Below, piece after piece: positions 1 to 64,000 of a stretch of DNA of 64,000 nucleotides. Source of the stretch: Rivularia sp. T60_A2020_040. GTDB taxonomy: Bacteria; Cyanobacteriota; Cyanobacteriia; Cyanobacteriales; Nostocaceae. The translations under genes were made by a program, and so were the position numbers. The number at the start of each line of letters is the position of its first letter. Within the stretch, counting starts at the first letter, position 1. The stretch spans positions 33,144 through 97,143 of the forward strand of contig JACYMD010000028.1 in the NCBI GenBank assembly GCA_015272215.1, written 5' to 3'. Under the pieces are notes generated by a model. The model did no database searches, was not told the DNA's origin, and saw only the letters and a program-made list of their open reading frames with translations.

Positions 1-552
1 TTTAGTTTCATCAACCGTACTTTGTACTGAATTAGCAATATTTCTGACAGCAGGCTTAGCTTCTTCCGATACACCTTTAACTGCTTCAACTACAGAAGGC
101 TTAGATTCTTGAACTGTATCTTTAATTGCTTCTGCGGTATCGACTACAGAAGGCTTGGCTTGCTCAACTGTATCTTTTACTTGTTCTACCACACCTTTAA
201 TAGAAGGCTTAACTTCTTCTGCTGTATCTTCTACTACATGACCTACAGTATCGATGGCGCTATTTGCGTGTTCAGCTACAGTTTCAGCAGCATCAACAAC
301 ACCTTCTACAGTTTTATCAACAGCTTCAGATGTACCCTTACCAACCATTGCACCAGCTGCTGCACCGGCTACTGCACCAAGAATTCCTTTTCTTGCACCG
401 AGTAAACCACCAATTGCAGCTCCAGCAACCGCAGCACCAATACCAGAACCCCCAGAATTAGACTCTGAATTCTTTTGTTCTTGTTCTTGCTCTTGTTGCT
501 CTAAGTTCTGATTTTCTGCTTGATTTTCTAAAGGTTGGTTGTTCTCATTCAT
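1..552 (-). CDS. Glycine-zipper, coiled-coil-like membrane-associated protein (3' end off the window)
   Basis: Open frame on the minus strand from an ATG at 552 to the left edge, 184 codons without a stop, so the C-terminus is missing. Residues about 1-35 are Gln/Glu/Asn-rich. Residues about 36-75 form an Ala/Gly-rich stretch with GxxxG-type spacing (GAAVAGAAIGGLLGA...), as in glycine-zipper proteins that associate with membranes. The rest is an acidic, amphipathic series of about 18 residues per unit with a recurring (E/K)(E/Q)(A/S)KP(S/A)V signature, seen at least three times, resembling YtxH or LEA-like proteins. Function unknown; a stress or envelope-associated role is inference. The gene would be easy to miss because it has no stop in the window. 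Confidence 0.75.
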   Translation of the reverse strand, partial: MNENNQPLENQAENQNLEQQEQEQEQKNSESNSGGSGIGAAVAGAAIGGLLGARKGILGAVAGAAAGAMVGKGTSEAVDKTVEGVVDAAETVAEHANSAIDTVGHVVEDTAEEVKPSIKGVVEQVKDTVEQAKPSVVDTAEAIKDTVQESKPSVVEAVKGVSEEAKPAVRNIANSVQSTVDETK

Positions 553-662
553 AATAATAATTTCCTCAGTATTCAATATTCAAACTGCTTAATTAAAAAA
601 AATGCAGTTTATCAAACAGTATTAATTTAACAATTCAAATTTTGGAATTACACCAACTTTAG

Positions 663-830
663 GGAGACATTACGGAGATTGTGATTCAGTCGGAAGTTGG
701 AGATTTAGAATTTGTGGGGTATATGTCAGGTTTTGATGATTGTTTTGTGGTGTTACCGATGTTTGTGGTAAAAACCCGACTTCTGAATAAATCAGACTTC
801 TGTTACAAGAGGTTATGGAATGAACATTAA
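663..830 (+). pseudogene. Possible coding remnant with no good start
   Basis: A 55-codon open stretch directly after an in-frame TAG. It reads like protein (TEIVIQSEVGDLEFVGYMSG, then FDDCFVVLPMFVV) and then runs into a partial copy of the AAAAACCCGACTTCT repeat. There is no ATG with a ribosome-binding site; the only early start candidate is a GTG immediately after GGAGATT. It could be a decayed gene or chance. I do not recognise a family. Confidence 0.2.
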
Positions 831-897
831 CTCATCTTTATAATTACTGTAATTGCTAATAGTAATTAATATTAATTAAATAATAATACAGTTAATT

Positions 898-1491
898 ATG
901 ATAATTTTTTGGCGTACTATAGCGATTGTGATAATTGTAATTTGTGTCAATTGCTTTGATTCTACAAGCGTTAGTGCAACAGCAATATCCGATTCTCAAA
1001 ATATAGTATGGCGGAATGCTTATAATGCATCAATTGCAGGTGTATATAATCCTAGTACCAAGGAAATAGAATGGAAACAAGCTCGTCATGCGGGGATTGG
1101 AGGTGTATATAATCCGACTACTCAACAAATCGAGTGGAAACAGCTATTTCATGGAGGAGTTGCAGGTGTATATAACCCGACTACTCAACAAATTGAGTGG
1201 AAAGAGGTTGTAAAATCTGGTGTTGCAGGTGCGTATAATCCGATGATACAGCAAGTAGAGTGGAAAGAAGTTGCTTTTTCCGGGGTTGCGGGTGTATATA
1301 ATCCCATGATGCAAAAAGTAGAATGGAAAGAAGCATTCAAATCGGGTGTTGCGGGTGTGTATAATCCGATTACACAAAAAGCCGAGTGGAAACAAATGTT
1401 AAATTCCGGAGTTGCAGGAGTTTGCACTATCGAAGGATATTACACCTTAAATAGTTCATCGTTTTATGGAGTTATGGCTGATTTTGATTAA
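898..1491 (+). CDS. Secreted protein of six 21-residue GVAGVYNP-EWK repeats
   Basis: A 197-residue protein with a hydrophobic signal-like N-terminus (residues about 2-20, IIFWRTIAIVIIVICVNCF) and then a regular array. The unit is (V/I)(A/G)G(V/A)YNPxxQx(I/V/A)EWK(Q/E)xxxxxG, 21 residues or 63 bp. Six YNP-containing units begin near 1036, 1099, 1162, 1225, 1288 and 1351, with a half unit (IVWRNAYNASIAG) before and VAGVCTIEGYY after. W, Y, N, P and the G pairs are invariant or nearly so, while DNA differs mainly at third positions. I do not recognise the family. Each unit could form two beta-strands with a turn (inference). The 3' end overlaps the convergent gene at 1472-1993 by 20 bp. Confidence 0.75.
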   Translation: MIIFWRTIAIVIIVICVNCFDSTSVSATAISDSQNIVWRNAYNASIAGVYNPSTKEIEWKQARHAGIGGVYNPTTQQIEWKQLFHGGVAGVYNPTTQQIEWKEVVKSGVAGAYNPMIQQVEWKEVAFSGVAGVYNPMMQKVEWKEAFKSGVAGVYNPITQKAEWKQMLNSGVAGVCTIEGYYTLNSSSFYGVMADFD

Positions 1492-1993
1492 TTGGATGTG
1501 TTTCCTGTGATTCTGGTAAATTAGCAAAGATTTCCTCAACAACTCGCTTTGCTTTAACATCGAGTAAATTCCATTCCACATCCCCAGATTCATCTAGTAA
1601 ACTAGTATCAATATCAACTTTGTCATCAGTAAGGGTGTATTCGAGAAAGCAAACCTGGTAGCATAATTCCCATAAATCCACATTTACTTGTTGCTCTTGA
1701 CGCTGCAAGCACAAATGGTATCCTGGATGGGGCGTTGGCAACAATCGTAATCTTTCTTTGATTTGTTCGGCTTGTTGGGGTGTTGCAGTTTCAAGTTCTT
1801 GGATCAATTGAGTAACTATTGCTTTAGTTTGGTCATTTGTGTCAGCAGCCCAAACCAGTACGTCATGATAAGTTCCTTTCCAGGAAGAATTATCAAGTAA
1901 CTTGCGAACATTGTCAATAACACGAATAAATGCTGGTTGCATGAGTAGTTCAGCCTGTTGCCATGCTAGTGAGTTTGTGATTTTAGGTGGCAT
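1472..1993 (-). CDS. Conserved-looking cytosolic protein of unknown function
   Basis: 173 residues with ATG at 1993, mostly helical in character, no signal peptide and no membrane segment. It contains several Trp (AWQQAELL, WKGTYHDVLVWAADT, VDLWELCYQVCFLEYTL) and an acidic C-terminal third (DDKVDIDTSLLDESGDVEWNL) ending in a Gln/Asn/Pro-rich tail. Codon use and composition look coding. It is divergent from the kinase gene downstream at 2160 and overlaps the end of the repeat gene at 898-1491 tail to tail. I know no function. Confidence 0.65.
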   Translation of the reverse strand: MPPKITNSLAWQQAELLMQPAFIRVIDNVRKLLDNSSWKGTYHDVLVWAADTNDQTKAIVTQLIQELETATPQQAEQIKERLRLLPTPHPGYHLCLQRQEQQVNVDLWELCYQVCFLEYTLTDDKVDIDTSLLDESGDVEWNLLDVKAKRVVEEIFANLPESQETHPINQNQP

Positions 1994-2159
1994 TGTTAGT
2001 AAACAGAAATGTTGAAATCAATATTCACAATGTGTATTTATAGAATACTGTGCTGACGGCGAAAATCTTCTTGGTTACAAAGCGGATATTGTCGCAGTAC
2101 AGATGGAGATATTTAGTACGTCCCCCATTAGTTGGGTGTTAAAACGTCTGGAGTGAAAT

Positions 2160-3968
2160 ATGATAGGCAAACTACTAGACTCTCGTTACCAAATAGTAAA
2201 AGTTCTCGCAACGGGTGGGTTTGGAGAAAATTATATAGCAAAGGATACCAAAAGACCGGGTAATCCGATTTGTGTTGTCAAGCATCTCAAGCCTACCACC
2301 ACTGAAAAGAAAATGTTTGACACTGCGAAACGTTTGTTTCAAAGTGAAGCCGAAACGTTAGAAAAGTTGGGTAATCATGACCAAATACCGAGATTACTAG
2401 CTTATTTCGACGATAATCACGAATTTTTTTTAGTACAAGAATTTATTGAAGGACATCCTTTAACTGATGAATTAGTTAATGGGGAACGTTGGAATGAAAA
2501 TCAAGTTATTCAAATGTTGTTGTCCGTTCTCTCAATTTTAGAATTTGTTCATAGCCAAGGTGTAATTCACCGGGATATTAAACCCGATAATATCATTCGT
2601 CGTTACAGTGATGGTAATTTAGTTTTAGTTGATTTTGGTGCAGTTAAGAAGTTACGAGCTTCTTACGGTTTGGGTTGTTTTGAGGCTATGGAGCATCCTT
2701 CGGCTACAGTGGCAATTGGTACTCCCGGTTATATGCCGACAGAACAAGGACAAGGTAGACCAAGGCACAATAGTGATATTTATTCCTTGGGAATTATTGC
2801 AATTCAAGCGCTCACGGGGATTGCGCCAATGGATTTACAAGAAGACCCGCAAACGGGAGAATTAATCTGGGAGCATTTAGTATCTATAAGCCGCGAATTA
2901 GAATTAGTCTTAAGTAAGATGGTGCGCTATCACTTTAAAGAGCGCTACCAAAGTGCCACTGAAGCGCTGCAAGCCATCAATTTATTTGCCAAGGATATAG
3001 TACCCCAACAATATCCCCAACTGCGGACACAATCTTTTCCCTCCCAACATTCTCGGATAGCGACGATTGCTGTTGCACCTAGTAATCCCTATCAACCAGT
3101 AAAAGCAGTCCCCCAACAGGTTCCTCGCGGTGCTAAAGGTCCAGATTTTTTACAAATACTTATTTTATTCTGTTTAGCTGGCGGCGCTGCTGTTGCAACT
3201 CCGGTTATCGTCAATAATGTAAACAACTTTGCAAATAATTTTACTGGTACAACAGCATCTGCAAACTGTTCGGTAATAGTTGCGGCTAATTCCAATATTC
3301 GTTCCGAACCTAGTACTTATACTAATAATGTTTTAAAAAAAGTATCTAAGGACACTCCTTTTGAAGTTACAGGTAAACGAACAAAAAAAGGTTGGGTAGA
3401 GCTAAAAACTAATATCGACGATTCTGCTTGGGCGCATTCCGATGTGATTCAAAACCCAGAACAATGGATTACTTGTCTACGAGACAAGGGAGTTGCCGTT
3501 AAAACCGTTGACGAAAGCGGATTGATTGCAGCTCCACCCCAGCCGAATCCGGTAATTGAATACGAAAACGTCAAGCCAGTCGAAAATAGCCAACAAGACG
3601 ATAAAGTTGTAGAACAAGCCAGAGAAAAATATGAATCCGGAGATTTAAAAGGCGCGATCGCAATTTTAGAATCTCTTGCTCCCAATGACAAGAATGCCAA
3701 AGAGGCGAGTGAAATGATTAATCAATGGCAAAAAGATTGGGGTAAAGCGGAAGATTTCTTCAACGATGTAAATACAGCGATTTCCGAAAAAAAATGGGAT
3801 AAAGTCCAGGATTATCAAAAAAATCCGCAAAAATTGCCCAATATTGATTATTGGCGCAAGAAAGTTGATCCTTTAGTTCAGGAAGCCGTTGAAAATACCA
3901 AAAAAAGTTTTTCTAGATTCAAACTAGAGGATACAGAAAAAGCGGAGGAATTAGGGAATAGGGAATAG
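2160..3968 (+). CDS. Membrane-anchored Ser/Thr protein kinase with SH3-like ectodomain
   Basis: A 602-residue Hanks-type kinase. The kinase domain covers about 1-275: glycine loop ATGGFGENY (17-25), catalytic Lys in VVK (41), HRDIKPDN from about 137, DFG at 158-160 and an activation segment GTPGYMPTEQ. A single transmembrane segment (about 332-352) follows a Pro/Gln-rich linker. Outside it lies a bacterial SH3-like region (CSVIVAANSNIRSEPSTY..., about 370-430), then a helical, TPR-like C-terminus (QAREKYESGDLKGAIAILE). All catalytic motifs are present, so it is probably active. GGAG lies about 7 nt before the ATG. The last residues and stop (GNRE, TAG) are encoded by the start of a GGGAATA heptad array. 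The ligand is unknown. Confidence 0.9.
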   Translation: MIGKLLDSRYQIVKVLATGGFGENYIAKDTKRPGNPICVVKHLKPTTTEKKMFDTAKRLFQSEAETLEKLGNHDQIPRLLAYFDDNHEFFLVQEFIEGHPLTDELVNGERWNENQVIQMLLSVLSILEFVHSQGVIHRDIKPDNIIRRYSDGNLVLVDFGAVKKLRASYGLGCFEAMEHPSATVAIGTPGYMPTEQGQGRPRHNSDIYSLGIIAIQALTGIAPMDLQEDPQTGELIWEHLVSISRELELVLSKMVRYHFKERYQSATEALQAINLFAKDIVPQQYPQLRTQSFPSQHSRIATIAVAPSNPYQPVKAVPQQVPRGAKGPDFLQILILFCLAGGAAVATPVIVNNVNNFANNFTGTTASANCSVIVAANSNIRSEPSTYTNNVLKKVSKDTPFEVTGKRTKKGWVELKTNIDDSAWAHSDVIQNPEQWITCLRDKGVAVKTVDESGLIAAPPQPNPVIEYENVKPVENSQQDDKVVEQAREKYESGDLKGAIAILESLAPNDKNAKEASEMINQWQKDWGKAEDFFNDVNTAISEKKWDKVQDYQKNPQKLPNIDYWRKKVDPLVQEAVENTKKSFSRFKLEDTEKAEELGNRE

Positions 3969-3980
3969 GGCTGGGGGGAA

Positions 3981-4009
3981 CAATTACCAATTACCAATTA
4001 CCAATTACC
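3981..4009. repeat. STRR heptad array (CAATTAC)n
   Basis: About four head-to-tail copies of the heptamer CAATTAC between the kinase gene and the convergent gene at 4016, just after GGGAATAGGGAATAGGG, which forms the kinase stop codon. Same family as the arrays at 4901, 9105 and 63909. Confidence 0.85.
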
Positions 4010-4015
4010 TTTTAA

Positions 4016-4609
4016 TTATTTAGTCCTAGGTGCTTCTAGAATTTGTTCTTGTACAGGATTTGTATTTACGATAGGAGTCTTGCGCTGTAAGTCAGCATCG
4101 TAAAAATAAACGCGACTGCAATACTGAGTAGAACTAGAACAAGTCGCTTCAATAGCAACATTACTCACATTGTTGACATTAAGGGATAAATTTGCTGCTT
4201 GTGTTGGAGCAACAGTAACAGTTTGAGTTGGTTGTCCATCCAAGTAAAATTTAATTTGAATACTAGGACTATTTACATTATTGTCACGCATCCCAAAACC
4301 CAAATTTAAAGTTTCAAACACATTTTGAGGACGATTATCCGGTTTAATTTTACAAGTTAAAGCAGCCGAACGATAGCCCGGACTCAAGTAAAATTTACTA
4401 TTGTAAACAGCTTTACCGATAGAAATATCAAGTTTTTCCATACGGACACTACCGATTCCACTTTTAACACAATTAGCTCTCAACAAAGAAATCGGACGCA
4501 TTTGTTTTTGTTGTTGAGCAGTTGCTTCACCCAAAGGAAAGAGAGCGGGTAATATTACCGCAATTGGTAGAATAATTGAACCAATTAATTTATTTTTTTT
4601 CATTGACAT
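4016..4609 (-). CDS. Secreted protein of unknown function
   Basis: 197 residues with a clear Sec signal peptide: basic n-region KKNK, hydrophobic IGSIILPIAVILPALFPLG and a likely cleavage after ATA (about residue 31). The mature part is predicted beta-rich with three or four Cys (NCVKSG, LTCKIK, EATCSSSTQYC) that could pair in the periplasm or outside. I recognise no domain. It is convergent with the kinase at 2160-3968 and is followed upstream by a repeat-rich spacer. Confidence 0.7.
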   Translation of the reverse strand: MSMKKNKLIGSIILPIAVILPALFPLGEATAQQQKQMRPISLLRANCVKSGIGSVRMEKLDISIGKAVYNSKFYLSPGYRSAALTCKIKPDNRPQNVFETLNLGFGMRDNNVNSPSIQIKFYLDGQPTQTVTVAPTQAANLSLNVNNVSNVAIEATCSSSTQYCSRVYFYDADLQRKTPIVNTNPVQEQILEAPRTK

Positions 4610-4646
4610 TCAAAATTAATTTCAATCAAACGAAGTAAAAGTCTAA

Positions 4647-4679
4647 GGATTTTGGATTTTAGATTTTAGATTTTGGATT
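4647..4679. repeat. STRR heptad array (GGATTTT/AGATTTT)
   Basis: Tandem heptamers of the form (G/A)GATTTT. The same unit recurs at 11521-11550 and, in reverse complement, at 41660-41690. Confidence 0.75.
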
Positions 4680-4715
4680 GACTCCACGGATAAATCCGGT
4701 TTGTACCATCAAGGA

Positions 4716-4847
4716 ATATAGCAAATTTCAGTTGAGTCCAATACACTAAAACCTCACCCCCTTCCCCTCTCCTAATATACGGAGAGGGGTGCCCGGAGGG
4801 CGGGGTGAGGTAAAATTTGTATTTCACCCAAGTGAAAACCGCTATAT
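4716..4847. mobile_element. MITE-like element, copy 1 (ATATAGC...GCTATAT ends)
   Basis: Begins ATATAGCAAATTTCAGTTG and ends AACCGCTATAT, so the last 7 bp are an inverted copy of the first 7. The centre is a long palindrome-like core (CCTCACCCCCTTCCCCTCTC, then GGAGAGGGGTGCCCGGAGGG, then CGGGGTGAGG). A second copy with nearly the same ends and core lies at 54932-55044. No ORF inside; a non-autonomous element is the simplest reading. Confidence 0.65.
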
Positions 4848-4900
4848 TTGGTCAAAATCATGATACCTAATTGTTTGGACTTTTTTTTGTATCAAGGAAT

Positions 4901-5011
4901 GGAATTGGTAATGGGTAATTGGTAATTGGTAATGGGTAATTGGTAATGGGTAATTGGTAATTGGTAATGGGTAATGGGTAATGGGTAATGGGTAATGGGT
5001 AATGGGTAATT
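4901..5011. repeat. Long STRR array (GGTAATTG/GGTAATG units)
   Basis: About 15 consecutive heptamers of GGTAATT or GGTAATG type. It fills most of the 4610-5096 spacer together with the element at 4716-4847; I see nothing else in this spacer. The open frame read through the array on the minus strand is a repeat artefact. Confidence 0.9.
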
Positions 5012-5096
5012 CTTCACTATTCCCTATTCCCTTCCAAAAAAAGGGATACGAAAACCCGCATCCCAAAGTTGTAAAGGAAGAGTTTATTGATTGAAA

Positions 5097-8000
5097 TTAA
5101 TCAACTCTGACGCGGAAACGAACAAATCCAAATTGTCCACCAGCAGGTAAAGTACCTAAATTCGTAAGTACAGCACCATTTGCAGGAGTACCATTACGGC
5201 AAATATTTTGAAAATCTGCGGGTACTGGTGCTAAAGGTGATAGGAATGTACCGTTATCCGCACCGTCACCACCTCCATTGACAAGAATACTACCGGCTAC
5301 AAAAGTTGTATTGCTAGGAATTAAGTCGCAGAACTTGACATTTTGCAAACTTTCTGCACCTTCACTTAAGAAGTAAATAGTATATTCTACGATGTCACCG
5401 CTTTGTACGGGTGTTTCTAAGCGAGTAATACCTACAGGTGAAGATTGTGGAGATGAATTGAGTACATTATCATCATCGTCGCTGCCGTCATCTTGAAATT
5501 GATTGAAAGCAACTCCACTAATCGGTTGATTACCTCTCAATACATTGGTAATACGCTTGACTAAACGTAAGTTTATCGGACCTGATGCACCCAAACGACC
5601 GGGACGGAAACCAAAGTCAACCTCATCTGTGTCGGGATTTGCTTGAGTTAACTCAGCACTTAAGGTTGTTTGAGTGGTAGGACTAAAGTCAGTAGGTCTT
5701 GCAGATTCTACAGTGTATGTACCAAGAGGTAAATTATCAAAAGTATAGTTACCATTTTGGTTAGTGGTTGTGGTTCCAAAATCCCTACCTGCGGAATCTC
5801 TCAAAGTTAATTGAACTCCGGGAATTCCGGGTTCCCCTTGATCTTGTACTCCATCACCATCTGTATCATTGAAAACAGTATCGCCGATAGAACCGGGTAA
5901 TCCAGTCATTCTGATACCAAAATCAGCACTATCTAAGTTTTGATTGGGTTCCAGACGTACCGGAATTGGATTAGCACCTGTGGTTAGAATACTACCATCA
6001 GGAAGCGCCATCTGTACTTGATAATTTCCTGGTGGAAGATTGTTAAAGGTATATCTACCAGGGGTATTTTGGTTAAAAGCAAGAGTTTCAGTGTTATCGG
6101 TGCGCTGTTCATCTATTTGGTCATCCGAAGTACCAAAAACACCATCTTCTCCGGGACGAATTAATCTAACTAAAACACCGCTAACTCCCGGTTCACCTTG
6201 ATCTTGAATGCGGTTAGCATTTACGTCAGCAAAAACCGTATCACCAATGGAACCTTGGGTTGGTGGTTGAAAACCAAAATCAACTGTATCGATATTTTGA
6301 CCAGCTTGTAAAGTCACTGGGTTTGGTTGAGTCAACGTTGGATTCAAACCTGGAGGAGGATTCTCAATTGTAACGGTGTAAGTACCCGGTGCTACGGTGA
6401 AATTGTAGATTCCATTTTCTCCAGTAGTAGTTCTCGCCACTTCATTTCCGTCAGTATTTCGTAGAACTAAGGTAATTCCGGGGATTCCGATTTCGTTTAA
6501 GTCAGGAGTACCATCCCCATTGTTATCGTAGAAAACGAAGTCTCCAATTGTGCCAACTTGTTGCGCTGAGAAACCAAAGTCAGCAGTATCAAAGTTTTGA
6601 TCGCGTTGTAAAGAAATAGTACTTGGTGGTGTTTGAGTCGGACTTAAACCATCGGGAGGATTATTTACTGTAACTCTGTAGTTACCAATAGGTATATCGG
6701 GGAAACTATATCTACCGTTACTATCGGTGGTAGTGGTGGTGACGGTAATATCATCTGAGGTACCCAATTGATTATCCGGACCCGGACGAGTTAAGGTAAC
6801 TACAACGTTGGGAATTCCCGGTTCACCTTGGTTTTGAGTTGCATCGCTGTTATTATCCCGATAAACGGTATCGCCGATTGTACCCGTGGGTTGGGTGAAG
6901 CCAAAATCAGCGTCCTCGAAATTTTGACCCGCATTTAAATTAATCAAACCATTAGGAGTTTGGGTTGGAGTCAATTCGCGAATTGGTTCCTGAGATTGGT
7001 CGTTAATGGTAACTCTGTAAGTTCCCGCAGACAAATTGGGGAAAGTGTAACGACCATTTGCATCGGTTCTAGTTAGACCACTGGTATCATCATCATCAAG
7101 ACTATCACCAAATACACCATCAGGTCCGGTACCGGCATAGTTGACAATTACACCAGCAATTCCCGGTTCACCTGGGTCTTGTTGACCGTTATTATTAATA
7201 TCTCTGTAAACCGTATCCCCAATTGTTCCCGTACCTTGTTGTGTTGGTGCTAAACCAAAGTCAATGGTATCTAAATTTTGATTGGCTGGTAAATTAATTG
7301 TCTGTGGTGGGGTTTGAGTGGGTGTTAAACCATCGGGATTGGTAATCGTAACTCGGTAATTACCCGCAGGCAAATTAGGAAAACTATAATTACCGTTTTC
7401 GTTGGTAGTTGTAGTTTGCGTGGTATCGTCAGGAGTACCAAATTCACCGTCGGGACCGGGAAGGGTTAAAATAACCGTTACCCCTGGAATCCCAGTTTCA
7501 CCTTCGTCTTGAGTATTATTACGGTTAGTATCTGTGTAAACCGTATCCCCAATACTACTTTGTCCTTGACCTAATTGTCCCGGTACAAAACCAAAATCAA
7601 CTGTATCGATATTTTGACCTGGTTGTAACGCTACAACATCCGGTTGGGTTTGAGTCGCAGTATCTCCTTCCCTAGGACTCGTTGCGGTAACTCGGTAATT
7701 ACCCGCAGGCAAATTAGGAAAACTATATCTACCTTCGGTGTTAGTAGTTGTAGTTTGGGTGGTATCATCGGCAGTGCCAAGCTGACCATCGGGACCGGGA
7801 AGCGTCAAAGTAACTGTTGCTCCTTCAATACCCAGTTCACCTGCATCTTGGACATTGTTACGATTGGCATCGGTATAAACAGTATCTCCGATACTACCTA
7901 CAGAAGATGGTGCATAACCGAAATCAGCAGCATCAAAATTATTACCCGCTTCTAAGACAATAGTTTGTGGTGGTGTTTGAGTCGGAGTTAAACCATCGGG

Positions 8001-9074
8001 AGGATTATTGACAATAACTCGGTAATTACCCGCAGGTAAGTTAGGAAAACTGTATCTACCGTTATCGTCAGTAGTAGTATTCTGGGTAGTATCGTCGGGA
8101 GTGCCAAGTTGACCGTCGGCACCGGGACTTGTCAAAGTCAAGTTAATTCCAGGAATACCCGGTTCATCAGGATTTTGAGTACTGTCACCGTTGGTATCAC
8201 GATAAACTGTATCACCGATTGTAGCTGCATTATTGACGGGCGCACAAATAGTAAATGGTGCTAAACCGATAGTTTGATCTTGTCCTGGTTCACCGAATTC
8301 CCTTCCCACTTGATATTGAATGCGGATTTGGTCTATGGCACCTCCTGGTGTGATGGAAACGTTGCCTTCACCTTGGGCGGGAGTTGAATTATCGACGATA
8401 CCCAAAGCAGAATTCCCGGAAATTCTCGTAAAATTACCCAGGGATTGTAAATTAACGGGGACATTAGAAGTTTCATTAGATGCTGTTACCGTAACTACAT
8501 CTTGGAAAGTTCGACCGCTATCTCGCGGACCATCGCGGTCAACATCTAATAAAGTTAAAGGTGATGCTAAGGTGACGCTTTGAGCAAAAGTAATAGTAAA
8601 AGCCGCGCTACCCGGAGAAAGATTACCAGTTTCCGGAGGTTTACCTGGTCCAATATTTAATCGTAAATTCGGTCCGGGAATACCACCGTAAATATCAGTA
8701 CCAACTCTTGATTCGGTTCTATCAATAACTTGACCGGGAACTTCTTCGGTAATCGTCAAGATGGTACGGATACCGCCAATATTATACTCTTGTGTTAAAT
8801 CTGATAAGTTATCACTAGGACGTAACTGTACTGTTTCTGGTGCAGTTCCCGCAGGACAACTGGCTGTAGTTTGTGCAATAGCTTTACCGGAACCAAATAT
8901 GGGTACTTGAGGTACACCCAATAATGCTGCTAATAAGGTTGTGGAGAGAAAGGGTACAGAAATGTTGTGATGAGGAGGTGAAGTATGATATCTGCTCCGG
9001 AGACGTTCCGCTAACACCACCTTACCAGCGTTGCCTTGAGTAATTGCCGATAAATGCTTAAATAAAGCTTTCAT
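5097..9074 (-). CDS. Surface adhesin-like protein with eight SdrD B-type repeats
   Basis: About 1325 residues. I place the start at the ATG at 9074 because AGGAAG lies 7 nt upstream; a TTG six codons earlier is weaker. The N-terminus has a signal-like hydrophobic stretch (VPFLSTTLLAALLGV) and a likely cleavage near AIAQTTA. After an N-terminal beta region of about 220 residues come eight SdrD B/Cna-B-like repeats of 100-115 residues, each opening with (G/S)(S/T)IGDxV(Y/F)xDxNxxxxQDxGExG. Their Asp/Asn loops match the calcium-binding pattern of that family. In 9092-based numbering they start near 289, 399, 512, 620, 735, 845, 945 and 1065. The C-terminal 160 residues resemble a DUF11 domain (SGDIVEYTIYFLSEGAESL). 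Last gene of a four-gene operon; likely displayed at the cell surface. Confidence 0.88.
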   Translation of the reverse strand: MKALFKHLSAITQGNAGKVVLAERLRSRYHTSPPHHNISVPFLSTTLLAALLGVPQVPIFGSGKAIAQTTASCPAGTAPETVQLRPSDNLSDLTQEYNIGGIRTILTITEEVPGQVIDRTESRVGTDIYGGIPGPNLRLNIGPGKPPETGNLSPGSAAFTITFAQSVTLASPLTLLDVDRDGPRDSGRTFQDVVTVTASNETSNVPVNLQSLGNFTRISGNSALGIVDNSTPAQGEGNVSITPGGAIDQIRIQYQVGREFGEPGQDQTIGLAPFTICAPVNNAATIGDTVYRDTNGDSTQNPDEPGIPGINLTLTSPGADGQLGTPDDTTQNTTTDDNGRYSFPNLPAGNYRVIVNNPPDGLTPTQTPPQTIVLEAGNNFDAADFGYAPSSVGSIGDTVYTDANRNNVQDAGELGIEGATVTLTLPGPDGQLGTADDTTQTTTTNTEGRYSFPNLPAGNYRVTATSPREGDTATQTQPDVVALQPGQNIDTVDFGFVPGQLGQGQSSIGDTVYTDTNRNNTQDEGETGIPGVTVILTLPGPDGEFGTPDDTTQTTTTNENGNYSFPNLPAGNYRVTITNPDGLTPTQTPPQTINLPANQNLDTIDFGLAPTQQGTGTIGDTVYRDINNNGQQDPGEPGIAGVIVNYAGTGPDGVFGDSLDDDDTSGLTRTDANGRYTFPNLSAGTYRVTINDQSQEPIRELTPTQTPNGLINLNAGQNFEDADFGFTQPTGTIGDTVYRDNNSDATQNQGEPGIPNVVVTLTRPGPDNQLGTSDDITVTTTTTDSNGRYSFPDIPIGNYRVTVNNPPDGLSPTQTPPSTISLQRDQNFDTADFGFSAQQVGTIGDFVFYDNNGDGTPDLNEIGIPGITLVLRNTDGNEVARTTTGENGIYNFTVAPGTYTVTIENPPPGLNPTLTQPNPVTLQAGQNIDTVDFGFQPPTQGSIGDTVFADVNANRIQDQGEPGVSGVLVRLIRPGEDGVFGTSDDQIDEQRTDNTETLAFNQNTPGRYTFNNLPPGNYQVQMALPDGSILTTGANPIPVRLEPNQNLDSADFGIRMTGLPGSIGDTVFNDTDGDGVQDQGEPGIPGVQLTLRDSAGRDFGTTTTNQNGNYTFDNLPLGTYTVESARPTDFSPTTQTTLSAELTQANPDTDEVDFGFRPGRLGASGPINLRLVKRITNVLRGNQPISGVAFNQFQDDGSDDDDNVLNSSPQSSPVGITRLETPVQSGDIVEYTIYFLSEGAESLQNVKFCDLIPSNTTFVAGSILVNGGGDGADNGTFLSPLAPVPADFQNICRNGTPANGAVLTNLGTLPAGGQFGFVRFRVRVD

Positions 9075-9104
9075 TTTGTGCTTCCTAAACAACGAAAATT
9101 AAAG

Positions 9105-9183
9105 AATTGGTAATTGGTAATGGGTAATTGGTAATTGGTAATTGTTAACTCCTAAACTTTGACCTTTAACCTTTAACCTTTTA
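9105..9183. repeat. Two STRR arrays between adhesin and OmpA-like gene
   Basis: 9105-9143 holds GGTAATT/GGTAATG heptads. 9158-9183 holds (A/G)ACCTTT heptads that run up to the stop codon of the upstream gene. Together they fill the 106 bp between two genes of the operon. Confidence 0.8.
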
Positions 9184-11487
9184 TCTTCTTCTTTCAATTT
9201 GCAAATCTTGTTCTTGGTCTTCAATAATCAGGTCTATACCCCTAACATCTTTAAAGATGATTTCAGTACGTCGATCGCGGGCGAAATCGACTATATCTGT
9301 ACTACCAGGAACTTTACGTTGAGATTCACCAAAGGAACGTATGGTCATTCTTTCTGGTGCAATTCCTTGACGTAATAGATAATTTCTGGTAGATAATGCT
9401 CGTCGTCTACCTAATGCTTGGTTATAAGCATCACTCGCACGAGGGTCGGTATGACCTTGCAATTCGATGACGATGAATGGATATTGTTTAAGTACTTCTG
9501 CTACGCGGTCTAGTACTTTTGCACTTTCGTCACTAATGAAAGATTTATCTAGGGCAAAGTGGATGTTGCGTGGTACTTGGATACGAATCGGTTCCGGTGG
9601 CGCTTCTGGTGGTGCTGGTGGTGGTGCTGGTGGTTCTGGTGGCGGTGGTGGTACTGGTCTAGAAACGCACTCAGGGGGATTTATCGGGTCAATTCTCGGT
9701 GTAACATTCACCGTGGGTGGGGTATCAACGGTACCAATCATTGACGCTGCCGCAGGTTCCGATGTACCGTACTTGGGGTCAGTGGCGATCGCACTAATTA
9801 CATCGCCGGTTTGGACGTTTTCTAGTTGAGCGGTAAATCTACCGTCTTCCCCAGCAGAAACTATAGTTAAGGGTTCGCTTAATGCACCGTATCCGGGTTG
9901 ATAAATGGCGTTTTCCCCGCGCTGATAATCAGAAAGCCGATAAATTGTAATTTCACTACCTTGATCTGCTTTACCTGTGACGGTGGCAGTTGTACCTTGA
10001 TTTGCAAAGGCTTTTTCACTGAATTCGGGAGCGTTAATTGCCGCATTTCCGGTGTCTTTGCGACGATTTGCGGAGTTACGTCTGGGATTAGGACCATCTC
10101 CGCGCTGAAAGTCAATTACACCCAGGTTCCCTTGACTGTTGAGGTCGATACTCAATCCTTCTAATGCCGCGAATTTATTATTGCGAATATCGTTACGTAT
10201 GGCAATTTCTCTTCTACCAATATCGTTTCTAGGAAAGGCTGTAACTACTACCCCAGGTCCGGTTTGATGGTCAATTTCGTTACCAATTACTTGATGTTCG
10301 CTGCCCATGACGAAAACTGCTGCTCGTCGGAGTCTTCTACCGTTATAAGTAATTTTATTATTTTGTACGAGTATCTTACCTTGGGGTTTGAATAAATAGA
10401 CACCAGCGCCGTCGTTAGCACAAATTAAGTTACCCAAGATTTGCGAGTTATCCACAACGCCTTCAAACCTCAAAGCATCAGGCATTCCATCGATACCGTT
10501 ACCGATAATAATGTTTTGCTCTACCTGTGTATTGGAGGCTCTAACTGAGGTAATAATTGCACTACCGGCATGATAAGAAATCCGGTTTTTGCGAATTGTC
10601 GCACCTTGGCTATTAAATAAATAAACCCCAAAAGCGGAAATTTGATCGGGCATTCTTTCATCGGTAGTTATGCCCAACCAGTTATTTTCAATCACCACGT
10701 TTTTCGGGGGTATATCTCGTTCCCGAAACGGAAAGTTACTCGCAGGTGGTTTCTGTTGACTGATGTCGGGAGGAGGTAAACGGTGAGCGATGACAATATT
10801 TCCTGGTGGAGTTGTCAGAGTTGCGGGTTCGGGTTTACCGTCGTAAATCAATGCACTTCCCAATTGTTGTTTGATGGGTTCGGCATTAAAACCGTACATA
10901 TTCAAACCGCGAATAGTGATATTATCCGCAACCACTGTTAAACCGCGAAATACTTCTTGTCCGGTTGCGGGTTTAATTGTCACCAAGGGAATGGGAATCT
11001 CAATTTCCGCAGTTGCGGAAGTATTAGGATCGTATCCCGGTTGGGTACTTCCATCAATTGTTAATCCTGGTACCGCTAAATCGGGTAACACCGTTTGTAA
11101 CTCTATAGTTGTGGCACCACTGGGTAAATTAAATTCAATGGTGCTGCTACCAGTGGCGGGAGTAATTTGAGCTTGTTCAGCGCTGCTGAGTTGTTGGGGG
11201 GTTAGAGTTCCGTTGACAACTTCAATGGCTTCGCGCAAAGTTAATTGAGCATCCGCCGTTATCGGACCATCTGCATTGCTATTTACTACCACTCGCACGG
11301 GAGTGGGTGATGGGGCAATTGGGGCAGCCGGAGTTTGTGCAAATACTCTCGAAGCTAAGACTCCGTTAAAGCAAGTAGCTAACCCTAAAGGCAGAACGTA
11401 AAATATTTTTTTATTCGGTAAAAGCGAACAACTCACCTTTAACCTTTGATCTATAACCTTTGACCTTTTAGACCTTTTTTTCGACAT
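9181..11487 (-). CDS. Beta-helix protein with C-terminal OmpA peptidoglycan-binding domain
   Basis: 768 residues. Signal peptide: basic n-region (KKRSKRSK...), hydrophobic IFYVLPLGLATCFNGVLAS and cleavage near VFAQT. Residues about 68-95 resemble a CSLREA-type N-terminus (ADAQLTLREAIEVVNG). About 190-440 is a right-handed parallel beta-helix with recurrent N-rich turns (VVIENNWLG, ATIRKNRIS, ILVQNNKITYNG). After a Pro/Glu-rich linker (PPPPPEPPAPPPAPPEAPPE) comes an OmpA-like domain (about 650-755): HFALDKSFISDESAKVL, VIELQGHTDPRAS, GRRRALSTRNYLL, IRSFGE. The domain would bind peptidoglycan in the periplasm, with the helix outside or periplasmic (inference). Residues about 6-17 are encoded by an ACCTTTR heptad array. 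Third gene of the operon. Confidence 0.88.
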   Translation of the reverse strand: MSKKRSKRSKVIDQRLKVSCSLLPNKKIFYVLPLGLATCFNGVLASRVFAQTPAAPIAPSPTPVRVVVNSNADGPITADAQLTLREAIEVVNGTLTPQQLSSAEQAQITPATGSSTIEFNLPSGATTIELQTVLPDLAVPGLTIDGSTQPGYDPNTSATAEIEIPIPLVTIKPATGQEVFRGLTVVADNITIRGLNMYGFNAEPIKQQLGSALIYDGKPEPATLTTPPGNIVIAHRLPPPDISQQKPPASNFPFRERDIPPKNVVIENNWLGITTDERMPDQISAFGVYLFNSQGATIRKNRISYHAGSAIITSVRASNTQVEQNIIIGNGIDGMPDALRFEGVVDNSQILGNLICANDGAGVYLFKPQGKILVQNNKITYNGRRLRRAAVFVMGSEHQVIGNEIDHQTGPGVVVTAFPRNDIGRREIAIRNDIRNNKFAALEGLSIDLNSQGNLGVIDFQRGDGPNPRRNSANRRKDTGNAAINAPEFSEKAFANQGTTATVTGKADQGSEITIYRLSDYQRGENAIYQPGYGALSEPLTIVSAGEDGRFTAQLENVQTGDVISAIATDPKYGTSEPAAASMIGTVDTPPTVNVTPRIDPINPPECVSRPVPPPPPEPPAPPPAPPEAPPEPIRIQVPRNIHFALDKSFISDESAKVLDRVAEVLKQYPFIVIELQGHTDPRASDAYNQALGRRRALSTRNYLLRQGIAPERMTIRSFGESQRKVPGSTDIVDFARDRRTEIIFKDVRGIDLIIEDQEQDLQIERRR
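11436..11470. repeat. STRR heptads inside the 5' end of the OmpA-like gene
   Basis: (A/G)ACCTTT-type heptads (ACCTTTAACCTTTGATCTAT..., on the plus strand) lie inside the coding region and encode part of the basic n-region of the signal peptide. Confidence 0.65.
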
Positions 11488-11520
11488 TGCTCACATCCTG
11501 TGACACCACATTTGACCGAA

Positions 11521-11550
11521 TTTTAGATTTTAGATTTTGGATTTTGGATT
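11521..11550. repeat. STRR heptad array (ATTTTAG/ATTTTGG)
   Basis: Four tandem heptads of the 4647-4679 type in the 146 bp spacer between the OmpA-like and barrel genes. Confidence 0.7.
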
Positions 11551-11633
11551 AAGTAAAATAAGTCAAAATCCCTGCCTGCATCCTCATCCGTCAACGACCT
11601 AAGTAATTAAACGCAATAAACGGATGAATGCAA

Positions 11634-14600
11634 TTACTTTTTCAAATTGTTTATCAGCTTGACTTGAGAAGATTTGATATTGGGGATTTGAGATTGTTCT
11701 CTTCCCTCTTCCCTTCTCAACCGATTCACTAGTTGACTAGATTGATTTTTCTTCAAACGTTCAGTTAACTTTGTCTTGGGTTTCTCAGATTGAGAACCAT
11801 TTCTGACTAAAGGTGAAATCTCCGATTCCTGCTCTTGTTTGGGTACTGGTTTTTGTAATCCAAATCCGCCAAATAATTCATTCAATTTCAAGCTGACATT
11901 GAGATATAATCCACCTTCGGAACGGTAGCCGGTAAAATCGCGATCGTCTACGCTACCAAATGCATAACCTACTCCCAAACGTAAATCTGGAGTTAAATAA
12001 TATCCACCTTCTACAGCAATTCCGAATTCGTCGAAGTCCGCATTACTATTGGAATTTTGACCAATCCAACGTCCTTCTACGGCTAAGTCGGTACGGTAGC
12101 CCAATTTATAGGTAGCTCGTGCTTGCGCCAAGTTCACTGTTCCCTCATAACGTTCTCTGTCAAAATAAGTTACACCGTTACGCAGAGCATATTTACCGAA
12201 AAATTCCCATCGCCAAGAAGGTGCATAGATTCCTTCTGCTGAAAATACGTGTCCGGTGGCTGTAGAACTTCCTGTAAACTGATTTTCGGGTATAGAATCA
12301 AAGTTTTGTCGCCATTCGTATTTGAGCAAGCCGTTAAATTTATCGTTAGTCGGATCGCGATAAGCTAAACCAATTTTTAAATTAGCGGTGTCTCCCAATT
12401 CTTCAAATCTGACTCCTTCAGTACCGCCCAAATTGCTGATGTTAGAAGGTAAAAATACGTTGGCTTCACCGGCTTGCTGATAACGCACTAATGCAGTTAA
12501 GGCAGGGGAAATTTTACCTGCCGCACCCGCAGAAATAAAGGTGCTGTTACCTTCTTCTCCATCGCGCAATTCAAACCTACCGCTGGCTTTAAAGTCCGGA
12601 TTATCGGTATATTCCAACCCGACGCTGTACACAGAACCGGAAAACAATCCCAAGGAAGATGCCGTTTGTCCAACTGCGTAATATTGCGGAAATCTATCTC
12701 CCGCAGCAGTCGCATTAAAGATGTTTCTAAATACGTATTGATAACCCAAACTCAACCGCAATCCCGGCGCGATGGGCATTCCGTGATTAACTCCTAATGC
12801 ACCTTGTCCCTGCATACCGTTGAAGCCCGATAGTACCGAATACCGTCCGTTGAAGGTAGTATCTTTAGCTAAGTTGTAATCAAGTAAAGTATCTAAAGTG
12901 GTCAGGGAATTACCTTCTAACAAGCTGGTATCGTCAAACCATTGATGTGCCAGTCTAAAGGTAACTCCTTCAAAGGCTTGCCAATCTAACCCTAATGTGG
13001 TTCTGTTGGGATAAAGTGGGTCGGAACCGTCGATATTAGCTTCATTGAGCGCTTGAAAAGTCAAAGATGGAGTCAAAGGCACTTTCAACCGGGAAACAAT
13101 CTGCTCCGCATCACCACTCAACACATTATTTATCCTATCTTCCCGCGAACGATTCACGTATTCGACACTAGCATCCGCAAAGCCAAACTTTTGTAAAATA
13201 CCCGCTCGGAAAGTCTTTAATTCGTTATCCAAAGCTTGCCCCGGACGTGCTTGGGGTTGGGGATCGAATAAATCAAAGAAGTTTACTAAACCTGTGGCAG
13301 CCCTACCGAAGTTTTCTTCCACATCGTAGGATATACCTAGAGTTGTAGTATCAGTTAATTTACCCAGTAACCCCGCACCATAACGAGTTTGTCCGGGTGA
13401 AAAGCTGAAAGTAGCGTTGTTATTAAAATTCTCCTCCACCGAACGGTAATAAGCATTCAAGTTCACGCGGTCGTTTAAATTACCAATCGCTTCTACTCGA
13501 TAAGCATTACCTTGTTGATTTTGTCCGCCACCGATATCGCTTTCCGAACGAGCATATTCACCGAGAATCTTACCCCAACGACCGAAGGAAAATTGGAAAT
13601 CTGCTCCATACAATTCAAAATCGCGATCGCCTTGATCTTCTCTCAAATAAGAACCGGCGATAAATGACTTATTATCAAAGTTTTGGGAAATGTTAAATTG
13701 CGCTCTTGCACCGTAAATATTGCCATCTTCACCAAATTCCGGCTGGTAGGTGACAACAATTTGTCTTTGCAGAGTTGCTCCAAAAGGATTAAGTTCTGTT
13801 GCTAAAATTGGACTAAAGAGCCTAATTGTGCCTCGATCATAATCTATTTCGTAATCTCTACCGCGATATAATTGCTGTCTTTTAACAACAGTACCCGGAC
13901 GGTTAATTTCTTCTGCTTCTAAATAAACATTCTCACTTCCAGGAACTAACAACCGTCGGGATAAAAAGTAATTACCGCTGATACCTATAGGCACAAAAGT
14001 ATCCCGCTGAAAACCTTCGACGTTATTGGCATATAAACCAGTTATCTGCAACGGACCAAAACTATAATTACCTTTAAAACCGTGCAGTTGACGTGAAATT
14101 CCACCGTAAAGCTGGGAAGGTCGAGAAAATTCCTCGGTGTTATAATCCCCCCACATGGCATAATCGGGGTCTGCTCCAGGTACTTTGGAACTGCGCTCAA
14201 ACCGAGCATAAAAGCTGTCTATGGAAGGTGTAGTAGGAGTCACCGTAGAACTATCACCATATACAGGATACTGCTGCTCGCAAAACTGAATCCCGCCAAA
14301 TAAACTGTTTCTACCTTCACAATCCTGGTTAATCGGTCGCTCGCTATTAAAAGCTCCAGTAAACAACCATTCCCCTACTTTACCAGTCGCAAATACCTGA
14401 GAACTCAAATCTACCTCTGTGCCACTGCTTGCTTCTGGGTTGAGGAATTCTCTCCGACTACCCCAAAAATTCGTTCCCCTTGCACCGATTCGCAGGTTGA
14501 CAATACCCGTAACTAAGGAAGGTCGTAAATAGGTAGTAAATTCGACTTGGGTGTAAGCTTCTATCGGCTGGTCAATCAGTTCGTTATTAAATAGAGTTGT

Positions 14601-15515
14601 ATCTCTACCGCTTTCTAAGAGAATTTCTCCATCAATTGCTCGCTCTCTCTGTCTCAGGGTAGATGTGGGTTTTTTAATTTTATGAACAGCCGCCCGGATA
14701 CGCACAGATTGAGGTTTCAATCCTGATTGCAAAGTGGCGATAAACTCACCGTTGATGGCACGGGCTTGAAATCCCGGTGCATCTTTGTCTTGATCGGAAC
14801 CGATAAATTTACCTGCACTGCTCGTTAGAGTTACCAATACATCTCTTGGAATAACCTGCCCTTCTTTGTTGACTATCTGTCCTCGAATTTGAATTGTCGA
14901 ACGTCCATCAGCCTGCACTACCGGATCTCCTACTGCTGAAATATCCAGTTGCACTTCACTACGACTTCTCTCGCTCCTCCCAGGTGTAGAATTCTCTTGG
15001 AGAGGATTTAAGGGTTCCACTTGGGTTTTCTGGTTGTTAGGAGTGGTAGGAGCCTCAAATAATGACTCTCCTTGTTGTTCAAACAAAGAGTCTGGCTGTG
15101 AACTTCCCCCAGAATTAGGAGATACTGGACTGTCTCCTATTTGTGCAAGCTCAACTGATTGCTGTGGAGTTGGAGAAATCTCTTGAGTTTTATCCTCTTT
15201 TGATGTCTCCGCAGACAGTGAAACTTCAGAGATGGAAGGATTTCCCGGCTCTTGACTTTTTACCTCTTTTACTGTACCGAGAGCCTCTCTTAATCTAAGA
15301 CTAATGTCTAATTGAGTCTTTTCATCTGATTCAGCAGCGACAGCAGCGTTAGAAGACATTGCAGAAAATCCGACAATCGCCATAACGATCGGTAAAATTC
15401 CGGTGCCACCGAACTTTAATAAGACAGATAACATCCTATGGAAAAATTGTTTTTGGTGACGATATTTATGACTATTGCTCAATCGCACGTGAGATTTAGT
15501 TAATTTCTTAATCAT
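11634..15515 (-). CDS. Large outer-membrane beta-barrel protein with N-terminal Big-1-like domain
   Basis: 1293 residues. Start is the ATG at 15515, which overlaps the stop of the upstream gene (ATGA) and has GGAGGG 6 nt upstream. A long n-region precedes the signal sequence (about 28-58, LPIVMAIVGFSAMSSNAAVA). Residues about 65-185 are Gln/Ser/Pro-rich and look disordered. About 188-290 resembles an invasin Big-1-like fold (DGRSTIQIRGQIVNKEGQVI). About 330-1225 is a long series of alternating amphipathic beta-strands (FRLAHQWFDD, LRLGVGYAFGS) as in a TonB-receptor-sized barrel, ending in GLYLNVSLKLNELF. No plug or TonB box is obvious. It continues for about 65 very basic residues beyond the last strand. 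Probably an outer-membrane exporter or anchor for its operon partners (inference). Confidence 0.82.
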   Translation of the reverse strand: MIKKLTKSHVRLSNSHKYRHQKQFFHRMLSVLLKFGGTGILPIVMAIVGFSAMSSNAAVAAESDEKTQLDISLRLREALGTVKEVKSQEPGNPSISEVSLSAETSKEDKTQEISPTPQQSVELAQIGDSPVSPNSGGSSQPDSLFEQQGESLFEAPTTPNNQKTQVEPLNPLQENSTPGRSERSRSEVQLDISAVGDPVVQADGRSTIQIRGQIVNKEGQVIPRDVLVTLTSSAGKFIGSDQDKDAPGFQARAINGEFIATLQSGLKPQSVRIRAAVHKIKKPTSTLRQRERAIDGEILLESGRDTTLFNNELIDQPIEAYTQVEFTTYLRPSLVTGIVNLRIGARGTNFWGSRREFLNPEASSGTEVDLSSQVFATGKVGEWLFTGAFNSERPINQDCEGRNSLFGGIQFCEQQYPVYGDSSTVTPTTPSIDSFYARFERSSKVPGADPDYAMWGDYNTEEFSRPSQLYGGISRQLHGFKGNYSFGPLQITGLYANNVEGFQRDTFVPIGISGNYFLSRRLLVPGSENVYLEAEEINRPGTVVKRQQLYRGRDYEIDYDRGTIRLFSPILATELNPFGATLQRQIVVTYQPEFGEDGNIYGARAQFNISQNFDNKSFIAGSYLREDQGDRDFELYGADFQFSFGRWGKILGEYARSESDIGGGQNQQGNAYRVEAIGNLNDRVNLNAYYRSVEENFNNNATFSFSPGQTRYGAGLLGKLTDTTTLGISYDVEENFGRAATGLVNFFDLFDPQPQARPGQALDNELKTFRAGILQKFGFADASVEYVNRSREDRINNVLSGDAEQIVSRLKVPLTPSLTFQALNEANIDGSDPLYPNRTTLGLDWQAFEGVTFRLAHQWFDDTSLLEGNSLTTLDTLLDYNLAKDTTFNGRYSVLSGFNGMQGQGALGVNHGMPIAPGLRLSLGYQYVFRNIFNATAAGDRFPQYYAVGQTASSLGLFSGSVYSVGLEYTDNPDFKASGRFELRDGEEGNSTFISAGAAGKISPALTALVRYQQAGEANVFLPSNISNLGGTEGVRFEELGDTANLKIGLAYRDPTNDKFNGLLKYEWRQNFDSIPENQFTGSSTATGHVFSAEGIYAPSWRWEFFGKYALRNGVTYFDRERYEGTVNLAQARATYKLGYRTDLAVEGRWIGQNSNSNADFDEFGIAVEGGYYLTPDLRLGVGYAFGSVDDRDFTGYRSEGGLYLNVSLKLNELFGGFGLQKPVPKQEQESEISPLVRNGSQSEKPKTKLTERLKKNQSSQLVNRLRREEGREQSQIPNIKSSQVKLINNLKK

Positions 15516-16447
15516 TGTTTACCCTCCGAAAATGCAGGCGTAACCCCAAAATTCACCCGCACCATACTTCCAGGTGATAATTTCACCAAGCGTGACGGGC
15601 TATTTGTTTCAATAAAGTATTTATTCGGAGCTAGAGAGTAGCCTGGTAAACTAGTCAAATCCAGCGCCGCAGAACGATAACCGGAAATCACATTAGCTAA
15701 AGAATACATCCCGTTAGCATCGGTAACAATGCGATTGCCATCATCCATGTAAATCACCGCATTCGGTACCCCAGGTTCGTTTGGCTGTTGTTCGCCGTCA
15801 AAGTTTTTATCAATAAATACTCTGCCAATCAAGGTACCGCAGTCGGATAAAATCCCCGATCTAATCCGCAATCTGTGGCTTGATTGGTTACTCCGCAAAC
15901 CTCCAGCTTGGGCTTGCGCTAAGTTTGTGCCGCTTCCGCGTACAGCATCTGGAGTTAGCTCAGCAGCGTAATTAACTATTAAGCTTTCCCCCGGTTGCAA
16001 AGTAGCCGTCGAGTTGATTGTGACATTCGTGCCTCGACTCCCAGGATTAATACTTGGTTCGCTAAACTCCACCGCTTGCTCACCAATAGAACCCCGCAGT
16101 GACTGAGAAACAAATCGCAATCCTAACGGTAATCTATCGGTAATGCTGACATTTGTCGCTGGCGAGCGACCAACATTTTCAAGCCGCAATGTATAAATTA
16201 CCGTATCCCCAGGTTCCGCAGCCGCGCGATCGCCAGTTTTGAGCAACCGTAAATCTGCCGGTGAAGCGCTGAGAATTACTTGATTAGAATCAACTCTTTG
16301 AACGGGTAAATTATCGGCTCCACTACTGGCAGTATTCTCGATCACTGTTTGACCAACAGTCGGTATAATTCCATAAGTAATAACACTCAAGGAACCGATG
16401 GTTAAAAAGAGGCTTTTACGCCTTAGCCATGAGATTAAAGACATCAT
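15512..16447 (-). CDS. DUF11 plus SdrD B-like secreted protein
   Basis: 311 residues, first gene of the surface operon. N-terminal signal (RRKSLFLTIGSLSVITYGII, cleavage near TVGQT). Residues about 62-190 form a DUF11 domain (KTGDRAAAEPGDTVIYTLRL, then NVGRSPATNVSITDRLP), a beta-sandwich common in exported proteins. About 200-300 is one SdrD B/Cna-B-like domain with the Asp loop FIDKNFDGEQQPNEPG. The gene ends in TGA overlapping the ATG of the barrel gene, implying translational coupling. Two adjacent ATGs (16447 and 16444) are possible starts; no strong ribosome-binding site is visible. The role as scaffold or adaptor is inference. Confidence 0.82.
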   Translation of the reverse strand: MMSLISWLRRKSLFLTIGSLSVITYGIIPTVGQTVIENTASSGADNLPVQRVDSNQVILSASPADLRLLKTGDRAAAEPGDTVIYTLRLENVGRSPATNVSITDRLPLGLRFVSQSLRGSIGEQAVEFSEPSINPGSRGTNVTINSTATLQPGESLIVNYAAELTPDAVRGSGTNLAQAQAGGLRSNQSSHRLRIRSGILSDCGTLIGRVFIDKNFDGEQQPNEPGVPNAVIYMDDGNRIVTDANGMYSLANVISGYRSAALDLTSLPGYSLAPNKYFIETNSPSRLVKLSPGSMVRVNFGVTPAFSEGKQ

Positions 16448-17053
16448 TGGAAGGCATCAATGCAATAAATAGCTAGGTTTTCTCAAGTATTGGCTTTAAC
16501 TAAAAAGCCATTTTTCTCAAATTCAAATTCTTAACTAGTAGCCAAGAATTGTATCGCTAAAGTTCACTAAGTTATACGTAATATCGAAGAAAATTTTATT
16601 TTTGATTTCTCCTTGTGTGCAAAATGTATATTTTTTTGCAATCAGAGCATATTATCAACTACTTGTCAAGATAAAAACCAGTTGCAGATAGGTTTACATC
16701 CCGATATTTTAATGCCCTCAAGTCAAACAAACTCAACGAATAAACTCACTAATTAGGGCTTTTGATCTCAAAATAATTAACCCTGATCCCCAGATTCAAC
16801 TAAAAATAGTCGGAAAAATGTTTCTATGCAATCCGTACAGTGAAAACATTTTTTACTGAGTTTCTGTGAATTTATTTACGTAAATCTACCCTTTGAGACG
16901 AGAACAAATCTGGATTATCTAGGGACAGAAATTCACCTATTAGACTGCATTTCGTCAATAGGGAAATAACCTGACTACCTGGTAAAAATTGCGATCGCAG
17001 TTGTTAATTACTCGTGGATAAAACGTGTAACTTATTCGTTAAAGGTATTACGT

Positions 17054-17170
17054 TTAAATTTTTATTGATTGAAATGAGAAAAATTTTGTATCAACAAAGC
17101 AATAAGTGTGTTTATCTGAGTAATTTGATATCCGCCGTTTAGTTTTAGGTATTAAATAAGAAATATTCAT
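17054..17170 (-). CDS. Possible 38-residue small protein
   Basis: ATG at 17170 with GGAGG five bases upstream. The product is basic (MNISYLIPKTKRRISNYSDK, then HTYCFVDTKF...), with no recognisable domain. The good ribosome-binding site is the only support. Confidence 0.2.
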   Translation of the reverse strand: MNISYLIPKTKRRISNYSDKHTYCFVDTKFFSFQSIKI

Positions 17171-17312
17171 CTTTGCCTCCATTACCTTCACACCACTGTC
17201 ATAAAATTGCTTAAGGTAGAGTATCCCACGTATGGGCTCTTTTTGAGTCACTAATTACATACAGAGAATAATTAAAAGTTTTCAGATTAATTATTCTGTG
17301 GGTTTGCTCAGA

Positions 17313-17332
17313 CTTCTACACAGGTGTAGAAG
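17313..17332. promoter_or_regulatory. 20-bp palindrome, operator-like
   Basis: CTTCTACAC-AG-GTGTAGAAG, a perfect 9-bp inverted repeat with a 2-bp spacer. The spacer is too short for a stable RNA hairpin, so a dimeric DNA-binding site is more likely. No adjacent target gene is certain. Confidence 0.3.
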
Positions 17333-18311
17333 CATATATTTAGAGAACTGAACCTAGCATTTAGTTGTGCTTGAGAGAACCTTCACTTAATCTTCAGGTA
17401 TATTTCAGGTTCTCATAAATTAGCATCTTAGAGATGTTTCTTAGACTGTATATTTCCAATTTACAATTTTGGGACTACTCAATACCTTACTTTGCTGAAT
17501 CTTTATTTTTTTTAGGTCACACTTCAGTAATATTACTCAGAAAAACCTGACAAGTAATCAGGGATGTTGTATTTTCTTATGTATTTTTTTTACATTAATA
17601 TTTATCAGTAATAAAACCACTAGTGATAATACTTAAGTTTTTCCTTAGCAGTAAATAAAACAATAAGTAAATATATGCAATATTTTTTTTGCTTATGATA
17701 TTTGATTTAAACTTAGGATTTTCTAAGCTGTTCATAATTCATAATCAGCAATTTTGATCAAGACTTAGCTTATTCTTTGCTTACACCGTTTTTAGGAAAA
17801 ATATTTTCCAGAGTAAATGTAATATATTTTACAATTTACATCTATTTTGATATATTGTATTTTACAAATATTTCAGAAGACACAAGTTATTTATTAGACG
17901 CAATACTAGTAAAAATAGGTAAACATAGGTGTAAGAAATTTATATAGACAGTTTATGAAGTGTCTACTATGTGGAAATATTATTGTGTATTCTTTACTTC
18001 TTGTTGTCTGTTGTTACTGAAAACGAGATGAATTTAGGGAAGTAATAGCATTGTCATGTTCATCAGAAAAACTTATCGCGGTTTCTCGATTAATTGGTTT
18101 TATGTGAACTTACTACAAGTAGTCAAAAAATAAGGGAAGATCAGCAATTCATGCATCTTCCCCCACTAATAGTACGGTGATGATAATTATTTTTAATTTT
18201 CGCAATCAAAAATATAGCGAAATTTAATGCAATAATTATTAATAATCAATCTAATATTGTCAAAACTGCTTGCGCTGTCATCCTACAAATGCAGCGCGAT
18301 CGCAGTGAATG

Positions 18312-18953
18312 TTAGTAAGTATCGTCGTATTCAGGAGTTTCGATACGTCTTTCCGAGCGAGGAGGTAAAAACTCCGCACGACGTACCGGAGGAGATATGG
18401 TATGACCAGCAGAGCCATTGTAAGGATGAATCACCTGTACCGTTCTTGTAGGACGGTGTTTTGGAGAGAATAAAGCAGAGACTCCAGCAACTACAATACC
18501 ACCACCAACAGTCAGCGCCATACCACCAACAGCCCAAAGTATATTAGAAGACCACCAAGCTTCTTGGGGCTGTAGTACAGCTTGTTGCGCGGCATTTTGG
18601 TTTTGTTGAGCGTTTAATTGTGATTGGTAGTAAGTTTGTATTTGAGACTGAAACTGTTGAGTTTGATTCTTCAACTGGTCGTTTTCTCGTTGAAGCATAT
18701 CAAGTTGGTTTTTTTGACGTTCTAACTGCGTCCGCAATTCAACCGTATCTAAACCAGGAGGAATCTGGTTGGGATAAACTGGTAAGCCAGGATAAGTACC
18801 TGGTTGAGCCATGTAGGGTGGTGCGACTATGGGTGCTTGCACTTGCGGGGTAGCGTTAAAATTCGGCACGGAATTACCAGAACCCTTCAACAGCAAAAGA
18901 GCTGCTAGCCCAGCGACTGCAACTCCGCCAATAAAAGCCATACTTTCACTCAT
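18312..18953 (-). CDS. Single-pass membrane protein with coiled coil, unknown function
   Basis: I choose the ATG at 18953 because GGGGGA sits about 8 nt upstream; an in-frame ATG at 18968 would add MGENA. About 213 residues: an N-terminal hydrophobic segment (AFIGGVAVAGLAALLLL), a Pro-rich stretch, a Gln/Asn-rich coiled coil (about 75-125, ELRTQLERQKNQLDMLQREN), a second hydrophobic segment (ILWAVGGMALTVGGGIVVAG) and a basic, Pro/Arg-rich tail. A two-segment membrane topology is likely. I do not recognise a family. Confidence 0.65.
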   Translation of the reverse strand: MSESMAFIGGVAVAGLAALLLLKGSGNSVPNFNATPQVQAPIVAPPYMAQPGTYPGLPVYPNQIPPGLDTVELRTQLERQKNQLDMLQRENDQLKNQTQQFQSQIQTYYQSQLNAQQNQNAAQQAVLQPQEAWWSSNILWAVGGMALTVGGGIVVAGVSALFSPKHRPTRTVQVIHPYNGSAGHTISPPVRRAEFLPPRSERRIETPEYDDTY

Positions 18954-19473
18954 AGCGTTTTCCCCCATAACGCGACAAAATTAAAATCATTGATAATCTA
19001 TACTCTCTCACACTCATCATTTATACCTTATTCAATTCCATATAATAACCAAAACATAAAACTTAGTACCAAGTACTTTTTTTACTACTGGTAATAGCTT
19101 TATATATTCAAAATCATATCTGTAAAATTGTCTAGTACAGATAGCTAGATCAAACATTGTTGCAATCATTTTTTCATATAAGTTTTTTTTGTTATCAATA
19201 AATATTAGTAATCAAGCATCTTTTGCCGAAATTACCCACTAGAATCATTTTCAAGCTTGTTTGAGCCGTAAAATTACTCGGTTCTCGATACTCACGTCTA
19301 AGAAATATCGCTAACTTAACACAAAAATAATTGTCCTAAGAAAATTATGGTGAATCCAAGTAAGAATACTTATAAAATATCAATTATGTAAAAAAACTCA
19401 GTCTATATAGTTATTTCGCACCTTTGCTTACTCCTATCCCGCTCGAAAATTACCTATTTCTCTTCATTTATTT

Positions 19474-19508
19474 CCTTTGCGCTAAGAGCGTCTAGAAGGG
19501 TTTTTTTT
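19474..19508 (+). terminator. Orphan intrinsic terminator, plus strand
   Basis: CCTT pairs with AAGG and inner CGCT pairs with AGCG, followed immediately by GTTTTTTTT. No plus-strand gene precedes it, so it may end an unannotated small RNA from the 19.1-19.47 kb region. Confidence 0.4.
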
Positions 19509-19664
19509 ATCGGTAATCTTCTGCCGGTTCGGGAGTAATTCTTTACTGGCAAAGAAAACGGAATTTTCTGTTCTTTGTGATCTTAATATCTAAAGTAGCT
19601 TGTATATCACAGTGGATATTTTTGATTAGACATTTATCTTAATTTGGGATTTAAGTTTTGGCTA

Positions 19665-19694
19665 GGGGTAAAATCCCCGTTAGCTTCACCGGGG
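19665..19694 (-). terminator. Weak terminator candidate after DUF3007 gene
   Basis: On the minus strand the order is CCCCG, loop, CGGGG, then ATTTTA, 30 bp after the DUF3007 stop codon. The T-tract is short. Confidence 0.35.
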
Positions 19695-19723
19695 TTGAGT
19701 GTAATTGCAAATAATTTTCAAGC

Positions 19724-20029
19724 TTAATTATCTTCCTGATGTTCCACCTCAGCTAAAAGTTGATCTCTTTGTTCGGGAGAAAGTTGGTCTAGCTGATGTT
19801 GCAAAAAGGCTTTTTCGTATTCTTCTCGTTGTTGATGATAGGTCATTTTATTTCCCACCGCACGAAAAACATAGCTGAGCAGCCAGCCAATTAAACCTCC
19901 AACCAATAAAACTTGGCTCCAAATACCAGCGCTAAAGCTATTAAAACCTAGAAGCTTAAAAGCTACATAAGCTAAACCACCGAAACCAAAAACGCCAAAT
20001 ACAATTCCAATAGCGTCAATGCGTCGCAT
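19724..20029 (-). CDS. DUF3007 family membrane protein
   Basis: 101 residues matching the cyanobacterial/plastid DUF3007 family: two transmembrane helices (AIGIVFGVFGFGGLAYVAF and WSQVLLVGGLIGWLLSYVFR), then an acidic Gln/Glu-rich cytosolic tail (LDQLSPEQRDQLLAEVEHQ). It lies 27 bp downstream of ndhL, a common arrangement in cyanobacteria, so the two are probably co-transcribed. The function is not established as far as I know; a thylakoid role is inference from family distribution and neighbourhood. Confidence 0.85.
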   Translation of the reverse strand: MRRIDAIGIVFGVFGFGGLAYVAFKLLGFNSFSAGIWSQVLLVGGLIGWLLSYVFRAVGNKMTYHQQREEYEKAFLQHQLDQLSPEQRDQLLAEVEHQEDN

Positions 20030-20056
20030 TTTTAAATATGACCTACCAATACATGA

Positions 20057-20308
20057 TTAAACTTCAATTTGTCGTCGCCGTGGTCGAAAATTAACAAACG
20101 GTGATAGGAGCAATAAACCGGGAAAGAACAAGAACACGAGAAAATACATGAAGCCACGTTCAAAGGAACTAACTGAGTACCAGCGAAATTTCATGTAGGT
20201 TAAAACCATGACTGGAATCACCAACAGGTAGGAACCCGCCAAAAGTAGGTACATCAAAGGTACCATGATGGTTTCGCTATTTAAATAAGTGAGTAGACTT
20301 GATTGCAT
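20057..20308 (-). CDS. ndhL: NAD(P)H-quinone oxidoreductase subunit L (NDH-1)
   Basis: Small membrane subunit of the cyanobacterial/chloroplast NDH-1 complex, acting in cyclic electron flow, respiration and CO2 uptake at the thylakoid. The family signature is clear: [17 protein letters not shown] as the first helix, [20 protein letters not shown], and [19 protein letters not shown] at the end. 83 residues from the first ATG; the usual length is about 70, so the ATG at residue 15 is possible, but neither has a strong ribosome-binding site. First gene of a pair with DUF3007. Confidence 0.92.
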
Positions 20309-20599
20309 ATATTTTCCATTATTAACTGGTTGAATATATTTTCTATCATAAACTTAAGCTGGGACTCAAGGAAGTATCGCTGGTCGCAATATTCCAGAGT
20401 AGATTGTATGTTCCTAGAGTATCACAATCACCGTTTTACATGAATTTCAAGCCTTCGGGATGTGAATCACGACTCAGATATCACAAAAGCGTCAAAAAAA
20501 AATTTGAAAAAATGTTGGACAAAATACGTAATTAATGCTCAAATAGATGAGGAGATATTTGCTGCTAATAGCTGATATCGACGATTCCCCAAAAAACAT

Positions 20600-20966
20600 G
20601 GGGGTGTGGCGGAATGGTAGACGCTACGGACTTAAAAAGTTGAGCCTTGTTGAAGAAATTCTACAAGTGGATGCTCTCAAATTCAGGGAAACCTAAATTT
20701 TACGTTTAAATCTTACGTAAGATATGGCAATCCTGAGCCAAGCCGAATTAACTTTGATTGTTCGGAAGGTGCAGAGACTCGACGGGAGCGACCCTAACGT
20801 AATTACAGATAGTTGTTTAATTATTGGTAAAGTCGAGGGTAAAGGGAGAGTCCAATTCTTAAAACCTGATGTTTGAGAAAACAATCAAGGTAGTAGCGAA
20901 AGCTGCGGAAGAATGAAAATCCGTTGACTGTAAAATGTCGTGAGGGTTCAAGTCCCTCCACCCCCA
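20600..20966 (+). tRNA. trnL-UAA: tRNA-Leu(UAA) interrupted by a group I intron
   Basis: 5' exon 20600-20633 (GGGGGTG acceptor strand to GGACTT) and 3' exon 20916-20966 (AAAATCCG... to CACCCCCA). Spliced length is 85 nt with a long variable arm, as expected for class II Leu tRNA. The 7-bp acceptor stem GGGGGTG/CACCCCC is perfect, the anticodon loop CTTAAAA gives UAA, and the T-arm is GAGGG-TTCAAGT-CCCTC. CCA is not encoded. The interruption sits within the anticodon after U34, the classic position in cyanobacteria and plastids. Confidence 0.96.
20634..20915 (+). ncRNA. Group I self-splicing intron of trnL(UAA), 282 nt
   Basis: Starts AAAAAGTTGAGCC after a U and ends in G (GAATG) before the 3' exon, as required for group I splicing. 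The conserved core is visible, including GACTCGACGGGAGC near 20776 (P7/R region). No homing endonuclease gene is inside; short open frames here are by chance. Confidence 0.92.
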
Positions 20967-21320
20967 TTAATGTTATTTATGGTTTTGTTGTTGTCCCAGA
21001 TGTAATTGCATTTGGGACAAAATTTTTGTCTTTATATTTGTATTTGTATTTATATTTTGCGATGCTGAATGTAACCAGCCATATAGAAAATTATTTTCCT
21101 GATTTTAATAAATAAACAAGAATTAACTAATTAAGGATACGGTCGAATCCCAGTATAATTTTAAATTTTAAATAGTGGTAATTACACAAGTGGTTGCAAT
21201 ATTTTTATCCTCAAATCATAAGTTTATCAAATTTATGTAAAAAATACATAAGTTTAAAATAATCAGATTGAAGCTCCTGTTTGTGAAGGATAAGCTAGTA
21301 AGAATACAAGCAGGAGACTT

Positions 21321-22670
21321 TTGGGTCTATATAGCCATAATATGATTGTTGATAGCTTACCGATAATACAGGGTAAAAAGCATCTTCTTGACTTGAATCA
21401 TAGAGGATTGGATGTGCAGGCTGCACAAGAAAAAGTTTATAGCTTTTTTGTAGAAATGGTTCAAAACCATGAACCAGAAGATGTTTTACAAGAATTTAAG
21501 AATTTATTTATAGATTGCTTAGATTCAGGTAGCTCAGATTACGAGTTAGGAATCTACGACATTTTTGTCGGTAGTAACGAACCGGAGTTTCGTAATACTC
21601 TGAAACGGACTTGTTATATATTGATTAATAATTGGGAAAATCGTCGTCAATATAAATATATTCAACAGTTAATTGATTTATTTGCAAATTATACGCCGAA
21701 AACAAGTGTAACTAGTTCGAGAAAAATTAATATTTTTAGAGCTTGGTTAATAAACTTTGTTAATAGTAAGGATTGTCAAGAACTCAAGTTATTTGCGATT
21801 AAACACGAAGACCAAAGTAAACTGCATTGGACAAATCGCTATAGTTCTTATTTATTAATAGCCCAGTCAACGGATAAAAACAACCCCAAAGAACAACAAC
21901 AAGCAGCAAAGCGCCTTTCTAAACAATTAAAAGATAAATTTAAATTTGAATTAGCAATGTATATTGCTCGTTCTCAATCTGCGGCTTCAAATGTTAATCG
22001 TTACCAAAATCCAAGTATTTTGGGAGATGAAGTTTTACGTTTGATTAAAGTACTTGTTGTGAGAAAGGGTGCATTTAGTTATGAAAATATTGCTCATATC
22101 TTTATTAAACAGACTAGGAATCAAAATTTAAAAGATTTTAAAGAAAGCTTGCTGAAGTATTTGTTATATTCCGTCATTCAACAAGATTTTATTGAAACTT
22201 TGCAACAACAGTTATCGGAAAAATTGTTAGTGTGGAAAACAGAATATAACCAAGAAACGATTAATCAGAATTTATTGCTGAGAATTTGTAATAAAATCAT
22301 TGATTATTTAACTTCAGAAAACGGGAAAGAACCCTCCCAGTTATTTACTTTACTGCTTTCTCAAGGAAATCCACTCAACTTAGTAATTGTACTGCTAAAA
22401 ATAGTTTTAATTAGCAAAAATTCCCGTCGTCATTTAGAAATGCGGATTGCAAATCTGATTTGTTATTATGATATTTATCCTGAAGAAGAATGTAAGTGGG
22501 TAATTAATTTCATAGAAATATTTACGATAACGTTTGCAATTTATGCAGATAATGTGGAATACAATTTAATAAAAATGCAAGAAGATTCTGGTAGTGATGA
22601 ATTACCACAAAATTTAGATACTTATCGAATATTTTCTCAATTAAAATTACTGAGAAAAGAAAATTATTAA
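21321..22670 (+). CDS. Conserved cyanobacterial protein of unknown function
   Basis: 449 residues, largely helical, soluble, rich in Asn, Lys and Leu. The open frame starts at a TTG at 21321 with AGGAG just upstream; an ATG seven codons later (MIVDSLP) is the alternative. No catalytic motif is recognisable. Patterns such as EPEFRNTLKRTCYILINNWENR and the repeated helical segments suggest a HEAT/TPR-like scaffold (inference). It overlaps the convergent UPF0104 gene by 4 bp. Confidence 0.7.
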   Translation: MGLYSHNMIVDSLPIIQGKKHLLDLNHRGLDVQAAQEKVYSFFVEMVQNHEPEDVLQEFKNLFIDCLDSGSSDYELGIYDIFVGSNEPEFRNTLKRTCYILINNWENRRQYKYIQQLIDLFANYTPKTSVTSSRKINIFRAWLINFVNSKDCQELKLFAIKHEDQSKLHWTNRYSSYLLIAQSTDKNNPKEQQQAAKRLSKQLKDKFKFELAMYIARSQSAASNVNRYQNPSILGDEVLRLIKVLVVRKGAFSYENIAHIFIKQTRNQNLKDFKESLLKYLLYSVIQQDFIETLQQQLSEKLLVWKTEYNQETINQNLLLRICNKIIDYLTSENGKEPSQLFTLLLSQGNPLNLVIVLLKIVLISKNSRRHLEMRIANLICYYDIYPEEECKWVINFIEIFTITFAIYADNVEYNLIKMQEDSGSDELPQNLDTYRIFSQLKLLRKENY

Positions 22671-23578
22671 ATAAGACGTTCATCCAACCAAGCAAAACTA
22701 GCAGCAATAGTTTCGGCTAAAATGCTAATTAAACGATATAAGCCACTAGCAGCAATTATCAACGCGGTGGGAAAAAAGTGCTGTAAAAGTGCGATTGCAG
22801 TTGTTTCAAATACTCCTAAACCACCAGGAGCGCCGGGAACAACTAATCCCAATAACCAAGCAAAACTGAATGCTCCGATGATTAAAGGAATTTGACTTAA
22901 ACTAATTGATGCTATTGCATATAAAGTAAAAATAAAACCCGCACTACGCAGTAATAGAAATCCCAATTCTCCTAATAAAGGTAGTAGTGGATAACGATTT
23001 AGACTTAAAGAAACACCATTTAAATTATCTGAACTAGATTTGTTTTTCCGACGGTGTGCAAAACGAATTAATGGATTAAGAAATAAAGGGTGAAGTATAG
23101 ATAGTACGACAACTAAACTGAATATTTGCCCTATGAATAAAATAACAGAACCGGATGCCAAGGTAAATTTACTGCATAAAATTACAAGTATTAAAGCTGC
23201 TGCTAACATTAATAAGGGTTCGAGGAGTACGCTAATTGTAGCAGCACTAGTACTAACCCGGAGATTTTTTGCAGCCATAATTCGTCCGATATAATGTCCT
23301 ACATTTCCTGGTAAATATTTAGCAATATTTGTTTTGAGGTAAACTTGAATAAGTTGTATTGAACTGATTGATTGATGCAATTCTTGAAGAATCCAAGTCC
23401 ATACCCACCCAGCCCAAGCGTGTGCTAACAAAGTTATTCCAGTGGCAATTGCTAAAATTGACCATCCAACTCCATCAATCCGAATCGCGGCAATTTCTTG
23501 CCAATTATTTTTTAAAGCGGTTGCTAAAAAAAATAATGTTCCACCTAAAAGTAGCCAGCGTAAAACTTGCTTAATCAT
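22667..23578 (-). CDS. UPF0104 (YbhN/LPG-synthase TM-like) integral membrane protein
   Basis: 303 residues with about eight hydrophobic segments. Family landmarks are present: YLKTNIAKYLPGNVGHYIGR in the first third and VVPGAPGGLGVFETTAIALL near the end, as in the flippase-like membrane domain of lysylphosphatidylglycerol synthases. The soluble transferase domain of MprF is absent, as in most stand-alone members. Substrate unknown. Tail-to-tail overlap of 4 bp with 21321-22670. Confidence 0.85.
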   Translation of the reverse strand: MIKQVLRWLLLGGTLFFLATALKNNWQEIAAIRIDGVGWSILAIATGITLLAHAWAGWVWTWILQELHQSISSIQLIQVYLKTNIAKYLPGNVGHYIGRIMAAKNLRVSTSAATISVLLEPLLMLAAALILVILCSKFTLASGSVILFIGQIFSLVVVLSILHPLFLNPLIRFAHRRKNKSSSDNLNGVSLSLNRYPLLPLLGELGFLLLRSAGFIFTLYAIASISLSQIPLIIGAFSFAWLLGLVVPGAPGGLGVFETTAIALLQHFFPTALIIAASGLYRLISILAETIAASFAWLDERLI

Positions 23579-24128
23579 TTATTTAATTTCGCTACTCAGT
23601 TATTTTGATAGAATAACATAAAGAATAATCGGTTAAACTCACAAAAATTCCAAGTGTATTTGATAAAAATAGCCAATGTTTTAAATGTTGAGAAGATTTA
23701 GGTTTTTTCAAATGCAAATAAATTACTAATTTTTTTATTTCATTGTTTACAAATAGTGATTTAAATTACTTTATTTATATTTATCCATAATTTGTCTCAA
23801 GTAAGTTAATAGATAAATGGTTTTAATTAATGTTTTAATTAAGATTTTATTAAATCACTCTTGAGATGGATTAATAATCATATCAATTTATAACTAAATT
23901 TTTATATACTTTTATAGTTATTGATATTTAATTGGCATAATTCAGCAAGAATTTGATTACTTAGTGATTATTTAGACTTATATCCCTCCAAAGTCAGAGA
24001 AAGGTACTATAAAACTAGTCAAAAAAATAAGACTTTCGCTAGAGGAAACATCTGCTTTTTTTCATGTAATGTTGACAATTGTGAATCAAATTAAGCATGA
24101 ATGTAAATCGAATGGGAGGAGAACCTAG
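23579..24128. other. 550 bp AT-rich spacer
   Basis: Very AT-rich, with runs of ATTTATT-like sequence. It must contain the promoter of the exported-protein pair that follows. I see no gene, RNA gene or strong hairpin. Confidence 0.5.
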
Positions 24129-24602
24129 GTGAACCGTTTAACCGGATGTTTAAAAAAACTACAACTACGTCAGATTTTGACGATATTTTTAGTTAGTATA
24201 TTCTTGTGTATGACCAGCATAGTTTTTAGTAATGGTCAATATGCTTTAGAAGTAAATTCCAGTAATGCTCTATTACAAGCAGATAAACTAGCTCAATTAG
24301 ATATTGATTCGCAATTATTGATTGCTGCAAATAAATCTGATGGATTGCTCTATCCTGGTGCTGAGACTCCCCAAGGTAGAATAGCTAAAGAGAAAGAATT
24401 GCCAATTAAGAACTTAGAAAATATCAACGATCCTCAACCTGGTGGATTGATTCAGCGTAGTCCAGATTTTGGTAATCGTGTTGAAGAAAGGCTTGATGCT
24501 GTGAAAGAAACTTTTGAAGAAGCTTCCAGTTTTCTCCAAGATAAAGCTCAAGAAGCAAATGCTAGACCGGAAACACAGATAAATCCGGCTTTAGGTAGAT
24601 AA
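24129..24602 (+). CDS. Small exported protein, paralogue-like to the next gene at its N-terminus
   Basis: 157 residues from a GTG with a strong GGGAGGAG 7 nt upstream. A membrane/signal segment (about 14-35, LRQILTIFLVSIFLCMTSIV) is followed by a hydrophilic mature part with LLYPGAETPQGRIAKEKELP and a C-terminal amphipathic helix (EERLDAVKETFEEASSFLQD). The motif (L/I)xK(L/I)Q(L/I)(R/K)QI(L/F)TxF is shared with the product of 24713-25291. Export is likely; function unknown. Possibly lipoprotein-like or membrane-anchored. Confidence 0.7.
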   Translation: MNRLTGCLKKLQLRQILTIFLVSIFLCMTSIVFSNGQYALEVNSSNALLQADKLAQLDIDSQLLIAANKSDGLLYPGAETPQGRIAKEKELPIKNLENINDPQPGGLIQRSPDFGNRVEERLDAVKETFEEASSFLQDKAQEANARPETQINPALGR

Positions 24603-24712
24603 AATTAACTTTTCAACAACTAAAGAATCAATTAAGATTTGAAATTTGGTTATTTGTTATTTTATCAAGTAATCAGTTGTTCAAACATTAAAGTAAAAAA
24701 CAGGAGTAAACA

Positions 24713-25291
24713 ATGAAGAAAGTATTTGCTGCAATCAGAAAAATTCAAATTAAGCAGATTTTTACTGCTTTTGTATTAGGAACCTTGCTATTTATTACCC
24801 AAGCTTGTAGTTCTGTGGATGCGAAATCTCCTGATTCTACCTATCGAGGAGGAATGAATCAGTATAGCGATGTAGACCCAAGAAGTAAAGGTGCGGAAGC
24901 TGCTGCAAAATTGAAAGCTAAGGGTTTAAGAGATAATGCTGAAGTGAATCTTAGAAATAAGAAAGGAGAAAACCTCGAAGATTTCGGTAAAAATGTTAAA
25001 GAAGGTACTGGATATGCAATAGATAAAGCACAAGATAGTGCTGAAGATTTTGCTGAAGGAACTAAGCGAGGAATTGAAAATATCAAAGAAAACACTTCTG
25101 ATGCTTTTGGTAAACTTACTAACAATGCACAAGAAGCAGCTAAAGATGCAAAATTCAGTACTCAACGTGCGGCTGAAGATGCAAAAATCAATGCTCAACG
25201 GGCTGCTACAGATGCGAAATTAGGTACTCAACGTGCTGCTGAAGATGCTGGAAATGCAGTACAAAGAACCATCAGAGACGCAGTTAATTAA
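24713..25291 (+). CDS. Putative lipoprotein with LEA-like amphipathic repeats
   Basis: 192 residues; AGGAG precedes the ATG. The N-terminus ends in FITQAC (Cys32), a loose lipobox, so lipid anchoring is possible. From about residue 90 the chain is an Ala/Lys/Asp/Glu-rich amphipathic helix with 11-residue periodicity (AAKDAKFSTQR, AAEDAKINAQR, AATDAKLGTQR, AAEDAGNAVQR), as in group 3 LEA and apolipoprotein-like proteins. These proteins are often linked to desiccation or membrane protection; that role here is inference. It follows 24129-24602 by 110 bp and ends at a good terminator. Confidence 0.78.
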   Translation: MKKVFAAIRKIQIKQIFTAFVLGTLLFITQACSSVDAKSPDSTYRGGMNQYSDVDPRSKGAEAAAKLKAKGLRDNAEVNLRNKKGENLEDFGKNVKEGTGYAIDKAQDSAEDFAEGTKRGIENIKENTSDAFGKLTNNAQEAAKDAKFSTQRAAEDAKINAQRAATDAKLGTQRAAEDAGNAVQRTIRDAVN

Positions 25292-25327
25292 TATCAGTTA
25301 ATACAACTGTTTAATTAACTTTTGATT

Positions 25328-25358
25328 GGGTAGGATATTGAAAACCTACCCGATTTTT
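25328..25358 (+). terminator. Rho-independent terminator
   Basis: GGGTAGG, loop, CCTACCC, then GATTTTT, 37 bp after the stop of the lipoprotein gene. Confidence 0.75.
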
Positions 25359-25382
25359 GCTGTTACTGATTTAATAATCTTT

Positions 25383-25447
25383 AGAAGTCGTGTTTTTGGG
25401 ATAATTATTTCTAAGACATTTACCACTTTCAGAAAAACGCGACTTCT
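25383..25447. repeat. AGAAGTCG-type 65-bp inverted-end repeat, copy 1
   Basis: Begins AGAAGTCGTGTTTTT and ends AAAAACGCGACTTCT; the ends are inverted copies (14 of 15). A half copy (AGAAGTCGGATTTTT) lies at 25464-25478 just before the larC stop. Confidence 0.65.
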
Positions 25448-25486
25448 TGACAGTCGCAATATTTAGAAGTCGGATTTTTAAGATAT

Positions 25487-26824
25487 TTACTTTTGTGGAT
25501 TTTTTGCATACCAAGATTGTAATGCTAACCTGTGAATTTCTTGCCAAGAGATACCGTATTTTTGTGCTAATTCCGCACAGTCTGTATACTCAGGATGTAC
25601 GTTAGTAATAATTTTATTTTGTAGCGTTCCGCTCCAAGCTACTTTAACTTTAACTTTGCCATATTCTGTTTCTAATTGTTGAATTTCTCTTTGTAATACA
25701 GCACGTTGTTGAGTCAAGCGACGAATTCCTAATGTGGTAGTTTCACGAAATAAAACTGTTTCACATTTCACCAAATTTTCTGGTTGACAAATAACCGTTA
25801 ATAAAATTCCTGGACGAGATTTTTTCATTCCTACAGCTTGGGTAAAAACATCCAGCGCCCCAACTGCAAATAATGCTTCAAATATATAACCAATTGCTTG
25901 AGGACTGATATCATCAATTTGGGTTTCTAGAACTGAAATATTTTCTAAATAAGGACTGGAATTATTTTGAGAATTATTTTGAGAATTATGTTTAATATCA
26001 TTCTCAAATTGATGATTTATTTCATTGTATTCAGCTATGCTACTTCTATGGAAATTAACTGGTTTTTGGATAGTTTCACCCAACCAGATACGTAAAATAT
26101 TCGATATTGGTAAATCTAAATTACCCGCACCCAAACCAACTTTTTCCAAAGTCATATCTGGTGGCGAACCGAATTCTGTTGCTAAAGCTGTTACAATAGC
26201 CGCACCTGTTGGTGTGACTAATTCCCTTTCAATACCGTTGCTATAAACCGGACAATTTCGCATTTCCCATAATTTCAATACTGCAGGTACTGGTACAGTC
26301 ATCATTCCATGTGCAGCGCGGACAATTCCTCCTCCAGTCGGTAACTTAGAGCAGTATAGTAAAGGTAATCCTTGGTCATTGCTGTCAATATCCAACCAAT
26401 CTAAACCCAAGCAAGTACCAACAATGTCCACAATCGCATCCACAGCACCGACTTCATGGAAATGTACCTTTTCTGGAGCAATGCCATGTACAGCTCCTTC
26501 TGCGACTGCTAGCTGTCGAAATATTGCCAGACTCCAAACTTCAGCTTTTTGTGGTAAACCAGCCGATTCGATTATTTGCTCAATTTCTGGTAAATGTCGT
26601 CCATGGTGATGGTGATGATTATCAAGTAAATCTACATGAACTTTAGTTGCTTGCTGCAAATTGCGATTAACAAGTTCATTCCATAATTTATATTCTTGTG
26701 TAATTCCTAACTTGTTAAGATTTTCAATTAAATATTCAATACTTACTCCTAAACTTACTAAAGCCCCCAAACACATATCACCAGAAATTCCAGTTGGACA
26801 TTGAAAATAAACAATTTTACTCAT
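25487..26824 (-). CDS. larC: Nickel insertion protein LarC (nickel-pincer cofactor synthesis)
   Basis: 445 residues, full length for the family. The N-terminus has the LarC signature FQCPTGISGDMCLGALVSLG. Others are a His-rich loop DNHHHHHGRHLPEIEQII near residue 70, AVHGIAPEKVHFHEVGAVDA, LPTGGGIVRAAHG and ERELVTPTGAAIV. LarC inserts nickel, using CTP, into the pyridinium dithiocarboxylate mononucleotide to finish the cofactor of lactate racemase-like enzymes. larB and larE are not in the window. Some bacteria split larC by programmed frameshifting; here it is one continuous frame. Confidence 0.93.
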   Translation of the reverse strand: MSKIVYFQCPTGISGDMCLGALVSLGVSIEYLIENLNKLGITQEYKLWNELVNRNLQQATKVHVDLLDNHHHHHGRHLPEIEQIIESAGLPQKAEVWSLAIFRQLAVAEGAVHGIAPEKVHFHEVGAVDAIVDIVGTCLGLDWLDIDSNDQGLPLLYCSKLPTGGGIVRAAHGMMTVPVPAVLKLWEMRNCPVYSNGIERELVTPTGAAIVTALATEFGSPPDMTLEKVGLGAGNLDLPISNILRIWLGETIQKPVNFHRSSIAEYNEINHQFENDIKHNSQNNSQNNSSPYLENISVLETQIDDISPQAIGYIFEALFAVGALDVFTQAVGMKKSRPGILLTVICQPENLVKCETVLFRETTTLGIRRLTQQRAVLQREIQQLETEYGKVKVKVAWSGTLQNKIITNVHPEYTDCAELAQKYGISWQEIHRLALQSWYAKNPQK

Positions 26825-26931
26825 GATTACAGTGAACAGTTAACAGTTATCAAATTAAAATTAGAAGTTGATTTTGCTTTTAATTTTTGAATTATTTGAA
26901 TTAATTTATTACATACTGCGATTTTTAGTTC

Positions 26932-27597
26932 ATGGCAAAAATTTTTACTCTCCATCCGGATAATCCGCAAATTCGTAGAATAGAAGATATTATTGCAGCG
27001 TTACAAAGTGGTGCAGTTATGCTTTACCCTACCGATACAGTTTACGCCATCGGTTGCGATTTAAATGTTAAATCGGCAGTGCAGCGAGTACGGCAAATAA
27101 AACAGCTAGCTAATGATAAACCACTGACATTTTTATGCCCTTCTCTTTCTAATGTGGCTACTTATGCTTTTGTCAGTAATACAGCTTATCGGATTATGAA
27201 GCACCTGATACCGGGAACTTATACCTTTTTGCTACCAGCGACCAAATTAGTACCGAAGTTAGTACAAAACCCCAAACGCAAAACTACTGGAATTCGAGTA
27301 CCTAATAATACCGTTTGTTTAACATTATTAGAAGCTCTAGGAAACCCAATTATTTCCACTTCTGCCCATATTCCGGCTTCAGATACTGACGATGAGGAGA
27401 CATGGATCGAACAAGAATCCTTATCACGGGTAGAGTTATTTGACCGGATGGAAACTTTAGTGGATGTAATTATAGATACCGGCGAACAACCTGGTTATCA
27501 AGTCTCTACGATTGTGGATATGACTGAAGAGCAGCCAGTAATTATACGTCAAGGATTGGGTTGGGAGCAAGCCGCAACATGGATAGAAGCAAGTTGA
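26932..27597 (+). CDS. Sua5/YciO/YrdC family RNA-binding/threonylcarbamoyl-AMP synthase-like protein
   Basis: 221 residues with the YrdC fold: GAVMLYPTDTVYAIGCD for the nucleotide pocket, VRQIKQLANDKPLTFLC in place of the KRxxxKP of TsaC, PGTYTFLLPAT, KTTGIRVPNN and PIISTSAH. The IKQLANDKP variant and short length fit the YciO-type subgroup rather than canonical TsaC, so whether it makes threonylcarbamoyl-AMP for tRNA t6A is uncertain. It is divergent from larC. Confidence 0.85.
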   Translation: MAKIFTLHPDNPQIRRIEDIIAALQSGAVMLYPTDTVYAIGCDLNVKSAVQRVRQIKQLANDKPLTFLCPSLSNVATYAFVSNTAYRIMKHLIPGTYTFLLPATKLVPKLVQNPKRKTTGIRVPNNTVCLTLLEALGNPIISTSAHIPASDTDDEETWIEQESLSRVELFDRMETLVDVIIDTGEQPGYQVSTIVDMTEEQPVIIRQGLGWEQAATWIEAS

Positions 27598-27665
27598 AAC
27601 CATGAATGGTGTAAAAACGGACTTTATTGCTAAGTGCGTACCGTAATTATGAATAAACAATGTTC

Positions 27666-27695
27666 GGTTCCCCTAAATTTTATTTATGGGGAACC
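27666..27695. repeat. Perfect 8-bp hairpin after the YrdC-family gene
   Basis: GGTTCCCC, 14-nt loop, GGGGAACC. No T-tract follows, so it may be a processing element or weak terminator. Confidence 0.45.
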
Positions 27696-28050
27696 CTAAT
27701 TACGAATTACGAATTATATTCACCTTGTCTTTTTAATTAATTTAAATACTCCAATTTCTAAATTGTCACATTCATCAAGGTAAAATGAGCATAGGTACAG
27801 CGCGGTTCAAAACCTTACATAACAAAGCTTTTAAGTGATTTAAAGTATTTATACTTAGGAGTGTGACAGTAGCGTTTTGAAGAAACCCCAAGAAAGCGAC
27901 ACACCGGCATATCCGGAACTTACGGATATTGCTTACATTCATAAGTGTGAGCAGCAAGCAAGGTTGAGTCTTGATAGATAAAACTTTCTAACAAGCTTTT
28001 CCCCAGGCTGCGAGCTGTGTAGTTACGGTGCAGTACCAACAATTAAAAAA
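27696..28050. promoter_or_regulatory. Long leader upstream of the HetZ-family gene
   Basis: About 355 bp with several small inverted repeats (e.g. ATATCCGGAACTTACGGATAT near 27908). HetZ-type genes are known for regulated promoters; I could not find a full NtcA site (GTA-N8-TAC) by eye. Confidence 0.35.
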
Positions 28051-29283
28051 ATGATGAAAACAAACTTTGCTAATCTACCGGAATCTACATCTGCTGTTGA
28101 AAACGAAGCTGTAAATTTACAGCCCCAGGGAAATAACCAGGATGCTAATAATGTGTTAATTCAGCAGATACATCAAGAGTTGGAATCTCAAGTTAAAGCT
28201 ACTCCTGAAACTATTCAATTAATCGCTACACGTATAGCCAAAGAAGTAGAACGCATTTGCGAGAAAAGCTACCGTATTCAAACATCCGGACAAGTTAAAT
28301 CTTGGTTATTTAGTTTAGCGCGGCATCGCTTGCAAAAATGCTTGCATTATTATCAATTAGGTTCCAGACGCGGTAGAGTAGAATTACATAGCACTCTTGG
28401 TTCTATGGTTTACCGTCATATCAGTCTTCCCGGTTGTCAGTTGGGTTTTGATGCACGTTACAACTTGATTGAAGATTTTCTCCAAGCATTCTATATCGAA
28501 GCGATTAAAGCCTTCCGTCGGGAAAACGAATTACCTCAAGACTACACTCCCCGCACTCGACTGCAATTAGGAGAGTACATGGCATTTACCGAACAGTATG
28601 CTAAACGTCGGATTTCCCTACCAGGGAACGCTAACCAACAGTTAATCATCCTCCGCGCTCAAGGCTTTAGCCGTCGTTTACCTCAAGAAACCACCGTTGA
28701 CATGGAAATGGCTTTAGAATCTGCCAAATCCGAAGATGCAGAAGCATACCAGCGCAACTCTGCTGTTCAACAAGTGCGATCGCAAATGGTTGCACAATCA
28801 AATTTTGATCCAGCAGAAGAAGCAGAGCGCGATCGTGTTATTTCTGAATTGATAAATTACTTGCAAATTCAAGGTCAAAGTGACTGTGTAGATTATTTAT
28901 CACTGAAACTCCAAGATTTGAGCGCTCCAGAAATCGATCGGATTCTCGGTTTAACCAGTCGTCAGCGCGATTATCTACAACAGCGTTTTAAGTACCATGT
29001 AGAAAAGTTCGCCCGCACCCATAATTGGCAATTAGTACATCAATGGTTGGGTGCAACTTTGGAACAAAAATTAGGAATGTCTTCTACTCAATGGGATGCT
29101 TTTGTCAATCAACTTTCGGAACAACAACGTCAAATGTTGGAATTGAAAAGCGATAAACAAAACGACCAAACAATTGCCAAAGCACTTAAGTGTACTCCCA
29201 AACAACTACAAAAGCGCTGGACTAAGTTGCTAGAATTAGCATGGTCTATTCGTAATAACAGTGGTGAAATTCAAGCAGGTTAA
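28051..29283 (+). CDS. HetZ-family protein (heterocyst-differentiation regulator or HetZ-related)
   Basis: 410 residues; HetZ of Anabaena 7120 is about 400. The pattern I associate with the family is KSWLFSLARHRLQKCLHYYQ followed by LGSRRGRVELHSTLGSMVYR, FLQAFYIEAIKAFRRENELP and LGEYMAFTEQYAKRRISLPG. The C-terminal half resembles an RNA-polymerase-sigma-like helix-turn-helix protein (ISELINYLQIQGQSDCVDYL; LSAPEIDRILGLTSRQRDYL), which suggests DNA binding. HetZ in Anabaena sits beside patU genes; here the neighbours are DUF751 and rbfA, so this may be a HetZ-related paralogue rather than HetZ itself. Recognition is from memory; no search was run. Confidence 0.65.
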   Translation: MMKTNFANLPESTSAVENEAVNLQPQGNNQDANNVLIQQIHQELESQVKATPETIQLIATRIAKEVERICEKSYRIQTSGQVKSWLFSLARHRLQKCLHYYQLGSRRGRVELHSTLGSMVYRHISLPGCQLGFDARYNLIEDFLQAFYIEAIKAFRRENELPQDYTPRTRLQLGEYMAFTEQYAKRRISLPGNANQQLIILRAQGFSRRLPQETTVDMEMALESAKSEDAEAYQRNSAVQQVRSQMVAQSNFDPAEEAERDRVISELINYLQIQGQSDCVDYLSLKLQDLSAPEIDRILGLTSRQRDYLQQRFKYHVEKFARTHNWQLVHQWLGATLEQKLGMSSTQWDAFVNQLSEQQRQMLELKSDKQNDQTIAKALKCTPKQLQKRWTKLLELAWSIRNNSGEIQAG

Positions 29284-29881
29284 ACAAGTAGATTAATAAT
29301 ATTTAACCTACCGCCGCTTTATTTTACTTTTGCAGAATTTACAATGACTATAGATGATCGACATCAGTGCTTAAATAGTAAAAACACTCCCAATGTCCCC
29401 GACAAATATGATAAATTTGTTTACAGCAGTTAGTTTGTTAGGGGATAAATCAGGAGGCTCTACTAAGTTGAAAAGGCAATAGGTAATAGGAAATAAAAAA
29501 CTTTCTCACCTCAAAAATTAATAGTTTTTTCAAATAAACGGTTTGGTTGAATCAGATGTTATAAATAAGTTGTAAATCGGACCTCAATTATTTCAAGTTA
29601 AGTTAATGATTCGGTGTGTTTGAGCAAAAATATTTTCAAATTGATTTCGAGATACAGTTATTCGAGAAATTTATGAGTGGGATAGGCATCCCTGCCCGTC
29701 GGAATCAGCCTCATAAAGATGAAATATGCTGTATAATAATTTTGACAAATTTACTTGCACGAAGAACCAGATAAATTTAAATTAGTTAAATTAGATCACA
29801 GATGTACCAACTATTAGATTACAATTTATTGAGTTAAGTACATCAAAAAATCTACAGTTAATAACAAGATACTCAAAAAAA
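29284..29881. other. 600 bp spacer with no recognised element
   Basis: AT-rich. Contains short repeat-like sequence near 29470-29490 (GGCAATAGGTAATAGG) and GGCATCCCTGCCCGTCGG near 29683. No gene seen. Confidence 0.45.
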
Positions 29882-30088
29882 ATGTTTGATGGTTTTTGGG
29901 ATAACGTGTCTCGCTACCCCCGCTACTTGGTAACTACCGCGTTGGGTATATTTTTGAATGCGTTTGGCTGGTTAACACCAATATTTAAGCGCCCTCTCAC
30001 CTCGATTATTTTTATCGGAATCTTAGTGGGCATTTTTGTGTTTATTTCTTTTACCCTGCGTGCAATGCTTGGTTTAAGTACAATTTAA
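29882..30088 (+). CDS. DUF751 (Ycf33-like) small membrane protein
   Basis: 68 residues with two transmembrane helices (YLVTTALGIFLNAFGWL and SIIFIGILVGIFVFISFTL) and the motif MFDGFWDNVSRYPRY. DUF751 genes commonly precede rbfA in cyanobacteria, as here (86 bp apart). Function unknown. Confidence 0.85.
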   Translation: MFDGFWDNVSRYPRYLVTTALGIFLNAFGWLTPIFKRPLTSIIFIGILVGIFVFISFTLRAMLGLSTI

Positions 30089-30174
30089 TCTAGTAGGCAA
30101 TTTTTAATGGGTGTTTAACCCTGCATCAATGCCGAGTTTTTTGTAGTAAAACCTCTGTTAGGAGGGTTATTTTT

Positions 30175-30570
30175 ATGGCTACTAATCGCCGCGTTTCCCG
30201 CGTTGCTGAATTAATTAAACGGGAAGTTAGCCTAATGTTGCTCAACGGGATTAAAGATGACCGAGTGGGTACGGGAATGGTGAGCGTTACTGATGTAGAT
30301 GTTTCAGGTGATTTACAACACGCGAAAATCTACGTTTCAATTTATGGTACTGATGAAGCCAAAGAAGAGACAATGACTGGTTTAAAGTCAGCGACTGGTT
30401 ACGTGCGTAGCGAACTTGGTTCAAGAATCCGTTTACGTCGTACCCCGGAAGTAATTTTCTTGGAAGACCGTTCAATTGAAAGAGGTAACAGGGTACTATC
30501 GCTTTTAGACAAGATTAAGAGCGAGCAAAAGCCCGAATTGCAAATAGAAACTCAGGGAGAGGGAGAGTAG
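30175..30570 (+). CDS. rbfA: 30S ribosome-binding factor A
   Basis: 131 residues. RbfA binds free 30S subunits near the 5' helix of 16S rRNA and assists late maturation and cold adaptation. Motifs: [18 protein letters not shown] at the N-terminus, [20 protein letters not shown] in the KH-like fold, and [20 protein letters not shown] near the end. A strong GGAGG lies about 8 nt before the ATG. Confidence 0.95.
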
Positions 30571-30660
30571 TAGAATTTGTTGTTTTGACATGATTTACAC
30601 GTATTTATACTTAATAAATACGCTGAATTCTCAATGCAATCAAGCTTGGAGAGTTTTGTA

Positions 30661-30724
30661 AGAAGTCGGGTTTTTAGGATAAATATCTGTAATCTGAGAG
30701 AATATTTCTCAAAACTCGACTTCT
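30661..30724. repeat. AGAAGTCG-type repeat, copy 2
   Basis: Begins AGAAGTCGGGTTTTT and ends AAAACTCGACTTCT. It lies in the 380-bp spacer between rbfA and the ParR-like gene; I see no gene in the rest of that spacer. Confidence 0.65.
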
Positions 30725-30950
30725 GTGATTGTTTTACCTGTTGCGGACGGACTGCGATTGAGCATAACAAGTCCCGCTTTAGCTTTAACATCTAAAATTA
30801 AATCTAAAAATAAACATAAACATTCACCAAAATATAGCTGTCAAACACCATTTGCAATTAATAAGACGGCAGAGAAAAACTCTTGCTCCGGAATTAAATG
30901 CGATGGAAGATGTTTGACAGCAGCACAAAAAATATACACCCTGTTTTCCT

Positions 30951-31466
30951 TTAAAAATCATCCACAAGTTCGCTCAAGCGGCTGATTAAGGGGTCTTCCT
31001 CTTTATAAGGATTACTAACAGTAGAAGCAGGCATAGAAGTATTATTAAATACTTCAGAAACCTTTGATTGAGTTGAAGGTTGAACGACAGAACCTTGATT
31101 GATCATCATTGCCAACTGAGCCACTTGCTGACTAAGCTGTGTCAAATGTTGTTCCATCGTTACCAACCGATTTGATTCCCTAGTAAAGAAACGTTCCTCA
31201 AGGTCAGCCAATTTTCTTTCCAGGTCAGCGATGTGTTCTCCCACACCGGATGATGGTTTGGGTGTTGCTGTTGATGTTGGTTGCGGATCTGGTCGTACAG
31301 ATTCCGGTACGCACAAAGCTTGCCATAAAGCTTCTTTACAAAGGTCGCTGAAAGTCTTATCTGGCTCTGTTTCTAAGTGCCTTTCAACAACATCTAACAA
31401 GCTTTCATCCGCTACCCCTGGATTGAACGTAACAGATTTAACTACTTTTTTTGACCATTGGAACAT
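30951..31466 (-). CDS. ParR-like adaptor partner of the actin-like protein
   Basis: 171 residues, directly after the ParM-like gene with a 5-bp gap, as parR follows parM. The N-terminal 60 residues (VTFNPGVADESLLDVVERHL; FSDLCKEALWQALCVP) resemble a ribbon-helix-helix ParR/plasmid-partition-type domain. A Pro/Thr/Ser linker and a coiled coil (ADLERKLADLEERFFTRESN) follow, and the acidic C-terminal ISRLSELVDDF is where ParR contacts ParM filaments. The extreme N-terminus MFQWSKKVVKSVTF could be an amphipathic membrane-binding helix (inference). Confidence 0.72.
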   Translation of the reverse strand: MFQWSKKVVKSVTFNPGVADESLLDVVERHLETEPDKTFSDLCKEALWQALCVPESVRPDPQPTSTATPKPSSGVGEHIADLERKLADLEERFFTRESNRLVTMEQHLTQLSQQVAQLAMMINQGSVVQPSTQSKVSEVFNNTSMPASTVSNPYKEEDPLISRLSELVDDF

Positions 31467-31471
31467 CAGTT

Positions 31472-32623
31472 TTAAGACCTAGAAGAGCGACTGGCAGATA
31501 ATTGTGCCTCTCCATAAATATACTGCCCCAAAGCATTAGCTTCTCGGGAAGGTGCAGCTAAATGGGCATTAATTTTTGCTTCTTTGAGCAAGCGTTGAAT
31601 GTCTTCCCAGAAAAATTCACCACCACCCCCGGTAAGAATTACGTCTGTAACACGTTCTGGCAGCCATGCTAACACACGAGTGCAGATTTCGCGGGAAAAC
31701 ATTTCGATGAGGTTAGGAAGGAAATCATCTAGATTGGTAGGCTTACTGGAACCTCTAGGACGATAGAAGCGCTCACCTTTGGCCTTATTTACCGCAGCAA
31801 TCAAAGATAAAGATTGACTATCTGCACCTTCAATTTCAGCGGCTACGAGTTCGTAAAATTTGCTCATACCAAAGTCTTCACTTTTGGAAGCTCCTCTTGC
31901 GAAACGGAAGTTATCCACCATCAAACAATCTGTAGTTTGGTGTCCAATATCCACAATCGCGGCAGAAACTTTGGTGAAGTCGGGCGCTCCGGGTGCTTTC
32001 TTGGGTTGGGATTCACACCAGAGCAAGCTACCATAGCCTTCTGGCATTACCCAAACTTTAGTAACGTTGATTGTTACAGACTCACCACGGAAGTTCATTA
32101 CGTGAGGACCAGTAACTTGAGATATGAGTTGTGCTTTTTCTTTTTCAAATTGTTCTTGAGAAAGATAAGGAAGACCTAAGATTACGGAAATATCATCTTT
32201 AAGCTTAAAGTATCCCACACAAGCCAAAACTTTAATCAGTGCAGCTTCAACTTTAGATTGACCTACTCCTAAATCGGCTCCAAAGTCAGCTGCGAGTTGA
32301 CCAACAGCATAACCATTACCTTGATACTCCAGCCAAAGATCCATCAAAGGATCTGTTGCACGAGCTTCAAAAACTCCTCCATGAACTTGTTCCATTGTCA
32401 TTTGTTTGACATTGGAGGAAACAAAAATCACACTATTCGGCTCGCGACTGACGCTGGTTTTGGTAGAAGTCCTACCAAGGTCTACACTAAGAAGATTCTT
32501 ACTCCCAGGATTAGGAGGATTGTTCAGCTTGGTAGTTGTGTTAATCGGAGTAGATGCCGTGATTCTGTTCATCGGTATCGCAGCGGCATTCATCGGGGTA
32601 GCAGCGGAAGGTTGGTCTGTCAT
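31472..32623 (-). CDS. ParM/StbA-family actin-like ATPase
   Basis: 383 residues with the actin-superfamily nucleotide motifs: phosphate 1 LLSVDLGRTSTKTSV (about 44-58), phosphate 2 AAIVDIGHQTTDCLMV (about 226) and adenosine motif VILTGGGGEFFWEDI (about 338). ParM proteins polymerise with ATP and push plasmids apart via ParR. An extra 40-residue Thr/Pro/Asn-rich N-terminal extension precedes the fold. AGGA lies 9 nt upstream of the ATG. The setting looks chromosomal, so a role other than plasmid segregation is plausible. I recall reports of an Anabaena ParMR pair acting as a cortical cytoskeleton (CorM/CorR). Confidence 0.85.
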   Translation of the reverse strand: MTDQPSAATPMNAAAIPMNRITASTPINTTTKLNNPPNPGSKNLLSVDLGRTSTKTSVSREPNSVIFVSSNVKQMTMEQVHGGVFEARATDPLMDLWLEYQGNGYAVGQLAADFGADLGVGQSKVEAALIKVLACVGYFKLKDDISVILGLPYLSQEQFEKEKAQLISQVTGPHVMNFRGESVTINVTKVWVMPEGYGSLLWCESQPKKAPGAPDFTKVSAAIVDIGHQTTDCLMVDNFRFARGASKSEDFGMSKFYELVAAEIEGADSQSLSLIAAVNKAKGERFYRPRGSSKPTNLDDFLPNLIEMFSREICTRVLAWLPERVTDVILTGGGGEFFWEDIQRLLKEAKINAHLAAPSREANALGQYIYGEAQLSASRSSRS

Positions 32624-33464
32624 GGAAATTCCTAGTTTCTACTTAGCTCTAACAAGGTATCATGCTAATCTTACAAAAAAGAATCAACTCTAATTGAGAT
32701 GCGAGCAAAAATTACTCGTGTACCTCAGTAATCGACTGTTTTTGTCAGTTAACAAAGTATGAAGTCAAACAACGGGAACTAAAGTCTGTTGTAACAGCTA
32801 GAACCGTTTTGGTTTTTTTCTGTCCAGGCTTTTTATGTATTCTCTCAAGAAATAAGGCTTTTTTATTATCGCTTTCACGATAAGTGCTATAGCCATACTA
32901 ACTTTGTAGATTTGTTTAGACGGGTGACAAGCTACAAAATACAAACTACTTCATAACTGACTACATCACGCTTTTTCTGAGTATGTTAGCAAACCTACTC
33001 ATGTACCGCCACCATATATGTGTAAAACAGGTAAGTCAGTAAATATGTATTTGTGAATTTAAAATTACAAAGCGAAATGAATAAGCTACAGATATTTAGC
33101 CTGATACAAATACCTGCTTTGATCAAAACAGCGATCGCGGATCAATCATAATTTGTTGGTTTTTTATTTTTAACGGTATACACAACCCCCAACAACTAGA
33201 CAATGATGAAATATTAGATACATTAAGTGTCAATTTGAATTGATTGTATGCTTCATAAAAAGTGCATTATTTTGGTGTCAACAATCAAGATAAATTGACT
33301 ACACTCTAAATAATTTTTATTTTTATTTTCCTAAAATTAAATATTCGTATCATATATAGCAATGGTCATATTGGTTAGGACATCATCCGCCAGTTCTTAA
33401 GGCAACAGGGAAATGTCCTAAGAATTGTGGCTACTGTTATATCTATGATTTTTTATCTGAACGC
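32624..33464. other. 840 bp spacer upstream of the ParM-like gene
   Basis: No gene seen. I looked for a parC-like set of short direct repeats upstream of parM and saw none by eye. One HIP1-like GCGATCGCGG near 33131. Confidence 0.45.
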
Positions 33465-33509
33465 AAAAAAAAAGGAGTATTAAGTAAGCTAATACCTACT
33501 CAATACTCC
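33465..33509 (-). terminator. Rho-independent terminator of the oxidoreductase gene
   Basis: On the minus strand: GGAGTATT, 20-nt loop, AATACTCC, then TTTTTTTTTG. It lies 88 bp after the stop codon at 33597. Confidence 0.8.
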
Positions 33510-33596
33510 GATCGATGGCTAAAATAACGCTTAAAATTCTCAGAATACAGACTGGATACTCAAGTCCGGTGAAAATTTGTCAAATTTCCCAACTTT

Positions 33597-34676
33597 CTAA
33601 ATAGTGGAACTAAAAGATTGCATTATCGGTTCCGATTGACTATCTAAAGGGTTCCAAACTTTGTCAGATACAGCCATTTGTTCGATTAAACTAGCTAATC
33701 TCAGGGCTTTGAGAGCTTGTTCGCCACCAACTGAAGGCTGATTACCACCGCGCACGCAATTTACAAAGTGTTCTAATTCAGCCCCTAATGGTTCTACATT
33801 TGAGGTGTAAACTTTTTCAATTAAACCGTCTTGTCTATATGTTTGTCTGTTGTCTGTTATTGAGTTAGTGGGGTATCGGTGAATCCAAATTTCATTGTTG
33901 AGGAAATCAGCTTCGGTAAATGAATTTTTGGAGTGAGCTACAATTCTACGGATTTTGCGGTGAGTGATTTTACTGGCAGTCAAGGTAGCAACAATCCCAT
34001 TAGCAAATCCCAGTGTCGCAGTGACATAATCCAAATAGGTAGAGTTGGGAGTACAGGTACCGCTAGCCGCTAACTTCACTACTGGTGCAGCAGCTAATTC
34101 TAAAAGCAAGTCAATATCGTGGATCATTAAATCCAGCACTACTGAAACATCGTTTGCCCGATTTGAATAAGGACTCATACGATGAGCTTCTAAGGCGAGC
34201 AATTCGTCAGTTTTGATGATTTTAGTTAATTCTCCAAAAGCTGGCTTAAAGCGCTCTATATGCCCTACTTGCAAGATACAGCCCGACTCTGCTGCGGCAT
34301 TAACCAAAGATTCTGCTTCAGAAATATTTGCAGCAATTGGTTTTTCGATTAGAACGTGGATTCCTGCTAATAGACAACTTATACCGACGGCGTAGTGTAG
34401 GCGGGTAGGAACGGCAATACAAACTGCCTCAACATGAGGCAATAACTCGCAGTAATCCTCGAAAAATTTAGTTTTATATTTACTGGCGGTTTCCAAGCCC
34501 CGCTCAAGATCAATATCGGCTACACCAACTAGTTCTACATCTTTCATCGAACTTAGTACACGGGTATGATGTTGTCCCATGTTACCTACACCAATCACGC
34601 CTACACGAATGGGACGTGGTTGATGGCGCTGTACGTATCCATTGTTTTCTCCCGCTGACATGCTGCTATCTTGCAC
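33597..34676 (-). CDS. Gfo/Idh/MocA-family NAD(P)-dependent oxidoreductase
   Basis: 359 residues. N-terminal Rossmann fold with VGVIGVGNMGQHHTRVLSSM (about 24-43), VGVADIDLERG, and the family EKP motif in HVLIEKPIAANISEAE. The C-terminal dimerisation/substrate domain contains DLMIHDIDLLLELA, where the catalytic Lys97-like (EKP) and HDID residues lie. These enzymes oxidise or reduce sugar carbons and related substrates; the substrate cannot be read from sequence. No sugar-pathway neighbours are visible. Confidence 0.88.
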   Translation of the reverse strand: MQDSSMSAGENNGYVQRHQPRPIRVGVIGVGNMGQHHTRVLSSMKDVELVGVADIDLERGLETASKYKTKFFEDYCELLPHVEAVCIAVPTRLHYAVGISCLLAGIHVLIEKPIAANISEAESLVNAAAESGCILQVGHIERFKPAFGELTKIIKTDELLALEAHRMSPYSNRANDVSVVLDLMIHDIDLLLELAAAPVVKLAASGTCTPNSTYLDYVTATLGFANGIVATLTASKITHRKIRRIVAHSKNSFTEADFLNNEIWIHRYPTNSITDNRQTYRQDGLIEKVYTSNVEPLGAELEHFVNCVRGGNQPSVGGEQALKALRLASLIEQMAVSDKVWNPLDSQSEPIMQSFSSTI

Positions 34677-35178
34677 TCTAATTTTCTCTCCTCAACCACC
34701 AACTTTAAAGACGCTACAATTGTTGATTTTTATACTTTTTTGCCAACAAAGCAGCAACCTAATAACCATCCAGATCGTAACCAGATGGTAACATAGAGGT
34801 TCTATTTATGAAGAATTTCAAAGTTGGTTATGAGTTCCCGATATCCGTCTTTGTTTCGTATATCCGAGCATTGTTAATCTTTTTTTTGAATTATTCACCA
34901 AAAAATATCATGTCTTTTGATTAACTTAAAATTTTGGTTAATATTCGTAAATGATTGAAATTCAACCCGTAGAGTTTCATCAAAAAGTCTGCGGTTTTGC
35001 AATTAAACTTCAATTTGTATCATGAAGACTGCTGTACCAGTTAGCGCATAATAATGGAGTGAAGCAATCACAAAGGTTGAAGGATGGTTATTCGTATGCA
35101 ATTTAGGTGTTGCCCCTCCCTTATTCTCTCTGTCAAGCTAAGTATAGGCATGGCTGGAGTCTCCAGGAGGAAATACAA
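34677..35178. other. 500 bp spacer upstream of queC
   Basis: No gene. A possible small hairpin CTGG-AGTCT-CCAG (35154-35166) abuts the GGAGG ribosome-binding site of queC. I looked for a preQ1 aptamer and did not find a convincing one. Confidence 0.4.
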
Positions 35179-35859
35179 ATGAAAGCTGTGATTTTATTAT
35201 CAGGAGGTCTTGACTCTTCCACTGTTTTATATCAAGCTTTAGCTGATGGATATGAATGTTACGCCATCAGTTTTGATTATCAACAAAGGCATCGAAAAGA
35301 ATTGCGTTCGGCGGTTTCAGTAGCCCAAAAAGCTGGTGTAACCCAACATCAAGTTGTTAAATTTGACTTAACGCAGTGGGGTGGTTCGGCGCTTACAGAT
35401 AATTCGATTAGTTTACCTCAAGAGCGTTCTTTGGAGGAAATGTCTGAAAATATTCCCGTTACCTACGTCCCTGCAAGAAATACGATATTTTTAAGTTTTG
35501 CCGTTGCTTATGCCGAAACTATCGCCGCAGAAAAGGTTTATATTGGTGTAAATGCTTTGGATTATTCTGGATATCCAGATTGTCGTCCCGACTATATCCA
35601 AGCGATGCAAGAGGTATTCCGTTTAGGAACCAAGCAAGGACGTGAAGGAAATCCGATTAATATTGTTACACCTTTAATCGATTTGAAAAAAACCGAAATT
35701 ATTCAATTAGGTAACAAATTACGAGTTCCTTGGGAATTAACTTGGTCTTGTTATAGCGGTGGTGATGTAGCTTGTGGAGTTTGTGATTCTTGTCGTTTGC
35801 GTCTTGCTGCTTTTGCTGAATTGGGATTGACAGACCCGGTGGAATATGCATTCAGGTGA
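35179..35859 (+). CDS. queC: 7-cyano-7-deazaguanine synthase
   Basis: 227 residues from the ATG at 35179, chosen because AGGAGG lies 7 nt upstream; the open frame extends 24 codons further 5' without support. QueC converts 7-carboxy-7-deazaguanine to preQ0 with ATP and ammonia in queuosine synthesis. The PP-loop is ILLSGGLDSST at the N-terminus, and zinc is bound by the C-terminal cysteines of CYSGGDVACGVCDSC. The length is normal. Confidence 0.95.
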   Translation: MKAVILLSGGLDSSTVLYQALADGYECYAISFDYQQRHRKELRSAVSVAQKAGVTQHQVVKFDLTQWGGSALTDNSISLPQERSLEEMSENIPVTYVPARNTIFLSFAVAYAETIAAEKVYIGVNALDYSGYPDCRPDYIQAMQEVFRLGTKQGREGNPINIVTPLIDLKKTEIIQLGNKLRVPWELTWSCYSGGDVACGVCDSCRLRLAAFAELGLTDPVEYAFR

Positions 35860-35861
35860 AA

Positions 35862-35895
35862 GGTTAAAGGTCAAAGGTCAAAGGTCAACTGTCAA
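35862..35895. repeat. STRR heptads (AAAGGTC / AACTGTC)
   Basis: Tandem GGTCAAA then GTCAACT heptads between queC and the convergent CNNM-like gene. Confidence 0.8.
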
Positions 35896-35918
35896 CTGTC
35901 CACTGTCAACTAACTTTA

Positions 35919-37259
35919 TTACAGCCTTTTTAGTTGAATTTGCTGTAAACGGGGACCTGTTACTGAGGCTACTGTAAATTCTATATTTTGATAGCGGAAG
36001 CTTTCACCAATGGTGGGAATTTTTTGTAAGTGGTATAGCATAAAGCCTCCGAGGGTTTGATATTCTTTTGTTAAAGGTATATGGAGTTCTAACACTTCGT
36101 TGAGGTCTTCTAAATTGATTTGGGCTTGAACTAGAAAGGTTTGCTCATCTATCATTTTGATGAGTAGGTCATTGCTGTTTTGCGTTTCGTCAATGTCACC
36201 GATGATTTGAGCAATTACGTCTTGGATGGTTACTAGTCCTACAGTACCGCCAAATTCATCCACTACTACGACCATAGCGAGCTTTTCTTGCTGCATCATG
36301 GGTAATAATTCATTTAGGGGTGTATGTTCTGGTACGAACCTGGCAGGACGCATACAGGAATGAATTTGTGTATCTAAAGTTAATTGCCCTAATGCTAAAG
36401 GCTTAGTTAAGTCTTTAAAGTAAATGATGCCGCGAATATCATCCAAAGATTCTCCGAATATGGGGTAGCAGGAATGACCATCACCTGCCATTTCTTGGAG
36501 AAAATTTCGTAAAGTTGCGTTTTTAGATAGCGCTACTATGTTACTCCGGGGAACCATGACAGCTTGTACCGTCACTTCCCCAAACTCAAAGATATTTTTT
36601 AGCAGTTCCCTTTCCCTGGCTCTTAAACCAGTGGATTCCCTTTCTGTGGAAATAATTAATAGTAATTCTTCAGGAGTAACTGGTGGTCTCCAACTTTTGC
36701 CAGTGTATTCTATACCGAATAGCCGTAACAAAAAACGAGTTGATTGATTAAGAATCCAAATAAAGGGGCTAAAAAATCTCACAATAGCCGTAACTGATGG
36801 TCCCAAGAACCTCGCTAATTCTTCCGAATAAAGCATTGCTACGGATTTGGGACACAATTCACCTAGAACTATTTGTAGATAAGCAATTAAAAAAAACGCG
36901 ATCGGTATTGATAAGGAATGAGCGAGAAAAACATTGATTCCTCTGGGTGCGGGTAAAGATTGCAGCGATGCATTAATCAATTGAGCAATCGTACTTTCTC
37001 CAATCCATCCCAATGCCAAACTTGAAAGAGTAATCCCTAACTGGGTTGTAGATAGGAGTCTATCAATGCTACGTTGCAGTACTTCCACCGCGATCGCTTG
37101 AATATCCCCAGCTTCCACCAATTGATGTATTCGCGATCGCCGTACTGTAACCATTGAGAATTCTGCGGTGACAAAAAAGGCATTGATGGCAATTAAAAGT
37201 AAGACTGATAGCAATCTCAGCCCTACTTCCGACCAATTTAAATTATCAAGACTATTCAC
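35919..37259 (-). CDS. CNNM/CorC (HlyC)-family membrane protein with CBS pair
   Basis: 446 residues in the family order: DUF21 membrane domain (about 1-200; four hydrophobic segments, e.g. LRLLSVLLLIAINAFFVTAE and IPIAFFLIAYLQIVLGELCP), CBS pair (about 215-335; VMVPRSNIVALSK, CMRPARFVPEHTPLNELLP, EFGGTVGLVTIQDVIAQIIG), and a C-terminal CorC_HlyC domain. Members are implicated in magnesium or cobalt transport; older names are hemolysin-like. Substrate not readable. Likely single-gene unit. Confidence 0.9.
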   Translation of the reverse strand: MNSLDNLNWSEVGLRLLSVLLLIAINAFFVTAEFSMVTVRRSRIHQLVEAGDIQAIAVEVLQRSIDRLLSTTQLGITLSSLALGWIGESTIAQLINASLQSLPAPRGINVFLAHSLSIPIAFFLIAYLQIVLGELCPKSVAMLYSEELARFLGPSVTAIVRFFSPFIWILNQSTRFLLRLFGIEYTGKSWRPPVTPEELLLIISTERESTGLRARERELLKNIFEFGEVTVQAVMVPRSNIVALSKNATLRNFLQEMAGDGHSCYPIFGESLDDIRGIIYFKDLTKPLALGQLTLDTQIHSCMRPARFVPEHTPLNELLPMMQQEKLAMVVVVDEFGGTVGLVTIQDVIAQIIGDIDETQNSNDLLIKMIDEQTFLVQAQINLEDLNEVLELHIPLTKEYQTLGGFMLYHLQKIPTIGESFRYQNIEFTVASVTGPRLQQIQLKRL

Positions 37260-37438
37260 AGTCTTTGCTCACGTAAAACTCAAGCCCCACTATCCTGGAT
37301 TTTTCGATGCTGTATTTTTACATTAAAATTAAATTCAAGTTAAATTCAAGTTAAATTTAAATTTAAGTTTAAATTATTCGCGATGAATCTAGATACTCAA
37401 TGTAAAATACGGAATCTAACACTTAATATTCCCAATAT

Positions 37439-38140
37439 CTACTTTTCTACAGGAATATTTGACACTTCCAAGCGTAATCTTTGTGCTGGATAATCTGTAA
37501 GAGCTAAGGAAATTTGTTTGACATCATCAAGTAAAGCAGCAGGGATACTCACAGTACCATATGATGGTGGTGCATCAGAAGCTAATTCTGATGGTAATCC
37601 TTCTGTGGAAGCACTCAAAGTTCTTCCTTTATCGTCAGTCACGTCTAGGAAACTATAAAGAAAGCGCACGGAATCATCACTTTTATTATCCATTTTTACT
37701 TTTAGCAACAAAGCACCTCCGGAATAGCTAGCTGACTGTACTGCAAGAGTTACACCTTCGCTTTCGGCTTGTATGGGAAATCCTGCTTGCAGCTTTTCTG
37801 GAGCTTCTGGTGGTTTCTCGTCTCGTTTGCGTTTGGTATCTTTCGTACCTTCTTCTAAATCATCGATTGTTTTTGATTTAGCGGCTTTAGTTTTACCTTC
37901 GATGCGTGATTTGACGATGGAAAGGATTTCTTCTTCTTTGACAAAGACTACACCTTCTTTTTCTTGACCACCAGTTGTCCCTTTCCTGGCATACTTGGTA
38001 GTAGGACGAGTATCCGGTGCTGTGACTCCTTTAAGAGCGGCACTTCCCAAGGTAAACCCCCAAAAGGCACTGACTGAACCAGCCCCTAACATCAGGGTTA
38101 ACAAAATCAACGTTAGAAGTACAGTAGAATTTAGTTTCAT
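37439..38140 (-). CDS. Exported protein with Ig-like C-terminal domain, unknown function
   Basis: 233 residues with a signal/anchor (VLLTLILLTLMLGAGSVSAF), a charged Lys/Glu-rich middle (KRKRDEKPPEAPEKLQ), and a C-terminal beta region (EGVTLAVQSASYSGGALLLK; NKSDDSVRFLYSFLDVTDDK) resembling DUF4352-type immunoglobulin folds. The SVSAF site suggests cleavage. Function unknown. Confidence 0.7.
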   Translation of the reverse strand: MKLNSTVLLTLILLTLMLGAGSVSAFWGFTLGSAALKGVTAPDTRPTTKYARKGTTGGQEKEGVVFVKEEEILSIVKSRIEGKTKAAKSKTIDDLEEGTKDTKRKRDEKPPEAPEKLQAGFPIQAESEGVTLAVQSASYSGGALLLKVKMDNKSDDSVRFLYSFLDVTDDKGRTLSASTEGLPSELASDAPPSYGTVSIPAALLDDVKQISLALTDYPAQRLRLEVSNIPVEK

Positions 38141-38375
38141 TCTTCGGAATTAATATAGCTTTTCAATGTCAGGATTAAGCAAAAGTGTTGAAGTTTGTTT
38201 TCGATAGGAACCCAAAACTTGATAGATAATACTTGATAAATATTAGTTTGCACTATTTTATGATTAAATGATGTAGTGCAAAATCTGATATTTTTGATTT
38301 TTTAAATTATTTTTAAATTATTTTGAATTATTTTTGTATACAAAAAGCTAAACTCACGGTATAATTATTAATCAG

Positions 38376-38448
38376 CCAGGGTTGGCCGATCGGTTGAGGC
38401 AACGAACTCATAATTCGTGTTAGGCAGGTTCAACTCCTGCACCCTGGA
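38376..38448 (+). tRNA. tRNA with CAU anticodon (tRNA-Met or tRNA-Ile2)
   Basis: 73-nt cloverleaf: acceptor CCAGGGT/ACCCTGG (7 bp, perfect), D-arm GCC-GATCGGTTGA-GGC, anticodon arm ACGAA-CTCATAA-TTCGT, variable GTTAG, T-arm GCAGG-TTCAACT-CCTGC, discriminator A. CCA not encoded. C1:G72 is paired, so it is not a typical initiator with C1:A72. The CAU anticodon alone cannot separate elongator Met from lysidine-modified Ile2. Confidence 0.88.
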
Positions 38449-38545
38449 TTTAACAATAAATTTAACTTCCTACACTTAGCCATTAGTCCTTCGGATCGAG
38501 AACTAATGGCTAATAAATATTTATCTATACCTCTAATCTTCTCTT

Positions 38546-38977
38546 TTAACGATGTGGTAAGCTATCAAAGCGGAATTCAGTTCCAACTTGTAACTGAGTA
38601 GCTCTCAAACTCGGAGAACCCAGCAATGAGGTATTATAAGGATTTGGTAAATCTGGACTCCTTAAATAGGGGTCGCTAGTTGTTTGCTGTTTGAGTAAAT
38701 CTTGATAAAGAATATTTACTAACTTAGCATCTCGTTCAATTTCGTGTTCTGGAAAAGAATTCTTAAACAAAGAACCAGATCCAAATATCCAATCTATTTC
38801 CCGAAATAAACCTTGGTTATTGTAAAAGTCGGGATAGTTTTTGTAAAATGCTTTTTCAAATACTTCATTTGGTGTTTGATAGCTGGATGTTTCTGTTTCT
38901 GCTATGGCGATCGCCGGCAACCCAATGGTAGCAACAAGCACTAATAACCCACTTAGGGCTTTTAAGTTTAAGGACAT
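38546..38977 (-). CDS. Secreted protein of unknown function
   Basis: 143 residues: signal peptide (LKALSGLLVLVATIGLPAIA, cleavage near AIAET), then a mature acidic/aromatic part (EVFEKAFYKNYPDFYNNQGL; DWIFGSGSLFKNSFPEHEIE) without recognised domain. Probably a conserved cyanobacterial exported protein. It lies between the tRNA and the divergent pyrE. Confidence 0.7.
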   Translation of the reverse strand: MSLNLKALSGLLVLVATIGLPAIAIAETETSSYQTPNEVFEKAFYKNYPDFYNNQGLFREIDWIFGSGSLFKNSFPEHEIERDAKLVNILYQDLLKQQTTSDPYLRSPDLPNPYNTSLLGSPSLRATQLQVGTEFRFDSLPHR

Positions 38978-39087
38978 ATTAACAACTCCTGTATTTTGGT
39001 GCGAATTTTGACCGCTAACTTATCTAAAATGTCAGAACTCGCATAAGTTCAACTAGTCCGGTGTAACATAATTTTTGATGTTTTGTA

Positions 39088-39714
39088 ATGATTTATCGCG
39101 CTGAAAGTTCTACCCCAACTGGCTTATGGGCTACTAATACTGATTTGAATTTTGTTCGTCAGCAGCTACTAGATTTATTTTGTCAATTTGCTTATCAGGA
39201 AGGAGATTTTGTGCTTTCTTCTGGAGCGCGTAGTTCTTATTACATCAATGGTAAGGAGGTAACGCTCCATCCCCAAGGTGCTTTGGCAATTGGTCGCATT
39301 GTTTTAAATATGCTACCTTTGGATACTCAAGCTGTAGCAGGTTTAACTTTGGGGGCTGATCCGATTGTCAGTGCTGTAAGTGTGGTTTCTGCTCTGGAAA
39401 GCCGACCTATACCAGGTTTGATTGTTCGTAAAGAAGCTAAAGGTCACGGAACTAAAGCTTATGTAGAAGGTCCGAATTTACCGGAAGCGGCTAAGGTTGT
39501 AGTCTTGGAAGATGTTGTGACTACAGGGCGATCGGCGATGAAAGCTGTTACCAGACTTAGAGATGCTGGTTATACAGTTAATCGAGTAATTTCACTGATA
39601 GACCGTCAGCAAGGTGGAGCGGAATATTATCAATCAGTAAATTTACAGTTTGAATACGTATTTTCGATTACTGATATTCAAGAAAGGTATAAGCAGATTG
39701 TAATTAAAGCCTAA
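39088..39714 (+). CDS. pyrE: Orotate phosphoribosyltransferase
   Basis: 208 residues. Forms OMP from orotate and PRPP in pyrimidine synthesis. The PRPP-binding motif is VVVLEDVVTTGRSAMKAV; the N-terminal GDFVLSSGARSSYYINGKEV and the mobile-loop region KEAKGHGTKAYVEGP are typical. Full length. A hairpin repeat (39726-39748) follows the stop codon. Confidence 0.94.
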   Translation: MIYRAESSTPTGLWATNTDLNFVRQQLLDLFCQFAYQEGDFVLSSGARSSYYINGKEVTLHPQGALAIGRIVLNMLPLDTQAVAGLTLGADPIVSAVSVVSALESRPIPGLIVRKEAKGHGTKAYVEGPNLPEAAKVVVLEDVVTTGRSAMKAVTRLRDAGYTVNRVISLIDRQQGGAEYYQSVNLQFEYVFSITDIQERYKQIVIKA

Positions 39715-39725
39715 TTAATAATGTA

Positions 39726-39748
39726 GAGACGTAGCAGTGCTACGTCTC
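39726..39748. repeat. Perfect palindromic hairpin GAGACGTAGCA-G-TGCTACGTCTC
   Basis: 11-bp inverted repeat 12 bp after pyrE. An identical copy is at 39939-39961 and a variant (AGACGTTGCA-G-TGCAACGTCT) at 57588-57608. Confidence 0.8.
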
Positions 39749-39812
39749 CCATATTTAGATTTGCATCGAATAATTATGAATAACTGAGTGAAAGTAGATC
39801 GGTTAGAGATTC

Positions 39813-39961
39813 GTATTTTCCCCAGCATTAATCAGAGGTAAAGGATTCGTTATTACACAGCATTAATGAGACGTAAAGCATTGGTATTTTCCCCAGCATT
39901 AATCAGAGGTAAAGGATTCGTTATTACACAGCATTAATGAGACGTAGCAGTGCTACGTCTC
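39813..39961. repeat. 63-bp exact direct duplication plus second palindrome
   Basis: 39813-39875 and 39884-39946 appear identical (period 71 bp, starting GTATTTTCCCCAGC, ending GAGACGTA). The second copy runs straight into the GAGACGTAGCA palindrome (39939-39961). It lies just downstream of thiC. Confidence 0.8.
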
Positions 39962-39988
39962 TACAATAAATATTATTTTTGGAACAAA

Positions 39989-41469
<1,481 letters not shown>

Positions 41470-41659
41470 ATATTAAAAATTATCGTATCACTTTTTTGCT
41501 AATGGAGATAAATAGGTTAACAATTATCAATGCACTCAACATGATTTTTTTTTAATCCCTATGAATCTAAGGGTTTTTTCACTACTCCCTACTCACTAAC
41601 AAGTCAGGGAATGGAGTTCGGGAGGGAAATAACAACTATCCACTAACTCTCAATTCTCA

Positions 41660-41690
41660 ATCCAAAATCTAAAATCTAAAATCCAAAATC
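41660..41690. repeat. STRR heptads (AAAATCT/AAAATCC)
   Basis: Reverse-complement version of the 4647-4679 array, ending 6 bp before the pseudouridine synthase start. Confidence 0.75.
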
Positions 41691-41695
41691 GAATA

Positions 41696-42316
41696 ATGTC
41701 CAAGAAAAAATATCGTTATATCCTGTTTTATAAACCTTATGGTGTTCTCAGCCAGTTTTCTCAAGACACTCCGGAACAAAGTACTCTTCAAGATTATATT
41801 TCAATCAAAAATGTGTATCCTGTAGGACGTTTAGATACTGATAGTGAAGGTTTATTGTTATTAACGAACCACGGACAATTACAACATCGGCTTTGTCATC
41901 CTCAGTTTGGGCATTTTCGCACTTACTGGGTGCAAGTAGAAGGTATTCCGGATGCAACTGCTTTACATAATTTAGAACAAGGTGTGGTAATTAAAAATTA
42001 CCGCACTCAACCAGCAAAAGTAGAATTATTACCCGAAGAACCACTTTTACCCGAACGCATTCCCCCGATTCGTTTTCGTAAAAATGTACCTACAACGTGG
42101 TTAGAAATGACTCTGACTGAGGGGAAAAATCGTCAAGTCCGTCGTATGACTGCATCTGTGGGATTTCCTACTTTACGGCTGGTACGAGTCCAAATAGCGC
42201 ACCTCAAATTAGATACTTTAGGATTGGGACAATGGCGCGACCTTACAAACGAAGAAGTAAAAATTTTACATAACTTAGTATTTTCTAATAGTTCGCTGCC
42301 AAATAAAAGGGTATAA
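41696..42316 (+). CDS. RsuA/RluE-family pseudouridine synthase
   Basis: 206 residues. Isomerises a uridine in rRNA. Catalytic loop GRLDTDSEGLLLLTN (Asp catalytic), N-terminal YILFYKPYGVLSQF, and C-terminal GKNRQVRRMTASVGFPTLRL. The absence of an N-terminal S4 domain fits RluE rather than RsuA/RluB; exact target site not determined. An STRR array sits directly upstream. Confidence 0.88.
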   Translation: MSKKKYRYILFYKPYGVLSQFSQDTPEQSTLQDYISIKNVYPVGRLDTDSEGLLLLTNHGQLQHRLCHPQFGHFRTYWVQVEGIPDATALHNLEQGVVIKNYRTQPAKVELLPEEPLLPERIPPIRFRKNVPTTWLEMTLTEGKNRQVRRMTASVGFPTLRLVRVQIAHLKLDTLGLGQWRDLTNEEVKILHNLVFSNSSLPNKRV

Positions 42317-42566
42317 CAACCATCACCCCCTTAAGTCAATTTTTGATTAAAATTCGTAATAAGTAAGTTAGTTACTAAAAAAATATATTTAATCATATTA
42401 AGGTATTGAATATACCGAGAAATAATAAATAATAAAGTGATTTATTTGACAATTGTATTAAAAATTTTCCTTAAATACTTTTGATAAAACTTGCCATCTT
42501 GAGCAGTATAATACTAATTTTTTATTCTTAATCAACTTATTGTTAATGTTGGGGTGCATTCTTTTT

Positions 42567-44246
42567 ATGAGTCTAAATCAGTCATTTAACTGCTATCAAA
42601 CTCACCAAAGACAAAATCTTGTCTCTGCAAAATCTTCAAGCTTGGAACTTGTGCCTGAAACAACCTCGAATTTAGAAAGTTACACGACGGAAGCTTTGCG
42701 TCGTATTCAAGAAGAATTGGATTGGTATCGTAATTTATATGACCAAAATCCCGGTATAAATTTTACGTTAGATTCTACCGGAATGATTTTGTCTGTAAAT
42801 CAATTTGGTGCCAAGCGTTTGGGTTATTTACCCAGTGATTTGTATCAAACATTAATTTTTAATATATTTGCTTTTTTTGAACGGGAAAAATTATCCGATT
42901 TATTGACAAGATTGTTAAAGAATTCTTCAGAAAAAGTCGAAGATGGAGAATTTTGTTTAAATTGTCCGGATAGTCAAATTATTTGGCTTAAAGTCAAAGC
43001 CAGAAAATTACTGGATAGACAGCAAAATCCCATAATTTTGATGGATTGTGAAGATATTACTGCTGATAAACTTGCTCAAGCTTCAAATCCAAAGGAAAAT
43101 AGTTTACTGGAATTAGCTGCTTGCGTACCAGTTATGTTGTGGATGACGGATAATCAAGGAGTGCATAACTTTTTTAATTCTTGTTGGTTAAAGCTTACCG
43201 GACGTAAAATTGAGCAAGAATTAGGCTTGGGATGGCTAGAAAATTTACATCCTGAAGATAAAAATGCGTATTTATCAACTTATTCTCAAGCAATCAAAGA
43301 AAAACAAAAGTTTCAAATACAATACCGTTTAAAAAGTGCTGATGGTGATTATCGTTGGATTTCCGATAGCGGTGTACCTCGATTTTCATCTGATCATGAT
43401 TTTATTGGTTATATCGGTTGTTGTATTGATATTACTGAGTGTAAAAAAGCTGAAGTGGCAATTAGGGAAAGTCAAATAGCAGCACAAGCTCAATTAGAAG
43501 AGATGGAATCTCTCAACCATCTTAAGAATGAATTTTTAAGTACAGTATCCCACGAATTACGCACGCCATTAACTAATATGAAAATGGCGATTCAAATGTT
43601 GGAAATTAAGCTTGAAAAAGAACATTTAACTTCTGATACCTCTGAATCAGTTAATTATTCCCAAAATAATTCCAAAATATCTCGTTATTTTCAAATACTA
43701 AATAATGAGTGCGAACGAGAAATCAATTTGATTAATAATTTTCTTGATTTACAGCGACTCGATACTAATGCTAAACCATTGGTATTGGAAAAAATTGAAG
43801 TATCTCCATGGCTAGAACGAGTAATTGAATTATATAATACACGGAACCGTGATTGCTGTCGGCAAAGATTAAAGTTAGAGATGGAATCTCATCTACCGTC
43901 TATAATTTGCGATCCGTTCAGTTTAGAGCGCATTTTAGTAGAGTTGCTGACTAATGCTTGTAAATTTAGTCCAATTAATCAAGAAATTATTGTCAAGGCT
44001 CAGGTAAAATCTGATCATATTCAGTTTCAAGTGATTAACACTGGTGTGGAAATTCCTGCTGCTGAATTACCGCGTATTTTTGATAAGTTCTATCGCATTC
44101 CCAGTAATGACCCTTGGAAACAAGGAGGTACCGGGTTAGGATTAGCATTGGTTCAAAAACTAACCAAGCATTTAGACGGATTTATTCAGGTAGAAAGCGG
44201 TTCTAATCGTACAATATTTTCTATTCAATTACCTCTTGAGAGATAA
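42567..44246 (+). CDS. PAS-PAS sensor histidine kinase
   Basis: About 559 residues. The start is uncertain: ATG at 42567 is my choice; the frame opens at a TTG at 42540. Two PAS domains (about 50-165, LYDQNPGINFTLDSTGMILS; about 180-300, VPVMLWMTDNQGVHNFFNSC with PAC RWISDSGVPRF) precede a HisKA with H-box VSHELRTPLTN. The HATPase has N-box ELLTNACKFSP and G-box GGTGLGLALVQ. No transmembrane segment, so it senses inside the cell. No response regulator is adjacent. Confidence 0.88.
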   Translation: MSLNQSFNCYQTHQRQNLVSAKSSSLELVPETTSNLESYTTEALRRIQEELDWYRNLYDQNPGINFTLDSTGMILSVNQFGAKRLGYLPSDLYQTLIFNIFAFFEREKLSDLLTRLLKNSSEKVEDGEFCLNCPDSQIIWLKVKARKLLDRQQNPIILMDCEDITADKLAQASNPKENSLLELAACVPVMLWMTDNQGVHNFFNSCWLKLTGRKIEQELGLGWLENLHPEDKNAYLSTYSQAIKEKQKFQIQYRLKSADGDYRWISDSGVPRFSSDHDFIGYIGCCIDITECKKAEVAIRESQIAAQAQLEEMESLNHLKNEFLSTVSHELRTPLTNMKMAIQMLEIKLEKEHLTSDTSESVNYSQNNSKISRYFQILNNECEREINLINNFLDLQRLDTNAKPLVLEKIEVSPWLERVIELYNTRNRDCCRQRLKLEMESHLPSIICDPFSLERILVELLTNACKFSPINQEIIVKAQVKSDHIQFQVINTGVEIPAAELPRIFDKFYRIPSNDPWKQGGTGLGLALVQKLTKHLDGFIQVESGSNRTIFSIQLPLER

Positions 44247-44497
44247 TTTATCGTTTCGATATAGCTAATCATAATTTTGTATTGCATATCCGGAAAATTA
44301 TTCTACAATTAATTTGCCGATATTTCAAAGTTATAGTTAATATACGTCACAATTAAAATAGTTATACTTTTTTACATGGTAGAACCAAAAATATCAACAT
44401 TTGCTTTGCCATCGGCAAGGTGGGTTAATCTACCATTAATCAAAGCCGGCGTAACGATTACAAGCACAAATGAGCGGGAGTTAAGGACGCGGATATA

Positions 44498-46531
44498 ATG
44501 CTGATTTGTCCTCAGTGCAATTTTGAAAATCCTAATAGCAACAAATTTTGTCAAAACTGCGGCGCATCCTTAACTGAAAAGGAATGTCAACAGTGTGGTG
44601 TTTTCCTCCCCCTGAATGCAATCCAGTGTCACAGTTGCGATACGCTTTGTTCGGAAATTTGGTTGGCGCACGCCATCAAAGAAGGTACGGAAGTTGTCGG
44701 AATAGACGAGGAGGAATCCCAAAAACAAGCAGTACAAGAACAAGAAGAACAAACAGAGGAACTAGAAAATACAGAAAATTTTCTTCAAGAAACTCCTAGT
44801 TTATTTGCAACAGGTTCTTATTTAGATTCGGAAAAACGCTATCAAATGCTTGAACCATTACCAGCTTTTTTTGAAAATGCCGTTAATGCTCAAGCCTCTG
44901 TGAAAGTGATCGATTGTCAACCTTATCAAGTGTCGCCGATCAAGGCAATGTTGGCAAATCCACAATTTCAGGAGTCGATAAATCCATCCGTAACCGAAAC
45001 TCAAATTCCCAGCCTTGCTAAAACTTATATTGCCTTACAACCTTACTTGAACCTGGGAATTCCCTACATCCATGATGCATGGCAACAGGGAAATATGCAG
45101 GTAATTGTACTTGAAGACCGTTCCGATTGGGTTTATTTATTAGAACTATGGCAAGATGATACAATTACATCGTTGCAAATTACACATTATTTTTATCAGA
45201 TGACTCAGTTGTGGGATTTGCTCGAACCGTTGAATTGTCGTCAAAGTCTTTTGGATTTAACTAATTTACGAGTGGATGAAGACCAGTCCTTAGTATTGCA
45301 GCGTCTATACGTAGATATACGTAAAAGCTCCGATTCATCCCCAGAACAAGAAAAATTACCTACAATCAAAGCTTTAGGAAAGATTTGGCAAGCATTATTT
45401 AGTCAATCCCAACGCACTCAATTTGGTCAGTTATTAGAACTGTTAGGAAACTTAGAATCGGGTAAAATTGCCACAACTGAAGAATTGCGATCGCACTTGC
45501 AATTAATTTCTCAAGAGTTGCAAGGAGAGTCAAACCAAAGCGAAGATGATTTAGAAAATCATTTAAAAAATAATTTGAGTCTTGATTGCTGCGAAGATGA
45601 AGATATTTCAAATCCGACAATATTACAGCTAGATGAACTAGAGCAAAGTCCAACAAAAATTGACGACACACCCACAATAGTGCTGCCGATGCAGCTAGCA
45701 AGCTTAGAAAATGCGGGGTTGACTGATGTCGGAAAACAACGCGACCATAATGAAGACTATTTTGGCATTGAAACAAAAATTCATAAAGTCGATCTGCCTA
45801 AAAGTCGAGTTGCACTAGCGCGGGGCTTGTATATTCTTTGCGATGGCATGGGGGGACACGCAGGTGGTGAAGTTGCTAGCGAGTTAGCAGTAAGTACTTT
45901 ACGGCAGTATTTTGAAGAACATTGGCAATCAGAAATATTACCTAGTGAAGAAATTATCCGCGAAGGAGTTCTTCAAGCCAATCAAGCGATTCACGAGGTT
46001 AACCAGCAAGATGCTCGTTCTGGTGTGGGTCGGATGGGTACTACATTAGTGTTAGTTTTAATTCAGGATACTCGTGTAGCGGTGGCTCATGTCGGTGATA
46101 GTCGGCTTTATCGGGTGACTCGTAAAGGGGGTTTAGAACAGATAACAGTAGACCATGAAGTAGGTCAAAGAGAAATTTCTCGTGGGGTTGAATCGAGCAT
46201 TGCTTACTCTCGTCCAGATGCTTATCAGCTAACTCAAGCTTTGGGACCTAGAGATAATAATTTTATTGCACCGGAGGTACAGTTTTTAGAAATTAATGAA
46301 GATTCGCTGTTTGTTCTGAGTTCGGATGGTTTATCGGATAACGATTTATTGGAAAAATACTGGCAGACTAATTTGCTGAATTTAATCAGTTCGGAAGCCA
46401 ATTTAGAAAAGGGTGTGAGAGATTTAATTGAATTAGGCAACCAATATAATGGTCATGATAATATTACCGTTGTACTTGTCCGAGCAAAAGTCCGTCCAAA
46501 TTTAGATAGTCAAATTATGGATAATTTGTGA
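44498..46531 (+). CDS. Double-zinc-ribbon PP2C Ser/Thr phosphatase
   Basis: 677 residues. Cys4/7/18/21 and Cys30/33/44/47 form two zinc ribbons (MLICPQCNFE..., CQQCGVFLP...). A 350-residue middle region resembles a degenerate kinase-like fold (inference from LEDRSDWVYLLELWQDDTIT). The PP2C domain starts near 405: DVGKQRDHNEDYFG, ILCDGMGGHAGGEVASELAV (about 445), MGTTLVLVLI, VAHVGDSRLYRV (about 530), LSSDGLSDN (about 610) and GHDNITVVLV. All metal-binding Asp positions are present, so it should be active. Likely counterpart of the kinase at 46948. Confidence 0.88.
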   Translation: MLICPQCNFENPNSNKFCQNCGASLTEKECQQCGVFLPLNAIQCHSCDTLCSEIWLAHAIKEGTEVVGIDEEESQKQAVQEQEEQTEELENTENFLQETPSLFATGSYLDSEKRYQMLEPLPAFFENAVNAQASVKVIDCQPYQVSPIKAMLANPQFQESINPSVTETQIPSLAKTYIALQPYLNLGIPYIHDAWQQGNMQVIVLEDRSDWVYLLELWQDDTITSLQITHYFYQMTQLWDLLEPLNCRQSLLDLTNLRVDEDQSLVLQRLYVDIRKSSDSSPEQEKLPTIKALGKIWQALFSQSQRTQFGQLLELLGNLESGKIATTEELRSHLQLISQELQGESNQSEDDLENHLKNNLSLDCCEDEDISNPTILQLDELEQSPTKIDDTPTIVLPMQLASLENAGLTDVGKQRDHNEDYFGIETKIHKVDLPKSRVALARGLYILCDGMGGHAGGEVASELAVSTLRQYFEEHWQSEILPSEEIIREGVLQANQAIHEVNQQDARSGVGRMGTTLVLVLIQDTRVAVAHVGDSRLYRVTRKGGLEQITVDHEVGQREISRGVESSIAYSRPDAYQLTQALGPRDNNFIAPEVQFLEINEDSLFVLSSDGLSDNDLLEKYWQTNLLNLISSEANLEKGVRDLIELGNQYNGHDNITVVLVRAKVRPNLDSQIMDNL

Positions 46532-46670
46532 ATAATTGATAATTAATAATTAATAATTAATAATTAACTAGCTTGTTTTAGCTATCGGTGGGTTTTCGCA
46601 ATTCAATATATATAGGCTAAAAAGCGTTTAATTTGTATTCAAATTTTATTCAAGTCGCCGGTATTGTAGT

Positions 46671-46687
46671 GCGGGCATCCTGCCCGC
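46671..46687. repeat. GCGGGCA-TCC-TGCCCGC hairpin
   Basis: 7-bp perfect stem in the 416-bp spacer between the phosphatase and kinase genes, followed by TAGAAAAAT; no real T-tract. Confidence 0.5.
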
Positions 46688-46745
46688 TAGAAAAATACAA
46701 ATTAAATGCGCGACAATTTATAAACGTCAGTTCGACAAGGCTTTA

Positions 46746-46810
46746 AGAAGTTGGTTTTTTTAGCTGAAATATGAGTAAAACCAGATAATCATCATGAAAA
46801 CCCAACTTCT
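46746..46810. repeat. AGAAGTTGG-type repeat, copy 3
   Basis: Begins AGAAGTTGGTTTTTTT and ends AAAACCCAACTTCT; ends are inverted copies. Same family as 25383, 30661 and 54740. Confidence 0.65.
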
Positions 46811-46947
46811 CACCTTACGTATAAATATTTTTGCACTCTTACTTACCTAGATAATCTGTGCTTAAATTAAGACATTATTGATAAGTTCAAGTTTTTTTGT
46901 TTTTCTCTTTATCACTCATCCTTGATAATTTATAGTTCCTAAGCATC

Positions 46948-48174
46948 GTGATTACTCTAACCCTATTAGAAGCACAAAACAAAACCCCGCTAAAAGATTG
47001 GTGCTTTGATGAATCTTCGGTAATTCGGGTTGGAAGAGCGGCAGATAATGACATTGTTCTCGATAGTAATTTAGTTTCTCGATATCATTTAGAACTAAGA
47101 AATAACAATTCTAAAGGTAATGTTGATAATTGGGAAATTATTAGCAACGGTACCAATGGTACCTTTTTAAATGGTGTTTTAATTACTCGCATTCAGTTAA
47201 CGGGTAATTGTTTGCTGCAATTAGCACGGGGTGGTCCGATTTTGAAACTCGAACTTTTACCCGAAGTACAACAGCAACCGACATCTGCAAAAAAAACTGT
47301 AGCTCCCCCTACAAGCTGCACCCATGAAGGAAACTCCCCCGATAATCTATTTTGCATTTATTGCGGTAAACCTCTATCGGTACAGCTAACAATTCGTCAC
47401 TATCAAGTATTACGAACATTAGGACAGGGAGGGATGGGAACGACCTATCTAGCTTGGGACTCCGTAGGTATAACTACGGGTCGTCCCCAATTATTAGTGC
47501 TTAAACAAATGAATGCTGATATGGTAAAAATTGCTAAAGCACAAGAGTTGTTTCAACGAGAAGCAAATACTTTAGGATTGCTCAGCCATCCGGGAATCCC
47601 TAAATATTATGACTTTTTCATGGAAGACAACAAAAAATACTTGGCGATGGAGTTAATCCACGGACAAGATTTGGAAAAATTTGTTTATCGCAAGGGACCT
47701 GTAACTTTAAATCAAGCCATTGAATGGATGATCCAAACTTGCGATATTTTGGATTATTTACACAGTCAAAATCCACCGTTGATTCACCGGGATATCAAAC
47801 CGGCTAATCTGATGGTGCGAAATTTTGACAATCGTATAGTTGTGTTGGATTTTGGCGCTGTGAAAGAAATTGGTACTGCACCAGGGACTCGTATCGGTGC
47901 AGAAGGATATTGCGCTCCCGAACAAGAGCGGGGACAGCCCCTAACTCAATCGGATTTATACGCTATTGGACCAACTTTAATTTTTCTGCTCACAGGGGAG
48001 AACCCATTCAAATTTTATCGTCAGCAAGGACGAAATTTTCGGTTTGATGTAGCCAAGGTTCCCACTATTACCCCCATGTTAAAAGAAGTAATAGACAAGG
48101 TTACAGAACCTCTACCACGGGATAGATATCAAACCTCAAAAGAACTTGCAGCAGCATTAGCAGCCTGTAGTTGA
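46948..48174 (+). CDS. FHA - zinc ribbon - Ser/Thr protein kinase
   Basis: 408 residues from a GTG at 46948. FHA domain (about 1-100) with VGRAADNDIVLDS, SRYHLEL (Ser44, His47) and NGTNGTFLNG binds phosphothreonine. A zinc-ribbon-like stretch follows (C124, C136, C139 in FCIYCG). The kinase domain (about 150-405) has LGQGGMGTTYLAWD, Lys186, HRDIKPANLMV (280-290) and DFGAVKE (301). No membrane segment. It probably reads phosphorylated partners and signals in the cytosol, with the upstream PP2C as opposing activity. Confidence 0.88.
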   Translation: MITLTLLEAQNKTPLKDWCFDESSVIRVGRAADNDIVLDSNLVSRYHLELRNNNSKGNVDNWEIISNGTNGTFLNGVLITRIQLTGNCLLQLARGGPILKLELLPEVQQQPTSAKKTVAPPTSCTHEGNSPDNLFCIYCGKPLSVQLTIRHYQVLRTLGQGGMGTTYLAWDSVGITTGRPQLLVLKQMNADMVKIAKAQELFQREANTLGLLSHPGIPKYYDFFMEDNKKYLAMELIHGQDLEKFVYRKGPVTLNQAIEWMIQTCDILDYLHSQNPPLIHRDIKPANLMVRNFDNRIVVLDFGAVKEIGTAPGTRIGAEGYCAPEQERGQPLTQSDLYAIGPTLIFLLTGENPFKFYRQQGRNFRFDVAKVPTITPMLKEVIDKVTEPLPRDRYQTSKELAAALAACS

Positions 48175-48354
48175 ATTTTAGTATGTAAGAAGCATGAAAT
48201 AAATTTCTACCCGGCGGTTATGGGGTTCTATTCCATAGTTCTAGAATTTCCCAGAAATAGGTAAAATCTATCCCTTCGGGACGCTGCGCGAACATGGGTA
48301 CTAGACGACACAAAATTTAATCAAACAAATTTTGGAGCAATCTGACTACCGAAG

Positions 48355-48475
48355 GGCATTCGGAAAGTTAAAGCTTGGGGAGAGAATCACCTGTGAATTA
48401 GATATCGCAAGGAGTCTAATTTAAGTGGACTCGTTGAGCCAAGAATCTCCGGGAGCTAACGCCGCAGAATGTCAA
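48355..48475 (+). mobile_element. Remnant right end of an IS200/IS605-type (TnpB) element
   Basis: Contains GGGGAGAGAATCACCTGTGA, TTAAGTGGACTCGTTGAGCC, AAGAATCTCC and ends GAATGTCAA. This order (…GAGTCTAA…GTGGACTCG…GAGCCAAGAATC…GTCAA) is what I recall at the 3' end of cyanobacterial tnpB elements, where the guide RNA scaffold (omega/reRNA) is encoded. No tnpB or left end is left. GTCAA overlaps the stop codon of the DUF4327 gene. Identification is from memory. Confidence 0.55.
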
Positions 48476-48690
48476 TCTTCATCCCATCCTTCTACTGCCA
48501 GCAATTCCTTAACAGGATCTTGCATAGTAAATCCGAAATCGACCAATTCGCGTTTCCAGTGTTGCCACTCGTCGCCGTAAAGTAAAGCAATTTTCCAAAT
48601 GCTATCTGTCGGCTTGATAATATTTGAATCTACGAGCGATTGAACATTGCGTTGCAATTTCACCATTGGGTGAATTACTTGTTGAGTCAT
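48472..48690 (-). CDS. DUF4327 family small protein
   Basis: 72 residues, ATG at 48690. The sequence (HPMVKLQRNVQSLVDSNIIK, SIWKIALLYGDEWQHWKREL) matches my recollection of the cyanobacterial DUF4327 family. Its final residues EGWDED and TGA adjoin the IS-like remnant. Confidence 0.75.
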   Translation of the reverse strand: MTQQVIHPMVKLQRNVQSLVDSNIIKPTDSIWKIALLYGDEWQHWKRELVDFGFTMQDPVKELLAVEGWDED

Positions 48691-49481
48691 AACCTCAATT
48701 GAAATAAAATTGAAAGTTTAGGTAAATGCTTGAATCAAAAATGCTTTCCGTTTTGCAATTATGGTCTCTGCGTAGAGTTTTGTAATGCACGCAAAGCAAG
48801 TCTCACTATTCTTGAATATAGCACAACTAATTCCACATAGTTACTGTTAATTTTGGTTTTGTTCGGTAATCACTACTAATAAACTTTTGAACGCAGCAAA
48901 AGTTATTAAAATTACTTATCAAACTAATCAATTTATCAGCAACCTCGCAGATTTCGCACAATTAAAGAAGATGTTTCTTCTTGTGCTGCCTAATTCAATA
49001 CAATATGTACAAATCATGACAAATGCGATTGAGAGCAGGGAATTTGTAACACGATTTCACATGGCGGTGAACATGAATAGTGAGTTGTGAATAATCACCG
49101 TTTTGATGAATCGTTATCTACATTATCGCAAACATCTAGATTTTGATCAGATATAAACATTTTCTTTATATTATCTTAACAATTGCTCATCTCTGGTACT
49201 GTCTCAGAGAGAACATTAGAACAGCTACACTCGCAGCCAAGAAGTAGATACAAGGTTTTATGTTTCCTTGTTCGATATTATGGAATTAATAATAGTTGAT
49301 GAATTTGATTAAATTGTCAATATTTGATTGATGTTGAATTCTGTGTAATTTTGTGTTAAGCGAAAGTTTCTATTTTGGTAATGGGGGCGACTTTATTTAA
49401 TGACAATGATAGTTTTGCTGTAGTGTTGGGTATTGTAAAAACAAAAAAGTTTTTCAATTAAGCTACAAGCAAAACTATGTT
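48691..49481. other. 790 bp spacer, no element recognised
   Basis: AT-rich. Open frames here lack ribosome-binding sites and composition typical of genes. Confidence 0.45.
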
Positions 49482-50021
49482 TTAATTTTTTGCTGACTTA
49501 GTAGCAATGACATTTAGACTAATTAAGGTGTCAGATATTCGTAAGCTGCTGCAATCTTGAAATAAACCAAACTCCGATACGGGTTCATATTGTTGAAAAC
49601 CGACTTCTTCTAAATACAGAGCTAAAATATCAAAATCAAACCCGACTTTATGAACATCATGTTCGTTAGTTTGTCCCCCAAACATAATCCGCATAATGTG
49701 GTGTTTTTCTAAAGGTACCAGCGAGGGATGCAGATACAACCAACAAAGAGTTTGTAAATTAGGTACACTGATATAAAGTTTACCTTCTGGTTCTAGAACA
49801 CGGTGCCATTCCGAAAGAGTATTGAGCAATTCATTATTTAACCCATAATAAAAATGTTCTAAAACATGGCTAGCATAAATTGCTGTAATCGAATTATCTT
49901 TAAACTGTTGTAAATTAGCTGCATCACCGATAAAATCGACTTCTTCTCGTGGTTCAATATCGAGAATTTTCCATTCAGCATGAGGTTGTCTACCTCCGAT
50001 ATGAAGTTTAATTGGTGTCAT
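49482..50021 (-). CDS. SAM-dependent methyltransferase (class I)
   Basis: 179 residues: KLHIGGRQPHAEWKILDIEP (motif I region is GG instead of a full E/DxGxGxG), NSITAIYASHVLEHFYYGLN, and EWHRVLEPEGKLYISVPNLQ (post-motif). Family often found in glycan and surface-modification clusters. It lies 29 bp downstream of the SPINDLY-type gene and is likely co-transcribed. Confidence 0.82.
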   Translation of the reverse strand: MTPIKLHIGGRQPHAEWKILDIEPREEVDFIGDAANLQQFKDNSITAIYASHVLEHFYYGLNNELLNTLSEWHRVLEPEGKLYISVPNLQTLCWLYLHPSLVPLEKHHIMRIMFGGQTNEHDVHKVGFDFDILALYLEEVGFQQYEPVSEFGLFQDCSSLRISDTLISLNVIATKSAKN

Positions 50022-50050
50022 AATAATTGTAAATTTAGTTTATTTTATGT

Positions 50051-52267
50051 TTACTTGGCGCTAATATAATTCGCCCACATTTGCTCGTAAGCCTTCTCCA
50101 TTTCACGGGTAAACTGTTTAGCATTCCAAAGAGGTGCAGTTTGACGAGATTGTCTGAGTTTCCAAGAAATTTCTTGTCTTAATTTGGCATCTTTCCCCAA
50201 ACGAATTCCCCATTCAATATACTCTTCATCCGTCCAAGCAATGCCTTCGGTTATACCAGCATTCATCATCATCGTGTAGCTGTTACGAGCGGCAAATTGT
50301 TCACCAACTCTTGTTATTAAAGGAACACACATCCAAAGAGTTTCTAACGTTGTTGTAGCACCGTTGTAGGGGTAAGTGTCAAGTACGACATCAGCGATGG
50401 CTAAATTAGCGCGGTGGGTTGCTTCTGAAGCGACTTCAGGTAAAAATTTTAAACGAGAGCGATCGACACCTTCTTCTTCTGCTATTTTGTAGAAAAAGCG
50501 TTTAATAGATTCTTCTTCACCACCACCTTTAATTAAAAAGTAGCTATTTGCAACTTCTTTAATAATTTTCATTTGCCATTTTGTGGTTTCGGGATGACGT
50601 TTATAACCTCTTTGAGCGCTCAGATAAATGACTGCATCGCTGGGAATATCTAAATCATCTCGTCGTAAAGTAGGGGTACCGACTTCAAAACCATCAACTG
50701 CAATATAAGTTTGGGGTAATCTCCAGATTTTCTCTGTATAGTAATTTTGAGCAGAATCTGGTAAAACATAAGGGTCAGCAATGAAGTAATCAACAGCAGG
50801 TATTCCGGAAGCATCCCAACCCAACCAAGTAGCTTGAACTGGTGCTGGTTTTAGTGCCATAACTTCAGAGGAAATATCTAAAGTGATGCTATCTAAATCA
50901 ATTAAAATATCAATTTCATCGTCATGTATTTTTTGAGCAATTTCTAAGCCATTCATGCCTAATTTATGAGCATGAGTTGATTTATTTACATACCATTCTT
51001 GTAACCAATCATCGACTAATTTATAGTTAACAAAATAGGTATTGATTTCAAAGTTTTCTTGATCATGATGTTGAAATAACCAACGTGCTAACCAACCGAC
51101 AGAATGTGTTCTTAGAGCGTAAGATAGATATCCGATTTTTAATCGTTTGGTTGAAGTATATCTATTAGATGGGAAATCTACCTTTGTCGGCTTTATCAAG
51201 TTCAAGTTTTGCTCTTTTGCAGCAGTTTGAATATTTGCTTGAAAAATTTGAGCTATCTGATTATGAATTGCTCGGAATTCTGCGGGAGTATCTTTAATAT
51301 GAGGTATGGCAAAAGATGGAGTCAGTAAGTAAAGAGTTCTAACTTCATCTAATGGTAAAGGTTGAGCTTGAATAAATTCTTGTAAAAGCGCTTCTAATTC
51401 TTTACAAGTAGAAGTAATTTCTTGCCAATATCCACCAGCAGTCATTAAACCGCGTAAAACTAAATGAATTCCAGCAATTTTGTCTGATATTGTTTGTGAT
51501 AAAGAATAACATAATTTAGCTTTTTCTATGCCTTGAGAATAATTGCCGTAATTTTGATTAAAAATAGCACAGTGTTTTAAAGCTTCTATATTTTCAGTAT
51601 CTATAGATAAATATAATTCTAAAATACGGGCTGCTAATTCGGGATTTTTTAAGGTATGACCTATTTTCATTACAGATGGTAATATTATCCAAAAACAATC
51701 TTCAGGATGAGAGAATTTTGTTAAGCAAGCTTCTACAAATTCTACGGTTGCAGGATGAAAAGGAACATTTTCTAAAAAATCCTGCAATACTTGCTGTAAT
51801 AAATCTAGATTTAGATTATTTTCTTGTTTTAAAAGTTCAATTACCGTCCAATCATTTAAAGTTTTATCCTCTAGATTTTCTTGTTTGATCGAAAGTAGAA
51901 TTAGTTGAAGTAAGTTATTGATATCATTGGGATTAATTTCTCGTATATGTTGCCGAATTGCCCAAGCAATAGAATATTCTGCTAGTGTTTCCCGTCGTTC
52001 TGCTTCGGTTTGCAAAACTTGGATTAATTCATTTGTATAAGACTCAATTTCTTCTGCTTCTAGCTCTGTTAAAGGGAGCATCCAAGTCATTTGCGCTTCT
52101 GTTTCTTGTCCTTGTAAAAGTAAAAGTAAACCTAAATGCCAATAGTAAGATTGATTTTTTGGTTCTTTATAAATGGCTTTTTCGTATAGATTAGCAGCCT
52201 GGGTATAGTCGGACTTAATTAAATATTGATAAGCTTCTTGTTGAAAAATATTTAGATTGCTAATCAT
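50051..52267 (-). CDS. TPR protein with SPINDLY/OGT-type glycosyltransferase domain
   Basis: 738 residues. TPR-like N-terminus (IKSDYTQAANLYEKAIYKEP, SYYWHLGLLLLLQGQETEAQ) and a C-terminal GT41-like domain (about 370-735): KIGYLSYALRTHSVGWLARW, DEIDILIDLDSITLD, LKPAPVQATWLGWDASGIPA, LDTYPYNGATTTLETLWMCV and PLITRVGEQFAARNSYTMMM. These residues place it with O-GlcNAc/O-fucosyl transferase-like enzymes, which modify Ser/Thr of target proteins in the cytosol. The adjacent pilin is an attractive substrate (inference). Confidence 0.9.
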   Translation of the reverse strand: MISNLNIFQQEAYQYLIKSDYTQAANLYEKAIYKEPKNQSYYWHLGLLLLLQGQETEAQMTWMLPLTELEAEEIESYTNELIQVLQTEAERRETLAEYSIAWAIRQHIREINPNDINNLLQLILLSIKQENLEDKTLNDWTVIELLKQENNLNLDLLQQVLQDFLENVPFHPATVEFVEACLTKFSHPEDCFWIILPSVMKIGHTLKNPELAARILELYLSIDTENIEALKHCAIFNQNYGNYSQGIEKAKLCYSLSQTISDKIAGIHLVLRGLMTAGGYWQEITSTCKELEALLQEFIQAQPLPLDEVRTLYLLTPSFAIPHIKDTPAEFRAIHNQIAQIFQANIQTAAKEQNLNLIKPTKVDFPSNRYTSTKRLKIGYLSYALRTHSVGWLARWLFQHHDQENFEINTYFVNYKLVDDWLQEWYVNKSTHAHKLGMNGLEIAQKIHDDEIDILIDLDSITLDISSEVMALKPAPVQATWLGWDASGIPAVDYFIADPYVLPDSAQNYYTEKIWRLPQTYIAVDGFEVGTPTLRRDDLDIPSDAVIYLSAQRGYKRHPETTKWQMKIIKEVANSYFLIKGGGEEESIKRFFYKIAEEEGVDRSRLKFLPEVASEATHRANLAIADVVLDTYPYNGATTTLETLWMCVPLITRVGEQFAARNSYTMMMNAGITEGIAWTDEEYIEWGIRLGKDAKLRQEISWKLRQSRQTAPLWNAKQFTREMEKAYEQMWANYISAK

Positions 52268-52304
52268 CGAAAATAATTTTTACTTTCTACTAAATGTATG
52301 TAAT

Positions 52305-52346
52305 TTTTTGCTAAAAAAGCAAAATGGGTAGAAAATCTACCCATTT
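52305..52346 (-). terminator. Terminator after the pilin-like gene
   Basis: 11-bp stem AAATGGGTAGA/TCTACCCATTT with a 3-nt loop, followed on the minus strand by TGCTTTTTT. It would end pilin transcripts before the glycosyltransferase gene. Confidence 0.8.
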
Positions 52347-52449
52347 GTGACACATATCTAAATTAATCCTTCAAGATTAATATCGATAAGAATTTTCGTT
52401 AAGTGAATTATGTCACTGATTTCAAAAATATCTGAAATTCTAAGCGACT

Positions 52450-52998
52450 TTATTTAACTAGTTCGTATGTATTAGGGCAAGCTGCATCTGTGGCTTTTTC
52501 TGTACCCGTCGCTGCGCCAGTGGCATTTCTAGCTAGTTTTGCTTCACACAATACTGCTAATGTATTTGACTCACTTGTAGCTGCATCTGCTTTTATAGCA
52601 ACACCGCCAATATAAGCTTTGATTGGAGCAGTTGCCAAGAGAGGTTGTGCTTGATTAGTTGCAACAGTTTTACCTGTACCACCGTCTCCAATTGTATACT
52701 TATAGTTTCCAGTCTCCGTTTTAACACCTAAGCCTAGTTTCGCAAATTTAGCATTATCTGCAAATTCGTTGTTTTCCAAATAATAAGCTTGCTGAGTTCT
52801 GTTCATTGAACCAGCAATTGTCTTTGCTTCAGACTGTTTAGCTTTATTCGCTTGGTTCAAGAAAGAAGGTAAAGCAATAGCGGACAAAATCCCAATAATA
52901 ATAATTACAACTAACAATTCAATTAAGGTAAAACCTTCGTCTTCTTTTTTATTACGAAGGATGTTTTGTAAAAACTTTGCTTTAAGTTCGGTTTTCAT
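52450..52998 (-). CDS. Type IV pilin-like protein (PilA family)
   Basis: 182 residues with a class III prepilin signal: short basic leader, cleavage G22/F23, then FTLIELLVVIIIIGILSAIA with Glu27 (E5). The C-terminal globular domain carries two Cys (VLCEAKLARN... DAACPNTYELVK) that can form the D-loop disulphide. PilD would process it and it would assemble into type IV pili for motility, adhesion or DNA uptake. AAGGAAAC precedes the ATG. Confidence 0.92.
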   Translation of the reverse strand: MKTELKAKFLQNILRNKKEDEGFTLIELLVVIIIIGILSAIALPSFLNQANKAKQSEAKTIAGSMNRTQQAYYLENNEFADNAKFAKLGLGVKTETGNYKYTIGDGGTGKTVATNQAQPLLATAPIKAYIGGVAIKADAATSESNTLAVLCEAKLARNATGAATGTEKATDAACPNTYELVK

Positions 52999-53206
52999 TA
53001 GTGTTTCCTTTAAGTGGGGATGGGTTATTGACTTCTAGATGTAACTTACCCACTTTGACTGAAAGAATTAACATTTTGGAAAATTTTTTTTTGGGAAAAT
53101 TGGAAACCTGGAATGGCAAGAGATTTTGTTACAGAATTACATTCCCGGTTAGTCTTTCATTCCTGTGCCGAAATACTAAGTAGGTAGGCGTAATTAAATG
53201 TAAGGA

Positions 53207-53275
53207 TCAAACCTCACCCCTTCCCCTCTCCTTGCCAAGGAGAGGGGTGGCTAAGAGAGAGGGGTGAGGTTTTAT
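53207..53275. repeat. CCTCACCCC palindromic repeat
   Basis: AACCTCACCCCTTCCCCTCT, CCTTGCCAAGG, AGAGGGG..., GGGGTGAGGTT. Core of the MITE-like elements at 4716 and 54932 but without their ATATAGC ends. It lies after the 53303 gene and may act as its terminator. Confidence 0.7.
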
Positions 53276-53302
53276 ATTGAATTTGACCCACTTACTTACC
53301 TC

Positions 53303-54625
53303 TTACCCTTCTAACATCACATAACCAAGACTCTCAAGCCTTAAAAACAACTGTTGCAGCATATAAAAGGCTTGACTTTGATCAGTAGCTTCTAAAGTCA
53401 CGGGATTTAAAGGTCTAATTTGCTTCCAACGCTCAGCCAAGCTTGTCATTGATTGGGGTTGTTCCAGCAAAGGAATTAAGCAAAATGCCATTGAGCTATC
53501 TATACTGACAGAATCTTCAATTAGTGATAAATATTGGCTAATAATAAAAGGTCTAATTTCTTTAATACAAGCTATTAGTTCTTCTCGAAATTTAGGGGTT
53601 TTTAACTGGGGATGTAGATGCACTTTTGCATTTTCCCAGTTAGAATCATTCCATTCTTCAACTGGTACAAATGATTGTCCTTGATTGGGATTTCCGCACC
53701 AAAAATCAAGCAGTCTATGTACGGGATGCATTAATTCAAATAACTGTAATTTTTCCTCTATAGAAGATTCTGGTAAACTCATGGCAATAAAAGCAGGTAA
53801 ATTATCTGGCTCTTTGAACAAATTTGTTAAGTCCCATTCTCGCCAATTCACCATACTAATAAATTCTAAGTTTGCCGCTCTAAAACCATTGAACATATCG
53901 GTAATAGTGTAACCTTTATCTCCTTGGAATAAATAATTCATTAAAATTGCTTCTTTCCCATCCTCTCCTTCATACTTACTATTCCAAGTTAAGGCTTTAA
54001 TATTAACTTTATCTTGCAAAGCATTCATGATTTCTACAACAATTCCCATTTCTAAGTCTTCTGGATTTCCATCCATCAAACCCATCATAGTAAACATTTT
54101 TTGGGCGCGAAAATAGTTGAAGCGTTGGATTGAACTGTGTAGATTACTGCGAATAATACCTTCTGGCTTTAAAACTGCCTTCATTGCTTGTAAAGCTTTA
54201 CCTGTATCATTAAAAAGATAAAGTAGTTCATCACAATTTATATAGTCAAATTCCCAATCAGTTTGAGGTAAATCATCTATTCCTAAAACATAAAATTCTG
54301 CATTATCAAAACCGTGATATTCCAATCTTTGCTGCGCTAACTTAACAGATTCTTGGGAAATATCAACACCAATAATTTTGGCTCCGGGATTCGCTTGTGC
54401 AAGTACAAGAGATTTATATCCACTACCACATCCAGCATCTAAAATAACTTTTCCTTTGGTATCTATAACTTTTTGATTTTTTAAATAATAAGCTGTGACT
54501 AAGTTATGAATATAAAGCAAATTAGGTTTATCTTTAGGAGATTCATCAACAGAAATTCTCGGATAAGGCGCGCTGTCAAATTGCTGACGAATTTTTTCTA
54601 CTAAATCTGATGCTTGAGCTTGCAT
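53303..54625 (-). CDS. Class I SAM-dependent methyltransferase with C-terminal extension
   Basis: 440 residues. Motif I VILDAGCGSGYKSLVLAQAN (about 60), IIGVDISQESVKLAQQRLEY, then DWEFDYINCDELLYLFNDTG and LKPEGIIRSNLHS. The second half (about 250-440) has no obvious family and could bind the substrate (LESLGYVMLEG at the end). A methyltransferase in the pilin/glycosyltransferase neighbourhood suggests surface modification (inference). ATG at 54625 is preceded by AGGAGA. Confidence 0.82.
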   Translation of the reverse strand: MQAQASDLVEKIRQQFDSAPYPRISVDESPKDKPNLLYIHNLVTAYYLKNQKVIDTKGKVILDAGCGSGYKSLVLAQANPGAKIIGVDISQESVKLAQQRLEYHGFDNAEFYVLGIDDLPQTDWEFDYINCDELLYLFNDTGKALQAMKAVLKPEGIIRSNLHSSIQRFNYFRAQKMFTMMGLMDGNPEDLEMGIVVEIMNALQDKVNIKALTWNSKYEGEDGKEAILMNYLFQGDKGYTITDMFNGFRAANLEFISMVNWREWDLTNLFKEPDNLPAFIAMSLPESSIEEKLQLFELMHPVHRLLDFWCGNPNQGQSFVPVEEWNDSNWENAKVHLHPQLKTPKFREELIACIKEIRPFIISQYLSLIEDSVSIDSSMAFCLIPLLEQPQSMTSLAERWKQIRPLNPVTLEATDQSQAFYMLQQLFLRLESLGYVMLEG

Positions 54626-54739
54626 GAAATTTTCTCCTGATACTAAATTTTTTTAGTCACGTTTGGACTTAGTACCTTAAGCCCAAGACTGACTCAAGCA
54701 TTAGTATTCCCAGTTTTTCAGATTTCTAACATTCCGTTA

Positions 54740-54806
54740 AGAAGTCGGTTTTTTTTGTCCTGAAATATCTGTAATATCACATAACTGTTATAAAAACCCA
54801 ACTTCT
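54740..54806. repeat. AGAAGTCGG-type repeat, copy 4
   Basis: Begins AGAAGTCGGTTTTTTTT and ends AAAAACCCAACTTCT. Confidence 0.65.
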
Positions 54807-54847
54807 CACCAACCATAAAAATTAAGAGGATGTTTTAAAAGTATCCG

Positions 54848-54909
54848 GCGGTTTAAACCGCGTCTACACAAACGAAACCCGTCTGCACGGGTTATATTCA
54901 CCGTTTGTG
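54848..54909. repeat. Compound inverted repeat
   Basis: A 14-bp perfect palindrome GCGGTTTAAACCGC (54848-54861) followed by an 8-bp stem CACAAACG (54867-54874)/CGTTTGTG (54902-54909) enclosing AACCCG/CGGGTT. Typical of small cyanobacterial dispersed elements. Confidence 0.65.
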
Positions 54910-54931
54910 ACAAAAATAATCGCAATTATTT

Positions 54932-55044
54932 ATATAGCAAATTTCAGTTGAGTCCAATACACTAAAACCTCACCCCCTTCCCCTCTCCTTGACAAGGAGA
55001 GGGGTGCCCGGAGGGCGGGGTGAGGTAAAATTTAACCGCTATAT
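54932..55044. mobile_element. MITE-like element, copy 2
   Basis: ATATAGCAAATTTCAGTTGA at the left, AACCGCTATAT at the right, CCTCACCCC palindrome core. Nearly the same as copy 1 at 4716-4847, but the right spacer (TTTGTATTTCACCCAAGTGA in copy 1) is missing. It ends 68 bp before the PIN remnant. Confidence 0.65.
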
Positions 55045-55111
55045 TGTCTTGTCTTTAGCAGCGAAATCTAAACTGGGGCAAAATATAAAAAAGCGATATT
55101 GAGCTATTGCC

Positions 55112-55360
55112 ATGACAATCAAACAAGAGGTTTTTGAAGCCACAAAAGCTTATCAAAGTGCGATCGCTAAAAATGGTCAAATTTATACCACTGACTATGT
55201 TCTTGACGAAACATTTACTTTCTTTTTTCGACGACTTTATGTAACTCGTGCTGAGCAATCGATGAAATCGCTACTGTCAGCCTTTTCAATTAATTTCATC
55301 TCTCTGGAATTAATTTCAGAGTTTTCAGTTTTGTTTTTTACAAGTATAAAACCCAGATGA
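55112..55360 (+). pseudogene. Truncated PIN-domain toxin remnant
   Basis: An 82-codon frame in which ATKAYQSAIAKNGQIYTTDY, then VLDETFTFFFRRLYV, looks like the middle of a VapC-type PIN domain (the TTDYV(I/L)DE(T)(L/F)T segment is characteristic). The N-terminal strand with the first catalytic Asp and the C-terminal acidic residues are missing. The MITE-like element ends just upstream. Probably non-functional. Confidence 0.6.
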
Positions 55361-55368
55361 TACGCGGG

Positions 55369-55635
55369 TTATTTTTGCTGTAACTCTATATGCGTCCGTA
55401 ATACTCGATTGATCGTACTTTGGTATTCCTGACTCTGAGCTTTGAACCAATCAAGTACATCAGGATCTATACGGATGATTTGCTGCGCTTGATCTTTTGG
55501 AATAACCAACTTTGCACGCTCAAAGAATGAATCCGTAAGTGGCGGAATATCTGAGTAATCTATTTCGTCATCCGTCATCATTGCTATTTTGTCCCAATCA
55601 GTACGGGATGGATTCGGTGTATCGTTTGCGCTCAT
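55369..55635 (-). CDS. brnA: BrnA-type antitoxin
   Basis: 88 residues. N-terminal NPSRTDWDKIAMMTDDEIDY and PPLTDSFFERAKLVIP followed by the C-terminal ribbon-helix-helix region IRIDPDVLDWFKAQSQEYQS are typical of BrnA, which binds and inhibits BrnT and represses its own operon. Its ATG (55635) lies inside the extended brnT frame, the usual overlap. The antitoxin looks intact although its toxin is interrupted. Confidence 0.85.
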   Translation of the reverse strand: MSANDTPNPSRTDWDKIAMMTDDEIDYSDIPPLTDSFFERAKLVIPKDQAQQIIRIDPDVLDWFKAQSQEYQSTINRVLRTHIELQQK

Positions 55636-55876
55636 ATTTATTTGCCTTTCTTGCAGAAATTATCCTAATAGCATCGTGCTGCCTTTATGTAAATACGACC
55701 ACTACTACAAAATTTTTCAACAAGCCAATTCCAATCAAGCGGTCTTCTCCATATTCCTGCCGATTGTCGAGATCGATGAGCATTGGACTGTCGAAAACTG
55801 GTGAAATATCTCTAAAATCGATGCCATGTTTAAGAATGTTGTCAGCGTTTTTCTGCTCATCCCATTCAAACTGCAT
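55598..55876 (-). pseudogene. brnT: brnT toxin gene interrupted by one in-frame TAA
   Basis: From ATG 55876: FEWDEQKNADNILKHGIDFR and GEDRLIGIGLLKN to VVVVVFT, then TAA (55687-55685). The same frame continues RQHDAIRIISARKANKYERK to a TGA at 55598, i.e. the conserved BrnT C-terminus (RIISARKA...ER). Total 93 codons including the final stop, the normal BrnT length. So a single nonsense codon breaks an otherwise full-length RelE-like ribonuclease toxin. Confidence 0.88.
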
Positions 55877-56120
55877 AATACCATTGTAGTAGAGTTTGGG
55901 TCGGTTATACCTTAAGAATAGATGATTTTAGGCTACAAATTAACAACCAAGTAACCTACCATCCTATATAATTGTCGCTTGCAGCAAAATTAAACATAAT
56001 CATCTGTAAAAATCGAATAGTTTTCTTTCTGTAACACACCCTACAAAAGGTTCCATAGATTTCTAAACAACCTATACACCAACCCCAAAAATTTGCTATA
56101 CTCAATTAAGCGTAGTCGTT

Positions 56121-57521
56121 ATGAGTTTATCTAAAAAAATTATGACAAATCCAACAGTAGAAAACTTAGTAATTATCGGTTCTGGTCCTGCGGGTTACAC
56201 GGCTGCTATTTATGCGGGACGAGCAAACCTCAAACCTATTGTATTTGAAGGGTTTGAAGCTGGGGGATTACCCGGCGGACAATTGATGACAACTACTGAG
56301 GTAGAGAATTTTCCTGGTTTTGCGGCTGGAATTACTGGTCCGGAATTAATGGATCAAATGAAGGCACAGGCAGAACGTTGGGGGGCTGAGCTATATACTG
56401 AGGATGTAATTTCGGTGGATTTGAGTCAGCGTCCGTTTACAGTGCGCTCCTCTGAACGGGAGTTTAAAACTAATAGCATCGCGATCGCAACCGGGGCGAC
56501 GGCGAAACGTTTGGGTTTACCCAGCGAGCATCAATTTTGGAGTCGTGGCATATCAGCTTGTGCGATTTGTGACGGTGCAACACCGTTGTTTCACGGAGCA
56601 AATTTAGCCGTAATTGGTGCTGGTGACTCGGCGGCGGAAGAAGCAATTTACTTAACTAAATACGGCGACACTGTGAACTTACTAGTTCGTAGCGAGCAAA
56701 TGCGAGCTAGTAAAGCTATGCAAGACCGGGTTTTAAGCAACCCTAAAATAAAAGTGCATTGGAATACCGAAGCCGTAGACGTGTTCGGTGATGAAACTCA
56801 AATGCAAGGAATCAAAGTCCGTAACAATAAAACTGGCGAAGAAAGCGAGTTACAGGTTAAAGGATTATTTTACGCTATTGGACATACACCCAATACATCA
56901 TTATTTAAAGGACAGTTAGAACTGGATGATGTGGGTTACATTGTTACCAAAGCTAACTCCGTAGAAACCAGTATAGAAGGCGTATTTGCTGCTGGGGACG
57001 TACAAGATCATGAATTTCGGCAAGCAATTACCGCAGCCGGTACAGGTTGTATGGCAGCAATGTTAGCGGAACGTTGGTTATCTTCTCAAGGATTGATTCA
57101 GGAATTCCGTCAACAGGTAGTAGAAAACGTAGAAAACAACGAATTAAAGCCGCAACAAGAAGAAAAAACCGCCGCTGATACTGAAGATGATTTTGACATT
57201 AAAGCTACCCGTCACGTAGGTGGTTATGCCCTGAGGAAAATATTTCATGATGGCGATCGCCCTTTGGTAGTAAAATATGTTTCTCCCGGTTGCGGCCCTT
57301 GTCATACTCTCAAACCGATATTAAATAAAGTAGTGGATGAATTTGACGGTAAAATCCACTTTGTAGAAATTGACATTGACAAAGATCGAGAAATTGCCGA
57401 ACAAGCAGGAGTAACCGGAACCCCTACAGTGCAAATTTTCAAAGATAAAGAGTTGTTGCAAGAACTCAAAGGAGTGAAACAAAAGAGTCAGTATCGGCAA
57501 CTATTAGAAAGCATTATTTAG
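56121..57521 (+). CDS. NADPH-thioredoxin reductase fused to thioredoxin (NTRC)
   Basis: 466 residues. TrxR part (about 8-320): [20 protein letters not shown] (FAD), catalytic CAIC near 150, [12 protein letters not shown] (NADPH) and [11 protein letters not shown] linker of about 40 residues leads to a thioredoxin domain with CGPC near 390 ([14 protein letters not shown]) and [16 protein letters not shown] reduces 2-Cys peroxiredoxin and other targets with NADPH and is restricted to oxygenic phototrophs and few others. The start may be the ATG at 56142 (MTNPTVEN), which matches family starts better; neither ATG has a clear ribosome-binding site. Confidence 0.94.
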
Positions 57522-57587
57522 GGAATGCGGCATTGGAAATTAGGAATTATGTTGCGCCGAATTGTGGATACAACCTGAAATACCCAC

Positions 57588-57608
57588 AGACGTTGCAGTG
57601 CAACGTCT
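57588..57608. repeat. Palindrome AGACGTTGCA-G-TGCAACGTCT
   Basis: Variant of the pyrE/thiC palindromes, followed by CTACATTTTTTAT, so it could work as a weak terminator of the NTRC gene. Confidence 0.6.
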
Positions 57609-57645
57609 CTACATTTTTTATATGTATGAATGGGAAAAATCGTTT

Positions 57646-57671
57646 AGCCCGCGAAGGCGGGCTTTGTTTCT
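57646..57671 (+). terminator. Hairpin AGCCCGC-GAAG-GCGGGCT, terminator-like
   Basis: 7-bp perfect stem with a GNRA-like GAAG loop, followed by TTGTTTCTG. It lies downstream of the NTRC gene. Confidence 0.6.
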
Positions 57672-57792
57672 GTAGCCCCAGAATTCTATTCTGAGGGCAT
57701 TTTAGTTAAAATATTAATTTTTGAGTTGACAAAGTGACTCTGATAGCTTAAAACTCATAACTCATAACTCACAAATTATAAATCAACTTATT

Positions 57793-58680
57793 ATGACCGT
57801 TGCTAAAGGTTTCCTGCCGAGATTTTTGCCTTTCATCAATAAAAAACCTACCCTTTCTCAACAGTTAATGTTGGTTGGGTTAACTATGACTTTGGTGTTT
57901 ATTTTTCTGGCATTATTTGCTCCGATTCTTCAAAATTTGGGATTACTGCAAGATCCAACTGAATTTCTGGATAACCCAATTCACACACCACCTTCATTAA
58001 AACATTGGTTTGGTACGAGTCGCTTGGGTTACGATATTTTTTCTCGTACTGTGTTTGGCGCTCAAGCTGCATTACAGGTGGTAATTTTGGCGACTGGATT
58101 AAGTATGCTAGTTGGCGTGCCTTTGGGTATGTTGAGCGGCTATATTGGCGGTAGATTGGATAAGGTTTTGCTATTTATTATGGATAGCATTTATACTTTG
58201 CCCGGATTACTACTTTCGGTGACTTTGGCGTTTGTTGTTGGACGGGGAATCTTAAATGCAGCGCTGGCGATTAGTATTGCTTATGTACCGCAATATTACC
58301 GAGTTGTTCGTAACCATACAGTCAGTGTTAAAACTGAAGTCTTTATAGAAGCAGCACAAGCAATTGGTGCTAATACTTGGCAAGTACTTTCACGGTATTT
58401 ATTTTTAAATGTGATTCAAAGCGTACCCGTATTATTCACCTTAAACGCCGCTGATGCAATTTTGGTTTTGGGAGGTTTGGGCTTTTTAGGATTGGGGCTT
58501 CCTGAAGAAGTACCAGAATGGGGACACGATTTGAAACAAGCTTTAGCTGCTCTACCTACAGGGATTTGGTGGACTACTCTTTTCCCCGGATTAGCGATGA
58601 CAACGATGGTAGTAGGGTTATCCCTACTCGGTGAAGGGTTGAATGAGTTTGTCAATCCCCGTTTAAGGAAACGACAATAG
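57793..58680 (+). CDS. ABC transporter permease, DppC/OppC family
   Basis: 295 residues with about six hydrophobic segments. The N-terminal part has the OppC-type layout (LGYDIFSRTVFGAQAALQVV), and the EAA-type loop is EAAQAIGANTWQVLSRYLF, which contacts the ATPase. The partner permease, ATPases and binding protein are not adjacent. The substrate could be peptides, nickel or other solutes and is not readable. Confidence 0.88.
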   Translation: MTVAKGFLPRFLPFINKKPTLSQQLMLVGLTMTLVFIFLALFAPILQNLGLLQDPTEFLDNPIHTPPSLKHWFGTSRLGYDIFSRTVFGAQAALQVVILATGLSMLVGVPLGMLSGYIGGRLDKVLLFIMDSIYTLPGLLLSVTLAFVVGRGILNAALAISIAYVPQYYRVVRNHTVSVKTEVFIEAAQAIGANTWQVLSRYLFLNVIQSVPVLFTLNAADAILVLGGLGFLGLGLPEEVPEWGHDLKQALAALPTGIWWTTLFPGLAMTTMVVGLSLLGEGLNEFVNPRLRKRQ

Positions 58681-58757
58681 TCAAAGGTTAAAGGTGAAAA
58701 ATTACTATCAACTGTCAACTAACTCCTAACTCCTAACTCCTAACTCCTAACTCCTAT
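58681..58757. repeat. STRR heptads (TAACTCC)n and AGGTTAA-type
   Basis: At least five consecutive TAACTCC heptads after the permease stop codon, preceded by CAAAGGTTAAAGG and CAACTGTC units. Confidence 0.85.
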
Positions 58758-58769
58758 TATTGAGAAATT

Positions 58770-58982
58770 ATGGTAAAAGATAAAATTTCGTTGATTGCTG
58801 CTGCCGCTGGTGGTTTTATGTTGTTTGTTGCGATATCTGGTATTTTGCAGGGTGAACCTGTAATGGCTTTAGAGAGGCAACATAGTTTTGATTCGAGTAA
58901 AATGGCTGATTTACGTTTGCAAGAAGTTCATGCGGATGAACCAATTAAAAATACTTTCTGGTCACTGATAATTGATAACTAA
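58770..58982 (+). CDS. Small exported protein, unknown
   Basis: 70 residues with a hydrophobic N-terminal segment (SLIAAAAGGFMLFVAISGIL), mature part ALERQHSFDSSKMADLRLQE. It lies between the permease and the ROK gene, 5 bp before the latter. Function unknown; weak ribosome-binding site. Confidence 0.55.
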   Translation: MVKDKISLIAAAAGGFMLFVAISGILQGEPVMALERQHSFDSSKMADLRLQEVHADEPIKNTFWSLIIDN

Positions 58983-58987
58983 AAAAA

Positions 58988-59902
58988 GTGCTAACTCAAG
59001 TAATTGGTATTGATTTGGGAGGAACGGCAATAAAATTAGGACGATTTACGTCTGATGGTTCTTGTTTAAAATCACTAACTGTGCATACTCCCCAACCGGC
59101 TACACCGTTGGCGGTGGTGGAAGTTATTGTTAATGCAGTAGCCAAAATTGACCCAGAAGGAAAGGCTGTGGCGATTGGTGTGGGAACTCCTGGTCCTGCG
59201 GATGCTACTGGACGTATTGCCAAAATTGCCATCAATCTTCCTCAATGGCGGAATGTTTTTTTTGCGGATATTTTGGAAGCGAAAATTGGTAAACCCACAA
59301 TTATTGATAATGATGCAAATTGTGCGGGGTTAGGTGAAGCTTGGTTAGGCGGGGGTCGGTTTTATGAAAATTTTATTTTGTTAACTTTAGGAACTGGTGT
59401 CGGTGGAGCAATTTTTCTTGATGGTAAGTTGTTTACGGGAAGTTTTGGAGCCGCTGGAGAGTTGGGTTTAATTGGTTTAATTCCCGATGGTCCCCAGTGT
59501 AAAAGCGGCAATCAAGGTTCTTTGGAACAGCATACCTCGATAATTGCCATTCGTCGCCGCACTGGTAAAGAACCAGCGGAATTAGGTGCTTTAGCTGAAA
59601 AAGGAGATGCTCAAGCATTGACATTTTGGCAAGAATATGGTAGGCATTTAGGAATTGGAATTACAAGTTTGATCTACGTACTAACCCCTGAAGCAGTGGT
59701 AATTGGGGGTGGACTTAGTGCCAGTTTTGAGTTTTTCTTACCATCAATGAAAGCAGAAATTGAGCGGCGAGTAATGCCCACATCCCGCGTTAATTTGCAA
59801 ATCATCAGAGCCGAATTGGGTAATGCTGCGGGGATGTTGGGTGCTGCGAAATTAGCTTTTGAAAAAATAGTTGACAGTGGACAGTTGACAGTTGAACGCT
59901 GA
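58988..59902 (+). CDS. ROK-family sugar kinase (glucokinase-like)
   Basis: 304 residues from a GTG. ATP site GIDLGGTAIKLGRFTSDG, VGTPGPADATG, NDANCAGLGEAWLGGG, TLGTGVGGAIFLDGKLFTGS and GGGLSASFEFF. ROK kinases phosphorylate glucose or related sugars; the GPQCKSGNQGSLEQH loop takes the place of the CxCGxxGCxE zinc motif with only one Cys, so zinc binding is probably lost. The last residues (VDSGQLTVER) and the stop are encoded by GTTGACAGTGGACAGTTGACA repeat-like DNA, an STRR-derived 3' end. Confidence 0.88.
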   Translation: MLTQVIGIDLGGTAIKLGRFTSDGSCLKSLTVHTPQPATPLAVVEVIVNAVAKIDPEGKAVAIGVGTPGPADATGRIAKIAINLPQWRNVFFADILEAKIGKPTIIDNDANCAGLGEAWLGGGRFYENFILLTLGTGVGGAIFLDGKLFTGSFGAAGELGLIGLIPDGPQCKSGNQGSLEQHTSIIAIRRRTGKEPAELGALAEKGDAQALTFWQEYGRHLGIGITSLIYVLTPEAVVIGGGLSASFEFFLPSMKAEIERRVMPTSRVNLQIIRAELGNAAGMLGAAKLAFEKIVDSGQLTVER

Positions 59903-60005
59903 GCCGCACGCTTTCGCGTGAACGCCAACGCACTACCTTAAGCCATCAAAATTAATGACATGAAGTACTAGGATAAAACACTACACAATTAATTTTGACG
60001 GGTTT

Positions 60006-60052
60006 GTAGTGAGGATTTTAATCCTCGGTATAAGAGTTAAAACTCTTACTAC
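60006..60052. repeat. Three-way-junction-like inverted repeat
   Basis: GTAGT ... ACTAC encloses GAGGATT/AATCCTC and AAGAGTT/AACTCTT. Two hairpins inside an outer stem. It lies between the ROK gene and the convergent nuclease gene. Confidence 0.65.
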
Positions 60053-60063
60053 GAACTTTTAAA

Positions 60064-61356
60064 TCAACCACGTCTCAAAAATCTCACTGTAAAACCTTCT
60101 CTTTCAACATCTCTTGCGGTGTAACTAACTCGATCAATCCGTCTCCCTTTACCTTGATTATCGTACAAACTAATCGCCCCACCGCGATTGGATAACATAA
60201 CCGGACTTAAAGGCTGTATCCTCAATGCTTCTCCAGGTTGTATAATTCGCTGTTGTTCGTTCAAAATCGAATTTAGCTGTAATGGCTCATGTGTGTTATC
60301 TGATAATGTCCAGCCTTCTAAATTAACTGGTTCCGAAGAAAGATTTATTACAGAAACCCATTCCGACTCTCGTTCATCACCTGATGGATTCACCATGGCA
60401 GCAGCAATAAAAACGGGAACCTCATCATCGGCAATTGAATGTCTGGGTTCACCTGCGGCAATCATTTCAGTAGGTTGATCAACTTCAATCCGTTCGGGAA
60501 ATTGTTTGATATTCAGTTCCTTTCGCTTTTGGGGATTTTCATTGAAAAATAGAGGATTTTTCTCGTAAATCTCATCGTCGAATTCCAAACCCGTTAATTT
60601 TTCAATTTCAGTAATTGTTACCTGATAAGTTTGAAAATTAAACAATTTATTACCTTCTTTGTCCCTTAAAGCTTCCTCATCTTGAAACATGAGAAAAGCA
60701 CGGACATCAAGTTCATTACTGTCTTTATTTACAAAACAAACAACTTTAAAGAAAGCTGAAGGAATCAGCGCCGATTCTCTTCCTGGTGGGGTAATAGTGC
60801 GAGGAAAATCCCCATAAACTGGTCCAGTGAAAACACTAATTTTACCATTACTATCTAAATCCAGTTCAAACACCCAATTTTCTAACGCTAGCCATTCATC
60901 TTGATTAAAGTTTTCATGCTGTAGCGATGCATTGGAATAGTAAAAGGTATCATCAGAAGCTCGTTTAGCTTCCCGTTCGGTTTTTCCCCAAGCCAAACTA
61001 CCTCGTCTCGCTAAATGTCCTCTATCCCAAGGATTGTTGCGATAATAGTCGTTATCAAGTTGAAAATCGGCACCGATACGAGTATCGATATCCCAGCCCC
61101 GTTTCCTTGGTACATCTTTGATCAGATTCTGATCGATATTGAAGCAAGCAACAATCGCTGAACGTCGAACGCGATGCATGATGATCGAGTAGTTGATATA
61201 ACTAGCAAAAATCTCATCTTCTAATAGGGGGTTGCGGAGGACATCACCAGCTAAAGATGGAGCAAAGGTGGGTACGGGAAGATTAATCTCATTCCCTAGA
61301 AAGTCGGGATTATAGCCTGCCATAATATTGCTGGGTAAACTTGAGTAATATTTCAC
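60064..61356 (-). CDS. NUC1-family DNA/RNA nuclease with C-terminal lamin-tail domain
   Basis: 430 residues. DNA/RNA non-specific endonuclease domain (about 40-280) with the catalytic motif DRGHLARR (His114) and following YYSNASLQHENFNQDEWLAL, whose Asn residues bind the metal. A lamin-tail-like domain (about 310-430; VFIAAAMVNPSGDERESEWV, INLSSEPVNLEGWTLSD) is fused behind. There is no signal peptide, unlike NucA of Anabaena, and no inhibitor gene is adjacent. The start could be the GTG at 61356 or the ATG at residue 12. Substrate is nucleic acid; cellular location unclear. Confidence 0.85.
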   Translation of the reverse strand: MKYYSSLPSNIMAGYNPDFLGNEINLPVPTFAPSLAGDVLRNPLLEDEIFASYINYSIIMHRVRRSAIVACFNIDQNLIKDVPRKRGWDIDTRIGADFQLDNDYYRNNPWDRGHLARRGSLAWGKTEREAKRASDDTFYYSNASLQHENFNQDEWLALENWVFELDLDSNGKISVFTGPVYGDFPRTITPPGRESALIPSAFFKVVCFVNKDSNELDVRAFLMFQDEEALRDKEGNKLFNFQTYQVTITEIEKLTGLEFDDEIYEKNPLFFNENPQKRKELNIKQFPERIEVDQPTEMIAAGEPRHSIADDEVPVFIAAAMVNPSGDERESEWVSVINLSSEPVNLEGWTLSDNTHEPLQLNSILNEQQRIIQPGEALRIQPLSPVMLSNRGGAISLYDNQGKGRRIDRVSYTARDVEREGFTVRFLRRG

Positions 61357-61742
61357 TCCATAGTATGAGGTATACTTATTAGGTTTTCAACTAAATAAGT
61401 TAAAAATGTCGGTTATTTCTAAATCTAAAGTCCATAAAAATTAACTAAATTCACTATTGATTTTTTAGTATAAATAGTCGCATTTAAATTCCCATAAATC
61501 AGTAATTCTTCATAAACGCAACATCTTTGATTTGCGGAACATCGTTATATTCGCTGAAATTTGGGAAATTTGATGATGAATAATAGTTCAAAAATTGAAA
61601 ATCAAGTTATTTTCTGACTCTTATCCGATAAATGATACTGAGAATTAATTGATAAATTAAGGGCAATCCACTACTGACAAATACCCAGGGAGGGGCAGTA
61701 AACTAGTAAGATTAATTCTCGTTTTTTGTATAAAATAAGTCT
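61357..61742. other. 385 bp divergent promoter region
   Basis: AT-rich spacer between the nuclease and DnaJ-TPR genes; must hold both promoters. No structured element recognised. Confidence 0.45.
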
Positions 61743-62702
61743 ATGTCTTTTCAAATAGAACGCGGTTTATTTAAATATGATTTGGTAGATCATCACGCAG
61801 TTTTGTGCGTTCGATTGGATGCGGATGTGACTGAAATCCGTAAACGCTATCTGCAAATTGCTCGTAGTTTACATCCCGATAGCTGTGGTGCGGCTAGCGA
61901 CAAGGAAAAGCAGTTAGCCAGTCAATTGCTATCGAAACTGGTAAATCCAGCTTACGAACATTTGTATCACGATAAAAGTCGTGCAGAATATAATGCTGTT
62001 TTAACGCAAATGGCGAAGCATCTGGTAAAAGAATTTAGTTGTGCCGACTTAACAACTGATAACGCCAAACAGCTAGCAAATACGCCTAATGTTGAAAGTG
62101 CTTATCGCAGTGTGATATCCCAAATAGCTAAAATCCAATATAATTCTTTAACACAGGTTTTAGACGCGATCGCCCAAATTAGCGAACTGAATTTAGTGTA
62201 CTTGATGCGGAGTGCAGATAAACCGTCTAGTAGTACTATATCGTCAACAAATACGGCTTCTCAAGCGAAGTCAAATACTGGTAATGGAAACAATGGAACA
62301 CCATCACAGCCACCACAACCCAAGGAAGATCCAGTTTTTACTGGGTATATGCGTCGCGCTCAAGAATTGATTATCAAGAATCAATTGTCAAAAGCTAGGG
62401 TAGAGTTGCAAGATGCTTTGAAGTTGCAGCCAAATAATAATCAGTGTCACAGCTTGATTGGAACCATCTATTTGAAGCAAAATCAAATTAAGATGGCAAA
62501 AATTCATTTTGACCGTGCTTTACAATTAGATCCTAAAGACCAAACTGCATTGGAAGCAAAAACTAAAATTGACAAGGCTTTAGGAAAGACACCTGCAACC
62601 AGCGCTACTAAAAAAAGTACGGTAAGTGCTGCTGCGGGTAAATCTCCAAAACCTGATAGTGGCGGTTTATTTGGTGGTTTATTTGGTGGAAAGAAAAAAT
62701 GA
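61743..62702 (+). CDS. DnaJ-domain protein with C-terminal TPR
   Basis: 319 residues. J-domain (about 15-80) with YLQIARSLHPDSC, which has the HPD tripeptide required to stimulate Hsp70; so it is probably functional. A Ser/Thr/Pro linker and a TPR pair (about 200-290; AQELIIKNQLSKARVELQDA, GTIYLKQNQIKMAKIHFDRA) follow, with a basic Gly-rich tail (GGLFGGLFGGKKK). It overlaps hisZ by 4 bp (ATGA). Confidence 0.88.
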   Translation: MSFQIERGLFKYDLVDHHAVLCVRLDADVTEIRKRYLQIARSLHPDSCGAASDKEKQLASQLLSKLVNPAYEHLYHDKSRAEYNAVLTQMAKHLVKEFSCADLTTDNAKQLANTPNVESAYRSVISQIAKIQYNSLTQVLDAIAQISELNLVYLMRSADKPSSSTISSTNTASQAKSNTGNGNNGTPSQPPQPKEDPVFTGYMRRAQELIIKNQLSKARVELQDALKLQPNNNQCHSLIGTIYLKQNQIKMAKIHFDRALQLDPKDQTALEAKTKIDKALGKTPATSATKKSTVSAAAGKSPKPDSGGLFGGLFGGKKK

Positions 62703-63922
62703 TGGTGTATCAACCTCCTGCTGGAGCTAGGGATTTATTACCTTTAGACGTAGCTCAAAAGCGCTGGATTGAAGACAGATTAGAACAAGTGTTTCACGGT
62801 TGGGGTTATCACAGAATTATTACCTCAACTTTAGAACGTATGGACACATTAATGGCGGGAGGTGCAATTGAACGTTCAACGGTAATTCAATTACAGAATA
62901 TTCAAGAAGATGAATTGGGATTGCGCCCGGAATTAACGGCTTCTATCGCTCGTACTGCTGTGACGCGGATGGCTGATGTTCATTATCCCCAGCGCTTATA
63001 TTATAATGCCAATGTTTTTGGACGCACCCCGGAATTTAAACACAATCGTCAACAGGAGTTTTATCAAGCAGGAGTTGAATTATTAGGTGGTGGTGGTTTA
63101 GTTGCAGATGCAGAAGTTTTGCTGTTAGTAGCCGCTTGTTTACAAGCACTTAACTTACAAAATTGGCATTTAATTGTCGGGGAAGCCGGTATTACCCAAT
63201 CTTTACTCAAAGCTTTCCCCGCTAATTTAAAAAATCAAATCCGCAGCGCGATCGCAAATCTTGATAAAGTTGCTATAGATACCTTACCTCTAAGTGATGA
63301 ACTTCGCCATCGCGCCAAAATCATCTTGGATTTACGCGGTAAAAGTACCGATGTTTTAGAAAAAATTAAGACTTTAAATCTCGACTCCGAGCAACAACAA
63401 GCAGTAGACAACCTTTCTGCTTTAGTAGAGTTAATCGAATCTCAGGGAAACTGTTGCTTAATTCTCGATCTGAGTTTAATTAAAACCTTTGATTACTACA
63501 CAGGGATTATATTTGAAGTAGTTAGCAATATAGATAACCAAACGCGGGTTATAGGCAGCGGCGGACGTTACGATCAACTTCTGGGGTTATATCATCCCCA
63601 AGGTAAAAACATTCCTGGTACAGGCTTCGCTTTATTTATTGAAGATTTATACCACGTGTTATTAAATTCTGGGCAATTACCGCAAACAACACCAGCCAGT
63701 AACTGGTTAGTAGTAGCGGAAAATAATAATGCGATCGCCACGGCTTTCGCTTATGCTGAGAAACTCCGTTCCTCCACCCATTTAGTCAGAGTTGAAATGG
63801 AATTAGGAGGATATGACGTTTCTTCTGTTCAAGAATACGCACGTAATCAAGGAATCGCTCAAATTGCTTGGATTAAAGCCGACGGTTCAAAAATCATTGA
63901 ATCAGTAAATGGGAATGGGTAA
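62699..63922 (+). CDS. hisZ: ATP phosphoribosyltransferase regulatory subunit
   Basis: 407 residues, HisS-like fold without tRNA-synthetase activity. Partner of the short HisG in the first step of histidine synthesis. YQPPAGARDLLPLDVAQKRW at the start, LRPELTASIARTAVTRM, FGRTPEFKHNRQQEFYQAGV (motif 2 like), TFDYYTGIIFEVVS and GSGGRYDQLLG. It starts within the stop codon of the DnaJ-TPR gene, so the two are translationally coupled. The last residues (VNGNG) and stop come from the STRR array that follows. hisG is not in the window. Confidence 0.93.
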   Translation: MMVYQPPAGARDLLPLDVAQKRWIEDRLEQVFHGWGYHRIITSTLERMDTLMAGGAIERSTVIQLQNIQEDELGLRPELTASIARTAVTRMADVHYPQRLYYNANVFGRTPEFKHNRQQEFYQAGVELLGGGGLVADAEVLLLVAACLQALNLQNWHLIVGEAGITQSLLKAFPANLKNQIRSAIANLDKVAIDTLPLSDELRHRAKIILDLRGKSTDVLEKIKTLNLDSEQQQAVDNLSALVELIESQGNCCLILDLSLIKTFDYYTGIIFEVVSNIDNQTRVIGSGGRYDQLLGLYHPQGKNIPGTGFALFIEDLYHVLLNSGQLPQTTPASNWLVVAENNNAIATAFAYAEKLRSSTHLVRVEMELGGYDVSSVQEYARNQGIAQIAWIKADGSKIIESVNGNG

Positions 63923-64000
63923 TGGGTAATTGGTAATTGGTAATGGGTAATGGGTAATTGGTAATTGGTAATGGGTAATTGGTAATGGGTAATTGGTAAT
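63909..64000. repeat. STRR heptad array (GGTAATG/GGTAATT) to the window end
   Basis: At least 12 heptads with mixed GGTAATG and GGTAATT units, same family as 4901-5011. It provides the hisZ stop and continues past the right edge. Confidence 0.9.

Follow-up and report, generated by a model that had tools for sequence, protein, structure and literature searches.

A conserved outer-membrane barrel gene cluster as a candidate machine for adhesin display in cyanobacteria

The described systems closest to the gene cluster considered here are (i) the T9SS, (ii) type V secretion, (iii) the S-layer deinoxanthin-binding complex of Deinococcus with its barrel SlpA, and (iv) the GhlA/GhpA grappling hooks. 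The T9SS likewise combines a very large single-chain barrel with a C-terminal cargo domain and cargo genes that are in part scattered, and its SprA chains 8gl6 and 8gl8 rank 5 and 6 in a Foldseek search with the barrel, at low TMq. In type V secretion, as here, an adhesin-like passenger and a barrel are encoded next to each other, or in one chain with the barrel C-terminal. SlpA, also a large outer-membrane barrel of the envelope, is the best Foldseek match (E 2.8e-10). GhlA of Litorilinea, a homolog of Aureispira GhpA, has 49 DUF11 domains and forms giant surface hooks (PMC13319060); a giant surface fiber is the trait held in common.

The locus lies in a stretch of 64,000 nucleotides from Rivularia sp. 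T60_A2020_040, referred to as the window. Cyanobacteria form sheaths, mats, and biofilms, and to our knowledge little has been learned about a machine that places large adhesins on their surface. Four genes, g1 to g4, occupy the minus strand from 16447 to 5097, and the spacing given for them in the earlier note (4-bp overlap, 146 bp, and 106 bp) was confirmed (Table 1). The start of g4 is a TTG at 9092, with an ATG at 9074. Promoter-like sites in a consensus scan are near chance (36 vs 32.9), and a PHROGs search gave no match.

Table 1. Features of the four-gene cluster, with positions in the window (res, residues).
Feature	Positions	Strand	Description
g1	15512..16447	-	311-aa predicted secreted protein, DUF11 and SdrD_B-like module; adaptor candidate
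g2	11634..15515	-	1293-aa predicted outer-membrane barrel protein; 4-bp overlap with g1
g2 Ig domain, Big1/Invasin-D3-like	14670..14921	-	res 199-282; sub-cut-off Pfam
g2 barrel domain	11811..14564	-	res 318-1235; 38-39 predicted strands (AlphaFold2)
g2 segment with small inserted domain and conserved motif	13650..14027	-	alignment A5; plug candidate
g3	9181..11487	-	768-aa predicted secreted beta-helix protein, OmpA domain at C-terminus
g3 OmpA/Pal-like peptidoglycan-binding domain	9256..9591	-	res ~633-744; PF00691 E 9.4e-16
g4	5097..9092	-	1331-aa predicted adhesin, eight SdrD_B repeats; PF17210
CTD (g4 C-terminal DUF11-type domain)	5100..5600	-	ends GFVRFRVRVD
Terminator-like hairpin, T7 tail, directly 3' of g4	5043..5064	-	consensus scan, chance level overall

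The first gene carries DUF11 at residues 65-161 and the last carries it again as its CTD, as had been claimed. An SdrD_B-like module of g1 (residues ~198-311) stays below the Pfam cut-off. The OmpA domain of g3 passes the PF00691 cut-off (58.4 bits vs 27.2), and Pal structures match it by sequence. In g4, PF17210 (SdrD_B) matches in 8 stretches with an E of 1.3e-149. Membership of g4 in the MSCRAMM SdrC/SdrD families is rejected, as its scores of 281.6 bits with the SdrD model (cut-off 2500) and 276.9 with the SdrC model (cut-off 1700) are far under both NCBIfam cut-offs; the B repeats are common to them.

The barrel domain alone, modeled by AlphaFold2 with 104 sequences (pLDDT 76.9, pTM 0.72), is predicted to contain 38-39 strands of at least 7 residues, counted outside the inserted domain, not all of which need cross the membrane. 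The small inserted domain comes after about the seventh strand, and its segment holds the highly conserved motif FQRD..GTSGxYFLS..GSE..RGxDYEIDYDRGT (alignment A5). A model of the barrel together with its Ig domain, built from 50 rows, was weak (pLDDT 67.1, pTM 0.51), and the fold matches obtained from it are used for the Ig domain only, which matches GH2 C-terminal Ig domains. For the barrel, Foldseek places SlpA, Mtr complex chain B, SprA, and FimD/PapC at the top, with TMq values of 0.17-0.25 in the first eight rows, and a second structure aligner ranks the porin DcaP and LptD highest. Because TMq is low and the two rankings differ, only the designation outer-membrane barrel is safe.

Sequence family tests were run on 21 barrel domains against Pfam at E 0.1. 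None matches a TonB plug or receptor, usher, Omp85/POTRA, or autotransporter family, and the families that are matched are DUF2490 (12 domains), Porin_4 (2), and DUF5777 (1). The full g2 protein of the window likewise finds no TonB, Omp85, POTRA, or autotransporter family in Pfam, and PDB sequence searches with the barrel, the barrel profile, and the inserted segment gave no meaningful match. Weak matches of the inserted segment to the SprA model occur in 5 of 30 rows, the best with an E of 0.0024; they are a hint rather than membership, and chance matches occur in it too (phage tail tube, 4 of 30 rows). PF14349 (SprA_N) has no match here, nor in any control genome, and is therefore uninformative. 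Judged by Pfam and NCBIfam, the barrel is not a known transporter, an identity that the earlier note had named as damaging to its system idea.

Set against the described systems, the cluster departs from each in several traits. Unlike a T9SS, it has a window barrel that scores 12 bits with the SprA model TIGR04189 (cut-off 200), a barrel domain of ~900 aa where SprA chains have ~2000 aa or more, and a CTD that matches no T9SS sorting model in NCBIfam; full-length g4 matches TIGR04183 below the cut-off, within its repeats. It differs from type V secretion in that no Omp85, POTRA, or autotransporter family occurs in the barrel domains (Pfam, E 0.1), and the barrel is two to three times larger than type V barrels. 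The likeness to SlpA comes without a meaningful PDB sequence match and with a TM of only 0.24, and here a CTD adhesin and the g1 adaptor accompany the barrel. By Pfam the barrel is not an usher either, with no usher family in the 21 barrels at E 0.1. No barrel/CTD/OmpA cluster is named with GhlA in the accessible part of PMC13319060, and SdrD_B repeats dominate g4.

In the open-licence PMC literature (titles and abstract starts) no description of the cluster was found, in agreement with the statement of the earlier note that it knew of no described system of this composition. In PMC6304850 and PMC12502724 the term that matched was DUF1176 or DUF1134, not DUF11. The system is real, widely conserved, and, as far as these searches show, undescribed in that literature.

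Conservation was assessed in 148 genomes of the order, of which 68 match the barrel at E 0.001 and 65 have a near full-length barrel. Laboratory cyanobacteria with a barrel homolog include Nostoc sp. PCC 7524, Picosynechococcus sp. PCC 7003, and Calothrix sp. PCC 7507. Mapping covered 62 loci (the window, its paralogue, and 60 fetched loci) with neighbor profiles built from the window proteins. g1 lies upstream of the barrel in 59 of them; two others are at contig ends, and one (L063), scored as lacking g1, was missed by the rule and does have a g1 match in a profile search. Of these 59 loci, 32 show a g1/barrel overlap of precisely 4 bp. A beta-helix gene follows the barrel in 35 of 62 loci, and a CTD protein is at most three genes away in 40; of the 22 loci where it is absent within three genes, 10 have less than 4.3 kb of remaining sequence. 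An OmpA domain belongs to the beta-helix protein in 18 of the 62 loci and to the barrel C-terminus in 6; the profile used detected none in the other 38. A further set consisted of 80 named loci, the best of 376 and hence leaning to close relatives, of which 59 have sufficient flank; g1 is present in 59/59 of these and the CTD in 58/59 (the sole miss is L099), with a beta-helix in 46/59, OmpA beside the barrel in 43/59, and the 4-bp overlap in 43/59.

Linkage, on which the earlier note had staked its idea of a system, is also tight in the reverse direction. Of 67 places with a strong g1 match (E <1e-50), 64 adjoin a barrel on the same strand, as do 38 of 40 with a strong g3 match (E <1e-60); the barrel list includes fragments. 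Neither kind of match occurs in a barrel-free genome among the 148. Weaker rows, which were left out, comprise fragments of the same genes, generic DUF11, and OmpA domains of other proteins. In the barrel tree, 21 of 23 window-type loci form one fully supported group, and the other two are at contig edges. DUF7925, a domain of the large protein encoded upstream in the other type of cluster, exceeds its cut-off in 40 of the 148 genomes, all with a barrel (lists compared by eye). That the four genes behave as one system is supported.

The adhesins vary in repeats and length (465-2033 aa in the list), yet share one ending, the CTD, which closes with YGFIRFRVRVN or a variant and has two cysteines that are invariant in 28 aligned rows (alignment A3). 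For all 28, TIGR01451 is the sole NCBIfam match at E 0.01, and the CTD is therefore a DUF11-family domain. The A3 profile finds 104 CTD places in 65 of the 148 genomes. Twenty stretches apart from the barrel encode 24 CTD proteins, in each of which the complete domain ends 0-2 residues before the C-terminus; 6 of the 24 also contain partial internal matches to the model. Seven remote CTD proteins were scanned for domains; beta-helix, SdrD_B, DUF11, GEVED, and a sub-cut-off lectin domain were found, and nothing in two of them. A terminal position, genes that are often remote, and occurrence together with the barrel are what one would expect of a sorting or docking signal.

The CTD and the barrel track each other genome by genome. 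Both occur in 63 of the 148 genomes, the CTD only in 2 (G026 and G073), the barrel only in 2 (G002 and G138, the latter 82% complete), and neither in 81 (Fisher 9e-37). This count omits five fragmentary barrel rows (G000:C17, G125:C80, G037:C42, G060:C1, and G054:C62) and row G092, takes split gene pieces as one, and merges two-piece CTD hits (three cases). A within-family test covers the 132 of 148 genomes with a family given; in the 11 mixed families, i.e., those with barrel-positive and barrel-negative members, barrel and CTD agree in 60 of 62 genomes, and none of 20000 within-family shuffles is as good. In 386 genomes drawn from the whole phylum (an overlapping sample), a CTD match is present in all 42 genomes with a full-length barrel, and 42 of the 43 CTD genomes carry such a barrel (by-eye comparison of the lists; in G278 the match covers only half of the CTD model). 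No CTD match at 1e-8 was obtained in three genomes whose distant barrels are partial (G171, G174, and G184). Barrel and CTD distances correlate in a Mantel test (r 0.80, 41 loci, 0/2000 shuffles) that leaves out L084_3270, which the tail pattern had picked wrongly; since this test ignores shared species history, more weight is placed on the within-family test. Generic DUF11 occurs in 105 of the 148 genomes, so the tie of the barrel is to the CTD and not to DUF11 in general. The observation of the earlier note that DUF11 occurs in both the first and the last gene holds, but the key link is the CTD.

Many CTD genes lie apart from the barrel. Of the 104 CTD places, 46 have no barrel within 25 kb on the contig, and these are spread over 25 genomes, 23 of them with a barrel (Fisher 5.9e-8). 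Fifteen of the 46 lie close to the end of a contig and 17 on contigs whose length is unknown, and part of the unlinked places may be assembly breaks. The other 14 are certainly remote, being either on the contig of the barrel at 46 kb to 3 Mb from it or on a barrel-free contig with at least 20 kb of sequence on either side; they occur in 10 genomes, with 13 in 9 barrel genomes and one in G073. The unlinked place G118:C82 also carries g3. As the CTD profile was trained on barrel-adjacent proteins, remote CTD genes constitute the more independent evidence.

The barrel also has relatives outside the order and in other bacterial groups, where many homologs are labeled TonB-dependent receptor in databases. 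Other classes of the phylum contain distant barrels, and one such locus (L198) has the order DUF11, g1-like, Ig, barrel, DUF11. A search with the most distant barrel (L201) returned 9 proteins, including P0246 of Psychrobacter, which holds DUF11, SdrD, an Ig domain, and the whole barrel in one chain (barrel profile E 5e-66 in this set of 9); P0247-P0249 are built like it, with an Ig domain that is weak in P0248 and not found in P0249. A plasmid search gave 49 records, and among the matches listed are relatives in Acinetobacter, many Alphaproteobacteria, Eleftheria, and Vibrio, as well as Deinococcus and Thermus, which match the g1 part only. Eight non-cyanobacterial regions were opened. The Acinetobacter row consists of small DUF11 genes, a fused DUF11-SdrD-Ig-barrel protein, an OmpA protein, and a DUF11 protein, and Pacificitalea (L209) has DUF11, SdrD, and the barrel in one chain. 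In three alphaproteobacterial loci (L206, L207, and L211) the barrel gene has a 4-bp overlap with the gene for a giant DUF11 protein that carries the g1 module close to the C-terminal end; in these loci OmpA was not found next to the barrel. The Vibrio order is giant DUF11, barrel, OmpA; in Phyllobacterium exbB, exbD, and a TonB gene come after the barrel gene; and the Eleftheria locus (L205) has a tblastn match only, with no match to the profiles. The earlier view of a cyanobacterial system therefore needs widening: the cluster is kept in many cyanobacteria, but the g1-barrel pair is not theirs only.

The reading that we consider probable is that the conserved cluster is an export and anchoring machine for CTD-bearing surface fibers, which the barrel passes or holds. 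All four proteins would be exported by Sec, and the barrel is predicted to fold in the outer membrane. Co-occurrence suggests that a fiber would be recognized at the barrel via its CTD, either directly or through g1; its SdrD_B/DUF11 part would pass outside and the CTD would be retained at the barrel, such that the fiber stays on the surface. The OmpA domain of g3, where present, would tie the complex to peptidoglycan, as its family suggests. Fusions are known of g1 with the barrel and of OmpA with the barrel, and since the g1 module forms one chain with the barrel in some lineages and with the fiber in others, it is placed between the two; g1 is probably an adaptor on the barrel. The description of DUF11-repeat GhlA as a surface hook in Litorilinea (PMC13319060) supports fibers as the cargo. 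From sequence we infer transport, surface display, and adhesion of the fibers, and passage through the barrel and docking alone fit the sequences equally.

A stronger version of this reading is possible, although we advance it tentatively: the cluster may be a new outer-membrane secretion system in which a ~38-strand barrel exports fibers in trans and the CTD is both secretion and anchoring signal. The barrel might then count among the largest single-chain barrels. On this view the genes for adaptor, barrel, and fiber are separate in cyanobacteria, adaptor and barrel form one chain in Moraxellaceae, and adaptor and fiber do so in several Alphaproteobacteria. Because no test placed it in a known secretion or receptor system, the machine is regarded as new. 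Its likely job, bringing adhesins onto the surface, is of a known kind, and the machine would be the new part.

A rather unlikely alternative is that the barrel only anchors, i.e., the fibers exit elsewhere and the barrel, g1, and g3 form a platform or an S-layer-like scaffold on which the CTD docks. The top rank of the Deinococcus S-layer barrel SlpA in Foldseek, an OmpA domain that adjoins or is within the barrel in part of the loci, and the DUF11 type of the CTD all point this way, the last because a CTD of the DUF11 family may merely mark a family of fibers that bind the barrel after leaving by another route. However, anchoring alone leaves unexplained the N-terminal g1 module on the barrel chain in Moraxellaceae and Pacificitalea, which is a passenger-translocator layout.

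It is improbable that the barrel is a TonB-dependent nutrient receptor that imports a substrate captured at the surface by the DUF11/SdrD proteins. The database names of its many homologs and the exbB, exbD, and TonB genes of Phyllobacterium favor such a receptor, but none of the 21 barrel domains hits a TonB plug or receptor family of Pfam at E 0.1, and 38-39 strands are predicted. A loose neighborhood, in which surface-protein genes travel together without a shared machine, would account for the highly variable cargo proteins and for OmpA and beta-helix genes that are not always present; the tight co-occurrence, which includes remote genes, and the gene fusions across phyla make it very improbable. 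On the preferred reading of export and anchoring, the barrel cluster is a specific candidate for adhesin display in cyanobacteria, the tail domain yields a list of likely cargo, and without the barrel no CTD proteins are predicted on the surface.

The genome of the window contains a second cluster with the same gene order (L006). It encodes a DUF7925 protein (844 aa), a DUF11 protein (189 aa), a g1-like protein (507 aa), and a barrel (1520 aa), followed by a beta-helix/OmpA protein (753 aa), a 205-aa ORF, and a CTD adhesin (782 aa). A decayed barrel remnant (L007), also in this genome, was left out of the 62-locus mapping and of the Mantel test. Two database proteins with 99% identity to the window barrel are named as Richelia and Rivularia MAGs.

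The C-terminal DUF11-type domain (CTD) of adhesins like g4, the last gene of the cluster, is also encoded in genomes of the order that gave no barrel match. In one of these (G026), the CTD closes an open frame given as 26,976 aa, within a stretch that is partly N (L191, G026:C59:1-20000). Another (G073) carries a tandem pair of CTD proteins (L202, G073:C158), and the barrel is present in its genus-mates G124 and G138; in G073 itself, the barrel may have been either lost or missed.

Further barrel copies in the window's genome include a decayed one that no partner genes adjoin. The paralogous cluster contains an additional ORF that we take, judging by eye, to resemble a REP-type transposase. 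Within the window, a Pfam scan of the secreted-looking protein at 4016-4609 returned no family over the cut-off.

Additional features in the window and in its genome
Feature	Location	Strand	Remarks
197-aa secreted-looking protein	window 898-1491		built of short repeats, type GVAGVYNPTTQQIEWK
197-aa secreted-looking protein	window 4016-4609	- (as g1-g4)	directly past terminator-like site
Third barrel copy, decayed	L007 6796-7971 (G000:C17)		391-aa N-part and short C-part
205-aa ORF	L006 14204-14821		between g3 and g4 of paralogous cluster

In a different class of the same phylum (G184, L198 3399-19900), the cluster parts are separate ORFs, with the Ig domain split from the barrel. On a plasmid of Phyllobacterium sp. 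628 (L211 10014-17592), the genes after the barrel encode, in turn, a siderophore-interacting protein, ExbB, ExbD and a member of the TonB family.
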